Positions 1-64,000 of a stretch of DNA of 64,000 nt are shown in pieces. The stretch comes from Terriglobales bacterium (lineage in GTDB: Bacteria; Acidobacteriota; Terriglobia; Terriglobales; Acidobacteriaceae). The position numbers and the translations under genes are program-made. The DNA lies in NCBI GenBank assembly GCA_025936825.1, contig JAICSO010000009.1:62001-126000 (forward strand), in the 5' to 3' direction. Positions within the stretch are counted from its first letter, which is position 1. Each line of letters begins with the position of its first letter. The notes beneath the pieces are model-generated. The model was not told the DNA's origin, did not search any database, and was given only the letters and a program-made list of their open reading frames with translations.

Positions 1-1277
1 AGCTTGCTTTGCTTAGGCGCGGCTTCCTCACCGTTGTCTTCCGCTTCACCCAGACGAGATGCGAACAGCTTGGCTCGATCCGCAACCGTGACTGGCGCTT
101 CCTGCTTCTTTCCGTTTCGGACGAAGCCCAGGTTCACCTTGCTACCCGGCTTGCGCGAAGCGATATCGGCGACCAGTTCGTCACCATTCTTTACCGGTTT
201 GCCGTCAACGGAAACGATGGTGTCGCCAACTTTCAAGCCAGCCTTGTCAGCTGGGCTGCCGGCGACCACGTCGGCAACGGTGACTCCCGACTGCACACCG
301 TACACGCGCGCGATTGCGGGATTCTCTTCCGCATTGAACTGAATGCCAATGGAGCCCCGCTGCACACGGTGTTCAGAGCCAATGAGCTGGTTATAGACAT
401 CAACGACCGTCTTTGAGGGCAGTGCAAAACCAACGCCGGCGTAGGCATTGGTGTCAGTGAGAATAGCGGTGTTGATGCCAATCACCTCGCCGTCCATGTT
501 AACCAGCGGTCCGCCGGAGTTGCCGGGATTGATTGCCGCGTCAGTCTGAATGAAGGACTGGAACTGGCGGTTGGGAACGATGTTGCGGCCCTTGGCAGAG
601 ACTATGCCCGCGGTGACGGTGGCCTGCAAGCCAAAGGGGCTGCCGATGGCAAGAACCCAATCGCCCACCTGCATACTGTCGGAGTTGCCGAGCTTTGCGA
701 CAGGAAGCGGCTTATCAACATCGATTTTGATTACGGCGAGATCAGTCTCCTGGTCGGTGCCGATTACCTTGGCGTCATGCTGCACGCCCGGAGCATCGTC
801 CTGGAGCTTTACCCGAATGCGGTCAGCCTTCTCCACTACGTGGCGATTAGTGACGATGTAGCCTTTACCATCCACCAGCACGCCGGAGCCGAGGGAGCGC
901 TGCTTGATGGGACCGGCGTCCTGATTCCCGAAGAATTTGTCGAAGAAGTCGCCGAAAGGATTCTCCTGATCATCGTCGCCGCCTCCGGGCTGACCGCCGC
1001 GACGTCGGGCACTCGGCTTCACGGTGGATTCGGTGTTGATATTAACTACCGCCGGCTCAAGCGACTTGGCGATTTGCGAGAACTGATTGGACATCTGCTT
1101 GGGTGACGGTACGCTGAGCGGCGTCGCATCCGACGCGCGCTTTTCCTGGCCGCGAACACCGCCGGACACAACTGTGCCGATAAGGATTCCGAGCGACAGC
1201 GTCAGAAGAATGACCAGGGTCGACGCCAGCCTGTTTGCCTTGAACCGTCCCCACAGAGCGTTTGCATGCTCTCGCAT
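1..1277 (-). CDS. HtrA/DegP-family periplasmic serine protease (3' end cut)
   Basis: Trypsin-like protease/chaperone that degrades or refolds damaged envelope proteins. Read from the ATG at 1277 leftwards, 425 codons are visible before the window edge. The start gives a short cytoplasmic N-terminus and one membrane anchor (about residues 19-40). The catalytic triad is visible as His146 (TNRHVV), Asp179 (ETDLAVI) and Ser254 (NPGNSGGPL), so the enzyme should be active. A Gly/Asp/Arg-rich loop (about 90-120) precedes the protease fold. One PDZ domain follows (GSIGIQFN to about residue 400). DegP-like proteins usually have a second PDZ, which would lie outside the window. The family assignment is secure; DegP versus DegQ/DegS cannot be decided from this fragment. 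Confidence 0.93.
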
Positions 1278-1427
1278 AAAGCCACTTGCCTCCCGTACCG
1301 AATCCACGATTATAGCGCGATGGTTCTCCCGGGCTACCGGAGAAGAAGAACCGCCCAGCTTTCTGATACTTAGACGCGCATGCCCCCAGAAATGTTGTTG
1401 AGCAGCACACCAGAAAACCTGACTTGT

Positions 1428-2108
1428 TTACTGATCTGTGAGCAAGATGAAGGTGAAACCCCCGGTGGGCGAATCCAGGGCAAGGATGGTCTGCTTCGCC
1501 GAAACCGACAGGTTCAGTGACCCAGTGCTGAGGTATACGCTTTGCGCGCCAGGTTTTGTCAGATAGACGTTGACGTTGCCAGTGGTACTGCCGGTCCCTA
1601 TGTATCCGGTGTTTTGATCAAAATCCAGCGCACTGGCGACCGGGGTCGCACCACTCAGGCTTGTCCCGGCTGGGACAATGTAGACATCCGCAGGCCCCAT
1701 AGTGTTGGAGATATTCACGATTCGCACGTTGTTACTGCTGGTTGTTCCGGTGGTTGTGCCATCGTCTAGAACAAGAGGCTTAAGCTGGGTAGATGGGCCG
1801 GTTAAAACCAGCGTCTCGTTGGCGCTATCGGCCAGTGAGACGGTTTGAGAGAGCAGGGGCTTGGTTGAGTTCACAGGGATGATCTGCACACTTCGTGTTC
1901 CAGACTTGACGCTGGCGTAACTGGATGCGTTCCCGTACAGGAGGTTGGAACTCTCCGTTGTGTTATCGACAACATAGTCGACGGCGGGGGCGTCAGGAGA
2001 GCCTTGAACGAAGCGAAGGTTTGCGGTTGACGAACTGCCACCGCTTCCGCAGGCAAGTGCGGATCCGAGTAGGAAAATAGCCACGAAAAGGGAAGGCGCC
2101 CGACGCAA
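1428..2108 (-). CDS. DUF4397-domain lipoprotein
   Basis: Secreted lipoprotein of unknown role, about 226 residues. A hydrophobic signal (FVAIFLLGSALAC) ends in a lipobox with Cys, followed by a Gly/Ser-rich linker. The body (RFVQGSPDAPAVDYVVD, later VRIVNISNTMGPADVYIVP) has the two repeated beta modules typical of DUF4397. I chose the TTG at 2108 because GGAGG lies six bases upstream; an in-frame TTG eight codons earlier (2132) has no such site. The gene stands alone between the protease and a TonB-like gene on the same strand. The cargo or ligand is unknown. Confidence 0.75.
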   Translation of the reverse strand: MRRAPSLFVAIFLLGSALACGSGGSSSTANLRFVQGSPDAPAVDYVVDNTTESSNLLYGNASSYASVKSGTRSVQIIPVNSTKPLLSQTVSLADSANETLVLTGPSTQLKPLVLDDGTTTGTTSSNNVRIVNISNTMGPADVYIVPAGTSLSGATPVASALDFDQNTGYIGTGSTTGNVNVYLTKPGAQSVYLSTGSLNLSVSAKQTILALDSPTGGFTFILLTDQ

Positions 2109-2216
2109 AGTTGTCCTCCAGTGCAATCTCAATGTTTACCAGAAATTCTGGAACTCAGGAAATTGGATGCGGGCAGCCGGGCGCGATGATTGCTGCTTTG
2201 GTTCAGCAAATCCGCT

Positions 2217-3545
2217 CTAGGGTGAAAGTGTGAAATTGACGGTTATCAAGGTGTCTACTTCTACCGGAGATCCATTCAGCATGAATGGTCTGTACTTCCA
2301 CTGTTGGACGGCATCTACCGCCGCATAGCTCAATGAGGGCGAGGGACTGTTAACAACCTTCAGGTCTTGGACGGTGCCATCCTTCCCGATTACCGCAGAG
2401 AGGGTGACCAATCCCTGAATGTGGGCTTGTTTGGCCTCTGCCGGGTATTGAGGGACAACGTCGTATGTTTTCAACCGCTGGATAACGCCTTGCGAAACTC
2501 GCACCCGTTGCGGCAACTTCTTGCCTGGGACGGGCGTGGGTTCGACTACGCCCGAACTCGGTTTGCCCGGGGGGACGACCACTGTGGGTTCCGCGGTACC
2601 GGGAGCGACAGCGGGAGGTGTGCTGGGGAGCCGATCGGGTATCGCCTTTTGCACCACCTCGCCGCTCGATAAACAAGTAGTAGCCTTTCCGTCAGACGAT
2701 GCGCGAATGTCGCCGTCTTCATCGGAACAGAAGGCGCGTTGTTCAGAATTCGCAACCGCAGGCTCCGCGACGATCTTGTAGTGGGAGGGGTCGCAGCCGG
2801 AGATAACGTAAACGTAGCCGTCTTTGCTCCCCTTGACCAGTTCAGGATCGTACAAATACGCGCCGCCACCGCGCGCCTGGCCTCCCAGCACTGACAAAGA
2901 ACAGGCGAAGTGTCCTTGCATGGCGGAGTATCGTTTCTGCGCCATGTTTACCTGTTGAATCCACATGATTGTGCGCTGTTCGTTGCGTGCTCGCTGGGAA
3001 TCTTCCATGCTCTTGAGAAAGTTTGGGTCAGCAAGCGGAACACGCACCGTCACGCTGATTTCATTCAGCCGCCATACATTGGCCTCGGTTTGCATGATGA
3101 ACGTGAAGCGTGGAATGACCGGGAGCGATTGTTCTTTTCCATTGCGGCTCAGGTGCAGTGCGAGTTCAATCTGGTCTTCATCGCCGACGAGATCATCGCG
3201 CTCAACGCTGATCTCGATCTTGTCAGGCTCGGTGCCATTCAGGTCCGGGTGCGGTTCTTCCGCGAGCAGCAAAGTGGGGCCGGTGTCGAAACTCTGAAAA
3301 TTCGTGCCGCCTGCGCGCGCCTGAGTAGCGATCGCGGAAAACTCAGACAGGTAATTCTCCCCGCCAGGGGAACTGAGCTTATTCAGCGAATGCCGGGTGA
3401 CCTCAGGAAGGTGCTTCTCCATGTGATTCGGGGCCTGGCCGAAAAACATCTCGATCAGCGCCTGGCGCGCCGTTTGAGGCGCAGCTGACTGGCCAAATAG
3501 AGAAGATGCAAGAAGGGTAATCACCAAGGCGAGGCACTGCCGCAT
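2217..3545 (-). CDS. Secreted protein with C-terminal TonB domain
   Basis: 442 residues with a cleavable signal (ALVITLLASSLFGQSA). The first about 300 residues form a region I do not recognise, with a pilin-like patch (NMAQKRYSAMQGHFACSLS) around 200. A Pro/Val-rich linker follows (about 305-345). The last about 85 residues are a TonB C-terminal domain (VVPQYPAEAKQAHIQGLVTL, then AVDAVQQWKYRPFMLNG). TonB C-termini normally contact outer-membrane receptors, but this protein lacks the N-terminal TonB anchor helix, so it is probably a stand-alone periplasmic TonB-like protein, as is common in Acidobacteriota. GGAGG five bases before ATG supports the start. Confidence 0.8.
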   Translation of the reverse strand: MRQCLALVITLLASSLFGQSAAPQTARQALIEMFFGQAPNHMEKHLPEVTRHSLNKLSSPGGENYLSEFSAIATQARAGGTNFQSFDTGPTLLLAEEPHPDLNGTEPDKIEISVERDDLVGDEDQIELALHLSRNGKEQSLPVIPRFTFIMQTEANVWRLNEISVTVRVPLADPNFLKSMEDSQRARNEQRTIMWIQQVNMAQKRYSAMQGHFACSLSVLGGQARGGGAYLYDPELVKGSKDGYVYVISGCDPSHYKIVAEPAVANSEQRAFCSDEDGDIRASSDGKATTCLSSGEVVQKAIPDRLPSTPPAVAPGTAEPTVVVPPGKPSSGVVEPTPVPGKKLPQRVRVSQGVIQRLKTYDVVPQYPAEAKQAHIQGLVTLSAVIGKDGTVQDLKVVNSPSPSLSYAAVDAVQQWKYRPFMLNGSPVEVDTLITVNFTLSP

Positions 3546-3665
3546 GCGAACCTCCAGTACCGCTTACGTAAGCGTAGCAGAGTAGTTCCTGGGAGTTACA
3601 GACTCCGAAGAAAGGTGCGTAGTTCCCAAATTACACCGGTTGACGTACCAGTTACTCGCGGTGGC

Positions 3666-6600
3666 CTAAACAGCCACGGTTTCCTTCTCTTTGTCTTCGG
3701 AACTCTCCAGTTGACCTCTCCGCAGCGCGCGTTCTTTCATCATCACAAAGAACACAGGGACGAGAATCAGAACGTGAATGGTTGACGTAATCATTCCGCC
3801 TACCACCGGGGCGGCGATCGGCTTCATGACGTCAGAACCAATGCCGCTTTCCCAGAGGATTGGTGCCAAGCTGGCCAGGACTGCGGTCACCGTCATTAGC
3901 TTGGGACGTAGCCGTTGCACCGCTCCTTCGACTGCAGCTTGCTGAATGAGCTCGTTGGTCAGTTGTGAGCCGAAACGTAGGCGCTTGTCGAGAGCCTCAT
4001 GCAGATACACAACCATAACCACTCCGGTTTCAACCGCGATGCCAAACAGCGCGATGTATCCCACCCAGACCGCCACGCTGAAGTTGTAGCCAAGCCACCA
4101 CTGCAGCAGCAGACCGCCGCTGGCCGCGTACAGTGTGGGGAAGATCAGGACGAATGCTTCGGTCACGGAACGGAAAATCATATAAAGCAGCATGAAAATC
4201 GCTGCGAACACAACAGGGAGGATGATCTTCAGCCTCTCTTTGGCGCGAAGCTGAAACTCATATTCGCCGGACCATTGGTGGCTGAACCCGGTTGGGAGCT
4301 TGAGTTCGCGCGAGAGCACTTTGTTGGCTTCTCGAACGAAGCCGCCATAGTCATCCGTCTTCAGGTCGATGTACACGTAGCCGGTGAGTTGACCGCCCTC
4401 ATCACGAATCATTGCGGGACCCGTGGAGAACGAAAGATGTGCCACCGCGTTTAGCGGGATCTGCGCACCGGCAGGCGTAGCAACGAGTACGCGTCCCATT
4501 TCTTCCGGTGTGTCACGGAAATCACGCATGTAACGGACGTTGATGGGATAGCGTTCGCGTCCTTCGACGTTCTCGGCGATATTCTCGCCGCCGATGCCCG
4601 ACTCGACCGCGCGCTGTACGTCTTCAACAGTCATTCCGTAGCGCGCGGCCTGCATGCGGTCGACATCGACGTTGAGATAGAAGCCTTGCGAGACGCGCTC
4701 GGCATACACGGCGCGGGACTCGGGAAGTCGAGAGAGCAGTTGCTCAATACGGGATCCCGCTGCCTGAATGCCCTCCACCGTTCGTCCCTGAATCTTCATG
4801 CCGAGGGGCGTCTTGATCCCGGTGAGTTGCATGTCGAGACGATTTTGTACCGGCATCGTCCACGTGTTCGAAATGCCGGGGAATTGCAGCTTCGCGTCCA
4901 TCTCCGCGATCAGCTTTTCGTAAGTCATGCCGGGCCGCCATTGCTCACGCGGTTTCAGCATGATCGTGGTGTCATACATGTCGAGCGGCGCGTTGTCGGT
5001 AGAGCTGTCGGAGCGCCCAACTGTGCCGAAGACACTCTCGACCTCAGGGAAGGTGCGGATAATGCGGTCCTGCTGCTGCAAAAGTTGTGTCGCTTGCGTG
5101 ATGCCGATGCCGGGTAACGACGTCGGCATGTATAGCGAGGAGCCTTCGTACAGCGGCGGCATGAATTGACTGCCGAGGCGCAGCGCGAGCGGAATTGTGG
5201 CGGCTAGAAAAACTAGGTTCACCGCAATCGTCAGCCAGCGACGGCGAAGGGCGAATCGCAGCACGGGTAGGTAGATCGCCTGGCTAATGCGTGAAAACGG
5301 ATTCTGAGATTCCGGACGCAGTTTCCCGCTGATGAAGTAGAGCATGAGCGCAGGAACAACGGTGATTGCCAGCAAGGACGAGAACGCAACCGATAAAGTT
5401 TTGGTCCACGCCAGTGGCCGGAACATGCGGCCTTCCTGCGCTTCAAGTAGGAACACAGGGAGGAACGAGACAGCAATGATCAGTAGCGAAAAGAAAAGCG
5501 CTGGGCCAACCTGCTTGGCGGCATCGATCAGGATGCGGCGGCGCTGCTTCTCCGTGATCGGCCCAGGCGTTTCCGAAAGATGGCGGAAACCGTTCTCGAC
5601 GATCACGATGGATGCATCGATCAGCACGCCGATGGCGAGAGCAAATCCACCCAGCGACATGATGTTGCTGCTGATGTGCAGAAAGTACATCGGAATAAAT
5701 GCAGCTAAGATCGCGACCGGAAGCGTAAGGATCGGAATCAGCGCCGAGCGGAAATGAAAGAGGAAACTGATCGTCACGAAACTGACGATGACGCACTCCA
5801 GCAGAAGATCGCGTTGCAGCGTTGTAATGGAGTCGCTGATGAGACCGGAACGGTCGTAGCCGGCGTGAATCTCAACTCCGGCGGGTAGAGTCGGCGCAAT
5901 CTCCGCGACCTTAGCTTTGATTCCGTTGATGACGTTCAGTGCGTTTTCGCCAGTTCGCATCACCACGATGCCGCCAACTGCCTCGCCTTGGCCTTGCCAT
6001 TCCGCAACGCCTTCGCGAATATCGGGCCCGAAGTTCACAGTGCCCAGGTCGCGCAACAAAATAGGCGTGCCATTCTTTGCGTTGACCGAGACTTCTTCGA
6101 GATCTTTCAACGATGTGAGATATCCAAGCCCCCGCACCATGTAGCGCGCGCCGTTCATTTCCAGCACGCGTCCGCCGACCTCGTTAGTGCTGGCGCGAAC
6201 ACGTTCAATCACGGTGCTCAAGGGAATCCCGTACGCCAGCAACTTGTTGGGATCAAGTTGCACCTGATACTGCTTGACGAAGCCGCCAATGGTCGCAACC
6301 TCGGCAACGCCTGGAACCGTTTCAAGCTGGTAGCGAACCTGCCAATCCTGAAGAGATCGCAGGTCGGCGAGGCTGTGGCGGTGCGTGCGATCGATCAGCA
6401 CATACTCGAAGACCCACCCGACACCAGTTGCGTCAGGACCCAGCATGGGATGGGCGTCTGCGGGAATGCGGCTGCCGAGTCCCTGAATGTACTCGAGCAC
6501 ACGTGAACGCGCCCAGTAGAGATCGGTACCGTCCTCAAACACGACGAAGATGTACGAATCACCGAACATGGTCTGCGCACGCACAGCCTTCACCTTCGGC

Positions 6601-6827
6601 GCGGCGAGCAATGTGGTGACGATCGGATAGGTGACCTGGTCCTCAATGATGTTCGGCGGACGGCCCGGCCATGGAGTGTGCACGATGACCTGGACATCGG
6701 AAATATCCGGCAAAGCGTCGAGCGGAGCATGTTGCAGCGACCCAATGCCGGCAAGAATGAGGCCGAGCACGCCGGCAAAGACCAGGAAACGATTCTTCGC
6801 GCACCATTCAATGATGTGCCCGATCAT
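3666..6827 (-). CDS. cusA: CusA/CzcA-type heavy-metal RND efflux pump, inner-membrane subunit
   Basis: Proton-driven antiporter of the HME-RND family. It moves Cu(I)/Ag(I) or divalent metals from periplasm/cytoplasm into the adaptor and outer-membrane channel. It has about 1,053 residues, the usual RND length, with an N-terminal membrane helix, two large periplasmic loops and twelve predicted membrane helices. The TM4 proton-relay region reads IGVLIDASIVIVEN, closer to CusA than to CzcA. Metal choice is inferred from this and from the Cys/Met/His-rich lipoprotein upstream. Start ATG at 6827 overlaps the stop of the adaptor gene (TGATG) and has AGGAGG six bases upstream; a GTG one codon earlier is less well spaced. 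It is the last gene of the operon. Confidence 0.93.
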   Translation of the reverse strand: MIGHIIEWCAKNRFLVFAGVLGLILAGIGSLQHAPLDALPDISDVQVIVHTPWPGRPPNIIEDQVTYPIVTTLLAAPKVKAVRAQTMFGDSYIFVVFEDGTDLYWARSRVLEYIQGLGSRIPADAHPMLGPDATGVGWVFEYVLIDRTHRHSLADLRSLQDWQVRYQLETVPGVAEVATIGGFVKQYQVQLDPNKLLAYGIPLSTVIERVRASTNEVGGRVLEMNGARYMVRGLGYLTSLKDLEEVSVNAKNGTPILLRDLGTVNFGPDIREGVAEWQGQGEAVGGIVVMRTGENALNVINGIKAKVAEIAPTLPAGVEIHAGYDRSGLISDSITTLQRDLLLECVIVSFVTISFLFHFRSALIPILTLPVAILAAFIPMYFLHISSNIMSLGGFALAIGVLIDASIVIVENGFRHLSETPGPITEKQRRRILIDAAKQVGPALFFSLLIIAVSFLPVFLLEAQEGRMFRPLAWTKTLSVAFSSLLAITVVPALMLYFISGKLRPESQNPFSRISQAIYLPVLRFALRRRWLTIAVNLVFLAATIPLALRLGSQFMPPLYEGSSLYMPTSLPGIGITQATQLLQQQDRIIRTFPEVESVFGTVGRSDSSTDNAPLDMYDTTIMLKPREQWRPGMTYEKLIAEMDAKLQFPGISNTWTMPVQNRLDMQLTGIKTPLGMKIQGRTVEGIQAAGSRIEQLLSRLPESRAVYAERVSQGFYLNVDVDRMQAARYGMTVEDVQRAVESGIGGENIAENVEGRERYPINVRYMRDFRDTPEEMGRVLVATPAGAQIPLNAVAHLSFSTGPAMIRDEGGQLTGYVYIDLKTDDYGGFVREANKVLSRELKLPTGFSHQWSGEYEFQLRAKERLKIILPVVFAAIFMLLYMIFRSVTEAFVLIFPTLYAASGGLLLQWWLGYNFSVAVWVGYIALFGIAVETGVVMVVYLHEALDKRLRFGSQLTNELIQQAAVEGAVQRLRPKLMTVTAVLASLAPILWESGIGSDVMKPIAAPVVGGMITSTIHVLILVPVFFVMMKERALRRGQLESSEDKEKETVAV

Positions 6828-8368
6828 CACATGCCTCCTGTCGCGCTGACGTTCAGGCGCTTGGTCAGGATCAACTTGCCGTTTTGCTCGGCGGTGATGG
6901 TCACCTGCCAGGTGCCGCCGGATCCAAGATCAAGTTGTCCGGCGTAGGAGCCATTGCCTTGCTCGTTCAATTGCGCCGAGTTCTTCATTTCGGCCATGCC
7001 CATCTCCGGCATCGCCGCCATAAAAAATTGAACGTTCACTTTGGCGCCGGTGATGGGTATGCTGTCAGCCGATGCCAACTTCACTTGCACTGCGTTCTTG
7101 CCTTTGTGCGCGGGGTAGGGATTCGTATTGAGATCGGCTAGCACCTGCGGTGTAGCGCTGGGCCCGCTTGCGGCCCCCGGTGGAGGCGGCGTATACGAGC
7201 CCGCCGCGGCTTGCAGCTGACTCTCGGAATCAATCAGGAAATTCGCCGAGGTGGCCACGAGATCGCTTGCCTTAAGTCCTTTCAGAACTGCAAATCCATC
7301 TTCTGTGCGCGTTCCGAGTTCGACTTGTTGCGGATCGAAACGACCATTGCCCCGCGCAAGGAAGACGACTTGCCGCGCACCACTCTGCAAGACGGCGGTC
7401 GCCGGCACGAACAGTTGGCGGCCGATCGCGGCGCGCAATCGCACGTTCACGAACATCCCTGGCTTGAGGAGCAGGTTCGGGTTCGCAACATCAAGACGAA
7501 CGCGAAGAGTGCGCGTAGTCGGATCCATCTGCGGCAGGATTTGCTCTACGCGTGCGCGGAAGGTGCGGTTGGGATAGGCATCGACGGTGATCTCCGCCGG
7601 GTCATTGGGCTTCAGACGGCCGGCGTCCTCCTGGAAAATTTGCGCCTCAACCCAGACGCTCGACAAATCCGCAATGGTGTAGAGCCGCATGTCCGGCTGC
7701 GCATACACATTGGGCAGTGCGGTGCGCTCGGTGACGTATCCGAAGACTGGAGAGTTGAACGTGAATTCGCTGGCAGGCTTGCCGGTGGACTCGAGGCGTG
7801 CGATGTCGGCCTCAGTGAGATTCCACTGCAGCAGACGCTCGCGAGCGGCACGCAGCAGTGTGTCCGCGCCGGAAGCAACGCCTTGCACCGAACTTTGGCT
7901 GACGCGCTGAACGTTAGCTTTCGCCAGCAGGTATTCCTGCTCGCTGGCCACAAGTTCGGGACTGTAGATTGTGAAAAGCGGTTGCCCTTTCCTCACGTAC
8001 TGATAGGTCGCGCTGACGAAGACTTCTTTGACCCATCCCGGATAGCGCGTCTGAACGTAAGCGATGCGGCGCTCATCTTGTTCCACGCTGCCGGTGGCGC
8101 GGATGTCACTTTCAATGTTTTTGAACTCGACACGACCAGTGCGCACGCCGATCGCCTGCATGCGTTCGGGAGTTAACTCGACTGGAGTGAATTGAGGTGT
8201 GCTGCCCTCGGGTGGAGTGTTGAGCGTGAAGCCTTCCATCGGTGGGTGTTCTGCTGGAGGCGGCGTAGCAACCGCCACTGGACGCGGCGACTTCCAGATC
8301 CAGTACACTCCCGCGGCTAGTGCAACGTTCAAGATCACTGCGATCACAAAAAGCCTGCGGTAGTTCAT
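6827..8368 (-). CDS. cusB: CusB-type RND membrane-fusion protein with fused C-terminal domain
   Basis: Periplasmic adaptor that links the RND pump to the TolC-like channel. 513 residues: N-terminal anchor helix (about 5-25), a Pro-rich linker, then lipoyl, alpha-hairpin and beta-barrel parts (RYPGWVKEVFVSATYQYVRK; DMRLYTIADLSSVWVEAQIF; LLLKPGMFVNVRL). After about residue 405 a Pro/Gly linker leads into an extra about 95-residue beta domain (VQVKLASADSIPITGAKVNV, FFMAAMPEMGMAEM, GGTWQVTITAE). That domain resembles YtkA/FixH-like domains and is Met-rich, which suits a copper-binding role (inference). It shares ATGA with the upstream tolC-like gene, so translation is probably coupled. Confidence 0.9.
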   Translation of the reverse strand: MNYRRLFVIAVILNVALAAGVYWIWKSPRPVAVATPPPAEHPPMEGFTLNTPPEGSTPQFTPVELTPERMQAIGVRTGRVEFKNIESDIRATGSVEQDERRIAYVQTRYPGWVKEVFVSATYQYVRKGQPLFTIYSPELVASEQEYLLAKANVQRVSQSSVQGVASGADTLLRAARERLLQWNLTEADIARLESTGKPASEFTFNSPVFGYVTERTALPNVYAQPDMRLYTIADLSSVWVEAQIFQEDAGRLKPNDPAEITVDAYPNRTFRARVEQILPQMDPTTRTLRVRLDVANPNLLLKPGMFVNVRLRAAIGRQLFVPATAVLQSGARQVVFLARGNGRFDPQQVELGTRTEDGFAVLKGLKASDLVATSANFLIDSESQLQAAAGSYTPPPPGAASGPSATPQVLADLNTNPYPAHKGKNAVQVKLASADSIPITGAKVNVQFFMAAMPEMGMAEMKNSAQLNEQGNGSYAGQLDLGSGGTWQVTITAEQNGKLILTKRLNVSATGGM

Positions 8369-9606
8369 TGCAGTTCCTCCCCGATAAGGCCTTCGATCCT
8401 TGCAATTGCACTTTCGTGCTCGGCAAGCGTCCGCTCGCGCTCGATCGCAAGTTGCAGCGTGTCGGTGAAGGAAGCGAGCAGGCCTTGGTAGTCCTGTTTG
8501 CCGGCGCTGTATCCTGCCAAGCCCGCGTTAAGCGCGGCTTCGCTCTGCGGAATGAGGCCGTCGTCATAGACTTTGAGCTGTTGTTCGGAAGTTTGCGCGA
8601 TGGCGATTTGCTCGCCGAGGTCGCCTTCCATCCGCTTGAGGCGTGCCTGCTTTTCTGATTCAGTCTGCGCCACTTTGGCTTGAGCTTCGCCTTGCATGGC
8701 TCGCACCCGAGATCGGTTGGGCAGCTTGATCGAGAACGTCGCCATGTAGTAGTCGCGAAACTCGGACGCGGTGTGCTGCCACATGTACTGCACGCCGAAA
8801 TCAGGCTTCTTCTCTCTCGCAGCCAGTTCAACTGCAGCGTGGCCCTGAGCAATTCGCTGCGTATTTACCTGAAGGTCAGGATTTTTGTCCGCGAGCTCCT
8901 GGAGCAGAGTCTCCGTTGCGGGCAGGCGGCGCTCGTGCAAGTTTTCAGCAACGATGTCCGGCGATGCCATGGGCCGATTCAGCAGCGCTTTGATTGTGGC
9001 TTGCGCCTGGGCACCTTCTCGCCGCTGCATCGAGAGTTCGTTCAGCAGCTTGGTCTGTTGCAATTGCGCGCGGAGCACGTCTCCCTGCGCACCTTGGCCG
9101 ACGCGGTATCGTGCCTCAGTTGCTTGCACCATTTGTTCGGCCGTTTGCTGATCCTTTTCCAGGATCGCGACCAACTGCTGTGACGAAGCAAGCTGGAAGT
9201 ACGCGAGCTTCAGGCGGGTGATTGCATCCCATGCCACCACATCCTTCTCGGCACTCGAGATTGCGATCTCATGTTCGGCTACGCTTGCACGCAACGCGAG
9301 TTTCCCCGGATAGGGCAACTCCTGAGAGGCGCCAAGCCCGATGTACGCAAAGTCGCTGTTGCTGTAACCCGCGAATGGCCGCGGGCTGCCAACGCTGAAG
9401 TGCTGCACCATGAATTCAGTGTCAGGAAGCGCCGGCGCCTGCTTTGGCGCATATCGCGCTGTTGCCACGGCCATTTCCGAAGCCCTGATCGCGGGATTGC
9501 CCTGTCGCGCCTCGGTGATCAGTGCTTGCAGGCTGGTGGTGGCGTTCTGAGCAACTGCACTGCCGACCAACACAAGCCAGATACACAAATTTCCCATCTT
9601 CGTCAT
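8365..9606 (-). CDS. TolC-family outer-membrane efflux protein (CusC-like)
   Basis: Outer-membrane channel of the metal efflux complex. About 413 residues with a signal peptide (NLCIWLVLVGSAVAQ) and two related halves rich in long helices, as expected of the OEP repeat (LITEARQGNPAIRASEMAVA; LLQELADKNPDLQVNTQRIA). I place the start at ATG 9606, which has GAGGAG just upstream; a second ATG two codons later is also possible, and an upstream frame extension to 9657 has no signal-like start. Its 3' end overlaps the adaptor start by four bases. No Cys for lipidation is visible, unlike E. coli CusC. Confidence 0.88.
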   Translation of the reverse strand: MTKMGNLCIWLVLVGSAVAQNATTSLQALITEARQGNPAIRASEMAVATARYAPKQAPALPDTEFMVQHFSVGSPRPFAGYSNSDFAYIGLGASQELPYPGKLALRASVAEHEIAISSAEKDVVAWDAITRLKLAYFQLASSQQLVAILEKDQQTAEQMVQATEARYRVGQGAQGDVLRAQLQQTKLLNELSMQRREGAQAQATIKALLNRPMASPDIVAENLHERRLPATETLLQELADKNPDLQVNTQRIAQGHAAVELAAREKKPDFGVQYMWQHTASEFRDYYMATFSIKLPNRSRVRAMQGEAQAKVAQTESEKQARLKRMEGDLGEQIAIAQTSEQQLKVYDDGLIPQSEAALNAGLAGYSAGKQDYQGLLASFTDTLQLAIERERTLAEHESAIARIEGLIGEELQ

Positions 9607-9687
9607 TTCTCCTCGCAAGTTTTCTGAGGATGGATTCACACGAGGACACGCGTGCATCCTCGCAGTGCTGCCGCGATGAAGAGAGGA

Positions 9688-10047
9688 TCAAATTCTCAGG
9701 ACAGTGCTTGACCTGGGTGGACTGCCCGGCGGGGAATCGGACGGGAGTAGATCACCTACTTGAATGCTCGGGGGGAGAGCTACTACAAACTCAGACACTA
9801 AAACGGCAGGTGCGGCAAGATCGCCACTTCGTACTTTTGCAAACGCGATCACCTGCGGTGAAACCGACTGCTTGCAGCAGGAGTGCGACATCGGCATTGC
9901 CGAAGAATTGCACATGCTGGCCATCTTGACGCAGCAGGCGTGCTCAGCAGCCGTCAGGGTATGGCCGGGCGTCACGCACGCCGCCAACGGCTGCCCAAAG
10001 AGCAACAAAGCGACAACGACAGCTGCGATTTGAGTGGCCCTTTTCAT
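9688..10047 (-). CDS. Small Cys/Met/His-rich lipoprotein at head of copper efflux operon
   Basis: 119 residues, not matched to a named family. A signal peptide (VVVALLLFGQPLAAC) ends in a lipobox-like LAAC at Cys24. The next about 45 residues carry CC, CVKMASMC, MPMSH and SCCK, a dense set of soft-metal ligands. The C-terminal half is hydrophobic, then Pro/Ser-rich. As first gene of the cus-like operon it is a likely periplasmic metal-binding or sensing lipoprotein (inference). Similar short Cys-rich proteins occur before metal-efflux operons in related bacteria, but I cannot name one. The intergenic space to the next gene upstream (10048-10221) should hold the divergent promoters. Confidence 0.7.
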   Translation of the reverse strand: MKRATQIAAVVVALLLFGQPLAACVTPGHTLTAAEHACCVKMASMCNSSAMPMSHSCCKQSVSPQVIAFAKVRSGDLAAPAVLVSEFVVALPPSIQVGDLLPSDSPPGSPPRSSTVLRI

Positions 10048-10221
10048 TGGTGCTGCGGCGCCTCTTTAGTGCGTATATCTTACATTGCAATCATGTTAGC
10101 TTCAGCCGATTTTCGCTGTGATCGTGGTCACATTTCCTCGTGGTGCGACTCACGTCGTTGGTTCATGGCATCATTTAACGAGAGATTTCACCGAGTTCCA
10201 CCAAGGATAGCTGGTCCATAA

Positions 10222-10485
10222 ATGTCCGCTGCCTGGAAGCGCGTCGCCATCATCATTGTCGGATGGGTTTTCATTGCTCTAGGAATCGCCGGCCTTTTTC
10301 TGCCGATACTCCAAGGCATTCTCTTTCTGCTGATTGGGCTGGTGATTTTATCGACCGAATACCACTGGGCGAGACGGCTTCTTGGCTATGTGCGTCATCG
10401 GTTCCCGAAACTCGATAGCGTGATCAAAGCCGCCCACGACAAGGCTGCGTCCATCCTCGGACATCGCAACACAGAAAGTGATTAA
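10222..10485 (+). CDS. PGPGW/DUF454-like small membrane protein
   Basis: 87 residues. Two closely spaced membrane helices (IIIVGWVFIALGIAGLFLPI and GILFLLIGLVILS) with the G-L-F-L-P..G-I-L-F-L pattern of putative transmembrane PGPGW/DUF454 proteins, then an amphipathic basic tail (HWARRLLGYVRHRF). Role unknown; inner-membrane location predicted. It is divergent from the copper operon, and its stop overlaps by four bases the 3' end of the convergent histidine-kinase gene. Confidence 0.75.
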   Translation: MSAAWKRVAIIIVGWVFIALGIAGLFLPILQGILFLLIGLVILSTEYHWARRLLGYVRHRFPKLDSVIKAAHDKAASILGHRNTESD

Positions 10486-11714
10486 AGCGCGTGGTAGGTA
10501 ACTGGGCCGGCACTATAGGACCGTGCAACGGACCGCGTGACTTGCGGCTTCTCGGCTGAGCTTACGGGAACGATAGCTTTGAGGAGGGTGCCTTTCGGGC
10601 CAGACTCTAGGTGGAATGTACCGCCTAGTTCCTTGATGCGTTCGCGCATTCCCGCCAGGCCGACGCCGACGTTGGTGCCGGTTTTCTTGAAACGATCGAG
10701 CGTGTCAGCGGGGATACCTTTGCCATGATCCTGAATGGAGAGAGTCACGAAGCTCGAATCGCGGGTCAGGCGTACTTCCACAGACCGACTGGCGGAATGG
10801 CGGTGAACGTTAGTGAGCGACTCCTGCAGAATTCGGAAAAGTGCGGTCTCGATTTCGGAGGGCAGTCGCTCAAATCCCTCGGGAATTTCGAGCGAAGCCC
10901 GAATGCCACTCCGTTTGCCAAAGCCTTCTACATACCAGTGAGCGGCAGAAATGAATCCCGCTTCGTCAAGCAATGGCGGATGCAGAAGATGGGACAACGT
11001 GCGGGTGTCGGAAATTGCGCGATCGATGAGCTGTTGGGCTTCACGGAGGTAGGCACCGTCGCCCTTGGTTCGCGCCAGCACATCCAGATTGATTTTGGCC
11101 GCCGTGAGGTACTGGCCCAAACTGTCGTGCAGTTCCCGCGCGATGCGCCGGCGCTCTTCGTCCTGTACGCGAAGCAGGCGGGCGCTGAGGCGGCGAAGTG
11201 CAGCGGTACGCTGCTCAACTAGCGATTCCAGCGCGTCGTGAGCGCGGCGGAGAGCCTCTTCCGCTTGCGCGCGTTTTTGTAAATGATCGCGGATTTCATA
11301 CTGACGCTGACGGGCCGCTAAGGCAGTTCGCACAGAACTAATCAGCGTTGCGGGACGGAGTGGACGCTCCAGCAGCGCGACGTTGCCGAGCGGAGCTCGC
11401 GACCGGACCGCATGTTCGGTCGCAGCTGTGCTCATGCCGCCGCCGGTGAGTACGATGATGGGGAAATCGGACCACGGTGGTTGCTCAGCAAGCAGTTTGG
11501 CGAGCACGCCAATCGACATGTGTTGCAACACTTCTTCAGTCACAATCGCGGCCCCGGCACCGACCGCGATTGCATTCGTGAGGGCTTCCAAGCTCGGCAC
11601 TCTCAAGCTCTCGATCTTGGATTCCAGCAGTACGGATTCAATGAGACTGCCGTCTTTGCCGAAAGGAGCGAGGATCAATACCCGCAGGTCGTTATTGGCA
11701 GCATCAATTGTCAA
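10482..11714 (-). CDS. Histidine kinase with degenerate N-terminal receiver domain
   Basis: Soluble NarX/DegS-type kinase of 410 residues. Residues about 10-130 fold like a response-regulator receiver (LRVLILAPF, IIVLTGGG, NVALLERPLRP), but the usual phospho-Asp strand reads AAIVTEE, so no acceptor Asp is visible. A coiled coil (about 135-180) leads to HisKA_3 with phospho-His196 (RRIARELHDSLGQ). The HATPase domain follows (N-box ESLTNVHRHS, G-box DHGKGIP). There is no membrane segment. The TTG start lies inside the end of the kaiC-like gene (11-base overlap), so the two are co-expressed and probably one signalling unit; no partner LuxR-type regulator is nearby. Confidence 0.88.
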   Translation of the reverse strand: MTIDAANNDLRVLILAPFGKDGSLIESVLLESKIESLRVPSLEALTNAIAVGAGAAIVTEEVLQHMSIGVLAKLLAEQPPWSDFPIIVLTGGGMSTAATEHAVRSRAPLGNVALLERPLRPATLISSVRTALAARQRQYEIRDHLQKRAQAEEALRRAHDALESLVEQRTAALRRLSARLLRVQDEERRRIARELHDSLGQYLTAAKINLDVLARTKGDGAYLREAQQLIDRAISDTRTLSHLLHPPLLDEAGFISAAHWYVEGFGKRSGIRASLEIPEGFERLPSEIETALFRILQESLTNVHRHSASRSVEVRLTRDSSFVTLSIQDHGKGIPADTLDRFKKTGTNVGVGLAGMRERIKELGGTFHLESGPKGTLLKAIVPVSSAEKPQVTRSVARSYSAGPVTYHAL

Positions 11715-13227
11715 GTCGAGGTCCGTGTCCGTTTCCGTGTCCGTTCGTGCCCTGTCCCACCAGTGCAGGAATGCCGCTCAGTACGCCGTGAAAATCCCGT
11801 AACGGCTCGCCAACGTAAATACGCTCGGGACCTAATTTCAGCTCGCGAATGGTGTGTTCGTGTGCGCCACTGCGTTTCTTGATCATGGAAATCGCCTGCC
11901 GCACTTCTCCCTGTGCCTCGAAATATCGCAGCACCATGATGTTATCTGCGAGGTAGCTGATGTCAGCCGGAGTCTGAATAGCTCCGATCATTCCCATCTG
12001 CGCCAATATCATCAGGGTTACAACGCCGCGGTGATTCAGGTAAGTGAGCAACTCATGCAGATGCAGTGCCAAAAACTGTTCGCCGGGCATAGCTTGCAGG
12101 AATCCGTTCAAGCTATCGATTACAACAGTGCGGGTATCCTCTTGCTCTACTGCCTTGCGCACGAGTTCGACAAACTCACCCGGCGACATTTCGGCCGGGT
12201 CAAGATGCGTGATCTTGATGCTGCCGCTTTGAATGTGCTGCTGGAGATTCATGCCCAAGCCAGAGGCGCGTTGAACCAAGGTGGCAATGGTTTCTTCAAA
12301 TAAGAAAATCGAGGCGGTTTCTCCGCGTTCCGCCGCGCTCACCGCCCAGCGAATAGCAATGGTGGTCTTACCGCATCCGGCGGGACCAAGCAGCAAAGTG
12401 CTGGTGCCGCGATCCAGACCTCCGCCAACGAGGGAATCGAGTTCAGCGATTCCGCTGCCTACTCTGCCTCGATTCGCAGGAATCTCTTCATATTCGGAGG
12501 CGATCAGCCGGGGATACACAACTACGCCCCCCATCCGGATCAGATAATCGTGGTAACCTTCGCGGAACGCGCAGCCACGCAGCTTGGTAACTTCCACACG
12601 ACGGCGAGTTTTGCCATATTCGACCGCGATCTTCGAGAGCGCGATCACGCCGTGGACGATGCTATGTAATTCCAGATCAACCTGACGACTGGTGCGATCG
12701 TCCAGCAAAAGCACAGTGCAACTAGCGGGCGCATATTCCTTGAGCGACAGTATTTGGCGGCGATAGCGCAGCGGGTCCTTCGAAAGCATGCGGACTTCTG
12801 AAAGACCATCGATCACCAGGCGATCGGGCCGCAGTTCATTCACTTCTTTCATGATCATCTGGACGCGGTCGTTGAGTTCAACCTCGGCGGGATGAAAAAC
12901 GGTGTATTGGCCTTCGGGCTTGAGATCCTCTTCGTCAGGCCTGAGTTCGAGGATGCGAATGCCTTCAAGGTTAAGTCGATGAGAACGTCCGACACTCAAC
13001 AAGTCCGCCCGCGACTCTGACAAGGTCACGAAAAGCACCTTCTCGCCGTTCCGCAACCCTTCGGCCATGAACTGCAGGGCGAGCGTGGTTTTGCCGCTTC
13101 CAGGTTCACCTTCGAGCAGATAAACGTGACCCGATGGAAGTCCGCCGCCCAGAACATCGTCGAGACCGGAACATCCGCATCGCGAGCGCAGGAGCTCTGG
13201 TTCAGTAGTCAGTTGTGCATTCGCCAT
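11704..13227 (-). CDS. KaiC-like double RecA-fold ATPase
   Basis: Cytoplasmic ATPase with tandem KaiC domains, 507 residues from ATG 13227. Domain I has Walker A GEPGSGKT (40-47) and a Walker B-like RLVIDGLSE. Domain II has Walker A GPAGCGKT (281-288), a catalytic FEET and VVIDSLNGF. The C-terminus ends in a short Gly/His/Asn repeat (NGHGNGHG). Cyanobacterial KaiC is a clock protein, but no kaiA or kaiB is present here. Such stand-alone KaiC proteins elsewhere are thought to act in signalling with histidine kinases, which fits the overlap with the kinase gene. The longer upstream frame (to 13359) lacks family similarity, so I start at MANAQ. Confidence 0.88.
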   Translation of the reverse strand: MANAQLTTEPELLRSRCGCSGLDDVLGGGLPSGHVYLLEGEPGSGKTTLALQFMAEGLRNGEKVLFVTLSESRADLLSVGRSHRLNLEGIRILELRPDEEDLKPEGQYTVFHPAEVELNDRVQMIMKEVNELRPDRLVIDGLSEVRMLSKDPLRYRRQILSLKEYAPASCTVLLLDDRTSRQVDLELHSIVHGVIALSKIAVEYGKTRRRVEVTKLRGCAFREGYHDYLIRMGGVVVYPRLIASEYEEIPANRGRVGSGIAELDSLVGGGLDRGTSTLLLGPAGCGKTTIAIRWAVSAAERGETASIFLFEETIATLVQRASGLGMNLQQHIQSGSIKITHLDPAEMSPGEFVELVRKAVEQEDTRTVVIDSLNGFLQAMPGEQFLALHLHELLTYLNHRGVVTLMILAQMGMIGAIQTPADISYLADNIMVLRYFEAQGEVRQAISMIKKRSGAHEHTIRELKLGPERIYVGEPLRDFHGVLSGIPALVGQGTNGHGNGHGPRLDN

Positions 13228-13466
13228 GTTGTGATCAAGAACAGAAAACGCAAACCACGTACATTGAGGGAAAGCCACGTATGTGGGACTGCACGACAGC
13301 GCCCGATGCCCCCGCAAGAGACGCCGCCCAACGCGCTGCGCGGACACATAATTCTTCACTGCTAGTGCAACGCCCGTCTATACAGTGGTTTCTGTAGGGA
13401 GGCCGAATGTTCGATAGAGGACAGAGCAACGAGTCTCTGCGAAATTCAGGCGGATGACTTGGACGA

Positions 13467-14402
13467 TTAAGGCTGGGAAGTGGCAGGGCTCGGTATCGGC
13501 GTGGCAGAGGGCAACTTTGAACCGGCGCGTTCGGTTTCCGGAGCCTCAGCGGACGGAAACCACTTGCGAATTTGCGGCAACGCTTTGCGGCCGATTTCTT
13601 CCCCGATACGTACCAGTTCTGCACTGTGCTCGAAGTCATCGTAGCGGTAACCGGTAACATCGGGTTCGATGATGAGATCGGCGCAGGCACGTGCCTGAGA
13701 ACAGTTCATGTCTTGCGCAATCGAGAAGCACTGGCCGATGACATCGAAAATATGGCGCGGCCCGTCTTTTGTCGACCATGTGCTCTTGAGATTCACTGCG
13801 ATCACACGATCGGCACCCATGTCACGCACCGGTTGGCTGGGAAGCGAATGGGCCAGCATGCCATCCACGAGCATGCGACCATTCACAGTGACCGGAAGAA
13901 AGACTCCGGGGTATGCACAACTCGCACGAACCGGATCAGTCAGCGACCCGGAGCGGAACACCACGCCTTCTCCAGAAGCAAAGTCGGTGGCAGTAACGGC
14001 GAGCGGGATGCGAAGTTCCTCAAAAGTCTTCACCTTCAAGATTCGGTCGAGAAACGAGATCATGCGCAGGTTGGTCGCAAAGCCGTAGCGTGAGAGCGTC
14101 CAGCGCGCGAGGTCGCGGAAACGCACCCGGCTGGCAATGTGCTCCAGTTCTTCAGGAGTGACGCCGCTGCAGTAAGCAGCGCCGATGAGCGCGCCCACAC
14201 TGGTTCCGGCAACGAAGTTGATGGAAATGCCTTCGGCTTCCAGCGCTTTTAAAACACCAACATGAACGATGCCGCGGGCAAAACCGCCACCGAGGGCGAG
14301 ACCAATGGCGGGAACCTTCGTGGGAGCCGACGGTTGTAGTGCAGGCGAGAGTCCGCGTCCAAAGGCGCGCACCGAGCGCACGATTTTTCGCAAACTCTTC
14401 AT
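13467..14402 (-). CDS. Patatin-like phospholipase (RssA-like)
   Basis: Predicted acyl hydrolase of the bacterial patatin family, 311 residues. The oxyanion loop LALGGGFARG (35-44), nucleophile elbow GTSVG (Ser68) and catalytic Asp in VDGMLAHSLP form the Ser-Asp dyad. There is no signal peptide, so it is probably cytoplasmic or membrane-associated. The C-terminal 25 residues are low-complexity Pro/Ser/Ala. ATG 14402 has GGGAG nine bases upstream; the 27-codon extension to 14483 looks unlikely. The substrate is unknown. Confidence 0.87.
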   Translation of the reverse strand: MKSLRKIVRSVRAFGRGLSPALQPSAPTKVPAIGLALGGGFARGIVHVGVLKALEAEGISINFVAGTSVGALIGAAYCSGVTPEELEHIASRVRFRDLARWTLSRYGFATNLRMISFLDRILKVKTFEELRIPLAVTATDFASGEGVVFRSGSLTDPVRASCAYPGVFLPVTVNGRMLVDGMLAHSLPSQPVRDMGADRVIAVNLKSTWSTKDGPRHIFDVIGQCFSIAQDMNCSQARACADLIIEPDVTGYRYDDFEHSAELVRIGEEIGRKALPQIRKWFPSAEAPETERAGSKLPSATPIPSPATSQP

Positions 14403-14555
14403 GGCCGCTAACTCCCTCCGGCCGAACTTCCCACCACCTAGGTAAGATGCTGCCTGCCCTAGTGTAAGGAAACCGTATTTCACGAGGTTAATTACTCTAG
14501 GGGAAAGCGTAACCAGGGATGACGAAGCCCTTTGTTCCTGATAACTTGGAAGGCC

Positions 14556-15053
14556 ATGCCAAGAGAGATTTCAGCCGGGGGAGTGGTGGTCCGGAAAGCC
14601 GAGTTGGGCTGGGAAGTAGCCGTAATTGAGCCCACGCGCGAGGGCGGTACCTCGAATTCAGCCAAGCGCAAATCAGGCAAGCAGGGCCAAGTGTTGGCGC
14701 TGCCGAAAGGGATTGTCGATCCCGGAGAACAGGCGGCGGAAACCGCCGTGCGCGAGGTGTTCGAGGAGACCGGCATCACCGCTTCCATCGTCACCAAACT
14801 CACCGACATCAAGTACGTCTACGTGCGTTCCTGGGGCGACAAGCAGCGCGTGTTCAAGATCGTCAGCTTTTTTCTGTTGAGGTATCAATCCGGAGAAATC
14901 GACGACGTCACGCGAGAGATGCGGATCGAAGTGAAGCAGGCGCTATGGATCCCACTGGAGGGCGCCGACCGGCGGTTGAGCTACCGCGGCGAGCGGGATG
15001 TCATTCGCAAAGCGCAAGAGTGGCTGAAAGCGCATCCAGAGGAGGTGAAGTGA
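14556..15053 (+). CDS. Nudix hydrolase
   Basis: 165 residues with a full Nudix box (GIVDPGEQAAETAVREV, then FEETGI; pattern Gx5Ex7REUxEExGU), so divalent-metal-dependent cleavage of a nucleoside-diphosphate-X substrate is expected. The N-terminus (EISAGGVVVRK) is typical of the MutT/Ap4A-like subgroup; the exact substrate is not readable. GGAAGG just before ATG 14556 sets the start. The stop overlaps the start of the VIT1-like gene (TGATG), indicating translational coupling. Confidence 0.88.
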   Translation: MPREISAGGVVVRKAELGWEVAVIEPTREGGTSNSAKRKSGKQGQVLALPKGIVDPGEQAAETAVREVFEETGITASIVTKLTDIKYVYVRSWGDKQRVFKIVSFFLLRYQSGEIDDVTREMRIEVKQALWIPLEGADRRLSYRGERDVIRKAQEWLKAHPEEVK

Positions 15054-15748
15054 TGGCGAGGATCCTTCATCGCGAGCAGCATTTTACGTCCAGCAACTTT
15101 GTTCGCGACGTGGTGATTGGGATGTCGGACGGGCTCACCGTGCCATTCGCACTGGCCGCAGGACTTTCCGGAGCCTTCTCGAACAACAGGTTCATCGTAA
15201 TCGGAGGGTTGGCGGAGATCGCGGCAGGATCGATTGCCATGGGACTGGGCGGATATCTTGCGGCGCGCGGCGACGCAGAACATTACCAACAAGAGAAGGA
15301 ACGTGAATATCGCGAAATCGAGGAGATTCCGGAAGAGGAGAAAGCTGAGGTCAGCAAGGTTTTTCGCAATTACGGAATGACGGCTGAGGAAGCCAATCCC
15401 GTGGTAGAAGCGCTGAGCAAGCGTCCCGATGCCTGGGTGGATTTCATGATGCGATTTGAGTTGGGCCTTGAAGAACCCGATCCGAAGCGCGCCGTGACCA
15501 GCGCGGGAACCATTGCGGCGTCGTATGTAGCAGGCGGGCTGATTCCGCTGTCACCGTACATCGTGCTGACGAATTCCTATCGAGGTTTGATCGTTTCGGC
15601 GATTGTGACGTTAGTTGCACTCGGCGTTTTCGGCTATATCAAAGGAAAGTACACCGGTGCTCGCGCATTGCGTAGCGCCATGCAAACCATGCTCATCGGC
15701 GGCGTGGCGGCGGGAGTGGCGTTCGCGTTGGCGAAGTGGATCGCGTAA
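15053..15748 (+). CDS. VIT1/CCC1-family Fe/Mn transporter
   Basis: 231 residues. The N-terminal helix holds VVIGMSDGLTVPFALAAGLS and a second helix GGLAEIAAGSIAMGLGGYLA, both signatures of the vacuolar iron transporter family. A charged cytoplasmic helical segment (about 75-130, Glu-rich EIEEIPEEEKAE) corresponds to the metal-binding domain. Three C-terminal helices follow (TSAGTIAASYVAGGLIPLSP onward). Likely exports Fe2+ or Mn2+ by proton exchange. The start overlaps the Nudix stop and has GAGG upstream. Confidence 0.87.
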   Translation: MARILHREQHFTSSNFVRDVVIGMSDGLTVPFALAAGLSGAFSNNRFIVIGGLAEIAAGSIAMGLGGYLAARGDAEHYQQEKEREYREIEEIPEEEKAEVSKVFRNYGMTAEEANPVVEALSKRPDAWVDFMMRFELGLEEPDPKRAVTSAGTIAASYVAGGLIPLSPYIVLTNSYRGLIVSAIVTLVALGVFGYIKGKYTGARALRSAMQTMLIGGVAAGVAFALAKWIA

Positions 15749-15785
15749 GCAACGTCCATCTAGCTTCATCCGGTATGATTTCTTC

Positions 15786-15995
15786 ATGGGATTCCCCATC
15801 AAGGTGTGCAGCGTTTGCGGAGAGGAATTCGAACTCAAGCCGGACAAGCCTGGGTTTGCGAATCGCTGCCCGGATTGCAGCGTCGAGGACACAAAGGAGT
15901 CCAAGAACTCCGCCGGCACCGCGGCAGGCGACAGCGAACTGAACGCGGCGCGCCGCAAAGCCATGCGCGACCTGCTATATCGCAAGGACAGCTAG
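15786..15995 (+). CDS. Small zinc-ribbon protein
   Basis: 69 residues. Two Cys pairs (CSVC and CPDC, 17-residue loop) make a likely Zn ribbon in the first 35 residues; the rest is a charged, partly disordered tail ending RRKAMRDLLYRKDS. No catalytic motif. Lies 37 bases after the VIT1-like gene on the same strand. Function unknown; similar to many small Cys-pair proteins of soil bacteria. Confidence 0.65.
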   Translation: MGFPIKVCSVCGEEFELKPDKPGFANRCPDCSVEDTKESKNSAGTAAGDSELNAARRKAMRDLLYRKDS

Positions 15996-16123
15996 CCGTT
16001 GTCGTGCAACCTGCTTCAGCAGCGGCTACATCCGACCGAGCAGGATTCGTGGTATTTCTTGAGTAAGGCATTCAGCTTCTGGCAGGCGATTTCAATCCAA
16101 CAATTCCCGGGTGATTCGGTTTT

Positions 16124-17581
16124 ATGCGGTACTTGTTCCTTCGCTTCGTGTTTAGTTCCACCATTCTTTCGGCCAGCCTGTTTTCGCAGACGCTGAAGAT
16201 CCGTCCGGCAGAACCACCGAAAGCGCCACCCCGCGAGCCTGCTTCCATGCCTTTAACAATTCCGGAGGGGACACCACTGAAAGTCGTCCTCGACCGCGAA
16301 CTTCGGCTGCGTGCCGTAGGCCAACCGATTCACGGCAAAACCATCGAGCCCATCTACTCGTTCGACCAGTTGCTGATACCGGCAGGGAGCGAGGTGACTG
16401 ATAAGGTTGCGGACATCGAGGGCATATCGAAGAAGATGCGTACACTCGCTGCTCTGAATGCTGACTTTTCACCTCAGCGCCAGGTTCAGGTCGAGTGGGA
16501 GGAGGTTCACGTTGCGGATGGGCGAGTCCTTGCTGTTCACACACTGGTCGCTCCTGGGAGCAATGGTGTGCTGCAGTTTGTTTCGGCGAATCAGGCGAAG
16601 GCAGGAAAGATCGCAGAAGGAAAGGCCGCCGCCAAGAGCAAGCTTGCCCAGGCTGAAGCGGACGCGAAACGACAGCTGGCGGCGCTAAAGGAGCAGGTCG
16701 TTTCCCCAAACAAAATGCACCGCTTGGAACGGTATGCGCTGACGCAATCGCCTTATCGGCCGCAATATCTGGATCCAGGAACAAGTTTCAGCGCTTCGCT
16801 CCCGCAGCCGCTCGTGTTCGGAACAGAGCAACTGAAACCAGCAATGGTGGAGCACATTGGGCAGTTGCCGGACTCCGGCGGGGTGGTGCACGCGTGGCTG
16901 ACTACGCCGTTAAACTCCGCGACCGCGAAGCGCGGCGATCAGGTGGAAGCCCGGATCAGCCAGCCGCTGATTGTCGATAATCAGCTCTACCTCCCTGAGG
17001 GCAGCATTCTGAGGGGTACCGTCTCGCAAGTGCGAGCGGCGCGGCGCTTCGGACGCAATGGGCAACTGAGAATCTCATTTCACCAAGTCGCGCCTCCCAA
17101 CGGACTGGAAAAGCAGATCCAGTCAACGCTCGAGGGAATGGACGTTGCCAAAGGCGAGAACCTTGCGCTCGACTCGGAAGGCGGCGCGCAGGTGAAGCCT
17201 TCGAAGACCCGCTATCTCACAACTGGAATTGCGGTACTGTTGGCAGCCTCTTCGGCATCGCCGGACTCCGACGCCGGCCGGGGAGACGCCGCCGGTCCCG
17301 CCGGTCCAAATGCCCTGAACGGATTTTCCGGATTCAAGCTGGTAGGCATGCTGGTGGGTGCATTTGCGCACTCACGAGCGATTGCGACAGGAATGGGAAG
17401 TTATGGGGCGGCGACCTCAATTTACAGCCACTTTCTCGCCCGGGGAAAGAATGTGAACTATCCCAAGAACATGTCGATGGTGCTAGCTCTGGGACCGCGT
17501 GACAAGAAATCAGTGAAATCCAACGCGGCAGCCCAGAGCCACTTTCCGGGCACCAATGAAGCCTTATCCGGGACGAAATGA
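16124..17581 (+). CDS. Secreted protein of unknown function with two beta modules
   Basis: 485 residues with a signal peptide (FVFSSTILSASLFSQ). Two related segments occur: TIPEGTPLKVVLDRELRLRA with LLIPAGSEVTDKV (about 45-95), and AKRGDQVEARISQPLIVD with LYLPEGSILRGTV (about 265-305). This pattern recalls the beta domain of VirB10/TrbI-like proteins, but the resemblance is weak. An Ala/Lys-rich helix lies between them (about 160-195). A hydrophobic Gly/Ala stretch lies near 365-425. Upstream of the two permease genes by 116 bases. I do not recognise the family. Confidence 0.6.
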   Translation: MRYLFLRFVFSSTILSASLFSQTLKIRPAEPPKAPPREPASMPLTIPEGTPLKVVLDRELRLRAVGQPIHGKTIEPIYSFDQLLIPAGSEVTDKVADIEGISKKMRTLAALNADFSPQRQVQVEWEEVHVADGRVLAVHTLVAPGSNGVLQFVSANQAKAGKIAEGKAAAKSKLAQAEADAKRQLAALKEQVVSPNKMHRLERYALTQSPYRPQYLDPGTSFSASLPQPLVFGTEQLKPAMVEHIGQLPDSGGVVHAWLTTPLNSATAKRGDQVEARISQPLIVDNQLYLPEGSILRGTVSQVRAARRFGRNGQLRISFHQVAPPNGLEKQIQSTLEGMDVAKGENLALDSEGGAQVKPSKTRYLTTGIAVLLAASSASPDSDAGRGDAAGPAGPNALNGFSGFKLVGMLVGAFAHSRAIATGMGSYGAATSIYSHFLARGKNVNYPKNMSMVLALGPRDKKSVKSNAAAQSHFPGTNEALSGTK

Positions 17582-17697
17582 TCACAATGCTGTGATCGCG
17601 AAAAACTTCTACCAGCATCTATCCATATGACGGCCGACCTGCAACAATGAAGAGTAGGGAACTCCTGCCTGTGACTTTCCGTATCACGGTATAACTC

Positions 17698-18942
17698 ATG
17701 AGGACGTTGCTGGACATTCTCGCGCAAATTTTCAGAAACTTGTGGGCGCACAAACTGCGGTCCTTTCTGACTATGTTCGGAATCGCCTGGGGAGTAGGTT
17801 CGCTTCTTCTCCTGGTGGGAGTTGGCGAAGGTTTTCGTTCCGGCAACAAGCGCGAGATGGCGGAGTTCGGCAAAGACATCATGTTCATCTTTCCCGGGCG
17901 TGCCCCGGCGTTGGCTGGGAGCATGAACTCTGCGCGTTGGTATCGTTTGCATTACGAGGATTACACCCAAATCCTGGAAGCCCCACATGTGCGTCGAGCC
18001 TGCCCAATTATCTCCCGCAATGATCTGCACGAGGTAAGTGAGTTCGCCAATGGCAGCGGTCAGATACTGGGAGTCGAACCGCAAATGAATGAGATCAGCT
18101 ACCTGCCATTAAAGGACGGACGGTGGCTGAACGACCTTGATGGTTCGCAGAGACGCAACGTAATTGTGCTCGGAAGCGAGTTGCAGAAGACTCTGTTCCC
18201 CGGGCGTCCGGCCCTTGGTTCCACCGTTTTGATCAATGGCCAGAGCTTTCACGTGATTGGCACACTGCCTCACCTTGGACGCGGTGACAACCTGTGGTTG
18301 AACATGCGCGGCTACATTCCGTTTTCCGTGATGCAGGCATCGTTCCCGATTAAAGGCGACAACGAGCAGGGCGCAATCTCGTTCATGGAGTACCAACCGA
18401 CAAAGACCGACGATCACTTGCTAGCGAAGGCCGAGGTGCACAAGATCGTGGCCCGTAATCACCAGTTTGACCCCAACGATCAGGATGCCTTCGACGAGTG
18501 GGATTCCATTCAGTCTTCCCAGATGGTGAACACAATTTTCGACGTAATGAATATGTTCCTGGGCACTGTGGGGATGGTCACGCTGGCGCTGGGCGCGATT
18601 GGCGTCATCAACATCATGCTGGTGGCGGTTAGCGAGCGTACGCGCGAGATCGGACTGCGCAAAGCATTAGGTGCGACCAATCGCAGCATTCTTACTCACT
18701 TCTTTCTCGAAGGACTGCTGCTCACCCTGGGCAGCGGACTGATCGGCATGGCTCTCGCCGGAGGATTGATGGCCGCGCTGGATACAGTTCGAGGTCCTGG
18801 CGGCTTCGATCCGCCGAAACTGGTTCCAATGTCGGCGATCCTGGCGATTGGCAGTCTCACATTGGCCGGAGTTGTTGCCGGCCTCTATCCCGCGCGGAAG
18901 GCAGCTCTGCTGCAACCGGTCGAAGCGTTGCGGCAGGAATAG
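17698..18942 (+). CDS. MacB/FtsX-type ABC transporter permease (first of pair)
   Basis: 414 residues in the order typical of MacB-type permeases: N-terminal helix (LRSFLTMFGIAWGVGSLLLL), a periplasmic core (about 50-265), and three C-terminal helices (MVTLALGAIGVINIMLVAVS; ERTREIGLRKALGATNRSIL; final helix before YPARKAALLQPVEALR). FtsX-family conserved loops are intact. MacB itself carries an ATPase domain at its N-terminus; this protein does not, and no ATPase gene lies nearby. It probably forms a heterodimer with the next gene, two bases downstream, and borrows an ATPase encoded elsewhere. Cargo unknown. Confidence 0.87.
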   Translation: MRTLLDILAQIFRNLWAHKLRSFLTMFGIAWGVGSLLLLVGVGEGFRSGNKREMAEFGKDIMFIFPGRAPALAGSMNSARWYRLHYEDYTQILEAPHVRRACPIISRNDLHEVSEFANGSGQILGVEPQMNEISYLPLKDGRWLNDLDGSQRRNVIVLGSELQKTLFPGRPALGSTVLINGQSFHVIGTLPHLGRGDNLWLNMRGYIPFSVMQASFPIKGDNEQGAISFMEYQPTKTDDHLLAKAEVHKIVARNHQFDPNDQDAFDEWDSIQSSQMVNTIFDVMNMFLGTVGMVTLALGAIGVINIMLVAVSERTREIGLRKALGATNRSILTHFFLEGLLLTLGSGLIGMALAGGLMAALDTVRGPGGFDPPKLVPMSAILAIGSLTLAGVVAGLYPARKAALLQPVEALRQE

Positions 18943-18944
18943 TC

Positions 18945-20186
18945 ATGTTCAGAGATCTTCTCCAGGAAGCCTACACGGCCATGCGCCACAACCGGCGTCG
19001 CACGGCCCTCACTATGCTCGGTATGGCTTGGGGCATTGCGACGGTCGTGATGCTGCTCGCTTATGGCAATGGCTTCGGGCAAGCTTGCGCGAACATCTTC
19101 GCGAATTTTGGCAACAAGCTGGTGATCGTGGTGCCGAACCGTACATCCATGCAGGCCGGCGGAGAGAAGTCGGGAACTCTCATCCGGTTCACGCTGGAGG
19201 ATGTCGATACCCTATCTACGAACCTTCCGCAGATTTCACACATTACCCCTGAGGTCGGCAAACAGGCGAATGTGCAGTACGATACGCGCACATTCACCTG
19301 GCAAGTCACCGGCGAGTATCCAGTGGCGGAATCGGTTCGTTCCCTCGATGTAGACGAGGGCCGTTTCTACAACGGCGAGGACCAGAACCAGCGGGCGCGC
19401 GTTGCGGTGATTGGGTCGGAAGCAAAAGAGAAATTATTCTCCGGCCGGAATGCTATTGGCGAGCGAATCCGACTCGACGGTCTGAGTTTCGAAGTCATCG
19501 GGATCTTGAAGCCGAAGATGCAAGAAGGGAATGATGACATCAATCGGGTCATTTACATTCCTTTCACCACCATGAGCGACTTGAAGGACATACACTACCT
19601 CGACTCGATCTGGTTCACTTATTCGACTCCCGCCTACGAACAACTGGAGCAGCAAGTGCGCAGCATTCTTGCAGTGCCTCACAAATTCAATCAAGCGGAC
19701 CGGCAAGCTGTCCGAGTGTTCAATTTGATGACGCAGGTGCACCAGTTCGAAATCATTACCACGGGATTGAAGATCCTGATGGGCTTCATTGGGACCTTGA
19801 CGCTAGGAATTGGCGGTGTGGGATTGATGAACATCATGCTGGTTTCGGTGACGCAGCGTACGAAAGAGATCGGTGTGCAGAAAGCACTGGGTGCACGGCG
19901 GCGTTACATTCTGACGCAGTTTCTTGCTGAGGCTTTGACGATCACCGCCCTCGGCGGCGCGCTGGGCATCATTTTGGCGTACGTGGTGGCGCTTTCGGTC
20001 GGCAGGCTGACTCTTTATAGCGCCTTCGCGAAGAATGGCGAGGCCGGTGACATCCGCCTGATGATCGCTCCGGGAACTCTGATCGCTTCGACAATTATTC
20101 TGGGAGCGGTCGGCCTGATCAGCGGGATGATCCCCGCCGTTCGTGCTTCGCGGCTCGATCCGATCGAAGCGCTCAGGCACGAGTAG
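18945..20186 (+). CDS. MacB/FtsX-type ABC transporter permease (second of pair)
   Basis: 413 residues, paralogous to the preceding gene: N-terminal helix (TALTMLGMAWGIATVVMLLA), periplasmic core, and three C-terminal helices (GFIGTLTLGIGGVGLMNIML; QRTKEIGVQKALGARRRYIL; GLISGMIPAVRASRLDP). Only two bases separate it from the first permease, so they are one operon. No ATP-binding motif. Confidence 0.87.
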   Translation: MFRDLLQEAYTAMRHNRRRTALTMLGMAWGIATVVMLLAYGNGFGQACANIFANFGNKLVIVVPNRTSMQAGGEKSGTLIRFTLEDVDTLSTNLPQISHITPEVGKQANVQYDTRTFTWQVTGEYPVAESVRSLDVDEGRFYNGEDQNQRARVAVIGSEAKEKLFSGRNAIGERIRLDGLSFEVIGILKPKMQEGNDDINRVIYIPFTTMSDLKDIHYLDSIWFTYSTPAYEQLEQQVRSILAVPHKFNQADRQAVRVFNLMTQVHQFEIITTGLKILMGFIGTLTLGIGGVGLMNIMLVSVTQRTKEIGVQKALGARRRYILTQFLAEALTITALGGALGIILAYVVALSVGRLTLYSAFAKNGEAGDIRLMIAPGTLIASTIILGAVGLISGMIPAVRASRLDPIEALRHE

Positions 20187-20193
20187 TGAAAGA

Positions 20194-20230
20194 TTGAATC
20201 ATTGAGCCATCGGATCATTGAATCATTGAA
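20194..20230 (+). repeat. Short direct repeat of ATCATTGA
   Basis: Three copies of ATCATTGA (20198, 20214, 20222) lie just after the permease stop, the last two adjacent. Simple intergenic repeat; no function seen. Confidence 0.5.
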
Positions 20231-20290
20231 AGCCTATGGGAATCACTCTTGTCTATTCCGGTTCACTGATTCGTCTTCGAAAATGAACGC

Positions 20291-20704
20291 ATGAGATTTC
20301 GAAGTGCATGCATTCTGTTCTCTTGCTTCCTCCTGACTGGCCCTCCATTCTCGTTTGCGCGTCCTAACAGATCGCGCGCCCGAGTGATTGATTCGTCGTA
20401 CAGTTCGGCTCTGGCTGCCGCCAACCGGTTCCTGCATGCCTGGCAGACCCAAGACCATGAAACCGGAATCATGATGCTGACGGACGTGGCGCGGCAACAA
20501 GTGTCGTCGGACAAACTCCAGGAGTTCTTCTCTCCCACTGATCAGGCTGCTTATGAGATTCAGCGCGGCAGACGGATGAATGGAGCCGAGTATGTTTTCC
20601 CGGTAGTGTTATTTGGCACGATGCAGGATTCGCCGCCGCGTCCGTGCAGACTGGTGATTATGCGGACGGCAAAGGATGAATGGGTCGTGAACCGTCTGCC
20701 GTAA
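20291..20704 (+). CDS. Small secreted protein of unknown function
   Basis: 137 residues with a signal peptide (SACILFSCFLLTGPPFSFA). The body (ALAAANRFLHAWQTQDHETG, QQVSSDKLQEFF, CRLVIMRTAKDEWVVNRLP) has the helix-then-beta layout of small NTF2-like/DUF4878-type proteins, but I am not sure of the family. A hairpin terminator follows directly. Confidence 0.6.
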   Translation: MRFRSACILFSCFLLTGPPFSFARPNRSRARVIDSSYSSALAAANRFLHAWQTQDHETGIMMLTDVARQQVSSDKLQEFFSPTDQAAYEIQRGRRMNGAEYVFPVVLFGTMQDSPPRPCRLVIMRTAKDEWVVNRLP

Positions 20705-20710
20705 GGTGTG

Positions 20711-20729
20711 TCCGCCCTTAGGCGGATTT
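20711..20729 (+). terminator. Hairpin terminator after the small secreted protein gene
   Basis: TCCGCC-ctta-GGCGGA with a short T run, seven bases after the stop at 20704. The stem also overlaps the 3' end of a short gene on the other strand, so it may serve convergent transcription. Confidence 0.5.
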
Positions 20730-20831
20730 CTCACGTCGAATCTCGATTACTTTGCCGCGATTCTCGGCGGCAACCCACTTCGGATTCTTTCGATATCGAT
20801 TGGGAACGTAAAACCTGATTAGCTTTGCCAC
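20718..20831 (-). CDS. 37-residue conserved-looking small protein
   Basis: GTG start at 20831 preceded by GGAGGGGG two bases upstream; stop at 20718. The product begins VAKLIRFYVPNRYRK and continues KWVAAENRGKVIEI, ending REKSA. This layout (KLIxFYVP, then W, then RGKVIEF/I) is one I have seen in very short proteins of Acidobacteriota, though I cannot name a family. No signal or membrane segment. Too short for standard calling and likely to be missed. Confidence 0.55.
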   Translation of the reverse strand: MAKLIRFYVPNRYRKNPKWVAAENRGKVIEIRREKSA

Positions 20832-20972
20832 AGCCCCCTCCGCGCTACCCCACAACTTGTTCTAAGTATAACAACACTGCCTGAGCACGGAAGTCGCGCA
20901 CCTCGCGATTGAATGAAGACCTAACGTTCCTTGTGGGTCCTGGCGATCTTTACAGGAGAGCGGAGCTTTTGC

Positions 20973-21382
20973 ATGAATATTCTGATCGTGGAAGACAGCC
21001 GGTTTCTGCGGCTAGCCAATGAACGGGCGTTGACGAAGGCAGGACATAACGTGATCAGCGCATCCGACGGTGCCGAAGGATTGCGCCTCGCGACCGAGCA
21101 TCGTCCGGATTTGATCATTCTGGACATGCTCTTGCCAAAGATGTCCGGGCCGGAGGTCCTGCGCGCGATTCGTGCGAATGCGGAAATCGGAAAAAAACTG
21201 CAGTTATGGTTCTCACCAGCCTCCCTCAAGCAAATGAAAGCAAGCTGCTGAAGGAGGGCGCGACGGCCTACTTCGAGAAATCGCTACTTACGATTGACAA
21301 AGGTCCCGTTCCTTTTGTGGAAGCTGTCGAGAAATTGCTGGCCCGGCCGGCTCGCGCCAACGCTGCCGTCGCGGGCGAATAG
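20973..21382 (+). pseudogene. CheY-like response regulator with a -1 frame break
   Basis: A single-domain receiver. The first frame from ATG 20973 (GGAG eight bases upstream) encodes MNILIVEDSRF and the phospho-acceptor PDLIILDMLLPKMSG up to EIGKK. It then leaves frame and stops at 21251. The continuation (TAVMVLTSLPQANES, EGATAYFEKS with the conserved Thr/Ser and Lys) is in the -1 frame and stops at 21382. The break lies at a run of seven A (21191-21197), read GGA AAA AAA. With a one-base backward slip the product would be an intact 136-residue receiver. It is a real frameshift, a homopolymer sequencing error, or slippage. Confidence 0.8.
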
Positions 21383-21430
21383 TCACCTTTCAACCTGAGC
21401 TGCCGTGCTGTGGTAGATTCGATTTCTGCC

Positions 21431-22891
21431 ATGAAAGAGCTTGCGGCCTGGGCACTCAACATTGCCAATCAACGCGGCGCCACCTACGCAGACGTGCGGG
21501 TGATTGATGACCGCAGCCGGGCATTAGCCACCAAGAATGGAAGAATTGGCAATGCGTCTGATTCTCGTTCACAAGGTTTCAACATCCGTGTGCTGATTGA
21601 CGGAGCCTGGGGGTTCGCTTCATCTGCCGAATTGGACCGTTCTTCTGTGGAAGCCACTGCGGCACGGGCAGTGGATATCGCCAAAGCGTCCGCGAAGGTG
21701 AAGCAGAGCGACGTGCAACTCGCTCCCGAGAAGGCTGTAACGGTTGAGTGGACTACGCCGCATCAGATTGATCCGTTCTCCATTTCCATCGAACAGAACC
21801 TGGCGTTGTTGCAAAAAGTCGATGCCGAACTGCGTTCGGTGGGTGGGGTGACGCTCGCGGAAACGAACATGAACTTTCGCCGCGAGGAGCAAAGGTTCTT
21901 TTCGTCGGAGGGTTCGGATATTCACCAGACGAAGTACACGACCGGCGCGGGATATGTGGCTTACGCGTTTGCGGGGAGCGAGATCCAGAAACGCTCGTAC
22001 CCGAATTCCTTTGGCGGCCAGTGGCAGAACAAGGGATATGAACTGATTGATGAATTGAAGCTGGTCGAGAATGCGCGCCGAATCGGCGGAGAGGCGGTCG
22101 CGCTGCATAGCGCCGAGCAGTGCCCAAAGGGCGTGTTCGACATCATTTTGGAAAGCTCGCAGCTGGGATTGCAGATCCACGAGTCTGTCGGTCATCCGAT
22201 TGAGTTGGATCGCGTGTTGGGCATGGAAGCCAACTTTGCCGGCACTTCATTTCTAACGCTGGAGAAATTGCGTTCCTTGAAATACGGTAGCGAACTGGTG
22301 AACGTGGTTGCCGATGCAAGGCAGGAGCATGGACCGGGCCTGGGCACCTTTGCTTTTGATGATGAGGGCGTGGCGGCGCAGTGCACGCCGATCATCTCGA
22401 ACGGTCTGTTCACGGGCTATCTGAGCTCGCGCGAGACGGCGTCGCTGGTCGGTTTGCAGCGCTCGGGCGGGACAATGCGGGCCGAGAGTTGGAACCGGCT
22501 GCCGATTATCCGCATGACCAACATCAGCATTTTGCCGGGTGAAAAGCCGCTGACGCTGGAGCAACTGATCGCTTCGACAGATCACGCAATCCTGTTTCAG
22601 ACGAACCGCTCGTGGTCGATCGACGACAAGCGGTATAACTTTCAGTTTGGCACCGAAATTGGCTGGGAGATCAAGAACGGCAAGCGGGTGCGCATGCTGA
22701 AGAATCCATCGTACTCGGGGATCACGACAGAGTTCTGGAATTCTATGGATGCGATCTGCTCGCGCGATCAGTGGACGCTGTGGGGCACGCCGAATTGTGG
22801 CAAAGGGCAACCGATGCAAACGATGGGGACCGGCCATGGAGCCAGTCCGGCAAGGTTCAGGAAGGTGAAGGTGGGAAGTGCGTATTCGTAG
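21431..22891 (+). CDS. tldD: TldD-family metalloprotease
   Basis: About 486 residues. TldD/TldE heterodimers are Zn-dependent proteases that trim unfolded or modified peptides (in E. coli, microcin B17 and CcdA). The metal motif HESVGH (in LGLQIHESVGHPIELD, about 243-248) is the catalytic HExxxH of TldD. The later fold markers are present (DDEGVAAQCTPIISNGLFTG; AESWNRLPIIRMTNISILPG; CGKGQP near the C-terminus). An in-frame GTG at 21410 would add seven residues; neither start has a clear ribosome site. The partner gene follows after a 180-base repeat. Confidence 0.9.
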   Translation: MKELAAWALNIANQRGATYADVRVIDDRSRALATKNGRIGNASDSRSQGFNIRVLIDGAWGFASSAELDRSSVEATAARAVDIAKASAKVKQSDVQLAPEKAVTVEWTTPHQIDPFSISIEQNLALLQKVDAELRSVGGVTLAETNMNFRREEQRFFSSEGSDIHQTKYTTGAGYVAYAFAGSEIQKRSYPNSFGGQWQNKGYELIDELKLVENARRIGGEAVALHSAEQCPKGVFDIILESSQLGLQIHESVGHPIELDRVLGMEANFAGTSFLTLEKLRSLKYGSELVNVVADARQEHGPGLGTFAFDDEGVAAQCTPIISNGLFTGYLSSRETASLVGLQRSGGTMRAESWNRLPIIRMTNISILPGEKPLTLEQLIASTDHAILFQTNRSWSIDDKRYNFQFGTEIGWEIKNGKRVRMLKNPSYSGITTEFWNSMDAICSRDQWTLWGTPNCGKGQPMQTMGTGHGASPARFRKVKVGSAYS

Positions 22892-23074
22892 CATTCAGCA
22901 CTCAGCATTCAGCAGTCAGATGTCTTCGCGATGTCATTCCGAGTGGCTTCAGCCGCGAGGAATCTGCATTTCTGTTAAGAACCAACGCTGCAGATTCCTC
23001 ACCGCTAAAGCAGTTCGGAATGACAGGCCATTGAAGTTGGCTTGGCTGAATGCTGATTGCTGAGTACTGAATGC
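22891..23074. repeat. Nested long inverted repeat between tldD and tldE
   Basis: Two layers of dyad symmetry fill the gap. The outer arms are simple CATTCAGCA/CTCAGCATTCAGCA units at 22891-22920 and their complement (CTGAATGCTGATTGCTGAG and on) at 23045-23074. The inner arms are TGTCATTCCGA (22932-22942) and TCGGAATGACA (23015-23025), flanking GAATCTGCA/TGCAGATTC. The last bases of the outer arm contain the ATG of the downstream gene. Composite palindromes of this kind are common between genes in Acidobacteriota (general knowledge); no transposase is present. Confidence 0.75.
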
Positions 23075-24462
23075 TTACTCTCGAGCAAGCCGCGGACATT
23101 TTCTCTCGCATTCGCAAGTACGCGACGGCGGATGAGGTGGAGTGTCTTTTTTACGGCGGGAAGTCTGCGCTGACGCGTTTCGCCAACAACACCATTCATC
23201 AAAACGTGGCAGAGGAAAACTACGATGTTTCAGTCCGCACAGCTTTTGGCGGGCGCACCGCCCGGGCCACGACCAACAAGTTCGACGAAGATAGCTTGCG
23301 CGACGTGGTACGTGCGTCGGAGAATCTCGCGCGAGTGCAGGAACCCGATCCGGATTTATTGCCGGTACCCAGCCCGGAAGAAATGTCGGACAGGAATGTC
23401 CGACCCACACAATCTGCGCGACATTTTGGAGAGACTGCGGCACTTACGCCGGGGCAACGCGCCGATGCGGTGGGACAGATCGTGGCAATCGCGCAGAAAC
23501 ATAAGCTAACGGCCGCGGGAATTTTCGCGAGTTCCGATAACCTTGAGGGAATTTTCAATTCGCGCGGGCTGAGCGCCTGGCATACCCAAACGTCCGCGGA
23601 AATATCCATCACGATGCTGGCGCCTGATTCGTCCGGCTGGCAGAAGGCAAATTTCCCAGACGTTGCCCGACTTGATCCGGCGCATCTCGCGCAGGTTGCT
23701 GCGGAGAAGGCCGCCAAATCCGCTGCTCCCCGTGAGATTGCGCCGGGGAAGTACACAGTTATTCTGGAGCCCGCTGCGGTCCTCGATACGGTCGGCTTCG
23801 CTTTCTACGATTTCGGCGGACTTGCCATTCTTGATCAGCGTTCGTTCCTGAACAACCGCATCGGGACCAAGCTGTTTGGCGAGAATATTTCCATTTGGGA
23901 CGATGTGTCTCATTCTCTGCAGTCTGGCTCTCCGTTCGACGGCGAGGGAGTACCTCGCCAAAAGGTGCAACTTGTGGCGAACGGAGTCGTAAAGCAGCTG
24001 GTCTACTCTCGTGGAAGCGCCGCGAGGATGAAAAAATCGGAGTACGCCAGCAAAGTTGGTCCCGTCGAAACTACGGGACACGGTTTTCCCATTCCCAACG
24101 AGATCGGCGAGGCGCCGATGAACATCGTGTTCGAGCCGCCAAAGGAGCCGAAGAGCACCGAGCAGATGATCGCGTCTACCGAGCGCGGAATCCTGGTCAC
24201 GCGGCTCTGGTATATACGCGAAGTCGATCCCTACGAGAAGATCCTAACCGGCATGACCCGAGATGGCACATTCATGATCGAAAATGGGAAGCTGGTTTGT
24301 GGGCTTCGCAATTTTCGTTTCAATCAGAGCCTGATTGACATGCTGTCGAATGTCGAAGCCATGAGCACGCCCGTGCGCACCAGCGCCGAGGAATCGTTTG
24401 ACATGGTCGTGCCCGCGATGAAGGTGCGGGATTTCAACTTCACGGAAGTCACCAAGTTCTAG
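23071..24462 (+). CDS. tldE: TldE/PmbA-family protein
   Basis: 463 residues, the non-catalytic partner of TldD; no HExxxH motif is present, as expected. Family markers include ALTRFANNTIHQNVAEEN near the N-terminus, GIFASSDNLEGIFNSRGLSA in the middle and the C-terminal DGTFMIENGKLVCGL. The start ATG lies within the right arm of the intergenic repeat and has no clear ribosome site, so levels may depend on the repeat. Around residues 105-111 a palindromic insert (MSDRNVRPT) interrupts the sequence. Confidence 0.87.
   Translation: MLTLEQAADIFSRIRKYATADEVECLFYGGKSALTRFANNTIHQNVAEENYDVSVRTAFGGRTARATTNKFDEDSLRDVVRASENLARVQEPDPDLLPVPSPEEMSDRNVRPTQSARHFGETAALTPGQRADAVGQIVAIAQKHKLTAAGIFASSDNLEGIFNSRGLSAWHTQTSAEISITMLAPDSSGWQKANFPDVARLDPAHLAQVAAEKAAKSAAPREIAPGKYTVILEPAAVLDTVGFAFYDFGGLAILDQRSFLNNRIGTKLFGENISIWDDVSHSLQSGSPFDGEGVPRQKVQLVANGVVKQLVYSRGSAARMKKSEYASKVGPVETTGHGFPIPNEIGEAPMNIVFEPPKEPKSTEQMIASTERGILVTRLWYIREVDPYEKILTGMTRDGTFMIENGKLVCGLRNFRFNQSLIDMLSNVEAMSTPVRTSAEESFDMVVPAMKVRDFNFTEVTKF
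23385..23404. repeat. Palindromic element inside tldE coding frame
   Basis: GTCGGAC (23385) and GTCCGAC (23398) form a hairpin with loop AGGAAT, followed by CCACAC. A closely similar sequence (GGGCCGG-ACATT-CCGGCCC, preceded by TGTGGGT) lies between genes at 27644. In tldE it is read in frame as SDRNVRPT. Confidence 0.55.
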
Positions 24463-24636
24463 AAGCAATGGCTAGTGACTAGTGGCTAGTGGGCAGTTAC
24501 CGGTAGTCACGCAACGGAGCCGGATTTGAAAAAAGAATGGCGTCATCCCGAAGGCCCGCGCTTTCACCAGCGGGACCAGGGATCTTGCGTGTAGCACCGA
24601 TGAATGTGCGATCACAAGTCGCTCTGGCTTCAGAAC

Positions 24637-26598
24637 TCACGCTTCTTCCTGCTCCTTCAGTTTTGCCAGCACGCTGAAATCTTCCAGCGTGGTCGTGTCG
24701 CCTTTCACGTCGCCGCCGCCGGCGAGTTCACGCAGTAGCCGGCGCATGATTTTTCCGCTACGTGTTTTAGGCAGGGCATCGGTGAAGCGGATATCGTCGG
24801 GCTTGGCGAGCGAGCCGATTTCTTTCGCCACCCATTTCCGCAGTTCTTCTTTCAACTCGGGCGAAGGCTTTCGTCCACCCTCGAGCGTCACGAATGCGGC
24901 GATTGCCTGGCCCTTGATCTCGTCGGGGCGGCCGACCACGGCGGCTTCCGCAACCGCATCGTGCGAAACGAGCGCGGACTCCACTTCCATCGTGCTCAGG
25001 CGGTGGCCGGAGACATTGATCACATCATCGACTCGGCCCATCACCCAGAAGTAGCCGTCTTTATCTTTGCGGGCGCCATCGCCGGTGAAATACGCGCCGC
25101 GAATCTGGGAGAAGTATTGCTTCACGTAGCGGTCAGGATCACCGTAGATCGTCCGCAACATCCCGGGCCAAGGACGCTTCAGGATCAAAAAGCCGCCTGC
25201 GCCATCGGGCACCGGTTCGCCGTCGATGTTCACGATTTCAGGTACAACGCCGGGCATGGGTCTGGTTGCCGAACCCGGCTTGGTTGCTATCGCGCCTGGG
25301 ATCGGGCTGATCATGATGTGACCGGTCTCCGTTTGCCACCAGGTGTCGACAATCGGGCAGCGATCGTGGCCGATGACGGCGCGATACCACATCCAGGCTT
25401 CAGGATTGATGGGTTCGCCGACCGAACCGAGCAGGCGCAGGCTGGTCAGCTTGTGCTTCTTGGGCCATTCGTCGCCCCAGCGAATAAACGTGCGGATCGC
25501 TGTAGGCGCGGTGTAGAAAATGTTGACCTGATGGCGATCGATGATCTGCCAGAAGCGATCGGGTTCCGGAAAATTCGGCGCGCCTTCGTACATCAGGCTG
25601 GTCGCGCCATTTTGCAGCGGACCGTAAACGATGTAGCTATGTCCTGTAACCCACCCGATATCGGCTGTGCACCAGAAAGTATCTTCTTCGTGGAGATCGA
25701 AGACCCACTTGGTGGTGATGTAGGTGCCGACGGAGTAACCGCCGGTCGTGTGAACAACGCCCTTCGGCTTCCCGGTCGTGCCCGAGGTGTACAGGATGTA
25801 CAGCGGATGTTCAGCATCGAGCGGCTCGGCTGGGCATTCGTCGGATGCGTTCGCCATCAACTCGTGCCACCAATGGTCGCGGCCTGACTGCAAGTTGATA
25901 GGACTTCCCGTCCTCTTATACACGACTGCATTCTTTACGGTAGGACAGGACTTGAGTGCCTCTTCGACCACGGGAAACAGCTTCACCTCGCCTCCGCGTC
26001 GGAAGGAGCCATCTTGCGTAACGACGCAGGTCGCCTGCGAATCATGGATGCGGTCGATGAGTGCATTCGAAGAGAATCCGCCGAAAATGACCGTGTGCGG
26101 CGCGCCAATTCGTGCGCAGGCGAGCATGGCAACCGGGAGTTCCGGCGTCATGCCCATGTATATGGCGACCCGGTCTCCTTTGCGCACACCCAGCGACTTC
26201 AGCACATTCGCGAATTTCTGTACTTCTTTATAGATCTGCTGATATGTGAGTGTGCGGACTTCGCCGGGTTCGCTCTCCCAGATCAGCGCAGCTTTATTCT
26301 TACGCGCGGTCTGGACATGGCGGTCGAGGCAGTTGTAGGAGAGATTCAGTTCGCCACCAACAAACCATTTTGCCCACGGGTGGTTGTATTCGAGAATTCT
26401 GTCCCATCTCCTGAACCAGTGCAGTTCTTCGGCAATGCGCGACCAGAATTTATCGGGATTTTCGATCGACTCGCGATAAATGCGCTCGTAATCCTCTGCG
26501 CTTTTGATGAAGGCGGACTGACGGAACTCCGCCGAAGGCTCAAACTTGCGTTGCTCTTGAAGGACAGAATCGATGTGGGTGCTGGGGACGGTCGCCAT
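24637..26598 (-). CDS. acs: Acetyl-CoA synthetase
   Basis: AMP-forming acetate:CoA ligase of 653 residues, full length. It turns acetate, ATP and CoA into acetyl-CoA via acetyl-AMP. The AMP-binding motif [11 protein letters not shown], the acyl-binding region ([13 protein letters not shown]) and the C-terminal [11 protein letters not shown] are intact; the Lys of the last is the known acetylation control site. ATG 26598 has AGGAT seven bases upstream. It stands alone, convergent with tldE; the 174 bases between hold a GGCTAGTG direct repeat near 24470 but no clear terminator. Confidence 0.95.
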
Positions 26599-26739
26599 GC
26601 GGGATCCTAGAAAATGATTTCCGTTCCGCATTTTACCTGTGTAAAGGCCGAGTTGTCTGCCGGGGAGTCGTTCAACTTAGCAATTTAGGACAAGCCACTT
26701 ACCCGAGACTACCGATAAACTGTCTGACCAGAAGCGCCG

Positions 26740-27630
26740 ATGATGCCGCCAAAGAAGGCCCACCAGAGCCATTTTCATCGAGCCCAAGTCCGACGCGCGC
26801 AGCGCTACATTCGCCTGCATCTTGCCGAACCCATGTCCCTCGACCGCCTTGCGCGAGAGGCGAGGTCGTCTTCTTACCATTTCGCGCGCTTATTCAACGC
26901 GTACGTCGGAGAAACGCCTTTCGAATTCCTGCGTCGCTTGCGACTGGTGACCGCCTTGCGAATGCTGCAGGAAGATCCTCGAGTCCGCGTAACCGAGATC
27001 GCTTTGAGCATCGGCTACGATACCTCCGCGTCGTTTAACAAAGCCTTTCGCAAATTGCTGGAAATGAACCCAGGTGATTTTCGCAAGCTGGGAAAAGAAC
27101 GCCAGGATGAAGTGATCTACGCTCTGAGTCGTCCCAGACCACTCAAGGAGATCACGGTGAACTTAAGCTTGGATTTCGAGACTGTTACCCGTCCTTTGAC
27201 CCACTACATTTTTCTCGAAAAGCACGGGCCCTTCGCGGAAGTCGCACCACCGCTGTGGAACGACCTGCAACCCTTGCTCCGACACTTGAACCAGCAGCAA
27301 ATTCGTGAATATTTGGGCGTGAGCGGCATTGATAAGAGCAAGCGCGGCGAGGAGGCCATGATCTACCAGGCAGGAGTGGCCTGCGCCCAAGAGCCGGGGA
27401 AGCTTCCTGACGGTCTTCAGCACCGGGCCATTAAATCGGGAAAATACGCGCGCTTCCTGCTCACGGGACCGTACTCGCAAATCTGGCCGGCATTCGATCT
27501 CATCTTCAAGAGTCTCGCTGAGAAGAAGGTGGGACTGCGGCCAGAGTTTTGTATTGAAAACTACTTGAACGATCCGCGGGTCACTTCAGAAGAGAATTTA
27601 CAAACCGAACTGTTGATTCCAATTGCCTGA
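26740..27630 (+). CDS. AraC-family regulator with GyrI-like effector domain
   Basis: 296 residues. The N-terminal AraC/XylS DNA-binding domain spans about 15-115: first HTH SLDRLAREARSSSYHFARLF, second HTH RVTEIALSIGYDTSASFNKA. The C-terminal half (about 135-296, EFRVE-like beta fold with FLLTGPYSQIWPAFDLIF) matches the GyrI-like small-molecule-binding domain, as in Rob/SoxS-related and multidrug-binding regulators. Divergent from acs; the target is unknown. Confidence 0.86.
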   Translation: MMPPKKAHQSHFHRAQVRRAQRYIRLHLAEPMSLDRLAREARSSSYHFARLFNAYVGETPFEFLRRLRLVTALRMLQEDPRVRVTEIALSIGYDTSASFNKAFRKLLEMNPGDFRKLGKERQDEVIYALSRPRPLKEITVNLSLDFETVTRPLTHYIFLEKHGPFAEVAPPLWNDLQPLLRHLNQQQIREYLGVSGIDKSKRGEEAMIYQAGVACAQEPGKLPDGLQHRAIKSGKYARFLLTGPYSQIWPAFDLIFKSLAEKKVGLRPEFCIENYLNDPRVTSEENLQTELLIPIA

Positions 27631-27643
27631 TCACCATGTGGGT

Positions 27644-27662
27644 GGGCCGGACATTCCGGCCC
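27644..27662. repeat. GC-rich hairpin between convergent genes
   Basis: GGGCCGG-acatt-CCGGCCC, 14 bases after the AraC-type stop and 53 before the convergent epimerase stop. It can end transcription of either gene, although the T run downstream is weak. It is related in sequence to the element inside tldE. Confidence 0.5.
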
Positions 27663-27714
27663 CCCGATCTCCGGTTTTTAGCCTCCCCGTGTTGAGGCGT
27701 GAGCAAAGCCCCGT

Positions 27715-29133
27715 CTACTTTGCCCGCGCCAGTTTCCTCAGCCGCTCACTCACGTTCAGCAGCGCGCGCCCATCGTGATATACCGCCTTCCAGATTTGAC
27801 CTTTTTCAGTTGATAGTGGCCTGCCGTCTTCGCCAATACGTCCGTAGAAACCGTGAAATTCCTCATCGCGCTGGTATCGTTCGATGAAATCCAGTTGCTT
27901 CTGGAAGGCATTGAAATACGCATCTGTTCGGCTACCGTACTTTTCATGCATCAGTAGCAGCGCATTCAGGCCTTCCATCTCCACCCACCAGTCTTTGCTC
28001 TCTTCCTCCGGCTTCCCGAACGTCGTACCTTCTCCGTAGAATCCGCCCAACTTCTCGTCCCAGCCAAACGCCAGCGCGTGATCAACAAGCATCTTCGCCA
28101 TGTGATCGGTGCGTGGATCATGAGGAACGCCGAGAACGTCCTCGGCCTCGAGCATCAAGTACGCCGTTTCGACGTCATGGCCGTAAGAATCGTGGTCGGG
28201 AATCGGCCGCCAGTCGTTGGCGAAGTAGAGATTCATCACGCCCGGCTCGACACAGATCTTATCGCGCACAATTGTGAGGAGTTCCTGTAATCGAGTTCGA
28301 ACTAGATCGTCTTTCCAAACCTCGTATAACTGCGACATCGCCTCAAGCAGATGAATGTGCGTGTTCATCGACTTGTAGCCCGGAATGAATCCCCCATGAG
28401 CCGTGTCTCCGGGCGGCATGCCATTCGCATCCGCTTGCACCGGCTTGCCGTCGCGCGTCAGCAGTTCGAAGTAACCGCCGTTCTTTTGGTCATGTGCGTG
28501 CTCCTCCATCCAGTGAAATTCTCTTTGCGCCAGCATGAGTGCTTTCGAATCTTTCGTGGCCTGATACGCCGCTGCCGCACCATAGAGTCCAAAGCTCTCT
28601 CCGTACATTTCTTTGTTGTCGCCGAAGGAAGGCGAGATTGCGCCGTTGTCATCCACACCCCAGAAGAAACCGCCGTACTTCTTATCCCAAAGGACATCAC
28701 TGAGGAACTGCAGTCCGTGTTGCGCAATTGGCAAAAAGCGGTCCCTCATCTCGGGCCGCCGCAGCACAACCTGTGACGAGATCCACGTCATCCGCCCCTG
28801 GAAAACAGAAAACTTCCCCTGACTCGGCCCTGGTTTCCACTCGCGAGAAAACACGGAATAGAACCCGCCGTGCTCGTTATCGACAGACCGCGGGAACCAG
28901 ACATCGAGCACGTCCTGGCGCAACATCTTTTCGACCCTAATCGCTTGTGTTAGATAAATTGCGTTCCAAGGGCGCTCTCGCTGAGCGGTGAGCCGAGGCT
29001 GAGGCAGTGTGGGCGCCTGCACACTCGGCGATAGAAGCGGAGGCGCTGCTTGAGCTTCCGCCAGAGCCCCAGGTGCGGCCAGCGCCATCGCAAGGAGCAG
29101 CTCCGTAACTGCTAGCTTCATCGAAGCCTTCAT
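27715..29133 (-). CDS. AGE-family epimerase/isomerase, secreted
   Basis: 472 residues with a signal peptide (LAVTELLLAMALAAPGALA). The rest is an (alpha/alpha)6 barrel of the N-acylglucosamine 2-epimerase / cellobiose 2-epimerase superfamily (NEHGGFYSVFSREW, GLYGAAAAYQATKDSKALML, HDSYGHDVETAYLMLEAEDV). Epimerases of this family act on C2 of sugars through paired His residues; the substrate is not readable. The signal peptide is unusual for a family that is mostly cytoplasmic. Its ATG overlaps the stop of a short upstream gene (ATGA). Confidence 0.82.
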   Translation of the reverse strand: MKASMKLAVTELLLAMALAAPGALAEAQAAPPLLSPSVQAPTLPQPRLTAQRERPWNAIYLTQAIRVEKMLRQDVLDVWFPRSVDNEHGGFYSVFSREWKPGPSQGKFSVFQGRMTWISSQVVLRRPEMRDRFLPIAQHGLQFLSDVLWDKKYGGFFWGVDDNGAISPSFGDNKEMYGESFGLYGAAAAYQATKDSKALMLAQREFHWMEEHAHDQKNGGYFELLTRDGKPVQADANGMPPGDTAHGGFIPGYKSMNTHIHLLEAMSQLYEVWKDDLVRTRLQELLTIVRDKICVEPGVMNLYFANDWRPIPDHDSYGHDVETAYLMLEAEDVLGVPHDPRTDHMAKMLVDHALAFGWDEKLGGFYGEGTTFGKPEEESKDWWVEMEGLNALLLMHEKYGSRTDAYFNAFQKQLDFIERYQRDEEFHGFYGRIGEDGRPLSTEKGQIWKAVYHDGRALLNVSERLRKLARAK

Positions 29134-29282
29134 TTGGATGCATCCGTCTTGGTCTGTAAGTCAGTACGGGCGACCACCCGAGCATCTCCGTACAGCGCGC
29201 GCAGTGCCTGATCCTTTTCGGAGGCCGGCGACGGATCGGCAGCCAGCATGAACCACGACCACACGCGTCTCAATCGCGTCAT
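29130..29282 (-). CDS. 50-residue protein coupled to the epimerase gene
   Basis: ATG 29282 with AGGAG six bases upstream, 50 codons, and the stop TGA overlapping the epimerase ATG. The product (MTRLRRVWSWFMLAADPSP, ending TDLQTKTDASK) has a basic start and an amphipathic middle; no family recognised. The good ribosome site and the ATGA overlap suggest it is translated and drives coupled translation of the epimerase. Confidence 0.5.
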   Translation of the reverse strand: MTRLRRVWSWFMLAADPSPASEKDQALRALYGDARVVARTDLQTKTDASK

Positions 29283-29456
29283 AGGCGCTCCTTTTGCCCT
29301 TGGAATAAGTAGAAATTAAGAAGTGTTGAAGGAACTGGAATCTTCTTCATTAGAAAGGGAGAGCAAGCGACGTGCGTACTTTAACGTGCGCTAGTCCCGC
29401 GCGCAAGCACGAGATTTCTGCGGAGTCGCACGATGTAGGAAAGAAACTCCAAAGCC

Positions 29457-31328
29457 TTAGACACGCTCCAGCAATTCATTCCACACAGTCAGATTCGTCC
29501 AGTACTCGATATGAGCCACTAGCGGCACCAAGGCATCTTCATCTTTGACGTTTACGACTCGCTTCACCTGGGCCACGCCAGCCGGAGGAGGTTCAGGAAA
29601 CTCATAGAAGTCGAGCGAACCGCTCACTATGTCATTCCGCGAAAACACATTCACCCATTCAATCTTGTCTCGAATATCACGGTATTCAATCAACGGCTGC
29701 ACCACCGCCGCCAACTGCTCCCGAATGTGGCGAGTGTTTTCCCCCATCACGCTGAAGAAGAAGGCGGTCTTGTCGAGCGGACTGCCGAAGGTCAACAACG
29801 CGCTCGTACGGTCTACGACATGAGCCGGATTGCCCGTCAGCATGTCATCTGCGATGAGCCGGTTCAGGGTGTCATAGGCAATTACAGAACCTAGCGAGTG
29901 TCCGACTACACAGACTTTGTCGTATTCAAATTGATCCACCCCGGGGGTTTTTGCCGAATAAATCGCCGAAAGGGACTCTTTCGCCAGCGTCTTAATCTTC
30001 GCCCGCAGATCGTCGAAGCGGTCAACTTTGTTGGAAGCGACATACGCTGTGACGTCGCCGACATATTCTACGAGTATCTTCCTGACTTGCGCGCTGACAA
30101 TCGCCAAGAACGGCCAGACCCAACCGCCCCACTGAAAAAACTTCGACACTCCTCCGTAAACTTTGCTTCCAAGAATCGCGGAGCCAACGGTTCGCGACCA
30201 TTCCTGAAGTCCGAGCGCAATGCGGCCGAGTACCGAGTCCCTGAAATCAGGGGCTACCAAAGACGCACAAACCAGGACCGCTCCCACCAACACGGCCAAG
30301 TGAACCATAAACGCAAAATAGAAGAAGGCCTGCGATACCCAACTGGTTTCCGCGCGTTCGGCGCGCGACACCTTCAACCTTCGCCAGAGTTGCGAACTTA
30401 GCGCAAACAGCAGGCTGAGAAAAATCAGGACGTTGGAGAGCGTTTGCAAGCAAAGCGCTCCCTCGTTGAGCCATGCCGGATTCCATCCCTTCCAAAAGAT
30501 CACCGCCATGACGCTGGCACCGGTAATGATGGAGAGGATCGTGAAAGCAACTCCTAACCAGGTCAGGTTGCGAAGCGTGTGTCCCGAGAAGGACTTTGAT
30601 TTCGCGGGCTTGCTCGCCGCGGCAATCGTCAGCACGACGCCGAAGGTGATGGCAGCGGCGCTGACTAACCCAGCCAGTACCGTCAACGGAGTCACTAATT
30701 CCGGCGCCGGAAGTTTGGTGGAGATTCCCGCAATCGTTGCCCCTGTCGCAATGATGATCGCGTTTATGACGATGAGTGCCGCAAGCGTCAGCAGAGTGAC
30801 AAGAAGATAGGTCGGCGTTCTCCACGTCAGCTTGAATGAAGCCATGGCGCCGAACAGCGCCCGCTGAAAATGGCTGAAGAAGTTGATCAGGCCGCGGCTG
30901 CCGCCATCCCAGAGGAAGCCAATCACCTCCGAAAGCTTCACGGCTCCTTCGGTTTTGGGCGCCCAATAGTATTCATAGACGTCAACTTGGCGCTGCACAT
31001 CGCCGTCCTGCAGGGTCAGTTCGACGCGTTGCAGCACCGTTTTATCAACTTTCACTTCGCGATATTGAACATTCACCACGTGGGCGTCGCCCGCCGCCAT
31101 GATGATGCCTTCCGCGGCCTGCTCCAGCGTGGCAAACGGAACTTGTTCCCCGATTCCATGCACAATCCAGACGGCGCTTTTTGGCTTTGCGGGCAGAGGC
31201 GCCGCCAGCATTTGAGCGCGCAGCTTTCGCGCCTTCTCGTGAACTTCACCTTCCGGAGCAGTGAGGGGATAGGCGTCGTAGACGATCGGAGGTTTTACAG
31301 TGAATTCGCGGCGAAGGTTTTTCTCCAT
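29457..31328 (-). CDS. Membrane protein with lipase-type alpha/beta hydrolase motif
   Basis: 623 residues. The N-terminal part contains SAVWIVHGIGEQVPF (about 47-61), an HG motif as in oxyanion loops. Four to five membrane helices lie between about 160 and 420 (TYLLVTLLTLAALIVINAII; PLTVLAGLVSAAAITFGVVL; WLGVAFTILSIITGASVMAV; FFYFAFMVHLAVLVGAVLVC). The C-terminal part has the nucleophile elbow CVVGHSLGSVIAYDTLNRL (about 475-493) and FGSPLDK. It is therefore a hydrolase whose two active-site halves flank a membrane domain. Substrate unknown; a lipid-directed role is a guess. Confidence 0.7.
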   Translation of the reverse strand: MEKNLRREFTVKPPIVYDAYPLTAPEGEVHEKARKLRAQMLAAPLPAKPKSAVWIVHGIGEQVPFATLEQAAEGIIMAAGDAHVVNVQYREVKVDKTVLQRVELTLQDGDVQRQVDVYEYYWAPKTEGAVKLSEVIGFLWDGGSRGLINFFSHFQRALFGAMASFKLTWRTPTYLLVTLLTLAALIVINAIIIATGATIAGISTKLPAPELVTPLTVLAGLVSAAAITFGVVLTIAAASKPAKSKSFSGHTLRNLTWLGVAFTILSIITGASVMAVIFWKGWNPAWLNEGALCLQTLSNVLIFLSLLFALSSQLWRRLKVSRAERAETSWVSQAFFYFAFMVHLAVLVGAVLVCASLVAPDFRDSVLGRIALGLQEWSRTVGSAILGSKVYGGVSKFFQWGGWVWPFLAIVSAQVRKILVEYVGDVTAYVASNKVDRFDDLRAKIKTLAKESLSAIYSAKTPGVDQFEYDKVCVVGHSLGSVIAYDTLNRLIADDMLTGNPAHVVDRTSALLTFGSPLDKTAFFFSVMGENTRHIREQLAAVVQPLIEYRDIRDKIEWVNVFSRNDIVSGSLDFYEFPEPPPAGVAQVKRVVNVKDEDALVPLVAHIEYWTNLTVWNELLERV

Positions 31329-31475
31329 GTGGCCACACTCCCGTGACGGATTGGCGCAAGTGAACGGCGAGGCTCCAAAACTTTTGCGCGGATGTTATCA
31401 GGAGAGCGAGCGACAAACAAGAAAATGCGCGGTTTGTTCCACTAATGGAACACGGCAGTTCCCATCACGAGGAAC

Positions 31476-31772
31476 TTATCCGCCAGCGATTGCCCCGATC
31501 ACAATGAACGGTTCTTTCCCAGACACGACCTCGTTGGGCAGAGGTGTATCTGCCGAATCGTGCGACATATCCTGCTCGCAAGCGAAGAAGCGCAGAAAGG
31601 CGCGGCGCTCTTTAGTACCGTGGTCGCGGATGGTGCCGCACAGCATGGGATAGCGAGTTTCGAGGACATCGAGCACTGAGGAGATCGTCACCGGCCCCGG
31701 AACGTCGAGTTGCACCTCACTGCCAACGTGAGCCAGATTGCGGAGATGATAAGGAAGGACCACTCGGATCAT
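31476..31772 (-). CDS. MoaD/ThiS-family sulfur-carrier protein
   Basis: 98 residues of beta-grasp type ending in the diagnostic C-terminal Gly-Gly ([10 protein letters not shown]). MoaD/ThiS-type carriers are adenylated and thiocarboxylated at this Gly for molybdopterin, thiamine or other sulfur transfer. The pathway cannot be assigned here, as no moaE, thiF or thiG homologue is nearby. MIRVVLP at 31772 fits the family start better than the frame extension to 31802. Confidence 0.75.
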
Positions 31773-31788
31773 AGTCACACAAAATAAT

Positions 31789-32358
31789 TCACCGCTCGGC
31801 AAGTCGAGCAGCAGATTTCGCCTGTTCCCACTCGCGCTGGACGTTCAGTTCAGCAATCCATCGCTCAAGGTAATTCTGATCGAGACGGCTCCACTGCAGC
31901 CTCAAGATCGCAGCAACATCTTCGATTTGTCTCTGCGAACCCGCCAATTTCGACCACTCGATCTTGGCAAGCACAACGTCTTCAGCACTGGCCACAAACA
32001 CTGGGATGCCCTCAACATTCATTGAGCGCCGTCGCCTGAATTCCTCCTGGCTGAACCCGCGCGATTTTCGAAAAATCAGATCTACCTTCCAGTTGTTCGC
32101 AAGATCGACGACATTGAACATCGACTCATGATCATGAGCCGTGAGCGCGGAGTCCACCTCTACGTAATATTCTCTCTCAGGCAGGAGCTGAACCAAGCGC
32201 TTCACCTCATCTCGCCCGGCTGCGATGACTATGTCAATGTCCATCGTTGACCGCAGAGCACCATACATAGCGCTGGCCAAGGATCCGGTAAGCATGTAGG
32301 CGATTCCTGCATGGTCGAGAGCCGCAGTGATTTTCCGTAACACCTCCGACGGGTTCAT
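31789..32358 (-). CDS. Nucleotidyltransferase of a two-gene module
   Basis: 189 residues. The N-terminus has the polymerase-beta-fold pattern [12 protein letters not shown] then STMDIDIVI, with the two Asp that bind metal. It resembles the nucleotidyltransferases of AbiEii and MNT type. Overlaps the small upstream gene by four bases (ATGA). Such pairs are often toxin-antitoxin-like, but no HEPN partner is present, so that role is only a suggestion. Confidence 0.72.
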
Positions 32359-32585
32359 GGAAGCCCAACAGGAATTGTCGCGGGAGAAAACGTTCGCCGC
32401 AACAACTCACGTGCTATTCGAGCCTCGGACCATTCAGGATGTTCCCGCTGTATTGCAGCCTGGGCTAACTTCCGAGCAAACACGCACATTTCGAAAGCAC
32501 GCAAAATCCTCTGTTCTTCCGACATGGCGCGAATCGCTTCCAACTGCACAGCTTCTATCTCACGCGATGTATCGGTGTGTTGCAC
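32355..32585 (-). CDS. Small helical partner of the nucleotidyltransferase
   Basis: 76 residues, almost all helix. The core RAFEMCVFARKLAQAAIQRE followed by HPEWSEARIARELLRR is a pattern I have seen in short proteins encoded before nucleotidyltransferase genes. No HEPN RxxxxxH motif. The ATGA overlap with the next gene implies equal synthesis. Function unproven; antitoxin or regulatory subunit is possible. Confidence 0.6.
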   Translation of the reverse strand: MQHTDTSREIEAVQLEAIRAMSEEQRILRAFEMCVFARKLAQAAIQREHPEWSEARIARELLRRTFSPATIPVGLP

Positions 32586-32611
32586 GAGAGAATGTTAGCA
32601 CCAGGCATCAA

Positions 32612-33799
32612 TTACTTTAGCGTCTGCACCTCGACGCTCAGCACCGCCGGCAGATTCTGCACGATTGCCTGCCAGCTGTCGCCCGCGTCATTCGAGCAGT
32701 ACACTTGCCCACCGCTCGTCCCGAAGTACACGCCGCATTTATCGAGCGTGTCCACAGCCATCGCATCGCGCAGAACGTTCACATAGCAGTTACTCTGCGG
32801 CAGACCTTTCGTGAGCGGCTCCCAGTCATTCCCGCCAGTCTTGCTGCGGAAGACACGCAGTTTGGCCTCGTGTACGTAGTGCAATCCATCGCTAGTGATG
32901 GGCACAACAAAAATCGTGTCCGGCTCGTGCGAATGAACATCGATCACGAACCCAAAATCCGTCGGCAAATTTCCGCTGACTTCTTTCCAGTTGTCGCCGG
33001 CGTCATCGGAGCGCATCACGTCCCAATGCTTCTGCATGAACATCACGCCCGGACGCTTGGGGCTCATCGCGATGTGATGCACGCAGTGCCCGACCTCGGC
33101 GTTGGGATCAGGAATGTATTCGGAGCGCAGACCCCGATTGATCGGCTTCCAGCTCTTGCCGCCATCGTCACTGCGAAACGCCCCCGCAGCGGAGATCGCG
33201 ATCCAGATGCGGTTCGGATCTTTCGGATCGAGAACGATGGTGTGCAGGCACATTCCACCGGCACCCGGCTGCCACTTCGGCCCAGTTCCGTGGCCGCGCA
33301 GTCCGGACATTTCTTTCCAGTCCTTCCCCCCATTGGTGGTCTTGAAAATGGCGGCATCTTCCACTCCGGCGTAAACCGTATCGGGATCCGATAGCGATGG
33401 TTCCAGATGCCACACGCGCTTGAACTCCCACGGATGCGGCTTGCCATCGTAGAACTGGTGGGTAGTCATTGGAGCACCAGTTTCGGCGGAGGTGTCATAA
33501 ACAAATTTGTTGCTTTCGCCTTTCGGCATACCGCTGGGACCGGTGGTCGACTCGCCCTTGGGAGTGCCCGGCTGATGCCAGGTCTTGCCACCATCGTCGG
33601 AACGCTGAATGACCTGCCCGAACCATCCGCTGGTCTGCGAAACATAGATGCGGTTGGGATCGGTTGGTGACCCCTTCATGTGATAGATCTCCCACCCAGC
33701 GAAATGGGGGCCGCTTACATCCCACTTCTCGCGCTTGCCGTCAGAAGAAAGAATGAATGCGCCCTTTTTCGTGCCCACCAGAACTCTTACGCCGCTCAT
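32612..33799 (-). CDS. BNR/Asp-box beta-propeller protein (sialidase-like fold)
   Basis: 395 residues with repeated Asp boxes: [47 protein letters not shown]. This indicates a six-bladed propeller as in exo-alpha-sialidase/YCF48-type proteins. No signal peptide and no sialidase Arg triad are obvious, so enzymatic activity is doubtful. AAGGAG upstream of ATG supports the start. A MoaD-type gene lies nearby (31.5 kb). Confidence 0.85.
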
Positions 33800-33851
33800 C
33801 GCTGCTCCTTTGCGTCAAATTTCGGAATGTCTTAATCTCACAGCCTTGTGC

Positions 33852-34298
33852 TTACCCCGGGATTTCAGCCTCAACCAGTTTCGCCAGCAATGTCAGCGAT
33901 TCCTGCCAGCCGAGATAGCACGCCTCCGCCGGAATCGCGGACGGAATGCCCTCCTGTACGACGTTCAACTCGGTACCGACTGAGACTGTTCTTAGCCTGA
34001 CCGTTGTCGTCATCTCGCCGGGAAGACCTGGGTTATCGAATTGATTCGTATAGCGAATGAACTCGTGCGCTTTCAACTCCACATACTTCCCGCCGAATGA
34101 ATGACTGTTGCCGCTGGTGAAATTGGTGAACGACATCTTGTAACCGCCGCCGACTTTGGCATCCATGTGGTGCACCTTGCCGGTGAAACCGTTCGGCGGC
34201 AGCCATTTCGCCATGGCGTCCGGATCGAGGAACGCGCGGTAGATTCTTTCCGGCGTCGCCCTTAAAACTCGATGCAGCTGAACCGAATTCCCTGCCAT
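33852..34298 (-). CDS. SRPBCC/AHSA1-family protein
   Basis: 148 residues of the START/Bet v 1-like fold (HRVLRATPERIYRAFLDPDA, MAKWLPPNGFTGKVHHMD, SLTLLAKLVEAEIPG), the AHSA1 group. Members bind hydrophobic ligands or co-chaperone; the ligand is unknown. Often encoded with HTH regulators of ArsR or HxlR type, which fits the HxlR gene two genes away on the same strand. AAGGAG six bases before ATG. Confidence 0.82.
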   Translation of the reverse strand: MAGNSVQLHRVLRATPERIYRAFLDPDAMAKWLPPNGFTGKVHHMDAKVGGGYKMSFTNFTSGNSHSFGGKYVELKAHEFIRYTNQFDNPGLPGEMTTTVRLRTVSVGTELNVVQEGIPSAIPAEACYLGWQESLTLLAKLVEAEIPG

Positions 34299-34320
34299 TG
34301 TTACTCCTTCGCACCTTTCC

Positions 34321-34926
34321 TTAGTTCTTGGGAAAATTTGGATCGGCCTTCACTTCCGCGATCTGCTTGGTGTGCCGCTCGCTGTGCGCCGAAATGAACA
34401 ACAACCATTCGTACGCATCCATAGGCTGCTGAAATGGATTGTCGGACGAAGCATGCTCTCGCAGGTCGGGTGTGGATTGCAAGAAGGCGATGGTCTTGGC
34501 ACGGCTTGCCTCGAAGTGAGCGAGAGTTTCAGTTGGCGTCCAGCGGCCTTTTGGCACCAGTGGACTCGGGGCTTGCCGCTTCTGGCTGCGATCAGGAACC
34601 GCGGAAAGGATCAGCGCATCTAGCTTCGCCGTGTCGCGATTCGCAGGACCAGCAGGGGCTTTCATGATGTTGTTCGTCACATTGCCAAGCAGATAATCTT
34701 CTGCAACCGCGATGTGCTCGAGAGTCTCCGCCACCGACCAGCGGTCTGGCGCGGGTTTGAATTTCATTTGTGCGTCGGAGAGGCCTTTGGTCTGGGCAAT
34801 CACTCCGTCGCGAGTCTGCTCTAGATACTTGACTGCCTTCTCACGTTCCGCAGCAGTGAGCGACTGACTGAGAGCCACAGCGCTCAAGGTGAAAACCAGA
34901 ACTGCGCTAAGCAAAAGACTCTTCAT
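34321..34926 (-). CDS. Secreted DinB-family protein
   Basis: 201 residues with a signal peptide (SLLLSAVLVFTLSAVALSQ). The DinB four-helix fold is seen in WSVAETLEHIAVAEDYLL and in the C-terminal WLLFISAHSERHTKQIAEV. The three His expected to bind metal fit HIAVAED and HSERH. Most DinB proteins are cytoplasmic thiol/metal enzymes; export is less usual. Lies 22 bases upstream of the AHSA1-type gene. Confidence 0.83.
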   Translation of the reverse strand: MKSLLLSAVLVFTLSAVALSQSLTAAEREKAVKYLEQTRDGVIAQTKGLSDAQMKFKPAPDRWSVAETLEHIAVAEDYLLGNVTNNIMKAPAGPANRDTAKLDALILSAVPDRSQKRQAPSPLVPKGRWTPTETLAHFEASRAKTIAFLQSTPDLREHASSDNPFQQPMDAYEWLLFISAHSERHTKQIAEVKADPNFPKN

Positions 34927-35000
34927 TCTCTTCCCTTTCCGCTAATCCTTTTTGAACTGTTAGTTTTGATTGGTACGGCGCGTTTCCCACTGCGACAACT

Positions 35001-35480
35001 TCAACCCCGATTTTTGGCGGATTCACGTTTTCCACTTTCGAAGGTCGGCAGAATCGGCGTTGGATCGTGCCGCTCCCACCTGCGCCTGGTTTCCGCCAAC
35101 ACCTGCTCCCTATTTCGTGCCAGATGTTCGATTACCGCACACGGCGCGCCAGTCTTTTCGTGACGTGCGCCCCAGATCAGCAATTCCAGCATCACCGGCG
35201 CAAGGTCAACCCCTTTTTCCGTGAGCCTGTAGTTCACTCGCCTGGCGTCTTCCTGATCACCCTCGGCACTGAGGATTCCCGCGTCCTCCAGTCTGTCCAA
35301 TCGGTCGGCAAGAATATTGGTCGCGATACCCTCGCCTGAGTTCTGGAACTCCTTGAACGTCCGGTATCCGCGAACCATGAGGTCACGGATGATCAGCAGT
35401 GACCAGCGGTCGCCAAAAATTTCCAGCGAAATGCTAACCGGACATCCAGAGCGATGCTGGTGTGCTTCCTTCCCCTTCAT
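35001..35480 (-). CDS. HxlR-family winged-helix regulator
   Basis: 159 residues. CPVSISLEIFGDRWSLLIIR, then FKEFQNSGEGIATNILADRL and VNYRLTEKGVDLAPVMLELL, is the HxlR winged helix with one Cys (Cys14) near the start that can act as a redox switch in some members. It heads the DinB/AHSA1 cluster on the same strand and probably controls it. A perfect inverted repeat lies just upstream of its start. Confidence 0.86.
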   Translation of the reverse strand: MKGKEAHQHRSGCPVSISLEIFGDRWSLLIIRDLMVRGYRTFKEFQNSGEGIATNILADRLDRLEDAGILSAEGDQEDARRVNYRLTEKGVDLAPVMLELLIWGARHEKTGAPCAVIEHLARNREQVLAETRRRWERHDPTPILPTFESGKRESAKNRG

Positions 35481-35501
35481 TAGCGAGTGACACTATCAGA
35501 T

Positions 35502-35524
35502 ATCACTTGTGATTTGCAAGTGAT
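35502..35524. promoter_or_regulatory. Probable HxlR operator
   Basis: Perfect inverted repeat ATCACTTG (35502) and CAAGTGAT (35517) with a seven-base spacer, about 22 bases upstream of the hxlR-type start. The size and position fit an autoregulatory site for a dimeric winged-helix protein; the binding is inferred. Confidence 0.5.
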
Positions 35525-35568
35525 TTGCACAAAGATCTGAAACCAACCACTCGCTTCCAATAGCGGCG

Positions 35569-36336
35569 CTAGCTTCCCGTGCCCATCATCACGATGGGCG
35601 ATGTAGGCGTCGAGGACCCATGCTCTGGCTCGATTGTGATCGCGAAGGCCTTCGCTTCCACACCTGCGGGTAGTGGTGGGTTCATCACCATGGCCATTCC
35701 GTGACTATCGGGTTTGAACATCCCAGCAGGAATTGGCGCGCCCTTCATCGGGATCAACCAGAGTTCGTAGGCTTTTTGAGCCGGGGCGGATTGCAGATTA
35801 CTCGCAACAAACACCAGTCCGCTGCGATCGCGCGAGTAGATCGCTTTACCCGTTGGCATGGCCATCTTCATTTTCACCGGCAGAATTTCGTACGGCATTG
35901 CGTCAGGCGCGTGCATGATGTCAGCGATTCGGCGGGCCTCCTCACCGGAAATACGCTCCTTCTCGACCATGCTCGATAGCTCGGAGATAGTAGAACTGAG
36001 GCGCTTGTTGTGCCGCGTCACTCCGATCACGAATACCAGCATTGCGGCCGCCGCGGTCCACCCGAAGATTGCCCACCAGTTTAGGCGAGTACGCGCGGGC
36101 TGAGTGCGAGGTTCTTTCCCGATTGCATCCATCAGCCTCGCCTTCGATCGCGCCGGAGGTCGCGGTCCGGAGGTGCTCAAGGCCAGCAAAGCAGCATCTC
36201 CGCGTAACTGTTCTAACTCGCGACGGCAGGAGGCACACTCCTGCAAATGCTTTTCGAGTGCGAGCTTTTCTTCACCGGAGAGCGCTCCTAACGCGTAAAG
36301 CGCCAGATCGTCCCCGAATTGTTCATGCACCGTCAT
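35569..36336 (-). CDS. RskA-like anti-sigma factor
   Basis: 255 residues. An N-terminal zinc-type anti-sigma motif (HLQECASCRRELEQL: His, CxxC) faces the cytoplasm. One membrane helix (WWAIFGWTAAAAMLVFVIGV, about 85-105) follows. The periplasmic part (SGLVFVASNLQSAPAQKAYE, LWLIPMKGAPIPAGMF) is the anti-sigma-K/RskA C-terminal domain. It shares ATGA with the sigma gene upstream, so the two are made together and this protein likely holds that sigma inactive. Confidence 0.87.
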   Translation of the reverse strand: MTVHEQFGDDLALYALGALSGEEKLALEKHLQECASCRRELEQLRGDAALLALSTSGPRPPARSKARLMDAIGKEPRTQPARTRLNWWAIFGWTAAAAMLVFVIGVTRHNKRLSSTISELSSMVEKERISGEEARRIADIMHAPDAMPYEILPVKMKMAMPTGKAIYSRDRSGLVFVASNLQSAPAQKAYELWLIPMKGAPIPAGMFKPDSHGMAMVMNPPLPAGVEAKAFAITIEPEHGSSTPTSPIVMMGTGS

Positions 36337-37004
36337 GTGGTCTGTACAGCCTTGCGCAGTAGCATCAATCCTGCGCGGATTCGGGTTTTGATTGTCCCTA
36401 GAGGCTCGCCAGTTTTCTCTGCAATTTCCGAATGGCTGTAACCCTCAAAATACGCCATCTCGAGAGCACTGCGCTGCGGCACCGGCATCTGGCTCAACAC
36501 AGCCCGCACCTTTCCTGCCATGCGCGAGCGATCAGCTTCAGCCGCAAGGTCCGGTTCGACGCTGAGTGTCACGTCTTCAATATCATCCTGTGGCCGCCGC
36601 TTTCTCAGCGCGTCTACGGCGCGGTTACGGGCAATCACCGCCAGCCACGGCGCGAGGCTTCCCCGGCTCGCGTCGAACGCCCCGGGATTACGCCACAGCT
36701 GCATAAAGACGTCCTGCAACACATCTTCGGCAGCGGCCGTATCGCCCAAAACGCGCATGGCAACGGCGTACACGATCGACGAGTAGCGGTCGTAGAGTTC
36801 TGCCATCGCGCTCTGGTTTCCGGCGCGAATGGAGGAGATCAGCGCCCCATCATTGCCACCAGAATGTTGCGTAGCCGTGGACAAACGCGCCACTCTCTCA
36901 ATAGAAGTACGCGTGGATTGCCTCAGCAGATTCGGCAAACGCCCCGCGTCACGGCAAGATAGCAGCACGGAAGTAACTCCTGCAAGCTCACGGGATCGCG
37001 GCAA
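36333..37004 (-). CDS. ECF sigma factor (SigK-like)
   Basis: 223 residues. Sigma region 2 is seen in AMAELYDRYSSIVYAVAMRV with EDVLQDVFMQLWR; region 4 in LEMAYFEGYSHSEIAEKTGE and LGTIKTRIRAGLMLLRKAV. About 55 residues before region 2 are variable, and the true start may be internal. Paired with the RskA-like gene by a four-base overlap. Confidence 0.87.
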   Translation of the reverse strand: MPRSRELAGVTSVLLSCRDAGRLPNLLRQSTRTSIERVARLSTATQHSGGNDGALISSIRAGNQSAMAELYDRYSSIVYAVAMRVLGDTAAAEDVLQDVFMQLWRNPGAFDASRGSLAPWLAVIARNRAVDALRKRRPQDDIEDVTLSVEPDLAAEADRSRMAGKVRAVLSQMPVPQRSALEMAYFEGYSHSEIAEKTGEPLGTIKTRIRAGLMLLRKAVQTT

Positions 37005-37024
37005 AAGGGTCGGGCGTCAATGAC

Positions 37025-38182
37025 TCAGGCTTTCGAGGCAATCACTTCCTGCGCAATGTGGAAGGCTGTGTTCGCGGCGGGCAGCCCCGCGTAGATACCC
37101 ACCAGCAGGAGAATCTCCTTCACATCGCATAATTCCAGCTCATGCTGAAGCCCTGCAGCCAAATGCATGCGAAATTCCTCCCATCGCCCCAAAGCCGCCA
37201 TCAGCGCCAGAACCAGCAACCGTCGAATCCGGTCATCCAGCAGTGGCCTGCTCCACAGTTCCGCCCACGCGTACCGCGTGATCAGATTCTGGAAATCGCG
37301 ATTGAAATCATTCGCGTTGGCTGCGGCGCGATCTACGTGCGCGTCACCTAAGACTCTTCGGCGAGACACAAATCCTGCTTCCATCGATCCCGCCTCTGTT
37401 GGCCCCAATAGGAATTCCAGCACGGCTGCGGTAAACGAACGTGGTTGTTCGATGTTAGACAAGTGCGCCGTCGGCAGGTGGACTGCCTTCGCATTCGGAA
37501 TTTGTCGCGCCAGCAGCTCGCCATTTCCGGTCCACGGGGTTGACGGATCGGTATCTCCCGAGATGACAAGGCATGGCACGTTGATTTTTTGCAGCGACTG
37601 CCGGCTATCGAAATCTCGTAAGGCCACGCAGCAACCGAGATAGCCTGTGGGATCAGTCCCGAGGAACACCGCTCGGGTCGACGCGACATAAGGATTGTGG
37701 CCAGCACGATTCTTCTCGGAGAAGAATCGACGCATGACGACTTCGACGATTGCCGCCATGCCTCCCTCGCGTACTGATTGAATCCGGCTGTTCCAAACCG
37801 AGGAATCTCCAAATCGAGGGGACGTGTTGGCCAGAATCAATTGCGTGATTCGCCCGGGAAAATTGAGGACGATCCACTGCCCGACGGCGCCTCCCATCGA
37901 AAGCCCACACCAAGCGAACTTGTCGATGCCGAGCGCATTGACCAGCGCCACAGCGTCACGACCGAGTTGCTCGACGGAAAATTCACCGGAAGGAGCATCT
38001 GTTGCGCCGTGGCCGCGAGTGTCATAGCGCAAAACCTGGAAATGCCGCAGTAGGTCCGGCATTTGCGGGTCCCAGAGACTGTGGTCCGTGCTGATGGAAT
38101 GCGAAAGCACCAGCAACGGCCGCCCGCTGACACCCTCAAGTCGGTAAAACTGCCTCAACTTATTCGCTGTGAGGAATGGCAT
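37025..38182 (-). CDS. pcaL: Fused 3-oxoadipate enol-lactonase / 4-carboxymuconolactone decarboxylase
   Basis: 385 residues, a PcaD-PcaC fusion of the protocatechuate branch of the beta-ketoadipate pathway. Residues about 1-255 are the alpha/beta hydrolase (nucleophile in CGLSMGGAVGQW). Residues about 270-385 are the carboxymuconolactone decarboxylase (LAALGRWEEFRMHLAAGLQH, VKEILLLVGIYAGLPAANTA). It turns 4-carboxymuconolactone via the enol-lactone into 3-oxoadipate. It follows pcaB by one base in the same operon. No ring-cleavage dioxygenase (pcaGH) is in the window. Confidence 0.88.
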   Translation of the reverse strand: MPFLTANKLRQFYRLEGVSGRPLLVLSHSISTDHSLWDPQMPDLLRHFQVLRYDTRGHGATDAPSGEFSVEQLGRDAVALVNALGIDKFAWCGLSMGGAVGQWIVLNFPGRITQLILANTSPRFGDSSVWNSRIQSVREGGMAAIVEVVMRRFFSEKNRAGHNPYVASTRAVFLGTDPTGYLGCCVALRDFDSRQSLQKINVPCLVISGDTDPSTPWTGNGELLARQIPNAKAVHLPTAHLSNIEQPRSFTAAVLEFLLGPTEAGSMEAGFVSRRRVLGDAHVDRAAANANDFNRDFQNLITRYAWAELWSRPLLDDRIRRLLVLALMAALGRWEEFRMHLAAGLQHELELCDVKEILLLVGIYAGLPAANTAFHIAQEVIASKA

Positions 38183-38183
38183 G

Positions 38184-39539
38184 TTATTTTCGGCCTCGTT
38201 GCCGACCGCGAGTCGATGATAAAAGCCGCGCCGTGAATACCTGCGCCGCTCCTAAGTACTCTTCGGGATCCTCGACGCTGGCGAGCAGTTTCTTGTCAAT
38301 TTGCGCCTCAGGAATGTCCGCCAGGACTTGCGCGAGCGTGCGACCTCGCATTTTCTTCGGGTCAGTTGCACGCTCTAAAGCTTCATGCGCCGCCTCGCGC
38401 CCTAGTTTAGCGGTAAGCAGCAGCGCCGCTTTTTCCGCGAAAATCGTCCCTTGGGTCGATTTCAGGTTCTCTTTCATTCGCATGGGACTGACGGTAAGTC
38501 CCTCCCCAACCTCGGCCATCGAGGCAATAGCCACTCCGGTGGACTGAATGAGTTCTGACATGGTCGGCCACTCCGCCTGCCATCCTCCAACTCCGCGCTC
38601 GTGCTCCTGCACCATTTGCGACAGAAATGCTGCTGTCAGCCCCGGAACGCGATTCGCAGCTGCGAGTGCAATCGCGGAAGCAATCGGGTTGCGTTTCTGC
38701 GGCATCGTCGACGACCCACCACGGCCGCCTTCTCCAGGCTCCGACGCTTCGCCCACTTCGTGCTGCATCATCAAGCTGATGTCGCGTGCCATCTTCCCCA
38801 GACTGCCAGTTAGTATCCCGCACGAACACGCCACCTCTGCAAGGCGGTCGCGATGGGTGTGCCAAGGAGCACCCGAAAAGTTCACTCTGAGCCGCTTCGC
38901 CATCAACTCAGCCACGCGAGGGCCGCGATTCCCGAGCGCCGCAAGCGTGCCCGACGCTCCCCCAAACTGGAGAACGAGAGCCTCCGAGAACGCACGCTGA
39001 AGTCGAACCCGCCCACGGCGAATTGATGCCAGCCATCCTGCCGCCTTCAATCCCATGGTGACTGGAGGTGCGGGCTGCAGCAGTGTGCGGCCCAACATCA
39101 CTGCCTTCGAATGCTTCGCAACAAAAGGTCGTAAAGCCTTCTCGATGCGCGCGAGGTCAGCGTCGAGAATCTGTGCACCCTTCTTCAGAAGCAGGACAAG
39201 CGCGGTGTCCGCTACATCCTGGCTCGTCGCTCCCCAATGAACGAAGTCGGCGGCCCGGGCGTCTTCCTGCTGAACTCGTTTGCGAAGCGCTTTGACCAGC
39301 GGAATGCCGGGCGTCCCCGCGCGTAGAGTCTCTCTCGCCAGTGCTGCGGTGTTATATTCTTCAGCTCGCGAGCAGCGGGCAATGGTGCGCACTGCAGATT
39401 GCGGGATGATTCGGAGTTCAGCTTCGGCGCGGGCCAGAGCAACTTCGAAATCCAGCATTGCCTGGAGGACGGACACATCGGAAAACACTGCGGCCAGCGG
39501 CTCAGTGGTGGCCAGACTCTCGATCAGCCGCACGGACAT
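38184..39539 (-). CDS. pcaB: 3-carboxy-cis,cis-muconate cycloisomerase
   Basis: 451 residues of the fumarase/aspartase superfamily. The signature GGSSTMPQKRNPIASAIALA carries the flexible substrate-binding loop Ser. The product is gamma-carboxymuconolactone, substrate of the next gene. GGAGGG five bases before ATG. It is the first gene of a two-gene operon. Confidence 0.9.
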   Translation of the reverse strand: MSVRLIESLATTEPLAAVFSDVSVLQAMLDFEVALARAEAELRIIPQSAVRTIARCSRAEEYNTAALARETLRAGTPGIPLVKALRKRVQQEDARAADFVHWGATSQDVADTALVLLLKKGAQILDADLARIEKALRPFVAKHSKAVMLGRTLLQPAPPVTMGLKAAGWLASIRRGRVRLQRAFSEALVLQFGGASGTLAALGNRGPRVAELMAKRLRVNFSGAPWHTHRDRLAEVACSCGILTGSLGKMARDISLMMQHEVGEASEPGEGGRGGSSTMPQKRNPIASAIALAAANRVPGLTAAFLSQMVQEHERGVGGWQAEWPTMSELIQSTGVAIASMAEVGEGLTVSPMRMKENLKSTQGTIFAEKAALLLTAKLGREAAHEALERATDPKKMRGRTLAQVLADIPEAQIDKKLLASVEDPEEYLGAAQVFTARLLSSTRGRQRGRK

Positions 39540-39727
39540 GTTTCCCTCCGCGACGTTTTCAGCGGCACATCTGGTACGAGTATTTATAAACCAGACTGCG
39601 ATTAATATCGTGACTCAGCAGGTGGTTAGATGTGTTCCTGGAAATCCAATGATCCCGTTCGCATCACGCGCAACAGACAGGGCACCTGACGGGAACCACA
39701 GCGTGCGATCCTGCGTCGTGTGGCAAC

Positions 39728-40561
39728 TTAACGACTGTGCTTGCTAGAACTGGCGCTCGACGCAGCACTCTGCCCTTCGAAATCGCTTCTGAGTTCTTCG
39801 TGCTTCTTGCGAGCGGCATCTACCAGGGCCCCGAACAAGGCCCGCGATCGGAAATCGTCGTCGAACGAACGTTCTGGGTGCCATTGCACCGCCAGAACAA
39901 AATGGTCTGGCGACGTTCCTTCGAGCGCCTCTATCACATTGTCGTCCGGACATCGCGCGACCACGCGTAATCCATCTCCAATCACATCTCCTGCCGCCTG
40001 GTGATGGCTGGAATTCGCAGGCATGCTCATGGAGGGACAGCCGCCCTCGGCTGTCCGGTCGAGCGACGCTCGACAGCTCTCCGCGCCTGCCACAATCTCG
40101 GCCAGCTTCGACCCCGGCTCAATCGAGACGTTATGCGCTATCGGAACCGTTCTCCCTGCCTCATGGTTGATCCGCGACTCAATATGCTGCAGCAGATTTC
40201 CCGACTGGTATACGTTCAAAATTTGTAGCCCATAACAAATTCCCAGGACAGGCTTGCGCATGTTGTAGGCATCTTGCAGCAGAAGTTCATCGACCGTGTC
40301 GCGCTTGGGATCCGCAGCCTCGGTTTTGGCATGTTTTTCCGCCCCAAACTTCGCGGGGTCTACGTCGGCCTTGCTCCCCGGCAGCAGCACTCCATCGCAC
40401 TGCTCGATCATCTTCATGACCTCCGCTGGAGGCCGATCCAGCGGAATGCGAACGGACTGTCCGCCAGAAAGCTCCACCGCGCGCTCGTATTGAGGGATTG
40501 CTCGCAATGCGTATTCAGGATCGCCGCCATGCGGCAAAGGGATGGCAATGCGCGGCTTCAT
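39728..40561 (-). CDS. PuuD-like class I glutamine amidotransferase (peptidase C26)
   Basis: 277 residues. The nucleophile Cys lies in PVLGICYGLQILN and the His-Glu pair in VLAVQWHPERSF, so a gamma-glutamyl hydrolase activity (as in putrescine degradation) is likely. Around residues 160-185 the protein carries an unusual stretch (ESCRASLDRTAEGGCPSMS), directly before the conserved NSSHHQ. It is encoded by a palindromic element and looks like an in-frame insertion. It overlaps the membrane-protein gene upstream by four bases. Confidence 0.85.
   Translation of the reverse strand: MKPRIAIPLPHGGDPEYALRAIPQYERAVELSGGQSVRIPLDRPPAEVMKMIEQCDGVLLPGSKADVDPAKFGAEKHAKTEAADPKRDTVDELLLQDAYNMRKPVLGICYGLQILNVYQSGNLLQHIESRINHEAGRTVPIAHNVSIEPGSKLAEIVAGAESCRASLDRTAEGGCPSMSMPANSSHHQAAGDVIGDGLRVVARCPDDNVIEALEGTSPDHFVLAVQWHPERSFDDDFRSRALFGALVDAARKKHEELRSDFEGQSAASSASSSKHSR
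40035..40074. repeat. Double palindromic element inside the amidotransferase gene
   Basis: Hairpin 1: GGACAGCCG-ccct-CGGCTGTCC (40035-40056). Hairpin 2: GTCGAGCG-a-CGCTCGAC (40058-40074). Both are perfect and adjacent. The second has a close copy at 40967-40983 in the next intergenic space. Confidence 0.7.
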
Positions 40562-40866
40562 CGTGCGGGGTGCATTTGGTCGGCGATCTGGCCAAGTGCT
40601 TTGGCCTGGCGGTAGTGGCGGATCTCCATGACCAGAGCCGAGATGAGGACAATTGTGCCCACCATCGCAGCTACGGGCAATGCAACATCGCGATAGGCGA
40701 GCGTCATGTTGGCGTGTCCACCCTTGAGCTTTGCCGCAAGAATCACGCCGAGGATGCCCAGCAGCAGGCTCACGGCAAAGGACAGCAGTGTGACCACGAC
40801 CGTCACCAGCAGAACACGCAGTGGAATTAGGTACCAGCGCGGTTTGCGAAGAGAAGATTCTGCCAT
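40558..40866 (-). CDS. Small two-helix membrane protein
   Basis: 102 residues with a basic N-terminus and membrane helices (IPLRVLLVTVVVTLLSFAVS, LLGILGVILAAKL; VALPVAAMVGTIVLISALVM). No family recognised. The stop overlaps the amidotransferase ATG (ATGA), so the pair is an operon. Confidence 0.65.
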   Translation of the reverse strand: MAESSLRKPRWYLIPLRVLLVTVVVTLLSFAVSLLLGILGVILAAKLKGGHANMTLAYRDVALPVAAMVGTIVLISALVMEIRHYRQAKALGQIADQMHPAR

Positions 40867-40900
40867 TTGCTCTAGCCTACAACAGAGAACAGGCCATGTG

Positions 40901-40983
40901 GGGACGGGCGCCCTCGCTAAGCCTGCCCTGAGCGACTGAGCAAAGCGAGGGAGTCGAACGGGTCCGGTCGAGCGGAGCTCGAC
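40901..40983. repeat. Intergenic copy of the palindromic element
   Basis: Begins GGGACGGGCGCCCTCGC and ends with GTCGAGC-gga-GCTCGAC (40967-40983). Matches the element at 40035-40074 apart from a central insertion carrying the dyad CTCGCT/AGCGAG. Located upstream of the membrane-protein gene. Confidence 0.5.
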
Positions 40984-41015
40984 ATTACCAGCCGCAATCC
41001 TCCCGGCAGACGACC

Positions 41016-41192
41016 TTATCCCTTTACCAGCGGCTGTCCCGGCGAATTACGCGACAGGCGGGTCAGCTTGGCTTCGATGCGCTCACGGTCGCCGGATGAT
41101 CCGGCTGCTTTCAGGCGCTTGCGCAGCTTCGTGACCTTCTCGGCGCGGGTGCGGCGACGGCGAATTTCAGGACGACGGCTTGGTGCGGACAT
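41016..41192 (-). CDS. Small basic protein, DUF6800-like
   Basis: 58 residues from ATG 41192, with AAAGGAG five bases upstream. Arg/Lys-rich (MSAPSRRPEIRRRRTRAEKV, then KLRKRLKAAGSSGDRERIEA), mostly helical. It resembles the short RRPEIRRRR proteins of Acidobacteriota and Planctomycetota (DUF6800, from memory). Nucleic-acid or ribosome binding is a guess from charge. Confidence 0.6.
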   Translation of the reverse strand: MSAPSRRPEIRRRRTRAEKVTKLRKRLKAAGSSGDRERIEAKLTRLSRNSPGQPLVKG

Positions 41193-41335
41193 GAGGCTCC
41201 TTTGATTTAAGACTTCAGTCTTGTACTTAACGAGAATAACGTACCGCCGAAGTTCGCGCAGGCTAGTACTGTGCGTCGCCTGTCCAAAAAAGAGGGACAG
41301 CTCGCCGCTGCCCCTGAGAAATACCTTCGCACTGT

Positions 41336-43273
41336 TTACGCGTTGTGTGTCCAGATTCTGCCGTAGTTGCTGGGCACAATCAGCATCTGTTCCGTTAGCG
41401 CTTTCATGCCAATCTTGTGGTCCAGCCCGTGCAGTTCCTCCTGGTAGTCGCCGTCAATTGGGAACCAAAAGGGTACGGTCTGGTCGTAATCCGAAAAATT
41501 CAAGCCAATCAGGCTGAAGGCTCTCGTGTTGTAGCGCGAGAACAGCATGACGCCTTTCGATTGGTAGCGGTCCCATTCGTTGTAGAAGAAGTGTTCTCCG
41601 CTGCGGAAGTGGGCACTGCTGTTACGCAGCGCCAGCAGCTTGCGCATCAATCGGATGAGTTGCTGACCTGCGTCATCGTAGAAGTAATCCCAGCGAACCG
41701 GACGGAACAGCATCACGCGTCCTATGCCGTCGTTCGGGATCCTGTGATCTTCTCCGAATTCCTCTCCTTGCCACAGCAGCGGTATGCCTTTGCATGCGGA
41801 CATACCAATGAAGTAGGGCTGCAGCTTGTACCATAAGTTACGATTCCCCTCCGCGAACAAATCGTTGCCGCTGTCGGGATCCAATCCGAAATTGCAGATG
41901 AATCGAGATTTGTCGTGGTTCTCAAGGTGCTGGAAAGCAGTCTTTGGAATGGTGTCCCCATTCACCGTGACACTGCTTGGGAATCCTGACAATCCCCACG
42001 AGAACGCCAGGTTCGTGAGATTGTCCCACTTGGGAGGGCTGGCAACGGAATCGCAGGCCAGCCCGGTCGCCGCGCCGAATGTGCGATCTTGCCACGTGGA
42101 AGTGCTGTAAGACTGGTTTAGCACGTCCACAGGCACCTCCAACTGCTCGGCACACTGGATGAGATTGATGGAGTTGCCGCTTTTGAATCGTTGCCAGTAT
42201 TGCATTCCCGCCGCGACCTGCGACTTGGTTGTCTGATATGTCCAATAGGTCAGCGAGGCATACCCATTACCCGTCGGCCCATCCCAGTACTCGGGCACGC
42301 AGTCATAGCGGAACCCGTCAACGTGGTAAACGTCGAGCCAGTGATAGTTCACGGTGCAGAAGAAATCTCGCGTAAGTTGGCGATTGAAGTCCGTGCTGGC
42401 TCCAAACATGTCCTTCGCAAAAGGGCCGATGAAGGGATTCTCCTCAAATTTGAGTTGGTCGTAGACGTACTTATACGGAAAACTTTCGCTGGTGTGTCCG
42501 TAGACAGAATCGACAATCACCGCAATTCCATTCTGGTGCGCAACGTCCACCAGTTGCTGGAAGTCCTTTCGATTCCCGAACCGCTCATCCACTCCGAAGT
42601 ATCCGAGCGGCATGTACCCCCAGTCGACCGTCTCAGCAGCATTGGTCACGGGCATAATCTCGATGCAGTTCACGCCCAAGTCGGCGAGATAACGTAAATG
42701 AGCAATCGCTCCGTCGATATTGCCGCCGAACTCGCTGATCATCATTTCGTACACCACCAGGTCATTCAGTTGCGGCGTCTTCCAGTTGGCTTCTTCCGCG
42801 CTCCACTCGTAGTCTTCGTATCCGAGAGTAAAGGCCGACATCTTGCCGACGCCAAACTCACGCGCGTAGGGATCGATCACCCAATCAATGGGCGTGGGGT
42901 CATTGGGCCGGTATATCTGGTAGCGATAAATGTAAGTTCCGTTGCTCCCCCATGCGGACTCGAACTGGGTCCTTCCCGAAGGGTCGATCTCGATCGCGTT
43001 CGGACTCGACCAGAAATTCCCATACACAGGATCAGTTGACAAGTGGCTCAACGCGAATTCCTTAGACCGTATCCCCTGCAGAAATTGATCTTTCTCGTGC
43101 AGAATCTTGACGGTCACGCGGTAACCATCTGTCGCGGAGATCCAAGGGAGAAATAGCCCTAACATCATCTTCCCTTGAGAAATCTCACGCGGTCCGAGTT
43201 TGTTGAGGGGAAGCAGCTGAGGAATGTTGACTGGAGCCGCTCCGACTACTTCAAGTACAGGCGCTGCGGACAT
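41336..43273 (-). CDS. GH13 alpha-glucan-active enzyme (branching-enzyme-like)
   Basis: 645 residues: an N-terminal CBM48-like beta domain (about 25-150, YIYRYQIYRPNDPTPIDWVI), the GH13 barrel and a C-terminal beta domain. The four GH13 regions are visible: I VIVDSVYGHTSE, II GFRYDCVPEYW (nucleophile Asp), III IQCAEQLE (acid Glu), IV FQHLENHDK. Region I lacks the usual NH, having YGH. Architecture suggests a branching, maltooligosyltrehalose-type or related transglycosylase; the exact activity is uncertain. No signal peptide. AAAGGAGG upstream of ATG. Confidence 0.82.
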   Translation of the reverse strand: MSAAPVLEVVGAAPVNIPQLLPLNKLGPREISQGKMMLGLFLPWISATDGYRVTVKILHEKDQFLQGIRSKEFALSHLSTDPVYGNFWSSPNAIEIDPSGRTQFESAWGSNGTYIYRYQIYRPNDPTPIDWVIDPYAREFGVGKMSAFTLGYEDYEWSAEEANWKTPQLNDLVVYEMMISEFGGNIDGAIAHLRYLADLGVNCIEIMPVTNAAETVDWGYMPLGYFGVDERFGNRKDFQQLVDVAHQNGIAVIVDSVYGHTSESFPYKYVYDQLKFEENPFIGPFAKDMFGASTDFNRQLTRDFFCTVNYHWLDVYHVDGFRYDCVPEYWDGPTGNGYASLTYWTYQTTKSQVAAGMQYWQRFKSGNSINLIQCAEQLEVPVDVLNQSYSTSTWQDRTFGAATGLACDSVASPPKWDNLTNLAFSWGLSGFPSSVTVNGDTIPKTAFQHLENHDKSRFICNFGLDPDSGNDLFAEGNRNLWYKLQPYFIGMSACKGIPLLWQGEEFGEDHRIPNDGIGRVMLFRPVRWDYFYDDAGQQLIRLMRKLLALRNSSAHFRSGEHFFYNEWDRYQSKGVMLFSRYNTRAFSLIGLNFSDYDQTVPFWFPIDGDYQEELHGLDHKIGMKALTEQMLIVPSNYGRIWTHNA

Positions 43274-43584
43274 GGTGCCTCCTTTTGATTTGAAGTTTCA
43301 GCTCACGGCGTCACAAGACACGCCGGCGACATGGGCTAATACCTTGATGGAATCATTCGCTCAGGGAGTGTGCACTTCCTCCCCTCGGTGGGAACTGCGC
43401 TTCAGAGGGCGAATTCGAGAGGATTCTGTGCCTCTCGAACGCCGAAGTCAATAGTGATCGAGTTAAAGTTGTGTGTTTTCCCGATATGGGCGGTCGCTTC
43501 GATCGCGCAGGTGTACCTGGGACAAGTTAACTGCTCATACCCGGCAGACCGAGGAAGAAGATTCGATCTACCGGGCACAACTGT
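43274..43584 (-). other. Intergenic region upstream of the GH13 gene
   Basis: 311 bases without a supported gene. It contains a candidate promoter for the GH13 gene (43423-43451) and its ribosome site; I see no other structure. Confidence 0.5.
43423..43451 (-). promoter_or_regulatory. Candidate sigma-70-type promoter of the GH13 gene
   Basis: On the minus strand TTGACT (43451-43446), a 17-base spacer, then CAGAAT (43428-43423). The -35 matches 5 of 6 and the -10 4 of 6 consensus positions. It lies about 150 bases upstream of the start. Confidence 0.35.
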
Positions 43585-44433
43585 CTAGGCTGCTGCCTTG
43601 CGGGTTTGTTGGACCGACTGCACAAACTTCAGCAAGTCTGCGTTGACTTCGTCCTGGTGTGTAGACGTGAGCCCGTGCGGCCGGCCCGGGTAGTAAATCT
43701 CCTGCGCTCCCTTGATCAGCTTGGCAGTTTTTTTTGATGTATCCTTGATCGGTACGATCTGATCGTCTTCACCATGCATGACCAATGTGGGCACGTCGAA
43801 TTTTCTGAGGTCCTCGGTAAAGTCGGTTTCGGAAAATGCCTTAATGCAATCGTAGGAATTCTTGAGTCCAGCCTGCATGCTCCATAGCCAGAACTGGTCC
43901 AGGATTCCCTGCGATACTTTCGCTCCCGGCCGGTTCGCGCCATAGAACACTACGGCAAAGTCTTTGTAGAACTGTGAACGATCTTTGAAAAGGCCGGTGC
44001 GCAATCCGTCGAACACTTCCATGGGGAGCCCCTCTGGATTGGCAGAGGTCTTCACTACGATCGGCGGGACAGCGGCAATCAGCACTGCAGCTGCCACCCG
44101 CTTTGTACCGTGACGTCCGATGTACCGTGCCACTTCGCCTCCACCCGTGGAGTGACCCACCAGAGTGACATCCCTGAGATCGAGCGCCTCAATGACTGCA
44201 GCCAGATCATCGGCATATCCGTTCATGTCGTTCCCGGATGAAGCCTGGCTCGAGCGGCCGTGGCCGCGGCGGTCATGGGCAACGGCGCGAAAACCGTTCT
44301 GGGCGAGAAAAAGCATTTGCCCGTCCCATGCATCGGCGTTGAGCGGCCATCCGTGCGAAAACGTAACAACCGGGCCCTTGCCCCAGTCTTTGTAGTAGAT
44401 TGCCGTGCCATCTTTCACCGTGATTGTGCTCAT
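43585..44433 (-). CDS. Alpha/beta hydrolase (non-heme chloroperoxidase type)
   Basis: 282 residues. Nucleophile elbow [19 protein letters not shown], acid in [12 protein letters not shown], and His in [15 protein letters not shown] match the cofactor-free haloperoxidase/esterase group. Cytoplasmic. GGAGGAG upstream of ATG. It forms a minus-strand group with the SDR gene and a broken cupin gene. Confidence 0.88.
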
Positions 44434-44483
44434 AGGAATTTTCTCCTCCGTCCTGAATAAACAGAACTAGTCGCAGTTGTGGT

Positions 44484-44855
44484 TTCATTTGGCGGGCACC
44501 AACACCGGAGCGCCTTTGTCCTTCACTAAGAAACACGACGAATTTCGCCGGTTTGGTTTTGCTGGCGTTCCGCCCAACAATATGGATATCATCCGGGCCT
44601 TCGTAGAAGGTTTGACCCGGTATGAGGGTTACTTGCTTGCCGCCTCTCACTTGCATCACGATCGAGCCTTCCAGCACATAGACAAATGCATGGATCGGAA
44701 CTGCCCGGCGGATACTCGACCGTGATCATCAGGCCTTCCTTGCCAGGCAGGTTTGACAGGTCTTTCGACAATAGCTGCGTGACCTTGGCCTCCTGCGCTG
44801 CCAGCATTCCGCACATGAGCCATGCCAGAACGAAAACTAATTTTGTGAAGCTCAT
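44484..44855 (-). pseudogene. Decayed secreted cupin gene
   Basis: ATG 44855 (GAGG upstream) starts a signal peptide (TKLVFVLAWLMCGMLAAQE) and the first cupin strands up to VEYPPGSSDP. There the frame breaks; the continuation (IHAFVYVLEGSIVMQVRGGK, PGQTFYEGPDDIHIV) is in another frame. Homologues normally carry a His-rich metal motif at this point, so about 20-30 bases seem deleted. A second break near 44533, an extra T, lies before the end VKDKGAPVLVPAK. Two breaks and a lost metal site indicate a true pseudogene. Confidence 0.75.
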
Positions 44856-44911
44856 GGAGACCTCGGTGTTCGCCGACACTTATGCGTCGTATGCATCGGC
44901 TGCGGATCGCG

Positions 44912-45679
44912 CTACGCTGCTCGTGCGATCTGTGCCGCGGGTTCTGTTAGCCAGGTCTCGAAACGAGTCTCGGAAAGTCTTGCGCTATTGCTGGGAAGCA
45001 GAGTTCTCTCGCTGACTCTCACTCCACCGTAACGCGCGTTTGGGTCAGGGATGACTTCGCGGTTGTCTTTGAGCGATACCAAGCGCCGCCGCACCAGTTC
45101 ATCCACACGAAACTGTTCCGGGCCAGCTATTTCGACTATTCCGTTTACCGGTTGACCTACTGCGACTTTAGCGACGCCGCTTGCGACGTCGTCGGCCGCC
45201 ATCGGCTGGAACAACACGGGAGGCAAATGCACTTTGCCGCCCACCATGGAAATGTCGGCAAGGCCTTTCAGGAATTCAAAGAACTGGGTCGCGTGAACGA
45301 TGGAGTAAGGGATGGAAGCCTGTTTGATCAGCTTTTCCTGGGCAATCTTCGCGCGAAAGTAGCCGCTTTCCAATAGCCGGTCGGTTCCGACCACCGATAA
45401 TGCGACATGATGCTTCACCCCCGCCGTCGTTTCATTCGTCAGGATATTTCGAGTCGAAGTTTCGAAGAACTTCAGCACTTCGGCGTCGTCCCAGGAGGGA
45501 GAGTTTGATACATCGACAACTACGGATGCGCCTTTCAGCACTTCGGCGAGTCCTTCACCCGTGATGGTATTTACACCGGTGTTGGGCGCCGCCGCTATTG
45601 CCTCGTGTCTTTGCTCACGAAGTTCGTTGACGAGCTTTGATCCAATGAGTCCAGTACCGCCTATGACTACAATTTTCAT
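44912..45679 (-). CDS. NAD(P)-binding NmrA/SDR-type oxidoreductase
   Basis: 255 residues with the Rossmann motif VVIGGTGLIGSKLV at the start. The body (ASVVVDVSNSPSWDDAEVLK, HHVALSVVGTDRLLESGYFR) is of the atypical extended SDR group, which often bind quinones or sense NADP. ATG 45679 has AAGGAGA six bases upstream. Substrate unknown. Confidence 0.87.
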   Translation of the reverse strand: MKIVVIGGTGLIGSKLVNELREQRHEAIAAAPNTGVNTITGEGLAEVLKGASVVVDVSNSPSWDDAEVLKFFETSTRNILTNETTAGVKHHVALSVVGTDRLLESGYFRAKIAQEKLIKQASIPYSIVHATQFFEFLKGLADISMVGGKVHLPPVLFQPMAADDVASGVAKVAVGQPVNGIVEIAGPEQFRVDELVRRRLVSLKDNREVIPDPNARYGGVRVSERTLLPSNSARLSETRFETWLTEPAAQIARAA

Positions 45680-45786
45680 AATTGTCTCCTTCCAATGGCG
45701 TTTCAGGGCCACGGTCTGTGGGTAGGACTTAGTGACACGATTCCTCTTGGCGCCAAACGAGAGCACGAGAGGTCACTCAGGGATGA

Positions 45787-45855
45787 TCACGGGACCACGA
45801 TTGGTGGCGGCCCAGCACGAATCTTCCAGTGCTGTGCTATTACGCGTGTGAACAT
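45787..45855 (-). CDS. Possible 22-codon leader peptide before the SDR gene
   Basis: ATG 45855 with AGGAG six bases upstream encodes MFTRVIAQHWKIRAGPPP and ends at 45787, 108 bases before the SDR start. No runs of a regulatory amino acid are seen, so this is a low-confidence call based on the ribosome site only. Confidence 0.25.
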   Translation of the reverse strand: MFTRVIAQHWKIRAGPPPIVVP

Positions 45856-45888
45856 GCTTGCTCCTTCCTTGGTTATCTGTGAAAGGAG

Positions 45889-45962
45889 ATCCGCCCTTCC
45901 GCATCGGGCATTGACGTGATTTGTCTTGCGAGAATGCTCAGCTTACCTGGGTAAGGGCGGAT
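45889..45962. repeat. Spaced inverted repeat upstream of the SDR gene
   Basis: ATCCGCCCTT (45889) and AAGGGCGGAT (45953), 54 bases apart, both perfect. The 433-base gap 45680-46112 otherwise contains only the short leader frame. It may be an operator pair or the stem of a transcript. Confidence 0.4.
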
Positions 45963-46112
45963 GTAGAACGTTTCGAGAGGCAGATGCGCAGACCTGGAGT
46001 CCCGCAAATACCCGTATGACTTCACATGTATGCGATATCTAAGCGATACTCGCGATTCTAAGCTGCAGCAATCAGGTAAACCGTGTAGAGCATAGCTAGT
46101 ATTCCGTGAAAA

Positions 46113-47432
46113 TCATGCCGCCGGATCAATCACGTTCTCCGACGCTGGAGACTCTTCGGTCAAGACTCGCACGCGGCGGCGCTTTGTAAGGAAATCAAAT
46201 CCCCACTGCAGCAGCACGAACAGGCGGTTAGCAAATCCGATCAGAAAATAAATATGCACGCTGGCCCAGACGAACCATGCTGCAAGGCCCGCGAACCGGA
46301 TGAAGCGTAAGTCGGCAACCGCGTAGGTTCGGCCCACGATTGCGAGATCGCCCTTGTCCCAGTACCAGAAAGGCTTTGGTCGCTCACGCCCAGCGACGCG
46401 ACGCCGGATAATTTCCGCAACGTACTTCCCCTCCTGGATCGCCGGCTGAGCTACTCCAGGCAGCAGCATCGGCTCTGGTGATTTAATGCCGAATAAATTC
46501 CGCGCTGGTGCAACCACATGAGCCGTGTCGCCAATTACAAAAATTTCTGGATGATCACGCACGGACAGATCCGGGTCCACCATCACCTTCCCGAACTTAT
46601 CGGTTTCCGCGCCTACCCACAGGGCTGCGGGAGACGCAACCACGCCAGCTCCCCAGAGTACGGTTCCGGCAGGAATTTTCTGCCCGCCGACCACAATTCC
46701 ATCCGCATCCACATTCGTGACACGAGCGTTGGTTAGGACCTCGACGCCTAAGCTCTCCAAGTGGCGTTGCGCTTTGCGGGAAAGCTCCTCTGGATATGTG
46801 GGCAGAACGCGAGGCGCAGCCTCGTAGAGGAGAATCCGCGCGGTTCTTGGATCTATATGCCTAAAGTCGCGCGCCAAAGCCATGTGCGACATTTCGGCGA
46901 GCGTGCTCGCCATCTCCACGCCAACCGTCCCGGCTCCTACCAGCGCAAATGTCAGGAGACGCCGAATCTCCTCGATTTGCCCCTGGTGCGCGGCGGCGAG
47001 TGCTTCGGCCCACTCGAAGGCGAGCAGAACCTTGGTTCGAATCACGTCGGCATCGTCGAGTGATTCGAGGCCCGGTGCGAAGCCGCGCCAATCATCGTGC
47101 CCAAAATAGTTGTACTGAATGCCCGTCGCCAGAATGAGGAAGTCGTACGCTAAGTCTCTGTGTTTGAGATGGACACGGCGCTGGTTCGGGCTAATGCCGG
47201 TCACTTCATCGAGCAACACGTCAACATTTCTCTGATGACTCAGGATCGAGCGCAACGGTCCTGAAATCTCGTCTGCCGAAAGCAGCCCCGTCGCAACCTG
47301 GTACAGCATCGGCCGAAAAAGATGGTAGTTCCGTTTATCAATCAGTGTGACGCGGACATCAGCACCGCGTAAATGACGCGCCGCAGAAAGTCCTCCGAAG
47401 CCACCACCCACGATGATCACATGCGGCGTCAT
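46113..47432 (-). CDS. ndh: Type II NADH dehydrogenase (NDH-2)
   Basis: 439 residues. Two dinucleotide folds: FAD site IIVGGGFGGLSAARHLRGAD at the N-terminus and NADH site FALVGAGTVGVEMASTLAEM (about 165-184). FVIGDTAHV closes the FAD site. The C-terminal hydrophobic segment (FAGLAAWFVWASVHIYFLIG) anchors it to the membrane, where it passes electrons from NADH to quinone without pumping protons. ATG 47432 follows GAGG at a good distance. Confidence 0.88.
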   Translation of the reverse strand: MTPHVIIVGGGFGGLSAARHLRGADVRVTLIDKRNYHLFRPMLYQVATGLLSADEISGPLRSILSHQRNVDVLLDEVTGISPNQRRVHLKHRDLAYDFLILATGIQYNYFGHDDWRGFAPGLESLDDADVIRTKVLLAFEWAEALAAAHQGQIEEIRRLLTFALVGAGTVGVEMASTLAEMSHMALARDFRHIDPRTARILLYEAAPRVLPTYPEELSRKAQRHLESLGVEVLTNARVTNVDADGIVVGGQKIPAGTVLWGAGVVASPAALWVGAETDKFGKVMVDPDLSVRDHPEIFVIGDTAHVVAPARNLFGIKSPEPMLLPGVAQPAIQEGKYVAEIIRRRVAGRERPKPFWYWDKGDLAIVGRTYAVADLRFIRFAGLAAWFVWASVHIYFLIGFANRLFVLLQWGFDFLTKRRRVRVLTEESPASENVIDPAA

Positions 47433-47534
47433 CACTGGACCTCACTTGAATACATTCTTCGGATGAGCCGCGACCATGCTTGGATTCTTTGACCCGCGGA
47501 CATTTTTTGGACCTCTGCATGACGTAACGCGGCG

Positions 47535-47822
47535 GTAAGTTGAGCCGACCGCGCGGTGAAATCCCGAGCGAAGCCGAGGGACCTTGCCTAATGTCAGAAG
47601 GCAGCCGGACCTATAAGTTGGGGCGATTAGCGGGCGTGAGCGAAGCGGGAGGCCGCTGCCGAAATCCCGAGCGTAGTCGAGGACCTTGCGCACTATCAGA
47701 AGGCAGCTGGACCTGTAAGTTGAGGCGATTAGCGGGCGTGAGCGAAGCGGGAGGCCGCTGCCGAAATCCCGAGCGTAGTCGAGGGACCTTGCGCAATATC
47801 AGAAGGCAGCTGGACCTGTAAG
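47535..47822. repeat. Tandem repeat, 102-bp unit
   Basis: About 2.6 copies of a 102-base unit starting TAAGTTGAGGCGATTAGCGG and running through GAAATCCCGAGCGTAGTCGA. The core GAAATCCCGAGCG recurs at 47558, 47661 and 47763. The first copy lacks about 25 bases. The gap 47433-48147 contains no other feature that I can support; open frames through the repeat are an effect of the unit length being a multiple of three. Confidence 0.75.
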
Positions 47823-48147
47823 CCGAATTCTCCCGCCACAATTGAAAACGCGCAAGTTGCTGAGTCGAAAAGGGTGCAAATTGTCAATGACGGCAATTTG
47901 GTCAGCCCTGGCAGATTCTACGTCACACCGGCGTCACAACCTCAGCGCACAGGTCTTTTTTTTATTTTTGAATGAATCCAGGGGCAAGAGATGATTCCTA
48001 GCTCATACCTTCGAAATGCGCGCACATTGCTGATCCTGAAAACGTTAGCGCATCCGATCCATCCCTCACAGGCGACCTCCGCCATCGCGTCCTGCACGAA
48101 CGGTCTTTGAGGTCTCGCACGCTCAGCCGCGTACAGCTCGGAAGCTC

Positions 48148-48324
48148 TCAAGTACGCTTTGGACTGGAAACGAATGCCTGGCCACAACCAGGGCACTTCA
48201 AGTGTTCCCAATCCACGCGCAACTGCCGTTCGGGAGGAATACGAATCCCGCATTTCGGGCAAATCACGTCCATGGAGGCGCGGAGTTTCTCAAGATCGAG
48301 CTTGGTCCGTCGTGAAGGGCTCAT
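48148..48324 (-). CDS. Small double CxxC protein
   Basis: 58 residues from ATG 48324 (AGGAAG eight bases upstream). MDVICPKCGIRIPPERQ and LKCPGCGQAFVSS form two CPxCG knuckles around a 17-residue loop, a zinc ribbon. N-terminus basic. Function unknown. Confidence 0.6.
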   Translation of the reverse strand: MSPSRRTKLDLEKLRASMDVICPKCGIRIPPERQLRVDWEHLKCPGCGQAFVSSPKRT

Positions 48325-48404
48325 GCGTGAACTTCCTACTCTACTGGCGCCAGCAGCGCACCATACACAATCGCGGTCTGCGCGTCCAAGTGTAAGCTGA
48401 GATC

Positions 48405-49424
48405 GTGGACCTCGCTGATCCAAGGCTGACAAGACTGGCTTTCATAGTGCGTCCGATTGCTCGTGAACTCGCGCATGAGCTGAAAGACGACGGGCAGGTT
48501 GAAGCTGATGTCATCAGAACCGTTGCCGCACGCATCACCACCATTGAGGCAGGATTGTCTCCAGAGCTGGAATTCATAGCCGCCATTAATTGGCTTGGGC
48601 GTGCCGCCATTGCCAATAGGGTTGACCAGACGCCTCTGCCTAAATACCGCGATGCTGATCCAAACTTCAAGGTGCCGGACGTCTTGTGTATCGCCTCTCT
48701 CGAAAACGGCAGGTCCGTTCCGCTGCTGATCGAGGTAAAGAAAAGTACTCAAGATCCGATCGTCTGGACCGACAAATACCTCAATGGCATGAAGGCATAT
48801 GCAGAGGCACTACACATTCCGCTGCTCCTCGCCTGGAAACATCATCACTTTTGGACGTTGACGGATGTGCTCCACTTCGAAAAAAAGGTGGACTCCCATC
48901 ACTTGAGTTTCGAACGAGCTTGCCGTGAGAACTTAATGTCCAGCATTTTCGGCGACCTGATGATAGTACTCACGCAACGAATAACGTTCTTTATTGACGC
49001 TGAAGTGTCGGCGAACGGTGAGTTGCCGGCGATGCCAGCTCTCTTGCCGGAAGGAGCATACACATTCACGATCCGAGGAGCAGGTTTCCTGCTGGATGGC
49101 AATCCGATCGAACTCCGTTCGGAATTGGCATGGTTGCTGTTCCGCGCTCCAACGGAAAGCGAGGTCACGCGAACGAGCCAAAACACCGTCCGGATTCTGT
49201 ATAGTCCCGAAGCCGAGTCAATGTTTTCGTTGATGGATTTTGCTTTGATGCTGATGCTCTGGAATGAGGGAGAGACTCCCGACTGGGAAATGGTCGTACG
49301 TGAGAAGATTGGTGTAGCCGCCGATGAAGTCAGGAAGCATTTACTTGCAGGAATCGACTTAGGCGTTGTCAGATATATTCTTGAACAACAACCGCACACG
49401 ATTCCCGAGTTCCTACGAAAATGA
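48405..49424 (+). CDS. Unknown protein with PD-(D/E)XK nuclease-like core
   Basis: 339 residues, GTG start. Around residues 90-112 the segment KVPDVLCIASLENG followed by VPLLIEVKKS has the PD-x(n)-E-x-K spacing of restriction-like nucleases. The rest is not recognised. The C-terminal region (DWEMVVREKIGVAADEVRKH) is helical. It is the first gene of the accessory island and divergent from the zinc-ribbon gene; a defence role is possible but not shown. Confidence 0.55.
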   Translation: MDLADPRLTRLAFIVRPIARELAHELKDDGQVEADVIRTVAARITTIEAGLSPELEFIAAINWLGRAAIANRVDQTPLPKYRDADPNFKVPDVLCIASLENGRSVPLLIEVKKSTQDPIVWTDKYLNGMKAYAEALHIPLLLAWKHHHFWTLTDVLHFEKKVDSHHLSFERACRENLMSSIFGDLMIVLTQRITFFIDAEVSANGELPAMPALLPEGAYTFTIRGAGFLLDGNPIELRSELAWLLFRAPTESEVTRTSQNTVRILYSPEAESMFSLMDFALMLMLWNEGETPDWEMVVREKIGVAADEVRKHLLAGIDLGVVRYILEQQPHTIPEFLRK

Positions 49425-49459
49425 TCCTGCAGGTATCCTGATTGCACAATAGATCACAT

Positions 49460-49798
49460 ATGGTTGACCTAACCTTGTTGGTTCGAGAACTCCGAGCTGA
49501 ACGGGACCATGCCCAAACGCAGCTGGACAGACTCGATCGAGCCATCGCGGCGCTCGAAGGCGGCGGCTCAGCCAAATCGGCCGGCCGAAGACGCGGTCGC
49601 CGAACACTCTCCGCAGCGGCGCGGCAACGCATCGCCGAGGCCCAGAGACGCCGCTGGGCAAAAGCGCGCGCACGCGGTCCCGCCAAACCCGCCGGCGCAC
49701 GCCGCAAATTATCACCCGCCGCTCGAGCGCGCATCGCAGCTGCACAGAAGGCGCGCTGGGCTAGGTTTAGGGCGCAGAACAGACGACATAAAAGGTAG
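49460..49798 (+). CDS. Basic protein with duplicated Ala/Arg motif
   Basis: 112 residues. A short coiled-coil start (LVRELRAERDHAQTQLDRLD) is followed by two copies of a motif: LSAAARQRIAEAQRRRWAKA and LSPAARARIAAAQKARWARF. Very rich in Arg and Ala, so probably DNA- or RNA-binding. Similar repeats occur in small proteins of Acidobacteriota and Planctomycetota; I know no function. Confidence 0.6.
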   Translation: MVDLTLLVRELRAERDHAQTQLDRLDRAIAALEGGGSAKSAGRRRGRRTLSAAARQRIAEAQRRRWAKARARGPAKPAGARRKLSPAARARIAAAQKARWARFRAQNRRHKR

Positions 49799-49824
49799 AC
49801 GCGAAACGGCCCACCCTGCATTTC

Positions 49825-50142
49825 TTGCTGCAAGCCCAACCAACATGCCTCGGCGATGCTACATCCAATCGCATTGAGGACGTGGTGCTCATCCGCAAAT
49901 CTCCAGCTACGATCGAAACAGATAGCGTAAGCTACTCCATCCACATCTGTGGGCAGGGTAGGCCCGACGGAATATGGGAAGGGTGGATCGAGTTCCATCC
50001 TACGCAGGCCGGTGGCTCTATCCTGCGAACCGATCAAGAAACATCCCAGCCGAATCTCGAGGCATTGGAGTATTGGGCCGACGGGCTCAAGCCAGTCTAC
50101 TTCGAAGGCGCTCTGGCGCGCGCCCTTGGCAGGTTCCTGTAA
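49825..50142 (+). CDS. Small protein of unknown function
   Basis: Up to 105 residues. The convincing part is the C-terminal two thirds (IWEGWIEFHPTQAGGSILRT, LEALEYWADGLKPVYFEGAL), a compact alpha/beta domain. The start is uncertain, since the first 20 codons look poor and a GTG near 49882 is possible. No motif. Confidence 0.5.
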   Translation: MLQAQPTCLGDATSNRIEDVVLIRKSPATIETDSVSYSIHICGQGRPDGIWEGWIEFHPTQAGGSILRTDQETSQPNLEALEYWADGLKPVYFEGALARALGRFL

Positions 50143-50184
50143 ACGCAACCGCTGACTAGGCGCTTTTACCCAGGCTCCACAAAA

Positions 50185-50448
50185 TCATCGCTGCGCTTTA
50201 GAAGGTGATAGCAAACCGGCGTCGGAGGGCTCGGGTGCTCTAACGTCGCCATGCCCAAACATCAGGCGTTGAAACTCCGCCTCCTCACCATCTGTGAGCG
50301 GCAGGTATTTTCGCCTGCGTACAGCGACGATGTAGCCTCCAGGCTGCGATACGCAGGCGGTGGCCGTCGCAACATTCTGGTGTTTGTGATCGCAACCAAG
50401 GATACAGCCGGAGTCGGTATAGACGGCGACGAAGTGTCTCTTGCCCAT
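50185..50448 (-). CDS. Small protein of unknown function
   Basis: 87 residues (GKRHFVAVYTDSGCILGCDH, HQNVATATACVSQPGGYIVA) with three Cys and a beta-rich start. No family recognised. Opposite in direction to its neighbours. Confidence 0.5.
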   Translation of the reverse strand: MGKRHFVAVYTDSGCILGCDHKHQNVATATACVSQPGGYIVAVRRRKYLPLTDGEEAEFQRLMFGHGDVRAPEPSDAGLLSPSKAQR

Positions 50449-50589
50449 TTGTGGCGACCTGGGGCGCTCTTCAATTGTTTAGATTCCAGAATGGGTGCTG
50501 AGCAATGTGACGAAGGTACATGGCCGAAAGTAACAACGATGGGGTTGGTGGACTTTCCCAACCGTTCAAGTCATGTAAGCTGAATTGCA

Positions 50590-51222
50590 ATGACCGACAA
50601 AGTCGCGCGTTATCGCAAGCTGTTGGAGTCACTCGCTGAGATCGGCGACCAACAGGCGAAAGCAATCACCACCAGTGGCTACCGCCTCATGTATCACTAC
50701 TTCATCCGGTGCGTTTCACTCACGTCGGCAATCATCCAGCTGGTTGAAGCTGACAATTTGACCGGCGCTTACGCTTTACAAAAGAGTTTGGTCGATGCTC
50801 TCCTGAATGGCCTCTACTTGGGCTACGTGGCTTCAGACAAGGAGATTGAGGACACGATACAAATGGCACTCAAAGGGCGCTGCACCGGCCACTCACGCAT
50901 GCGAAAGCACGCGAAGATGATTGATGCCAACTTTTCACAGCGCCACACGTTCATGACTGGGATGTTCGAAGACATGGTAAGGCGAACCAGCGAACAACTG
51001 AATGAGTTTGGCCACGGAGGTCTACTCTCAACTGCATTGACGCTCAAGAGTCTGCATCCCGAGGTTGCGAACAAAATTCTTGGGCAGAGTGTTTTCGCAA
51101 TTATCATTTTCCTAGGGAATGTGTTTGTCCTGGAAAACTTGGACCTTTCTCCGTTAGAGGCGGCACAAAAGGAATTTCAGCTCACGAATAATGAGCTTGT
51201 GCCGGTGAAGCGGTATTTGTAG
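50590..51222 (+). CDS. Helical protein of unknown function (DUF5677/DUF6988-like)
   Basis: 210 residues, all helical. The segment TSAIIQLVEADNLTGAYALQ followed by KSLVDALLNGLYLGYVAS, and later LNEFGHGG, resembles DUF5677/DUF6988-type proteins that are found near defence genes, but the match is from memory and weak. Cytoplasmic. Confidence 0.5.
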   Translation: MTDKVARYRKLLESLAEIGDQQAKAITTSGYRLMYHYFIRCVSLTSAIIQLVEADNLTGAYALQKSLVDALLNGLYLGYVASDKEIEDTIQMALKGRCTGHSRMRKHAKMIDANFSQRHTFMTGMFEDMVRRTSEQLNEFGHGGLLSTALTLKSLHPEVANKILGQSVFAIIIFLGNVFVLENLDLSPLEAAQKEFQLTNNELVPVKRYL

Positions 51223-51363
51223 AAGTAGATGCACAGGTCAATCGCGTCCGCGTTGATGTTCTCTGGCGAAGTCCATAGCTCGCGGGTGGTCACGACATTG
51301 CAGGTCCCACGCTGTTACATCAGTTACCTCTGAAAGCCGTAGCGCTCCTGCGAGAATGTCCAC

Positions 51364-51756
51364 ATGCTGAAATCCATAACTACAGTCCTTGTGCTCTGCA
51401 CCGCTGTCTGGGCGAAGAGTGGCACAGCGGCGAGTGTGCAGATTGTCTCCTCTGAGAGCTCGCCGGAAGCTCAGCGACGTTATCAGCCTTCGACGCTCCA
51501 GTGCAACAACGGCGGATGTACGGGAGGAGTTGGACATTCCTACGCTGTCATCGAGGATGAGGTACGCGCAAACGCCATCATAAACGGTGACAAAGTCCTG
51601 CTGACGTGCGGCGAGCGGCGCAGGAAGACTTGCTATGTGCTGCCACCAGGAACCTACGTGGGGGAGATCAAGGGGAAATCGGTTTGGATTACGAGTACCT
51701 TGCCTGCCACCCACGAAACTGTGAGGCGACGCTTCGACATTATTGGTGGCTGGTAA
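51364..51756 (+). CDS. Small secreted protein of unknown function
   Basis: 130 residues with a signal peptide (SITTVLVLCTAVWAKSGTA). The mature part has four Cys (QCNNGGC, LLTCGERRRKTCYVL), possibly two disulfides, and a beta-rich end (VGEIKGKSVWITSTL). No family recognised. Confidence 0.5.
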   Translation: MLKSITTVLVLCTAVWAKSGTAASVQIVSSESSPEAQRRYQPSTLQCNNGGCTGGVGHSYAVIEDEVRANAIINGDKVLLTCGERRRKTCYVLPPGTYVGEIKGKSVWITSTLPATHETVRRRFDIIGGW

Positions 51757-51805
51757 CGACGCACACAGCGGAGTGCGGGAAGGCTGCAAAGAGTAGTAAC
51801 TCCTA

Positions 51806-52471
51806 ATGAACCTTAACCCGACCATTGACCAAATTCTGATCAGCCTTAAGCACGAAGTTCTATTCGGGAAAGCGTATCTTGGGATTGCTAAGGGCCTTGC
51901 TGCAGCTGACTCTGTGGTGCTCAATACGTCGCGCATCTTTTTCGGCCTGACGCTTGAGGCCTGTTTGCACATGTCGCAAATGTTCGCTGCAAAGCTCTAC
52001 GACAAAACCAGTGGTGCCGTTACGGTAAAGTCGCTACTTGCTGCAGCCCAGTCCCAAGCCGGATTGTTCAAGCACGGAACTCCACAGGAGATCTCTGCAG
52101 CCGTTAAAGAAGCCGAGGCGCGCACAGCAAGTCTCTTCCTCACTCTCAAGTCGGTTCAGGAGCGTCGAAATCAAGCGCTTGCACATCTGGACCCAAAGAC
52201 GGTCGTCAATCCCACACACCTTGACGTTAGCGCTAAGTTAACGCTGGCAGAGCTCGAAACAGTTTTCTCTGAGACGGGAGCAATTCTCAATGAATTCTCA
52301 CGTTTGTGGCAGCACACTACTTCGATCATGGAATTAATCGATGATGACGATTTCACTACTGCCCTGGACCTGATCGCTGACGCCAAGCACGCCCAAGCAG
52401 ACAAGTATGAGTCTGAATTCAAAGAGCCGTATCCGTATGCGCGACCACTGAAACCAAAATCACCGTGGTAG
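51806..52471 (+). CDS. HEPN-like (AbiU2-type) helical protein
   Basis: 221 residues, all helical. The segment SVQERRNQALAHLDPKTV (about 112-129) has the R-N-x-x-x-A-H core of HEPN ribonucleases and resembles AbiU2-type proteins. If so it would cut RNA during phage response or act in a toxin pair; no antitoxin is next to it. No ribosome site before ATG 51806. Confidence 0.5.
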   Translation: MNLNPTIDQILISLKHEVLFGKAYLGIAKGLAAADSVVLNTSRIFFGLTLEACLHMSQMFAAKLYDKTSGAVTVKSLLAAAQSQAGLFKHGTPQEISAAVKEAEARTASLFLTLKSVQERRNQALAHLDPKTVVNPTHLDVSAKLTLAELETVFSETGAILNEFSRLWQHTTSIMELIDDDDFTTALDLIADAKHAQADKYESEFKEPYPYARPLKPKSPW

Positions 52472-52625
52472 CGTTACTCGAGCTGCACAGAAGGTGAGCA
52501 CCAAACGCCTCCGAACGCAAATCGCTAGAATTCAAGTATGCACAACAACCGAAGCCGGCGAACGATCGCCGAGAAGCAAGCTGCCATGCGCGTGCGTTGG
52601 AATCGTCAGTAAGGTCCGGCGTTTT

Positions 52626-52949
52626 GGTCCCAACTCCTCCCAGGTGGTCCCAGTCTGGTCCCAGTGGGTGGGACGAGCTTAACTCCTGCTCTGACATTAC
52701 CTTACGCCGAACGAATGCGCCTCTGGTCCCGCTTGCGCTACATAGTGTGTGTGTACTCCTGTAGGCTGAGGAAAATACCACTCTCGAGCAAGATAGAAAG
52801 CATCCGTGCAGCAGACCTTGCGCGTGTCTACATATGTTCGCAAGTGGGACCAAATACACATTCTTGTTTGTAAGAAGAAGAGACATATAGACTTGAGTTG
52901 GTCCCAAAGGGTGGGACCAGAGCGGGACCAAGTGGGTCCAACTGGGACC
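52626..52949. repeat. Cluster of GGTCCCA/TGGGACC heptamers
   Basis: Six exact copies: GGTCCCA at 52626, 52646, 52657 and 52900; TGGGACC at 52845, 52912 and 52943 (the pair at 52900 and 52912 forms a perfect TGGTCCCA/TGGGACCA hairpin). Further near-copies at 52669, 52725 and 52924. All lie within the 486-base gap between the HEPN-like gene and the 3' end of the ATPase gene. No coding region is supported in this gap. Confidence 0.65.
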
Positions 52950-52957
52950 AAGATCGC

Positions 52958-55195
52958 TCACCCTTTATCCTCCTCATCCTCAGCCAAAACACTCGCCGGA
53001 AAATATACGACCCTTGGCCGCGAGTCGTCTGCACTTTTCCAACTTCGCGGCGCCTTCTTGAGCGTGCGGCCTGGATCAGTTTCGGTCTTCCCGCGCTCCT
53101 TCAGTTCTTGTAGAAATTCATCTTTCGTCTTCGGGAATATCCTGCCTTGCTCGCGGTACAACTGCAGCAGTCCCGTATACAGCACGTCCGGCAAACACAT
53201 CCAACTGCCGTCGCCATCCAGTTGGCCGATTTTGATTGCCCTAGGCTCGGGCGGAATACTCGTATCGATCAGCTCCTCAACGATCGTTTCTCCCCCAAAG
53301 TAAATGCGTCCGCTCAACTTGGCTGCTTTGAGCATCCGAATTGCTTCGGTGATCGGATCTTCGGTCTTCTGCACAGCATCTTGCTCGGCAGCAACTAGGT
53401 CCATCGCTTCGACGAAACGCTTCCGTAGCGCCGACGACTCGGCTTCAGTTATTGCCTTTTGCGACACAGCGCACGCCAGAAACATCTCGAATCCGACGGC
53501 CAAACTCGCTAAGTTTTCCGCAATTCTCTGGTGACGGCCTACGGCTTCGAATTCGGAACGCAGCTCAGCGATCCGTTTTTGAACGTGGGATTTGAGGTTC
53601 GGATATTGCGATGCCAGAAATTTCAAGTACACAGCGTTGGCTTGCGCGAACACTCCCGCCGCAGCGTCCTTCTGTGCAGCGCTAAGTTTGGCTTTATCTA
53701 TGGCGCCTGGAGTAAAACGACTGAAGACGGTGCGTGACGCCTTCGAATGTCCGCCTGAGCGATCTTCGCCAGTGACAAGGAGTAATGCTCGCGGAGGTCG
53801 ATCTGGTTGAGGCGTTCCGTTTCGATTGGTGCGGCCGCGCCCAGTTTGGTTCGCAACTCCGCGAACAACGTTATCAACCTGTTTGTCCTGGCGTTCTCGG
53901 TTGTTGCCTTCAGGAACGTAGTCGTCAACCAGCCAGGGCGCGTCCTTAGCCTCGTGCAGAACGCGCAGAACCGAGTTGTCGGTATCGTTCCAGTGCGACA
54001 CGTTGTCATCGGTAAAACCTTCGCCATAGTGTTGTTGTACCAACAGCAGGGTGGACGTCTTGAACGAACCAGTCAAGCCGAGCGCCCAAACTGTCAGGTT
54101 TGGCTCAGGCAAAGCTGCTCGCCAAATCGTGGCGTACAGTGGCATAGTGATCTTGTCCGGACCGAGATCGATAAATTTTAAGCTGGCGCGGATGACTTTT
54201 TTCGCGGCCTCTCCGGTTGGCGGCTCCGGCAACGCGATCTGCCGAACTTTTTGGCTTCGTGGCTCAGCTTTGATGTCGCCGCGAATCCCGCGCGACCCAA
54301 TCGCGCCATTCGCGTGCAGATATAGCCACTCACTTTCATCTTCGCCCTTCGGGACTTCAATCCATCCAGTGTGGGTGTGGACTCGCCGCTCCGGAAGGTG
54401 CTGTGCGGTAAGCTGGATAGCTACCTGAGCTGTGTGAGGACGATCCGTAAAGCGAACGGCGGCCGGATCGATCAAGTACATAGGCCATTCCATCTTGTGG
54501 AAGTCTGCGTTCTCTAGACTTTTTTGTTTGTAGTCCTTGCCTTGGAACCTGGCATCGATTTCAAAACTGATTTCCTGGCTAGCACCGTCGTCGTATACGA
54601 CCCTTCGGATCGTCGCTACCGTGAAGTTTGTGAGGCGAGACAACTCGCGGTATGACTCGTTTCCTTTTGCGTTCCAGCGCCCAAGAAAAAGGCCATCAGC
54701 GAACGCGAAGTAGCGGTCGCCGTCCGCCCCAGGGCTCGCTGCTGTCCAGAAGGCATCGATTGCTTCGCTCACATTTTTGGGACCATATTGGTCTGTGGGA
54801 AAGAGCTCCAAAGCGGAGCCGGCGCGCGCCCACCGGCGGATCGCCTCCTTGAGGGCTCCTTTTTCAGGCGGCGAGAGTGTGCGCTCTGCCTGCGAGGATT
54901 CAGCCTGCGCCGCCTCAGGGTGTAGCGCAATTTTCACCTTGGCGATGTCCTCGTAAACTTGCACGCCGCTCTCGTAGCAATCTTTGAACTCCTCGGTTAT
55001 CGTCTTTGGGAGTTTTCGTTTGTCGTAGTGGATCTGTAACAGATGTTGCACGCGCTTGAGCCGGATTTTTTCGTCACAATGCTCCGACGGCGAGTTGCCG
55101 GATTGCCGATTGCCATCGTCAGTCTGCACAGCTGGGGGATTGACATCGGCGGGATTGACTGCTGGCGTTTGGCTATCGAGCGTGGTTTGAGACAT
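52958..55195 (-). CDS. DUF927-like ATPase (helicase/primase-related) of a mobile module
   Basis: 745 residues. Walker A LGLTGSFKTSTL (about 370-380), Walker B-like PWLVDDYVPEG (about 418-428) and LLLVTGEDRSGGHSK define a P-loop ATPase of the DUF927 group, found in plasmids, phages and integrative elements beside replication genes. The first about 90 residues are low-complexity and helical. A C-terminal domain (from about 640) looks like a winged helix (FPKTKDEFLQELKERGKTET). Its ATG lies inside the upstream small gene (23-base overlap). Likely role is helicase or replication initiation of an integrated element (inference). Confidence 0.72.
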   Translation of the reverse strand: MSQTTLDSQTPAVNPADVNPPAVQTDDGNRQSGNSPSEHCDEKIRLKRVQHLLQIHYDKRKLPKTITEEFKDCYESGVQVYEDIAKVKIALHPEAAQAESSQAERTLSPPEKGALKEAIRRWARAGSALELFPTDQYGPKNVSEAIDAFWTAASPGADGDRYFAFADGLFLGRWNAKGNESYRELSRLTNFTVATIRRVVYDDGASQEISFEIDARFQGKDYKQKSLENADFHKMEWPMYLIDPAAVRFTDRPHTAQVAIQLTAQHLPERRVHTHTGWIEVPKGEDESEWLYLHANGAIGSRGIRGDIKAEPRSQKVRQIALPEPPTGEAAKKVIRASLKFIDLGPDKITMPLYATIWRAALPEPNLTVWALGLTGSFKTSTLLLVQQHYGEGFTDDNVSHWNDTDNSVLRVLHEAKDAPWLVDDYVPEGNNRERQDKQVDNVVRGVANQTGRGRTNRNGTPQPDRPPRALLLVTGEDRSGGHSKASRTVFSRFTPGAIDKAKLSAAQKDAAAGVFAQANAVYLKFLASQYPNLKSHVQKRIAELRSEFEAVGRHQRIAENLASLAVGFEMFLACAVSQKAITEAESSALRKRFVEAMDLVAAEQDAVQKTEDPITEAIRMLKAAKLSGRIYFGGETIVEELIDTSIPPEPRAIKIGQLDGDGSWMCLPDVLYTGLLQLYREQGRIFPKTKDEFLQELKERGKTETDPGRTLKKAPRSWKSADDSRPRVVYFPASVLAEDEEDKG

Positions 55196-55361
55196 AAGAG
55201 TTATCCTCTTGTTCGTTGTGTGACACTTTGAGTGTCATTTCCTTGCGGATCAGCCGTAGGTCGCCATCTGTGAATTCAAAAACAATTTTACCGAACAGCC
55301 GTTCACGCTTGGCGTCAGCCAGCAGTTCGGGCAATCGATGCGTCGAATAGAGTCTGCTCAT
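55173..55361 (-). CDS. 62-residue protein coupled to the DUF927-like gene
   Basis: ATG 55361 with AAGGAAC seven bases upstream. MSRLYSTHRLPELLADAKRE then FGKIVFEFTDGDLRLIRKEM: a short helix and beta pair, basic. Overlaps the ATPase gene by 23 bases, so translation is coupled. No family recognised; the size and place fit a copy-control or accessory replication protein. Confidence 0.55.
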   Translation of the reverse strand: MSRLYSTHRLPELLADAKRERLFGKIVFEFTDGDLRLIRKEMTLKVSHNEQEDNSYVSNHAR

Positions 55362-55380
55362 TAAACTTGTTCCTTTCGGC

Positions 55381-55441
55381 AAAAAAGAAAACCGCCTGCT
55401 CAACAGAGAGAGGTCTTCCTATCTCTCCATTCAGCAGGCGG
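55381..55441 (-). terminator. Intrinsic terminator / attenuator before the DUF927 unit
   Basis: Stem CCGCCTGCT/AGCAGGCGG (55441-55433 with 55400-55392) with an inner GAGAGA/TCTCTC stem, then TTTTCTTTTTT. The T run ends only 20 bases before the ATG of the 62-residue gene and directly before its ribosome site, which is the geometry of a transcription attenuator. Confidence 0.8.
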
Positions 55442-55740
55442 CTAACTCGCGGCCCGACGCTGGCCAAGCGTCTTAATATCCGGAACGTGTACCTTTGCCT
55501 TGCGGCGTTATTGAAGCGTCCTTGCCTTCAGCGGCCTCGGTTCCGGCGGTCTTTTCACCGAATCAAGCCTTAAATTGTTAAGCCGACCTTCAAGCCTGAA
55601 GCTGGGCTCACCTACTTAGATGCTTTCCTCAGTAAGAAAGTTTCAATGTTGCGGCTTTGCACGAGCCTGCTCGCCGCGGCTTTCTGGCCATCGGCTTATT
55701 CGGACAGCTCCGAGATTCAGACAGTCATGGCGATAATTAC
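55381..55740 (-). ncRNA. Structured leader RNA of the DUF927 unit (candidate)
   Basis: About 360 bases between a TAATTAT box near 55735 (possible -10) and a strong terminator. Stems on the minus strand include GCGGC/GCCGC with inner GAGC/CTCG (55651-55680), CTTCA/TGAAG (55588-55601), CTTAA/TTAAG just downstream, CGGT/ACCG, and GACGCT/AGCGTC (55456-55472). There is no convincing open frame. No known RNA family was recognised; RNase P, tmRNA and rRNA do not fit. It lies head-on to the GmrSD gene. Confidence 0.45.
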
Positions 55741-55920
55741 ACTGGATACGTTAGAGCGTGACAGAACGATGCGGAAGCTCGATTCACTTTGCAGCGGTTG
55801 GATTTAGGGAGCACCTTCGGTAGTACACCGGCGGTGGGACTGTGTTCCCGACGGGCGGCAAACAATGTTATTGTGGCCTCAGTTTAAACCGCGCTAGCCA
55901 AATGGGGAGGGAATGCACCG

Positions 55921-57620
55921 ATGAAGATCACTTGTTTAGAAAAAGAGGTTGGCCAGCTCCTCAGCGAAGCCTATTACAAGATTCCGAGGTTCCAGCGGCC
56001 TTACTCATGGGACCACGTCAACGTCGAAGAATTTTGGGGTGATGCAGTCGTTGAGAGTGAGAGTGACTACTTCATCGGAAATTTCGTGGTTTACGACGAT
56101 AAGGGAATACAGGGAGTTGTTGACGGTCAGCAGCGGCTTACTACGATAACTCTGCTCCTGTGTGCGCTACGAGATGTTTTTCACGAACAGGGCGAGGAGA
56201 AGCTCGCGCAGGGGCTCCACGGCCTTATTGAAAGGCCGAATATCAAGGCTGAGAAATATTACGTTCTCCAGAGCGAAACCTCATATCCCTATTTTCAGGA
56301 GCATATTCAAAAATTCTTGGGAAACCAGGGGTTCCTGCCGAGGTCGGGCCAGAGGAGGAACTTCTGAAAGATGCCTTCGACTACTTGCGAGAAAAGTTGG
56401 ATGCCACCGTTCACGGTATCAAAAGTCTTCCTAGTCTTTCCGGCCAAAAGAAGAGCGAGCGCATAAAGGAGGAGCTGTCGAAGATTAGAGATAAGGTGTT
56501 GGCTCTCAAATTGATCTTCACAGCCCTGGACAACGATGATGATGCATACATCATCTTCGAAACCTTAAACACGCGAGGGAAGGATCTCACGCTTTCTGAT
56601 CTTGTTAAGAGCCATCTTTCCCGATTAATGAAGCCTTCAAACAAAGGGGTGGACCTGGCAAAAGACAAGTGGGCCACAATCAACGAAACTTTTGAGGAAT
56701 CGCAAGCTGACCTCAGCGTCTCCACGTTCATACATCATTACTGGCTCTCGCGTTACGACTACACGACAGAAAAGAAGCTCTACAAGGCCCTGAGAAAGCA
56801 GATCAAGAAGGACAATGCAACGGCTTTTCTAGACGATTTAGTTCTTGAGAGTGGCCTCTATAGAGCGATTCATGAACCTGTATACAGGAATTGGAAAAAG
56901 GAAGAGTTTGAAATTCGGGACTCACTGGCAGCCATGAACCTTTTTCGCATAAAGCAGCAGCTGCCAATGGTGCTCGCAGTCATGCGGCATCTTGAAGACG
57001 GCACCCTTAAGATCAAACATGCAACGAATGTTCTGAAAGCAATTGAAAATTTTCATTTCGCATTTACAGCTGTCGCGTCACAACGTTCGTCTGGTGGAAT
57101 TTCCTTTATGTATGCCTCGAACGCAAGGAACCTGTATTGCTCAAAAGGCACAAAAAAAGTGTCGTTGTTAAAGCAGTTTAGAAAAAAACTCGCAAGTAGA
57201 CGCCCTCCCGTCGCGGAATTTGAGGCAAGATTTCTCGAGTTGAAGTATTCAACAGTATTCACAAAGCAGAAGCCTTTAATTAAGTACATCCTCTCCAAGA
57301 TCTACGAACGGAATTCCCCTGGCCTGGCGATCGATCCCGAAAAAATGACGATCGAACACTTGGTCCCTGAAAGCCCAACCAAAGGGCCGGTGCTTGCAGA
57401 CGAACACATTGCGTCGATCGGAAACCTGATCTTGGTCACGCCGAAGATTAATCAGAAGCTGGCAAATAGGCCGTTTAACGATAAAAAGGCAATTTTAAAG
57501 TCATGCAACGTGTGGGTCGATGATGTCATTATGAACGCACACACATGGGGAACCAACGAAATACAGAAAAGAGCCACGCTTCTTGCCCATGAGGCCTTCA
57601 ATAATGTCTGGCCACTGTGA
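55921..57620 (+). pseudogene. GmrSD-type (DUF262/DUF1524) type IV restriction gene with -1 frame break
   Basis: Type IV enzymes of this group cut modified (glucosylated or otherwise hypermodified) phage DNA, using a DUF262 NTPase-like domain and a DUF1524 HNH nuclease. The first frame from ATG 55921 (GGGAGGG nine bases upstream) has YYKIPRFQRPYSW and VVDGQQRLTTITLL and ends at 56367. The -1 frame runs on (VPAEVGPEEELLKDAFDYL to the stop at 57620) with the HNH part MTIEHLVPESPTKG and GNLILVTPKINQKL. One backward step at GGGAAAC (56319-56325) restores a 566-residue protein. Whether this is decay, error or programmed slippage is open. Confidence 0.8.
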
Positions 57621-57715
57621 TTGCCATCAGTGATGGGGTACTGTAGATCAGAAAAGCTGCGCCGCATACCTCCGCTGCACAGACGCGTCCACCGTGGGGA
57701 TCGCGTGCTCCACGG

Positions 57716-57823
57716 TTAAATTCCGCAACCAACGCCTGGGCCGCGCTCGGCTTGCCGAAGCATCTCACCGGAGTCGACGTTTTCCGCGAACTTATCCAGG
57801 CTGGCTTGATCCGGTTGGTCCAT
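57716..57823 (-). CDS. Possible 35-residue protein
   Basis: ATG 57823 with GGAGG seven bases upstream; the product is MDQPDQASLDKFAENVDSGE followed by MLRQAERGPG. Could be a gene remnant. Low confidence. Confidence 0.3.
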   Translation of the reverse strand: MDQPDQASLDKFAENVDSGEMLRQAERGPGVGCGI

Positions 57824-57911
57824 ATGGCGCCTCCGCCGCAATCTTACTCCGCGACAACGTTTCGGAATAGATGCGACCGCAAATGACGATTGGAGGCCTA
57901 TCATATGTCGT

Positions 57912-58010
57912 TCACAGACGGGCGTTCTTTCTGATCCAAGCTAATTCTGCACAGATGCGGACGAGCAGGACGATGATCACGGCCAGAGCGAATCCGAGTA
58001 AGCGTGTCAT
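57912..58010 (-). CDS. Possible 32-residue single-helix membrane protein
   Basis: ATG 58010 with GGAGG about ten bases upstream. The product has a membrane helix (LLGFALAVIIVLLVRICAEL) and a basic tail (RKNARL). The same GGAGGCGCCA leader precedes the next short frame. The gap 57621-58056 holds only these two candidates. Confidence 0.42.
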   Translation of the reverse strand: MTRLLGFALAVIIVLLVRICAELAWIRKNARL

Positions 58011-58056
58011 GCGACTGGCGCCTCCATTCTGACCAGTGATACCTTTCGCGTGGCAC

Positions 58057-59052
58057 TCACTGAAGCACTCCTGAAGTCATAACGTGACCGAACAAATGGA
58101 TCTCCGCAAGTTCGTACGCGCGAATGCTCACGCTATCCAACGCCGGATCAAAATCGCTCGCTTGTAGAAGCGCCCGTTTGGCTGCCTTGAAGTCAGTGTA
58201 AGCCTCCACGCCGTCCTCTTCGACGCGTTGTTTGTAGCGCTCCAGCAGAAGATTCGAGATCCGCTCGACTTCGGCCTCTAAATTGTTCGATGGCTGGCTA
58301 AGCGGTGTCTCGGAAACTGGAATGTCGTACAGCTCATCCGGCACTGAGGACGCGATGTCTGGGAGCAATGGAACGCCGGTCTCGTCGCGCGGCCGACGTT
58401 TCAGTGCCTGCTTGCCTTCGAACGGGTTGCCGACGATCTCGCGCAGTGCATGTGCTTGCCCAGCGAGCGTCGCCAGCTTCAGCGCTTCGAGTTCGGCCTG
58501 TAGCACCTGGGAGAGCGCGTCAGCACCCGAGGTCCACTTTAGCTTCTCTGCGCCAGTCTCCAGAGCTAGGTCTATGACCGCGCTGATGTGATGCCGGCTT
58601 GCCTGTCGCGCCGCATTTATGGCGATGTGTTCAGAAGTTGCGAAGCAGCACAGCTGTGCAGATGCACCTGGAATGTGCCGTGACAATGCCCTTGCTGCAC
58701 CGGCACCGCCGCCGCTCGCGCCCTCCCGAGCAAGGGCCACGTCTTGAGCCGATGACCTGCCGCGCGCGAACGCTTCGGCTGAGTCGACCACGCGCACCGT
58801 GGCCGGATGAACCTTTAGAACTTTCAGACAGGCTCGAGCACACCAGCATGCAAACAGGCGGAGACTCGCGTCTGAGTCGTTCGGGATCCGACCGAGCTGC
58901 CAGGCCGATTCGAGCGTCCACAGCATCCAATCGCTGCGCTCGCACAGATCCCAGGCGTGCTCCAAACTCCTGTGCAGCTTCAGGAACCCAATTACCTCTC
59001 CGCGATTGATGCCGGTCTCGATGGACGCCTCCGAAGGGCGACAGTGGAACAT
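58057..59052 (-). CDS. Protein of unknown function with Cys/Ala-rich helical domain
   Basis: 331 residues, soluble. Residues about 35-100 (WTLESAWQLGRI, SLRLFACWCARACLKVLKVH, VVDSAEAFARGRSSA) match a pattern common in proteins of unknown function of Planctomycetota and Acidobacteriota (LRLFACxCxR, then VExAExxAxG). The middle is Ala/Gly-rich, the end helical (NLEAEVERISNLLLERYKQR). Lies convergent with the GmrSD gene and divergent from the restriction operon. Confidence 0.55.
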   Translation of the reverse strand: MFHCRPSEASIETGINRGEVIGFLKLHRSLEHAWDLCERSDWMLWTLESAWQLGRIPNDSDASLRLFACWCARACLKVLKVHPATVRVVDSAEAFARGRSSAQDVALAREGASGGGAGAARALSRHIPGASAQLCCFATSEHIAINAARQASRHHISAVIDLALETGAEKLKWTSGADALSQVLQAELEALKLATLAGQAHALREIVGNPFEGKQALKRRPRDETGVPLLPDIASSVPDELYDIPVSETPLSQPSNNLEAEVERISNLLLERYKQRVEEDGVEAYTDFKAAKRALLQASDFDPALDSVSIRAYELAEIHLFGHVMTSGVLQ

Positions 59053-59262
59053 TCAGGGCTTGTAGCTGATCAGCCGGAATTGCAGTTTCACGGTTTGATC
59101 GTGCTACGAATAGGGGCTATGACCAAGTGACGGAAGTAACGAATCCGATCCTCGAGCGCACCCTAAGCTGCGTGCCACGAGGCGGATAGCGTCAGCCCAG
59201 TATAATCTGGCCCAGCTAATCTGCTCGTGGTGCTCCTGCTCGTATCCCTTTAAAACCTGGAC

Positions 59263-59481
59263 GTGGACGATGCCGCCTTCTTTCGCGCCCTGGGCAAACG
59301 TGTGCGCGAGCTACGTAAGCGTAAGCGTTGGTCGCAGGAGGACATGATCGAGCACGGATTCTCTGCGCGGCACTGGCAGCAAATCGAGGCTGGTCGGCCG
59401 ATTACTGTCAAGACACTACTGAAAATCAGCAAAACGTTCCAGGTGCCGCTTATTCGCCTTCTGCGAGGACTTGATCGCTAG
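59263..59481 (+). CDS. XRE-family HTH protein, likely control gene of the R-M operon
   Basis: 72 residues, almost only a Cro/C1-type HTH: LGKRVRELRKRKRWSQEDMI, then ARHWQQIEAGRPITVKTLLK. GTG start. It lies 78 bases before hsdM on the same strand, as control (C) proteins often do in restriction-modification systems. It probably times expression of the system; its operator is not obvious. Confidence 0.78.
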   Translation: MDDAAFFRALGKRVRELRKRKRWSQEDMIEHGFSARHWQQIEAGRPITVKTLLKISKTFQVPLIRLLRGLDR

Positions 59482-59559
59482 ATAGGTATTCCATTTTCCA
59501 ATCCTGCCGCCGCCGTATCTGGGGTATAGTTCTGAGTACTTCCCCACCTTTGAATTCCT

Positions 59560-61101
59560 ATGCTTACAGGCGAGATTCGCAATCAAATTGATCGCATCTG
59601 GGACGCGTTCTGGTCGGGCGGAATTTCCAACCCGCTCGAGGTAATAGAACAGATCACGTACCTGTTGTTCCTCAAGCGGCTAGATGAGCTGGAGACGGCC
59701 GAAGAACTGAAGGTCACCCGCGACAGGAAAGCCACGCAGAAGCAGTTCTTTCCGGAGGGCAAAGACGGCCGCAAGCGCTCGTATCAAGATTTCCGCTGGC
59801 ACAAGTTCAAGAACTTCGAGCCGCGCGACATGTACACCGTTGTCAGCGAGCACGTCTTTCCCTGGCTGCGGACCTTGGGCGGGAATGGCACTACCTATTC
59901 GAAGCACATGGACGGCGCGCGGTTCACGATCCCCACGCCGGCCCTGCTCGCAAAGGTTGTGGACATGATCGACAAGGTGCCGATGGAGGACCGAGACACC
60001 AAGGGCGATTTGTATGAGTACATGCTGGGCAAGATTGCCGCGGCAGGACAGAATGGGCAGTTCCGCACGCCGCGCCACATCATCCGACTTATGGTCGAGA
60101 TGGTTGAGCCCGAGCCGAAGGATGTTGTTTGTGATCCCGCCTGCGGCAGTTGCGGCTTCCTCGTGGCCGTCGGCGAGTCGCTCCGTGAGCGGCATCCTGA
60201 AGTGCTTACCAATCCAAAGCTGCGCGAGCACTTCCACCACAAGCTCTTTCACGGCTTCGATTTCGACAACACGATGCTGCGTATCGGCAGCATGAACATG
60301 CTGCTGCACGGTGTTGAAAGCCCAGACATTGTGTATCGTGACTCGCTCTCCCAGGAACATGCCGGCGAGGACGAGGGGTACACCCTAGTGTTAGCGAACC
60401 CGCCTTTCGCTGGATCGCTCGATTACGAAAGCTGCGCTAAGGACTTGCAGCAGGTAGTGAAGACGAAGAAAACGGAGTTGCTCTTCCTGGCGCTCTTTTT
60501 GCGCCTGCTTAAACCAGGCGGACGCGCTGCAGTGATCGTGCCGGACGGCGTGCTGTTCGGATCGAGCAATGCACACAAGACGCTGCGCCGGATTTTCGTC
60601 GAGGATCAAAAACTCGATGCAGTGATTTCACTGCCCAGCGGCGTGTTCAGGCCGTATGCAGGCGTCTCAACCGCGGTCTTGGTATTGACCAAGACGAACT
60701 CCGGCGGCACGGACTACGTGTGGTTTTACGACGTGCACGCCGATGGCTGGTCACTCGATGACAAGCGCACGGCGTTGTTGAGCGACGAAAAGCTCGGGCC
60801 GTTGTCAAAGGCTAAGCTCACGGAGGAAGAGCACGCGAAGAACAACTTGCCCGATGTTTTCGGACGCTGGAAAGACCGCGACGGTAAAGAACGCAAACGC
60901 CCTCGTACCGCCCAGAGTTTCTGTGTGCCTAAAAACGAAATCGCTGCACAGGGCTACGACCTGAGCTTGAACCGCTATAAAGAGGTCCTCCACGAAGAAG
61001 TAGAGCACCGTCCACCGAGGGAGATACTGGCGGAACTCGTAAACCTGGAATACCAGATTCAGCAAGGCTTGAGCGATCTGGAGGCAATCTTACGTGCTTG
61101 A
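59560..61101 (+). CDS. hsdM: Type I restriction-modification DNA methyltransferase
   Basis: 513 residues. N-terminal helical HsdM domain (about 1-130), then the N6-adenine methyltransferase: AdoMet motif VVCDPACGSCGFLVA (about 190-204) and catalytic ANPPF (about 279-283). Also FDFDNTMLRIGSMNMLLHGV, a family hallmark. It methylates adenine in the target set by HsdS. Its 3' end overlaps hsdS by eight bases. Confidence 0.94.
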   Translation: MLTGEIRNQIDRIWDAFWSGGISNPLEVIEQITYLLFLKRLDELETAEELKVTRDRKATQKQFFPEGKDGRKRSYQDFRWHKFKNFEPRDMYTVVSEHVFPWLRTLGGNGTTYSKHMDGARFTIPTPALLAKVVDMIDKVPMEDRDTKGDLYEYMLGKIAAAGQNGQFRTPRHIIRLMVEMVEPEPKDVVCDPACGSCGFLVAVGESLRERHPEVLTNPKLREHFHHKLFHGFDFDNTMLRIGSMNMLLHGVESPDIVYRDSLSQEHAGEDEGYTLVLANPPFAGSLDYESCAKDLQQVVKTKKTELLFLALFLRLLKPGGRAAVIVPDGVLFGSSNAHKTLRRIFVEDQKLDAVISLPSGVFRPYAGVSTAVLVLTKTNSGGTDYVWFYDVHADGWSLDDKRTALLSDEKLGPLSKAKLTEEEHAKNNLPDVFGRWKDRDGKERKRPRTAQSFCVPKNEIAAQGYDLSLNRYKEVLHEEVEHRPPREILAELVNLEYQIQQGLSDLEAILRA

Positions 61102-62347
61102 ATCGATAGTTCCCTTGGCTGAACTCAACGAAATGTGTAGCCTGATCACCGACGGAACGCATTTCTCGCCGCCCACATCCAGCGCAGGCCAATTCTTATA
61201 CCTAACCTCGAGAAATATAAGACCTGGACTGATCGATTTATCTACAGTGTGCTATGTAACTGAGGAAGTCCATGACAAGATTTACAAGGCCTGCCCAGTT
61301 CTTCCTGGCGATGTCCTTTTTGTAAAAGATGGTGTGAATACTGGAACCGCGGCAGTCAACACCTTAGCCGAACAGTTCTCGATGCTATCGAGTGTCGCTC
61401 TCCTCAGACCTCATGCGGGACAACTAGACGCACGGTATCTAGTGCATTGGCTTAACAGCCCAGCGGGTCGCGCGCACATGATGCGGAATATGTCCGGATC
61501 GGCGATTCGCCGTTTGGTACTGAGAGAGATTCGCCGAGCACAGATCCCGATTCCATCAATCTCGAAGCAGCGGCGCATCGCAGACGTTCTGGACCGAGCA
61601 GAGGCGTTGCGTACCAAGCGCCGAGCCGTCCTCGCCCAGTTCGACGCGCTCGCCCAATCCATCTTCCTCGAGGTCTTCGGCGACCCTATAACGAATCCGC
61701 GAGCTTGGCCTCGTTCTGAGCTCAATGGACTTTGCAGGTCCGCGGAAGGCATAAAGTGTGGCCCGTTCGGCACACAGCTTGCGAAGAGGGAGGTCGGAAC
61801 TGAGGGAGTTCCACTGTGGGGCATCAGGAATGTCAATGCATTGTTTGAGCTTCCCACACACGAATTTTTAAGCGTTGGGACCGCAAAACGTCTTATGCAG
61901 TACTCACTAGAACCTGGCGACATCGTCATGACTCGTAAAGGTACTGTCGGGAACTGCGCGGTCTATCCCGAAAAATTCCCGCTTGGAATAATGCATTCTG
62001 ACTTGCTTCGCATACGTGTAGACCGAGACACATGCGATCCAATATTTCTGAGCCATCAGCTACACTACAGCCGCAACGTGGAACGACAGCTCCTGCTGAT
62101 AAGTGGCGGCGCGGTTATGCCTGGAATTAACGTTACTAAGCTGAAGAGTCTGACGGTGCTCGTACCTCCTCTGCAGCTCCAGCGCAAGTTCGCGCACCAG
62201 GTTCGGGCTTTAGAGAAACTGAAATCGGTGCAGTATGCCTCGTCGCGCGAACTAGACATTCTCTTCGAATCTCTTCAGCACCGCGCCTTTCGAGGAGAGC
62301 TGTTTACTGGGACGCGCGAATGCAGCGTGATCGGAACAACAGCTTAG
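61094..62347 (+). CDS. hsdS: Type I restriction specificity subunit
   Basis: 417 residues with two target-recognition domains (about 5-150 and 205-370), each followed by a conserved helical spacer: KQRRIADVLDRAEALRTKRR and LQLQRKFAHQVRALEKLKSV. The first starts LAELNEMCSLITDGTHFSPP, the second GLCRSAEGIKCGPFGTQLAK. It sets the bipartite DNA target, which cannot be read from the sequence. Translation is probably coupled to hsdM through the overlap. Confidence 0.92.
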   Translation: MLESIVPLAELNEMCSLITDGTHFSPPTSSAGQFLYLTSRNIRPGLIDLSTVCYVTEEVHDKIYKACPVLPGDVLFVKDGVNTGTAAVNTLAEQFSMLSSVALLRPHAGQLDARYLVHWLNSPAGRAHMMRNMSGSAIRRLVLREIRRAQIPIPSISKQRRIADVLDRAEALRTKRRAVLAQFDALAQSIFLEVFGDPITNPRAWPRSELNGLCRSAEGIKCGPFGTQLAKREVGTEGVPLWGIRNVNALFELPTHEFLSVGTAKRLMQYSLEPGDIVMTRKGTVGNCAVYPEKFPLGIMHSDLLRIRVDRDTCDPIFLSHQLHYSRNVERQLLLISGGAVMPGINVTKLKSLTVLVPPLQLQRKFAHQVRALEKLKSVQYASSRELDILFESLQHRAFRGELFTGTRECSVIGTTA

Positions 62348-62356
62348 GGTGAGAGA

Positions 62357-64000
62357 GTGACGACTAACTTCGGTTTCCTTCAACCCGAATGGGCGCAGCT
62401 CTGTGCAGATGCGACAAAAGCCGAAGAGCTGGTTATCCCTGACCCACGCACTGCTTGCTTCTACGCCCGTCGGGCGCTCGAGTCCGTAATTGCCTGGCTG
62501 TACAGAAGCGATGCCGCACTCAAGCTCCCCTACCAGGACAATCTCAGCGCTCTGATCCATGAGCCGACGTTCAAGCAAGCTGTTGGGCCGAAGATCTTTG
62601 TTAAGGCTAAGCTGATTAAGGATCTCGGCAACCTAGCCGAGCACAGCCATAAGCCATTGCAGCAGCTGGACTCGATGACTGCGATGCGTGAGCTGTTCCA
62701 CATCTGCTTCTGGCTCGCACGCACTTACGGCAAGTCTGCACAGCTGGCGGACAGTCTAGCCTTTGATCCGACACTGCTGCCCAAAACCTCTCCGGTCCCG
62801 CCCCAGACGCTCGCTCAGATCCAGCAGCTCGAGTCGCAGCTTGCCGAAAAAGACACTCGATTAACTGAACTATTGACCGGCAAGGCCGCTCTGGACGCCG
62901 ACCTCGAGCGTCTGCGCCTGGAGATCGCCGCGACCAAGAAGCAAAACGAGGCTACACCGGACACACACAACTACTCCGAGGCGGAAACGCGGGACTACTT
63001 CATCGACCTGCTATTGAAGGAAGCTGGCTGGGCGCTCGATAAACCGCAGGATCGTGAGTATCCGGTGACTGGCATGCCCAACGAAAAGGGCGAAGGCTTC
63101 GTTGACTACGTGCTCTGGGGTGATGACGGCAAGCCGCTCGGCCTTGTCGAGGCGAAGCGCACAAAACGAGATGCGCGCGTCGGGCAGCGGCAAGCCGAAC
63201 TCTACGCTGACTGTCTGGAGAAGAAGTTCGGGCAGCGGCCGATCATTTCCTACAGCAACGGATACGAGCACTGGATCTGGGATGACCGCAACTATCCACC
63301 GCGCTCTATGCAGGGTTTCTACACGAAAGATGAGTTGGAGCGGTTGATTCAGCGGCGGAGCACCCGCACCAGCCTCGCTGATACGGATATCGACACCGCT
63401 ATCGTTGAGCGTTTCTATCAGCAGCGCGCAATCCGGCGCATTGGTGAAGCGTTTGACAAGGATCACGAGCGCAAAGCGCTGGTCGTAATGGCTACAGGCG
63501 CCGGCAAGACGCGGACTGTGATTGCGTTATGCGACCTGATGATGCGGTGCAATTGGGTAAAGCGCGTCCTATTCCTCGCCGATCGGATCGCGCTGGTTAA
63601 ACAGACCACAAACGCGTTCAAACGGCACCTGCCGTCGGCCGGTGCAGTGAATGCGCTCGACCACGCCGAACAAATTGGAGATGCGCGGGTTCTGGTTTCC
63701 ACCTACCCGACGATGCTCCGCCTGATCGATGAAACCAAAGACGGCAGGCGGCAATTTGGTCCAGGCCACTTCGATCTAGTGATCATCGACGAGGCCCACC
63801 GCTCCGTTTATCAGAAGTATCGAGCAATCTTCGAGTACTTCGATTCGTTCCTTGTTGGCCTGACAGCCACGCCCAAAGACGAAGTCGATCACAACACGTA
63901 CAGCTTGTTCGAATTGGAAGACGGCGTACCGACTGACGCTTACGGTCTTGACGAGGCGGTCAGAGACAAGTTTCTGGTTCCTCCGAAAGCAGTGTCTGTC
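62357..64000 (+). CDS. hsdR: Type I restriction endonuclease subunit (3' end cut)
   Basis: 548 codons visible from the GTG at 62357; the gene runs off the window. N-terminal DUF4145-like helical region (FYARRALESVIAWLY) and a coiled coil (about 150-200). The PD-(D/E)XK nuclease core lies near 246-268 (VDYVLWGDDGKPLGLVEAKR). The SF2 translocase starts at VMATGAGKTRTVIAL (about 375-390), with DEAH box VIIDEAHRSVY (about 475) and LVGLTATPK. It translocates DNA and cuts unmethylated sequence at a distance. Confidence 0.92.
   Translation, partial: MTTNFGFLQPEWAQLCADATKAEELVIPDPRTACFYARRALESVIAWLYRSDAALKLPYQDNLSALIHEPTFKQAVGPKIFVKAKLIKDLGNLAEHSHKPLQQLDSMTAMRELFHICFWLARTYGKSAQLADSLAFDPTLLPKTSPVPPQTLAQIQQLESQLAEKDTRLTELLTGKAALDADLERLRLEIAATKKQNEATPDTHNYSEAETRDYFIDLLLKEAGWALDKPQDREYPVTGMPNEKGEGFVDYVLWGDDGKPLGLVEAKRTKRDARVGQRQAELYADCLEKKFGQRPIISYSNGYEHWIWDDRNYPPRSMQGFYTKDELERLIQRRSTRTSLADTDIDTAIVERFYQQRAIRRIGEAFDKDHERKALVVMATGAGKTRTVIALCDLMMRCNWVKRVLFLADRIALVKQTTNAFKRHLPSAGAVNALDHAEQIGDARVLVSTYPTMLRLIDETKDGRRQFGPGHFDLVIIDEAHRSVYQKYRAIFEYFDSFLVGLTATPKDEVDHNTYSLFELEDGVPTDAYGLDEAVRDKFLVPPKAVSV

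What the first reader, a model, noticed from the sequence alone, without database searches (positions are those of the whole stretch)
55381..55740. Structured, terminator-ended leader RNA controlling a DUF927/62-residue gene pair
A non-coding minus-strand region has at least five good stems and ends in a strong intrinsic terminator. The T run stops 20 bases before the first ATG of the coupled gene pair. The geometry is that of an attenuator and recalls copy-number control of plasmid rep genes by antisense-induced termination. I recognise no known RNA family.
Basis: partly seen in the sequence, partly recalled or inferred. Interest (0 to 1): 0.72.

Follow-up and report, generated by a model that had tools for sequence, protein, structure and literature searches.

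The report
Terminator-gated leader of island replication operon
A very strong transcription stop signal sits 19 bases in front of the replication genes of a mobile DNA island in an Acidobacteriota genome, so these genes are probably switched on only when transcription reads through it; the rest of the supposed structured RNA is not clearly more folded than chance.

Summary
The terminator is real and exceptional: a 50-nt hairpin (55392-55441, minus strand, about -36 kcal/mol, z -7.5) followed by TTTTCTTTTTT, ending 19 nt before the ATG of the 62-codon ORF. It is the strongest found in the window plus the next 20 kb. The rest of the leader is no more structured than shuffled DNA, except one 90-nt hairpin chosen after folding. 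It matches no Rfam family and no relative was found, so covariation is untestable. The large gene is a replication-initiator helicase: its model best matches SCCmec Cch and SaPIBov1 Rep; its six aligned relatives hit DUF927, it does not itself. A TGGGACCA iteron array lies directly downstream, as in SaPI origins, so the leader is probably not the origin. The operon lies in a 21-kb integrase island in the 3' end of rnpB, loaded with defence genes. Best reading: attenuator or safety stop on the replication operon; there is no room for a promoter behind the terminator, and one acidobacterial relative has the same geometry. Not shown: promoter, transcript, antisense RNA, antiterminator. A plain insulating terminator or stand-alone sRNA remains possible.

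The parts
55392..55441 (-). intrinsic terminator hairpin of the leader
   Evidence: 55391-55443 folds at -36.1 kcal/mol, z -7.5; arms 55422-55441 and 55392-55411, 85% complementary; strongest of 12 sites in 84 kb
55381..55391 (-). T tract of the terminator (TTTTCTTTTTT)
   Evidence: sequence
55381..55920 (-). leader without a long ORF, bounded upstream by the divergent GmrSD start codon at 55921; the 5' end of any transcript is unknown
   Evidence: short ORFs: none begins with ATG behind an SD-like site
55551..55640 (-). 90-nt irregular hairpin, the only other locally stable element found in the leader (weak evidence)
   Evidence: z -3.1 on the minus strand, -0.24 on the plus strand; chosen after folding; a scan of the leader is not significant
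55173..55361 (-). 62-codon ORF, first ORF of the operon, AAAGGA 9 nt before its ATG; no relative found
   Evidence: single-sequence model pLDDT 68, no PDB match at E <= 0.001
52958..55195 (-). replication-initiator helicase (SCCmec Cch / SaPIBov1 Rep-like, DUF927-related), 745 aa
   Evidence: model pLDDT 77; best PDB matches 5dgk and 8tch, E 1.8e-14 to 2.8e-13; relatives hit PF06048
52625..52950 (.). iteron array (TGGGACCA: 7 exact and 4 one-mismatch copies, both orientations) directly after the helicase stop: probable replication origin
   Evidence: 7 of the 9 exact copies in the window; whole-window expectation 1.44; GC 0.32 at 52850-52899
47804..47831 (+). left attachment site, identical over 28 bp to the 3' end of rnpB at G000:C91:130849-130876
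55921..57620 (+). divergent GmrSD-type (DUF262) restriction gene, split into two ORFs in different frames; its start bounds the leader

Best explanation
The region is the 5' leader of the replication operon (62-codon ORF plus Cch/SaPI-Rep-like helicase) of an integrative island, and its last element is an intrinsic terminator that works as an off-switch or attenuator. SHOWN by sequence or model: terminator, 19-nt spacing, overlapping ORFs, an initiator-type helicase, a downstream iteron array, an island with integrase and rnpB attachment sites. INFERRED: transcription starts in the roughly 480 nt upstream of the hairpin; most transcripts end near 55381 while the island is integrated; read-through, caused by an unknown signal (antiterminator fold, protein, antisense RNA or altered polymerase), makes the initiator, which acts on the iterons and lets the excised island replicate. 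The reason for preferring attenuation to plain insulation: 19 nt cannot hold a promoter plus ribosome-binding site, and no promoter-like site overlaps the hairpin in my scan, so the first ORF seems reachable only through the terminator.
For: Terminator strength and uniqueness. 19 nt between T tract and ATG. No co-oriented gene whose end it could obviously serve: the nearest minus-strand ORF of more than 110 aa upstream is 58057-59052, beyond the plus-strand GmrSD gene. The gene is a replication initiator by fold with SaPI-type downstream iterons; of DUF927 loci with enough sequence, 19 of 44 have four or more copies of one 8-mer in the 400 nt downstream, 0 of 45 in the 400 nt upstream, and 15 of 980 random control windows do. 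One of 48 other non-redundant loci, L032 (Acidobacteria AH-259-O06), has the same geometry: terminator z -6.6, T tract ending 20 nt before the ATG of a 57-aa HTH_17 gene (weak AlpA match), then a DUF3854 ORF and the helicase ORF, with an ORF of unknown kind diverging upstream; a leader segment there is folded too (2950-3049, z -4.5; 2850-2949, z -1.6).
Against: No sigma-70-like promoter on the minus strand upstream of the terminator (other promoter types are not covered). No expression data. No leader relatives, hence no covariation. At the density of strong hairpin-plus-T sites (34 in 514 kb, both strands), about 0.1 of 48 loci would show the L032 geometry within 60 nt by chance, so the recurrence is suggestive only. 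One further locus (L067, site at 5179) has a strong hairpin with a poor T run some 95 nt before the helicase start. Across loci, strongly folded windows are no commoner upstream of the helicase gene (3.7% with z < -3) than downstream (3.5%). The antiterminator candidates (5' arm with 55450-55462) are ordinary alternative pairings. A weak promoter-like site inside the 62-codon ORF (55315-55285) could serve the helicase alone.
Confidence: 0.5

Rival explanations
1. Insulating terminator or stand-alone small RNA: the terminator ends a separate short minus-strand RNA, or stray antisense transcripts from the GmrSD side, and so keeps them out of the replication genes. It is not regulated; the operon is silent or is driven by a promoter inside the 62-codon ORF.
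For: A strong terminator needs no regulation; a weak promoter-like site lies at 55315-55285; the rest of the leader is not structured above chance; the divergent GmrSD gene makes divergent or antisense transcription plausible.
Against: The 62-codon ORF with its good ribosome-binding site would then have no visible promoter; an insulator need not stop 19-20 nt before a start codon, yet L032 shows nearly the same spacing.
Confidence: 0.3
2. Antisense-RNA attenuation of the pIP501/pT181 type, or P4 CI-type RNA immunity: a short counter-transcript pairs with the leader and forces termination, so that copy number or immunity is set by RNA. This is a special case of the best explanation.
For: pIP501 has a 329-bp leader before repR whose transcript is attenuated by antisense RNAIII (PMC4981023, passages seen); P4 stops its replication operon by CI RNA (PMC4825925 and PMC10111431, passages seen). 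The leader here is up to 540 nt and precedes an initiator gene. Two plus-strand promoter-like sites at 55710-55743 (8 of 12 matches). pT181 is recalled, not looked up.
Against: Those sites are at background level (3 found in the region, both strands, 2.4 expected); no cop-like gene upstream, only GmrSD; no Rfam match to such a family even at E <= 10.
Confidence: 0.13
3. The leader is the replication origin of the island and its hairpins are DNA structures used in initiation.
For: It lies next to an initiator gene.
Against: No 8-mer occurs three times in 55362-55920, while TGGGACCA iterons lie directly downstream of the gene, as in SaPIs (PMC7581432, passages seen); family-wide 19 of 44 loci downstream against 0 of 45 in the 400 nt upstream. 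One locus (L062) has five copies of an 8-mer between 500 and 100 nt upstream.
Confidence: 0.03

Closest known systems
SCCmec Cch / SaPIBov1 Rep replication modules (DUF927 helicases)
   Same: Helicase fold (5dgk, 8tch best matches); a small ORF directly upstream of the helicase gene, as LP1413 is in the Cch operon (PMC7581432 passages); iterons directly downstream as in SaPIs; integrative element.
   Different: Acidobacteriota host; inserted in rnpB; the small ORF has no found relative; terminator-ended leader. The passages seen mention no such leader and say that it is not known what activates the SCC genes.
Leader attenuation of plasmid rep genes by antisense RNA (pIP501 repR)
   Same: Long untranslated leader with transcription termination before an initiator gene (PMC4981023 passages).
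   Different: No cop-like gene, no antisense promoter above background, leader up to 540 nt against 329 bp, integrative element instead of plasmid.
P4 CI/seqA immunity RNA (Rfam C4, isrK)
   Same: Satellite-type replication operon kept off by transcription termination (PMC4825925 and PMC10111431 passages).
   Different: No Rfam match; P4 uses RNA pairing at CI and seqA sites in eta, whereas here an intrinsic terminator sits 19 nt before the first ORF.

Membership tests
Intrinsic-terminator attenuator (general kind) | strong intrinsic terminator directly ahead of the first gene | tested here: met
   (terminator and spacing; transcript start unknown)
Intrinsic-terminator attenuator (general kind) | promoter upstream of the terminator | tested here: inconclusive
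   no sigma-70-like site on the minus strand upstream; other promoter types not covered
Intrinsic-terminator attenuator (general kind) | mutually exclusive antiterminator fold | tested here: inconclusive
   alternative pairing of the 5' arm with 55450-55462; no covariation possible
pIP501/pT181-type antisense attenuation | convergent antisense RNA gene within the leader | tested here: inconclusive
   two 8-of-12 plus-strand sites at background level
pIP501-type module | small cop repressor gene upstream of the leader | tested here: not met
   the upstream gene is GmrSD
P4 CI / C4 / isrK RNAs | match to the Rfam models | tested here: not met
   cmscan of 55180-56000 at E <= 10: only mir-3122 and sR49, far below gathering
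DUF927 / Cch / SaPIBov1-Rep initiator module | helicase fold | tested here: met
   predicted model against PDB: 5dgk E 1.8e-14, 8tch E 2.3e-13
DUF927 / Cch / SaPIBov1-Rep initiator module | Pfam DUF927 match of the protein itself | tested here: not met
   no match at E <= 0.1; the six relatives aligned with it match
DUF927 / Cch / SaPIBov1-Rep initiator module | iteron origin directly downstream of the helicase gene | tested here: met
   (sequence only; origin activity not tested)
Integrative island | tyrosine integrase and flanking direct repeats at a conserved gene | tested here: met

The most novel reading that the evidence does not exclude
DUF927/SaPI-Rep-like integrative islands of Acidobacteriota carry a so far undescribed RNA switch: a leader closed by a strong terminator about 20 nt before the first gene of the replication operon, which senses excision or a helper signal and gates replication by read-through.
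Probability: 0.17. Interest if true: 0.65.

Novelty: new member of a known kind. Interest (0 to 1): 0.4.

Why it matters
[quoted passage not shown] A terminator placed directly before the replication operon of a related island is a concrete, testable off-switch. Independently, the find adds a rnpB-inserted, defence-loaded island with a SaPI-like rep-iteron module in Acidobacteriota, and shows downstream iteron-like arrays in 19 of 44 DUF927 loci against 15 of 980 control windows.

Tried and rejected
Rfam at gathering and at E <= 10: no family. Leader DNA against phages, plasmids, related genomes and phylum genomes: only matches of 20-38 nt, judged chance (of the four non-self loci, three were looked at and the fourth, L003). 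My first impression that part of the leader resembles the end of 23S rRNA was from memory and got no support from cmscan. Covariance model of the 90-nt hairpin, built from two copies of the one sequence: only itself and its own reverse strand. blastn of the leader against the DUF927 loci: nothing better than E 0.04. Leader peptide: short ORFs exist, two of them with an SD-like stretch (TTG, 42 codons, 55865-55737; GTG, 16 codons, 55558-55508), none starting with ATG behind one; not pursued. Leader as origin: rejected. Enrichment of folded windows upstream of helicase genes: rejected by the downstream control. Relatives of the 62-codon ORF: none (1 of 396 genomes, itself); a resemblance to DUF2292 was recalled and not supported by Pfam at E <= 10. 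Close relatives of L032's operon to test covariation there: none close enough (1 of 119 other genomes at 36% identity; none). A profile search of PDB sequences with A1 found nothing at E <= 0.01 and a single-sequence search only 8tch at E 0.37; the fold search did find it.

Rows dropped before counts: L018, L021 and L065 as duplicates of L032, L041 and L064 (49 loci left, window included). One search then had windows for 47 of them (L027 and L037 have no upstream DNA), for 45. One search reported 3 of 45 loci with upstream arrays; two of these (L027, L037) were an indexing fault of my script, so I recounted (44 loci with 400 nt downstream, 45 with 400 nt upstream). An earlier count gave 36 strong terminators; the output lists 34, used here.

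Full report
WHAT IS THERE. On the minus strand the order is: divergent GmrSD start (55921), about 480 nt without a long ORF, a hairpin (55441-55392), TTTTCTTTTTT (55391-55381), 19 nt with AAAGGA, ATG at 55361 of a 62-codon ORF, and a 745-codon gene (55195-52958) overlapping it by 23 nt. The hairpin folds at -36.1 kcal/mol, z -7.5, 0 of 200 shuffles. In the window and the adjoining 20 kb, both strands, it is first of 12 hairpin-plus-T sites at -18 kcal/mol or better; the second is -22.8. The tool's simple scan missed it.

IS THE LEADER STRUCTURED? Not demonstrably. z is -1.36 for 550 nt (7 of 100 shuffles), +0.3 for 55441-55860 and -0.8 for 55441-55740; the lowest z of 90-nt windows is reached by 34 of 48 shuffled leaders, the mean z by 5 of 48. 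A 90-nt hairpin at 55551-55640 has z -3.1 with a strand bias, but it was selected after folding.

KNOWN RNA? No. cmscan of the window at gathering: 0; of 55180-56000 at E <= 10: two matches far below gathering. No leader relatives: phages and plasmids none; 5 of 149 other related genomes with matches of 20-38 nt; 4 of 395 other phylum genomes with matches of 28-35 nt, three of them inside long open frames; covariance model only itself and its reverse strand in 55 sources and 61 genomes. Covariation therefore cannot be tested.

WHAT THE GENE IS. The protein has no Pfam match at E <= 0.1 and only a weak PHROG match to a DNA primase/helicase (E 0.028). Relatives occur in 9 of 395 other phylum genomes (some cut by contig ends), 31 loci of genome contigs (partly the same genomes), 12 viral contigs, 42 plasmid and 2 phage records; none in 199 other close relatives. 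In a 7-member alignment the six relatives match DUF927. Invariant residues fit a Walker A (G373, G376, K379) and an acidic pair D424-D425 (the motif names are recalled). A model built on 24 sequences (pLDDT 77; residues 1-139 below 50) has SCCmec Cch (5dgk, E 1.8e-14) and SaPIBov1 Rep (8tch, E 2.3e-13) as best PDB matches. Cch contains DUF927 and its operon also encodes the small ssDNA-binding protein LP1413, upstream of it (PMC7581432, passages seen). The 62-codon ORF holds that position but has no detectable relative, and its model (pLDDT 68) has no significant match.

ORIGIN. Directly after the helicase stop lie 7 exact and 4 one-mismatch copies of TGGGACCA in both orientations (52625-52950), 7 of the window's 9 exact copies against 1.44 expected for the whole window, with a GC dip to 0.32 at 52850-52899. 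SaPI origins lie just downstream of rep and consist of iterons (PMC7581432, passages seen). In 19 of 44 DUF927 loci (window included) one 8-mer occurs at least four times in the 400 nt downstream, against 0 of 45 in the 400 nt upstream and 15 of 980 control windows (which corrects). The leader is therefore unlikely to be the origin.

ELEMENT. A 28-bp direct repeat at 47804-47831 and G000:C91:130849-130876 is the 3' end of rnpB (RF00010, 291.8 bits). A tyrosine integrase and a small ORF before it lie just inside the right repeat. The island is about 21.0 kb. In a same-genus genome (L096) a copy of the 102-bp repeat that flanks the left end directly follows rnpB, as expected of an empty site; this is suggestive, not proof, since the repeat itself resembles the rnpB end. 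The integrase has no match at E <= 1e-30 in 179 other related genomes. Cargo seen: HEPN AbiU2-like, DUF6988, GmrSD, HsdM/S/R and Mrr_cat genes. The phylum is Acidobacteriota: G449, 'same phylum', has the contig length of the record titled Acidobacteria bacterium AH-259-O06, and the two loci give identical coordinates.

HOW IT WORKS. With 19 nt between T tract and start codon there is no room for a promoter, and my scan found none overlapping the hairpin; the first ORF seems reachable only through the terminator. That argues for a gate. No promoter is visible upstream either, so the start site is unproven. One of 48 other loci, L032, shows the same layout: terminator z -6.6, T tract 20 nt before the ATG of a 57-aa HTH_17 gene, then a DUF3854 ORF and the helicase ORF, and a leader segment of z -4.5. 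L067 has a strong hairpin with a poor T run about 95 nt before the helicase start. By density of such sites (34 in 514 kb, both strands) about 0.1 L032-like cases would be expected by chance. Folded windows are no commoner upstream of these helicase genes (3.7% z < -3) than downstream (3.5%); loci with a window of z < -5 number 12 of 47 upstream and 9 of 45 downstream, the window's locus included. A family-wide structured leader is not supported; a terminator gate in these two islands is plausible.

COMPARISON. It works like known terminator control of replication genes: pIP501 repR (329-bp leader, antisense RNAIII, CopR; PMC4981023 passages) and P4 CI (PMC4825925 and PMC10111431 passages). 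Membership in either is not shown: no Rfam match, no cop-like gene, antisense promoters at background. Searches of the paper library for DUF927 (14 papers listed), P4 CI RNA, rnpB or RNase P RNA attachment, integrative/helicase/attenuation/satellite terms and pIP501 listed no title describing such a leader; only those listings and the passages named were seen.

VERDICT. Terminator real and striking; gate likely (0.5); multi-stem regulatory RNA unproven; antisense control speculative.

Noticed in passing
window 52625-52950: Iteron array TGGGACCA directly downstream of the helicase gene; probable replication origin of the island.
   Followed up: yes
window 47804 to G000:C91:130876: About 21-kb integrative island in the 3' end of rnpB, 28-bp direct repeats, tyrosine integrase, loaded with restriction and HEPN-type genes.
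   Followed up: partly
window 47558-47822: 102-bp tandem repeat (2.6 copies) just left of and into the left attachment site; a copy directly follows rnpB in a same-genus genome (L096).
   Followed up: partly
window 55921-57620: GmrSD (DUF262) gene split into two ORFs in different frames, each with part of the N-terminal domain.
   Followed up: no
window 58057-59052 (-): 331-aa ORF inside the island without Pfam or NCBIfam match; weak PHROG match to an unknown family (E 0.003).
   Followed up: no
L032 2840-3130: Second terminator-ended leader, better folded than the window's (2950-3049 z -4.5), before an HTH_17 gene and a DUF927 helicase; no match in the phage or plasmid collections.
   Followed up: partly
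L032 3303-6047: The DUF3854 ORF and the helicase ORF lie in one frame separated by a stop codon, so the gene looks broken (or is read through) in this genome.
   Followed up: no
L022, L052, L055, L058, L051 downstream of the helicase gene: Iteron-like arrays of 8 to 14 copies of one 8-mer, a different 8-mer in each, within 400 nt downstream.
   Followed up: partly
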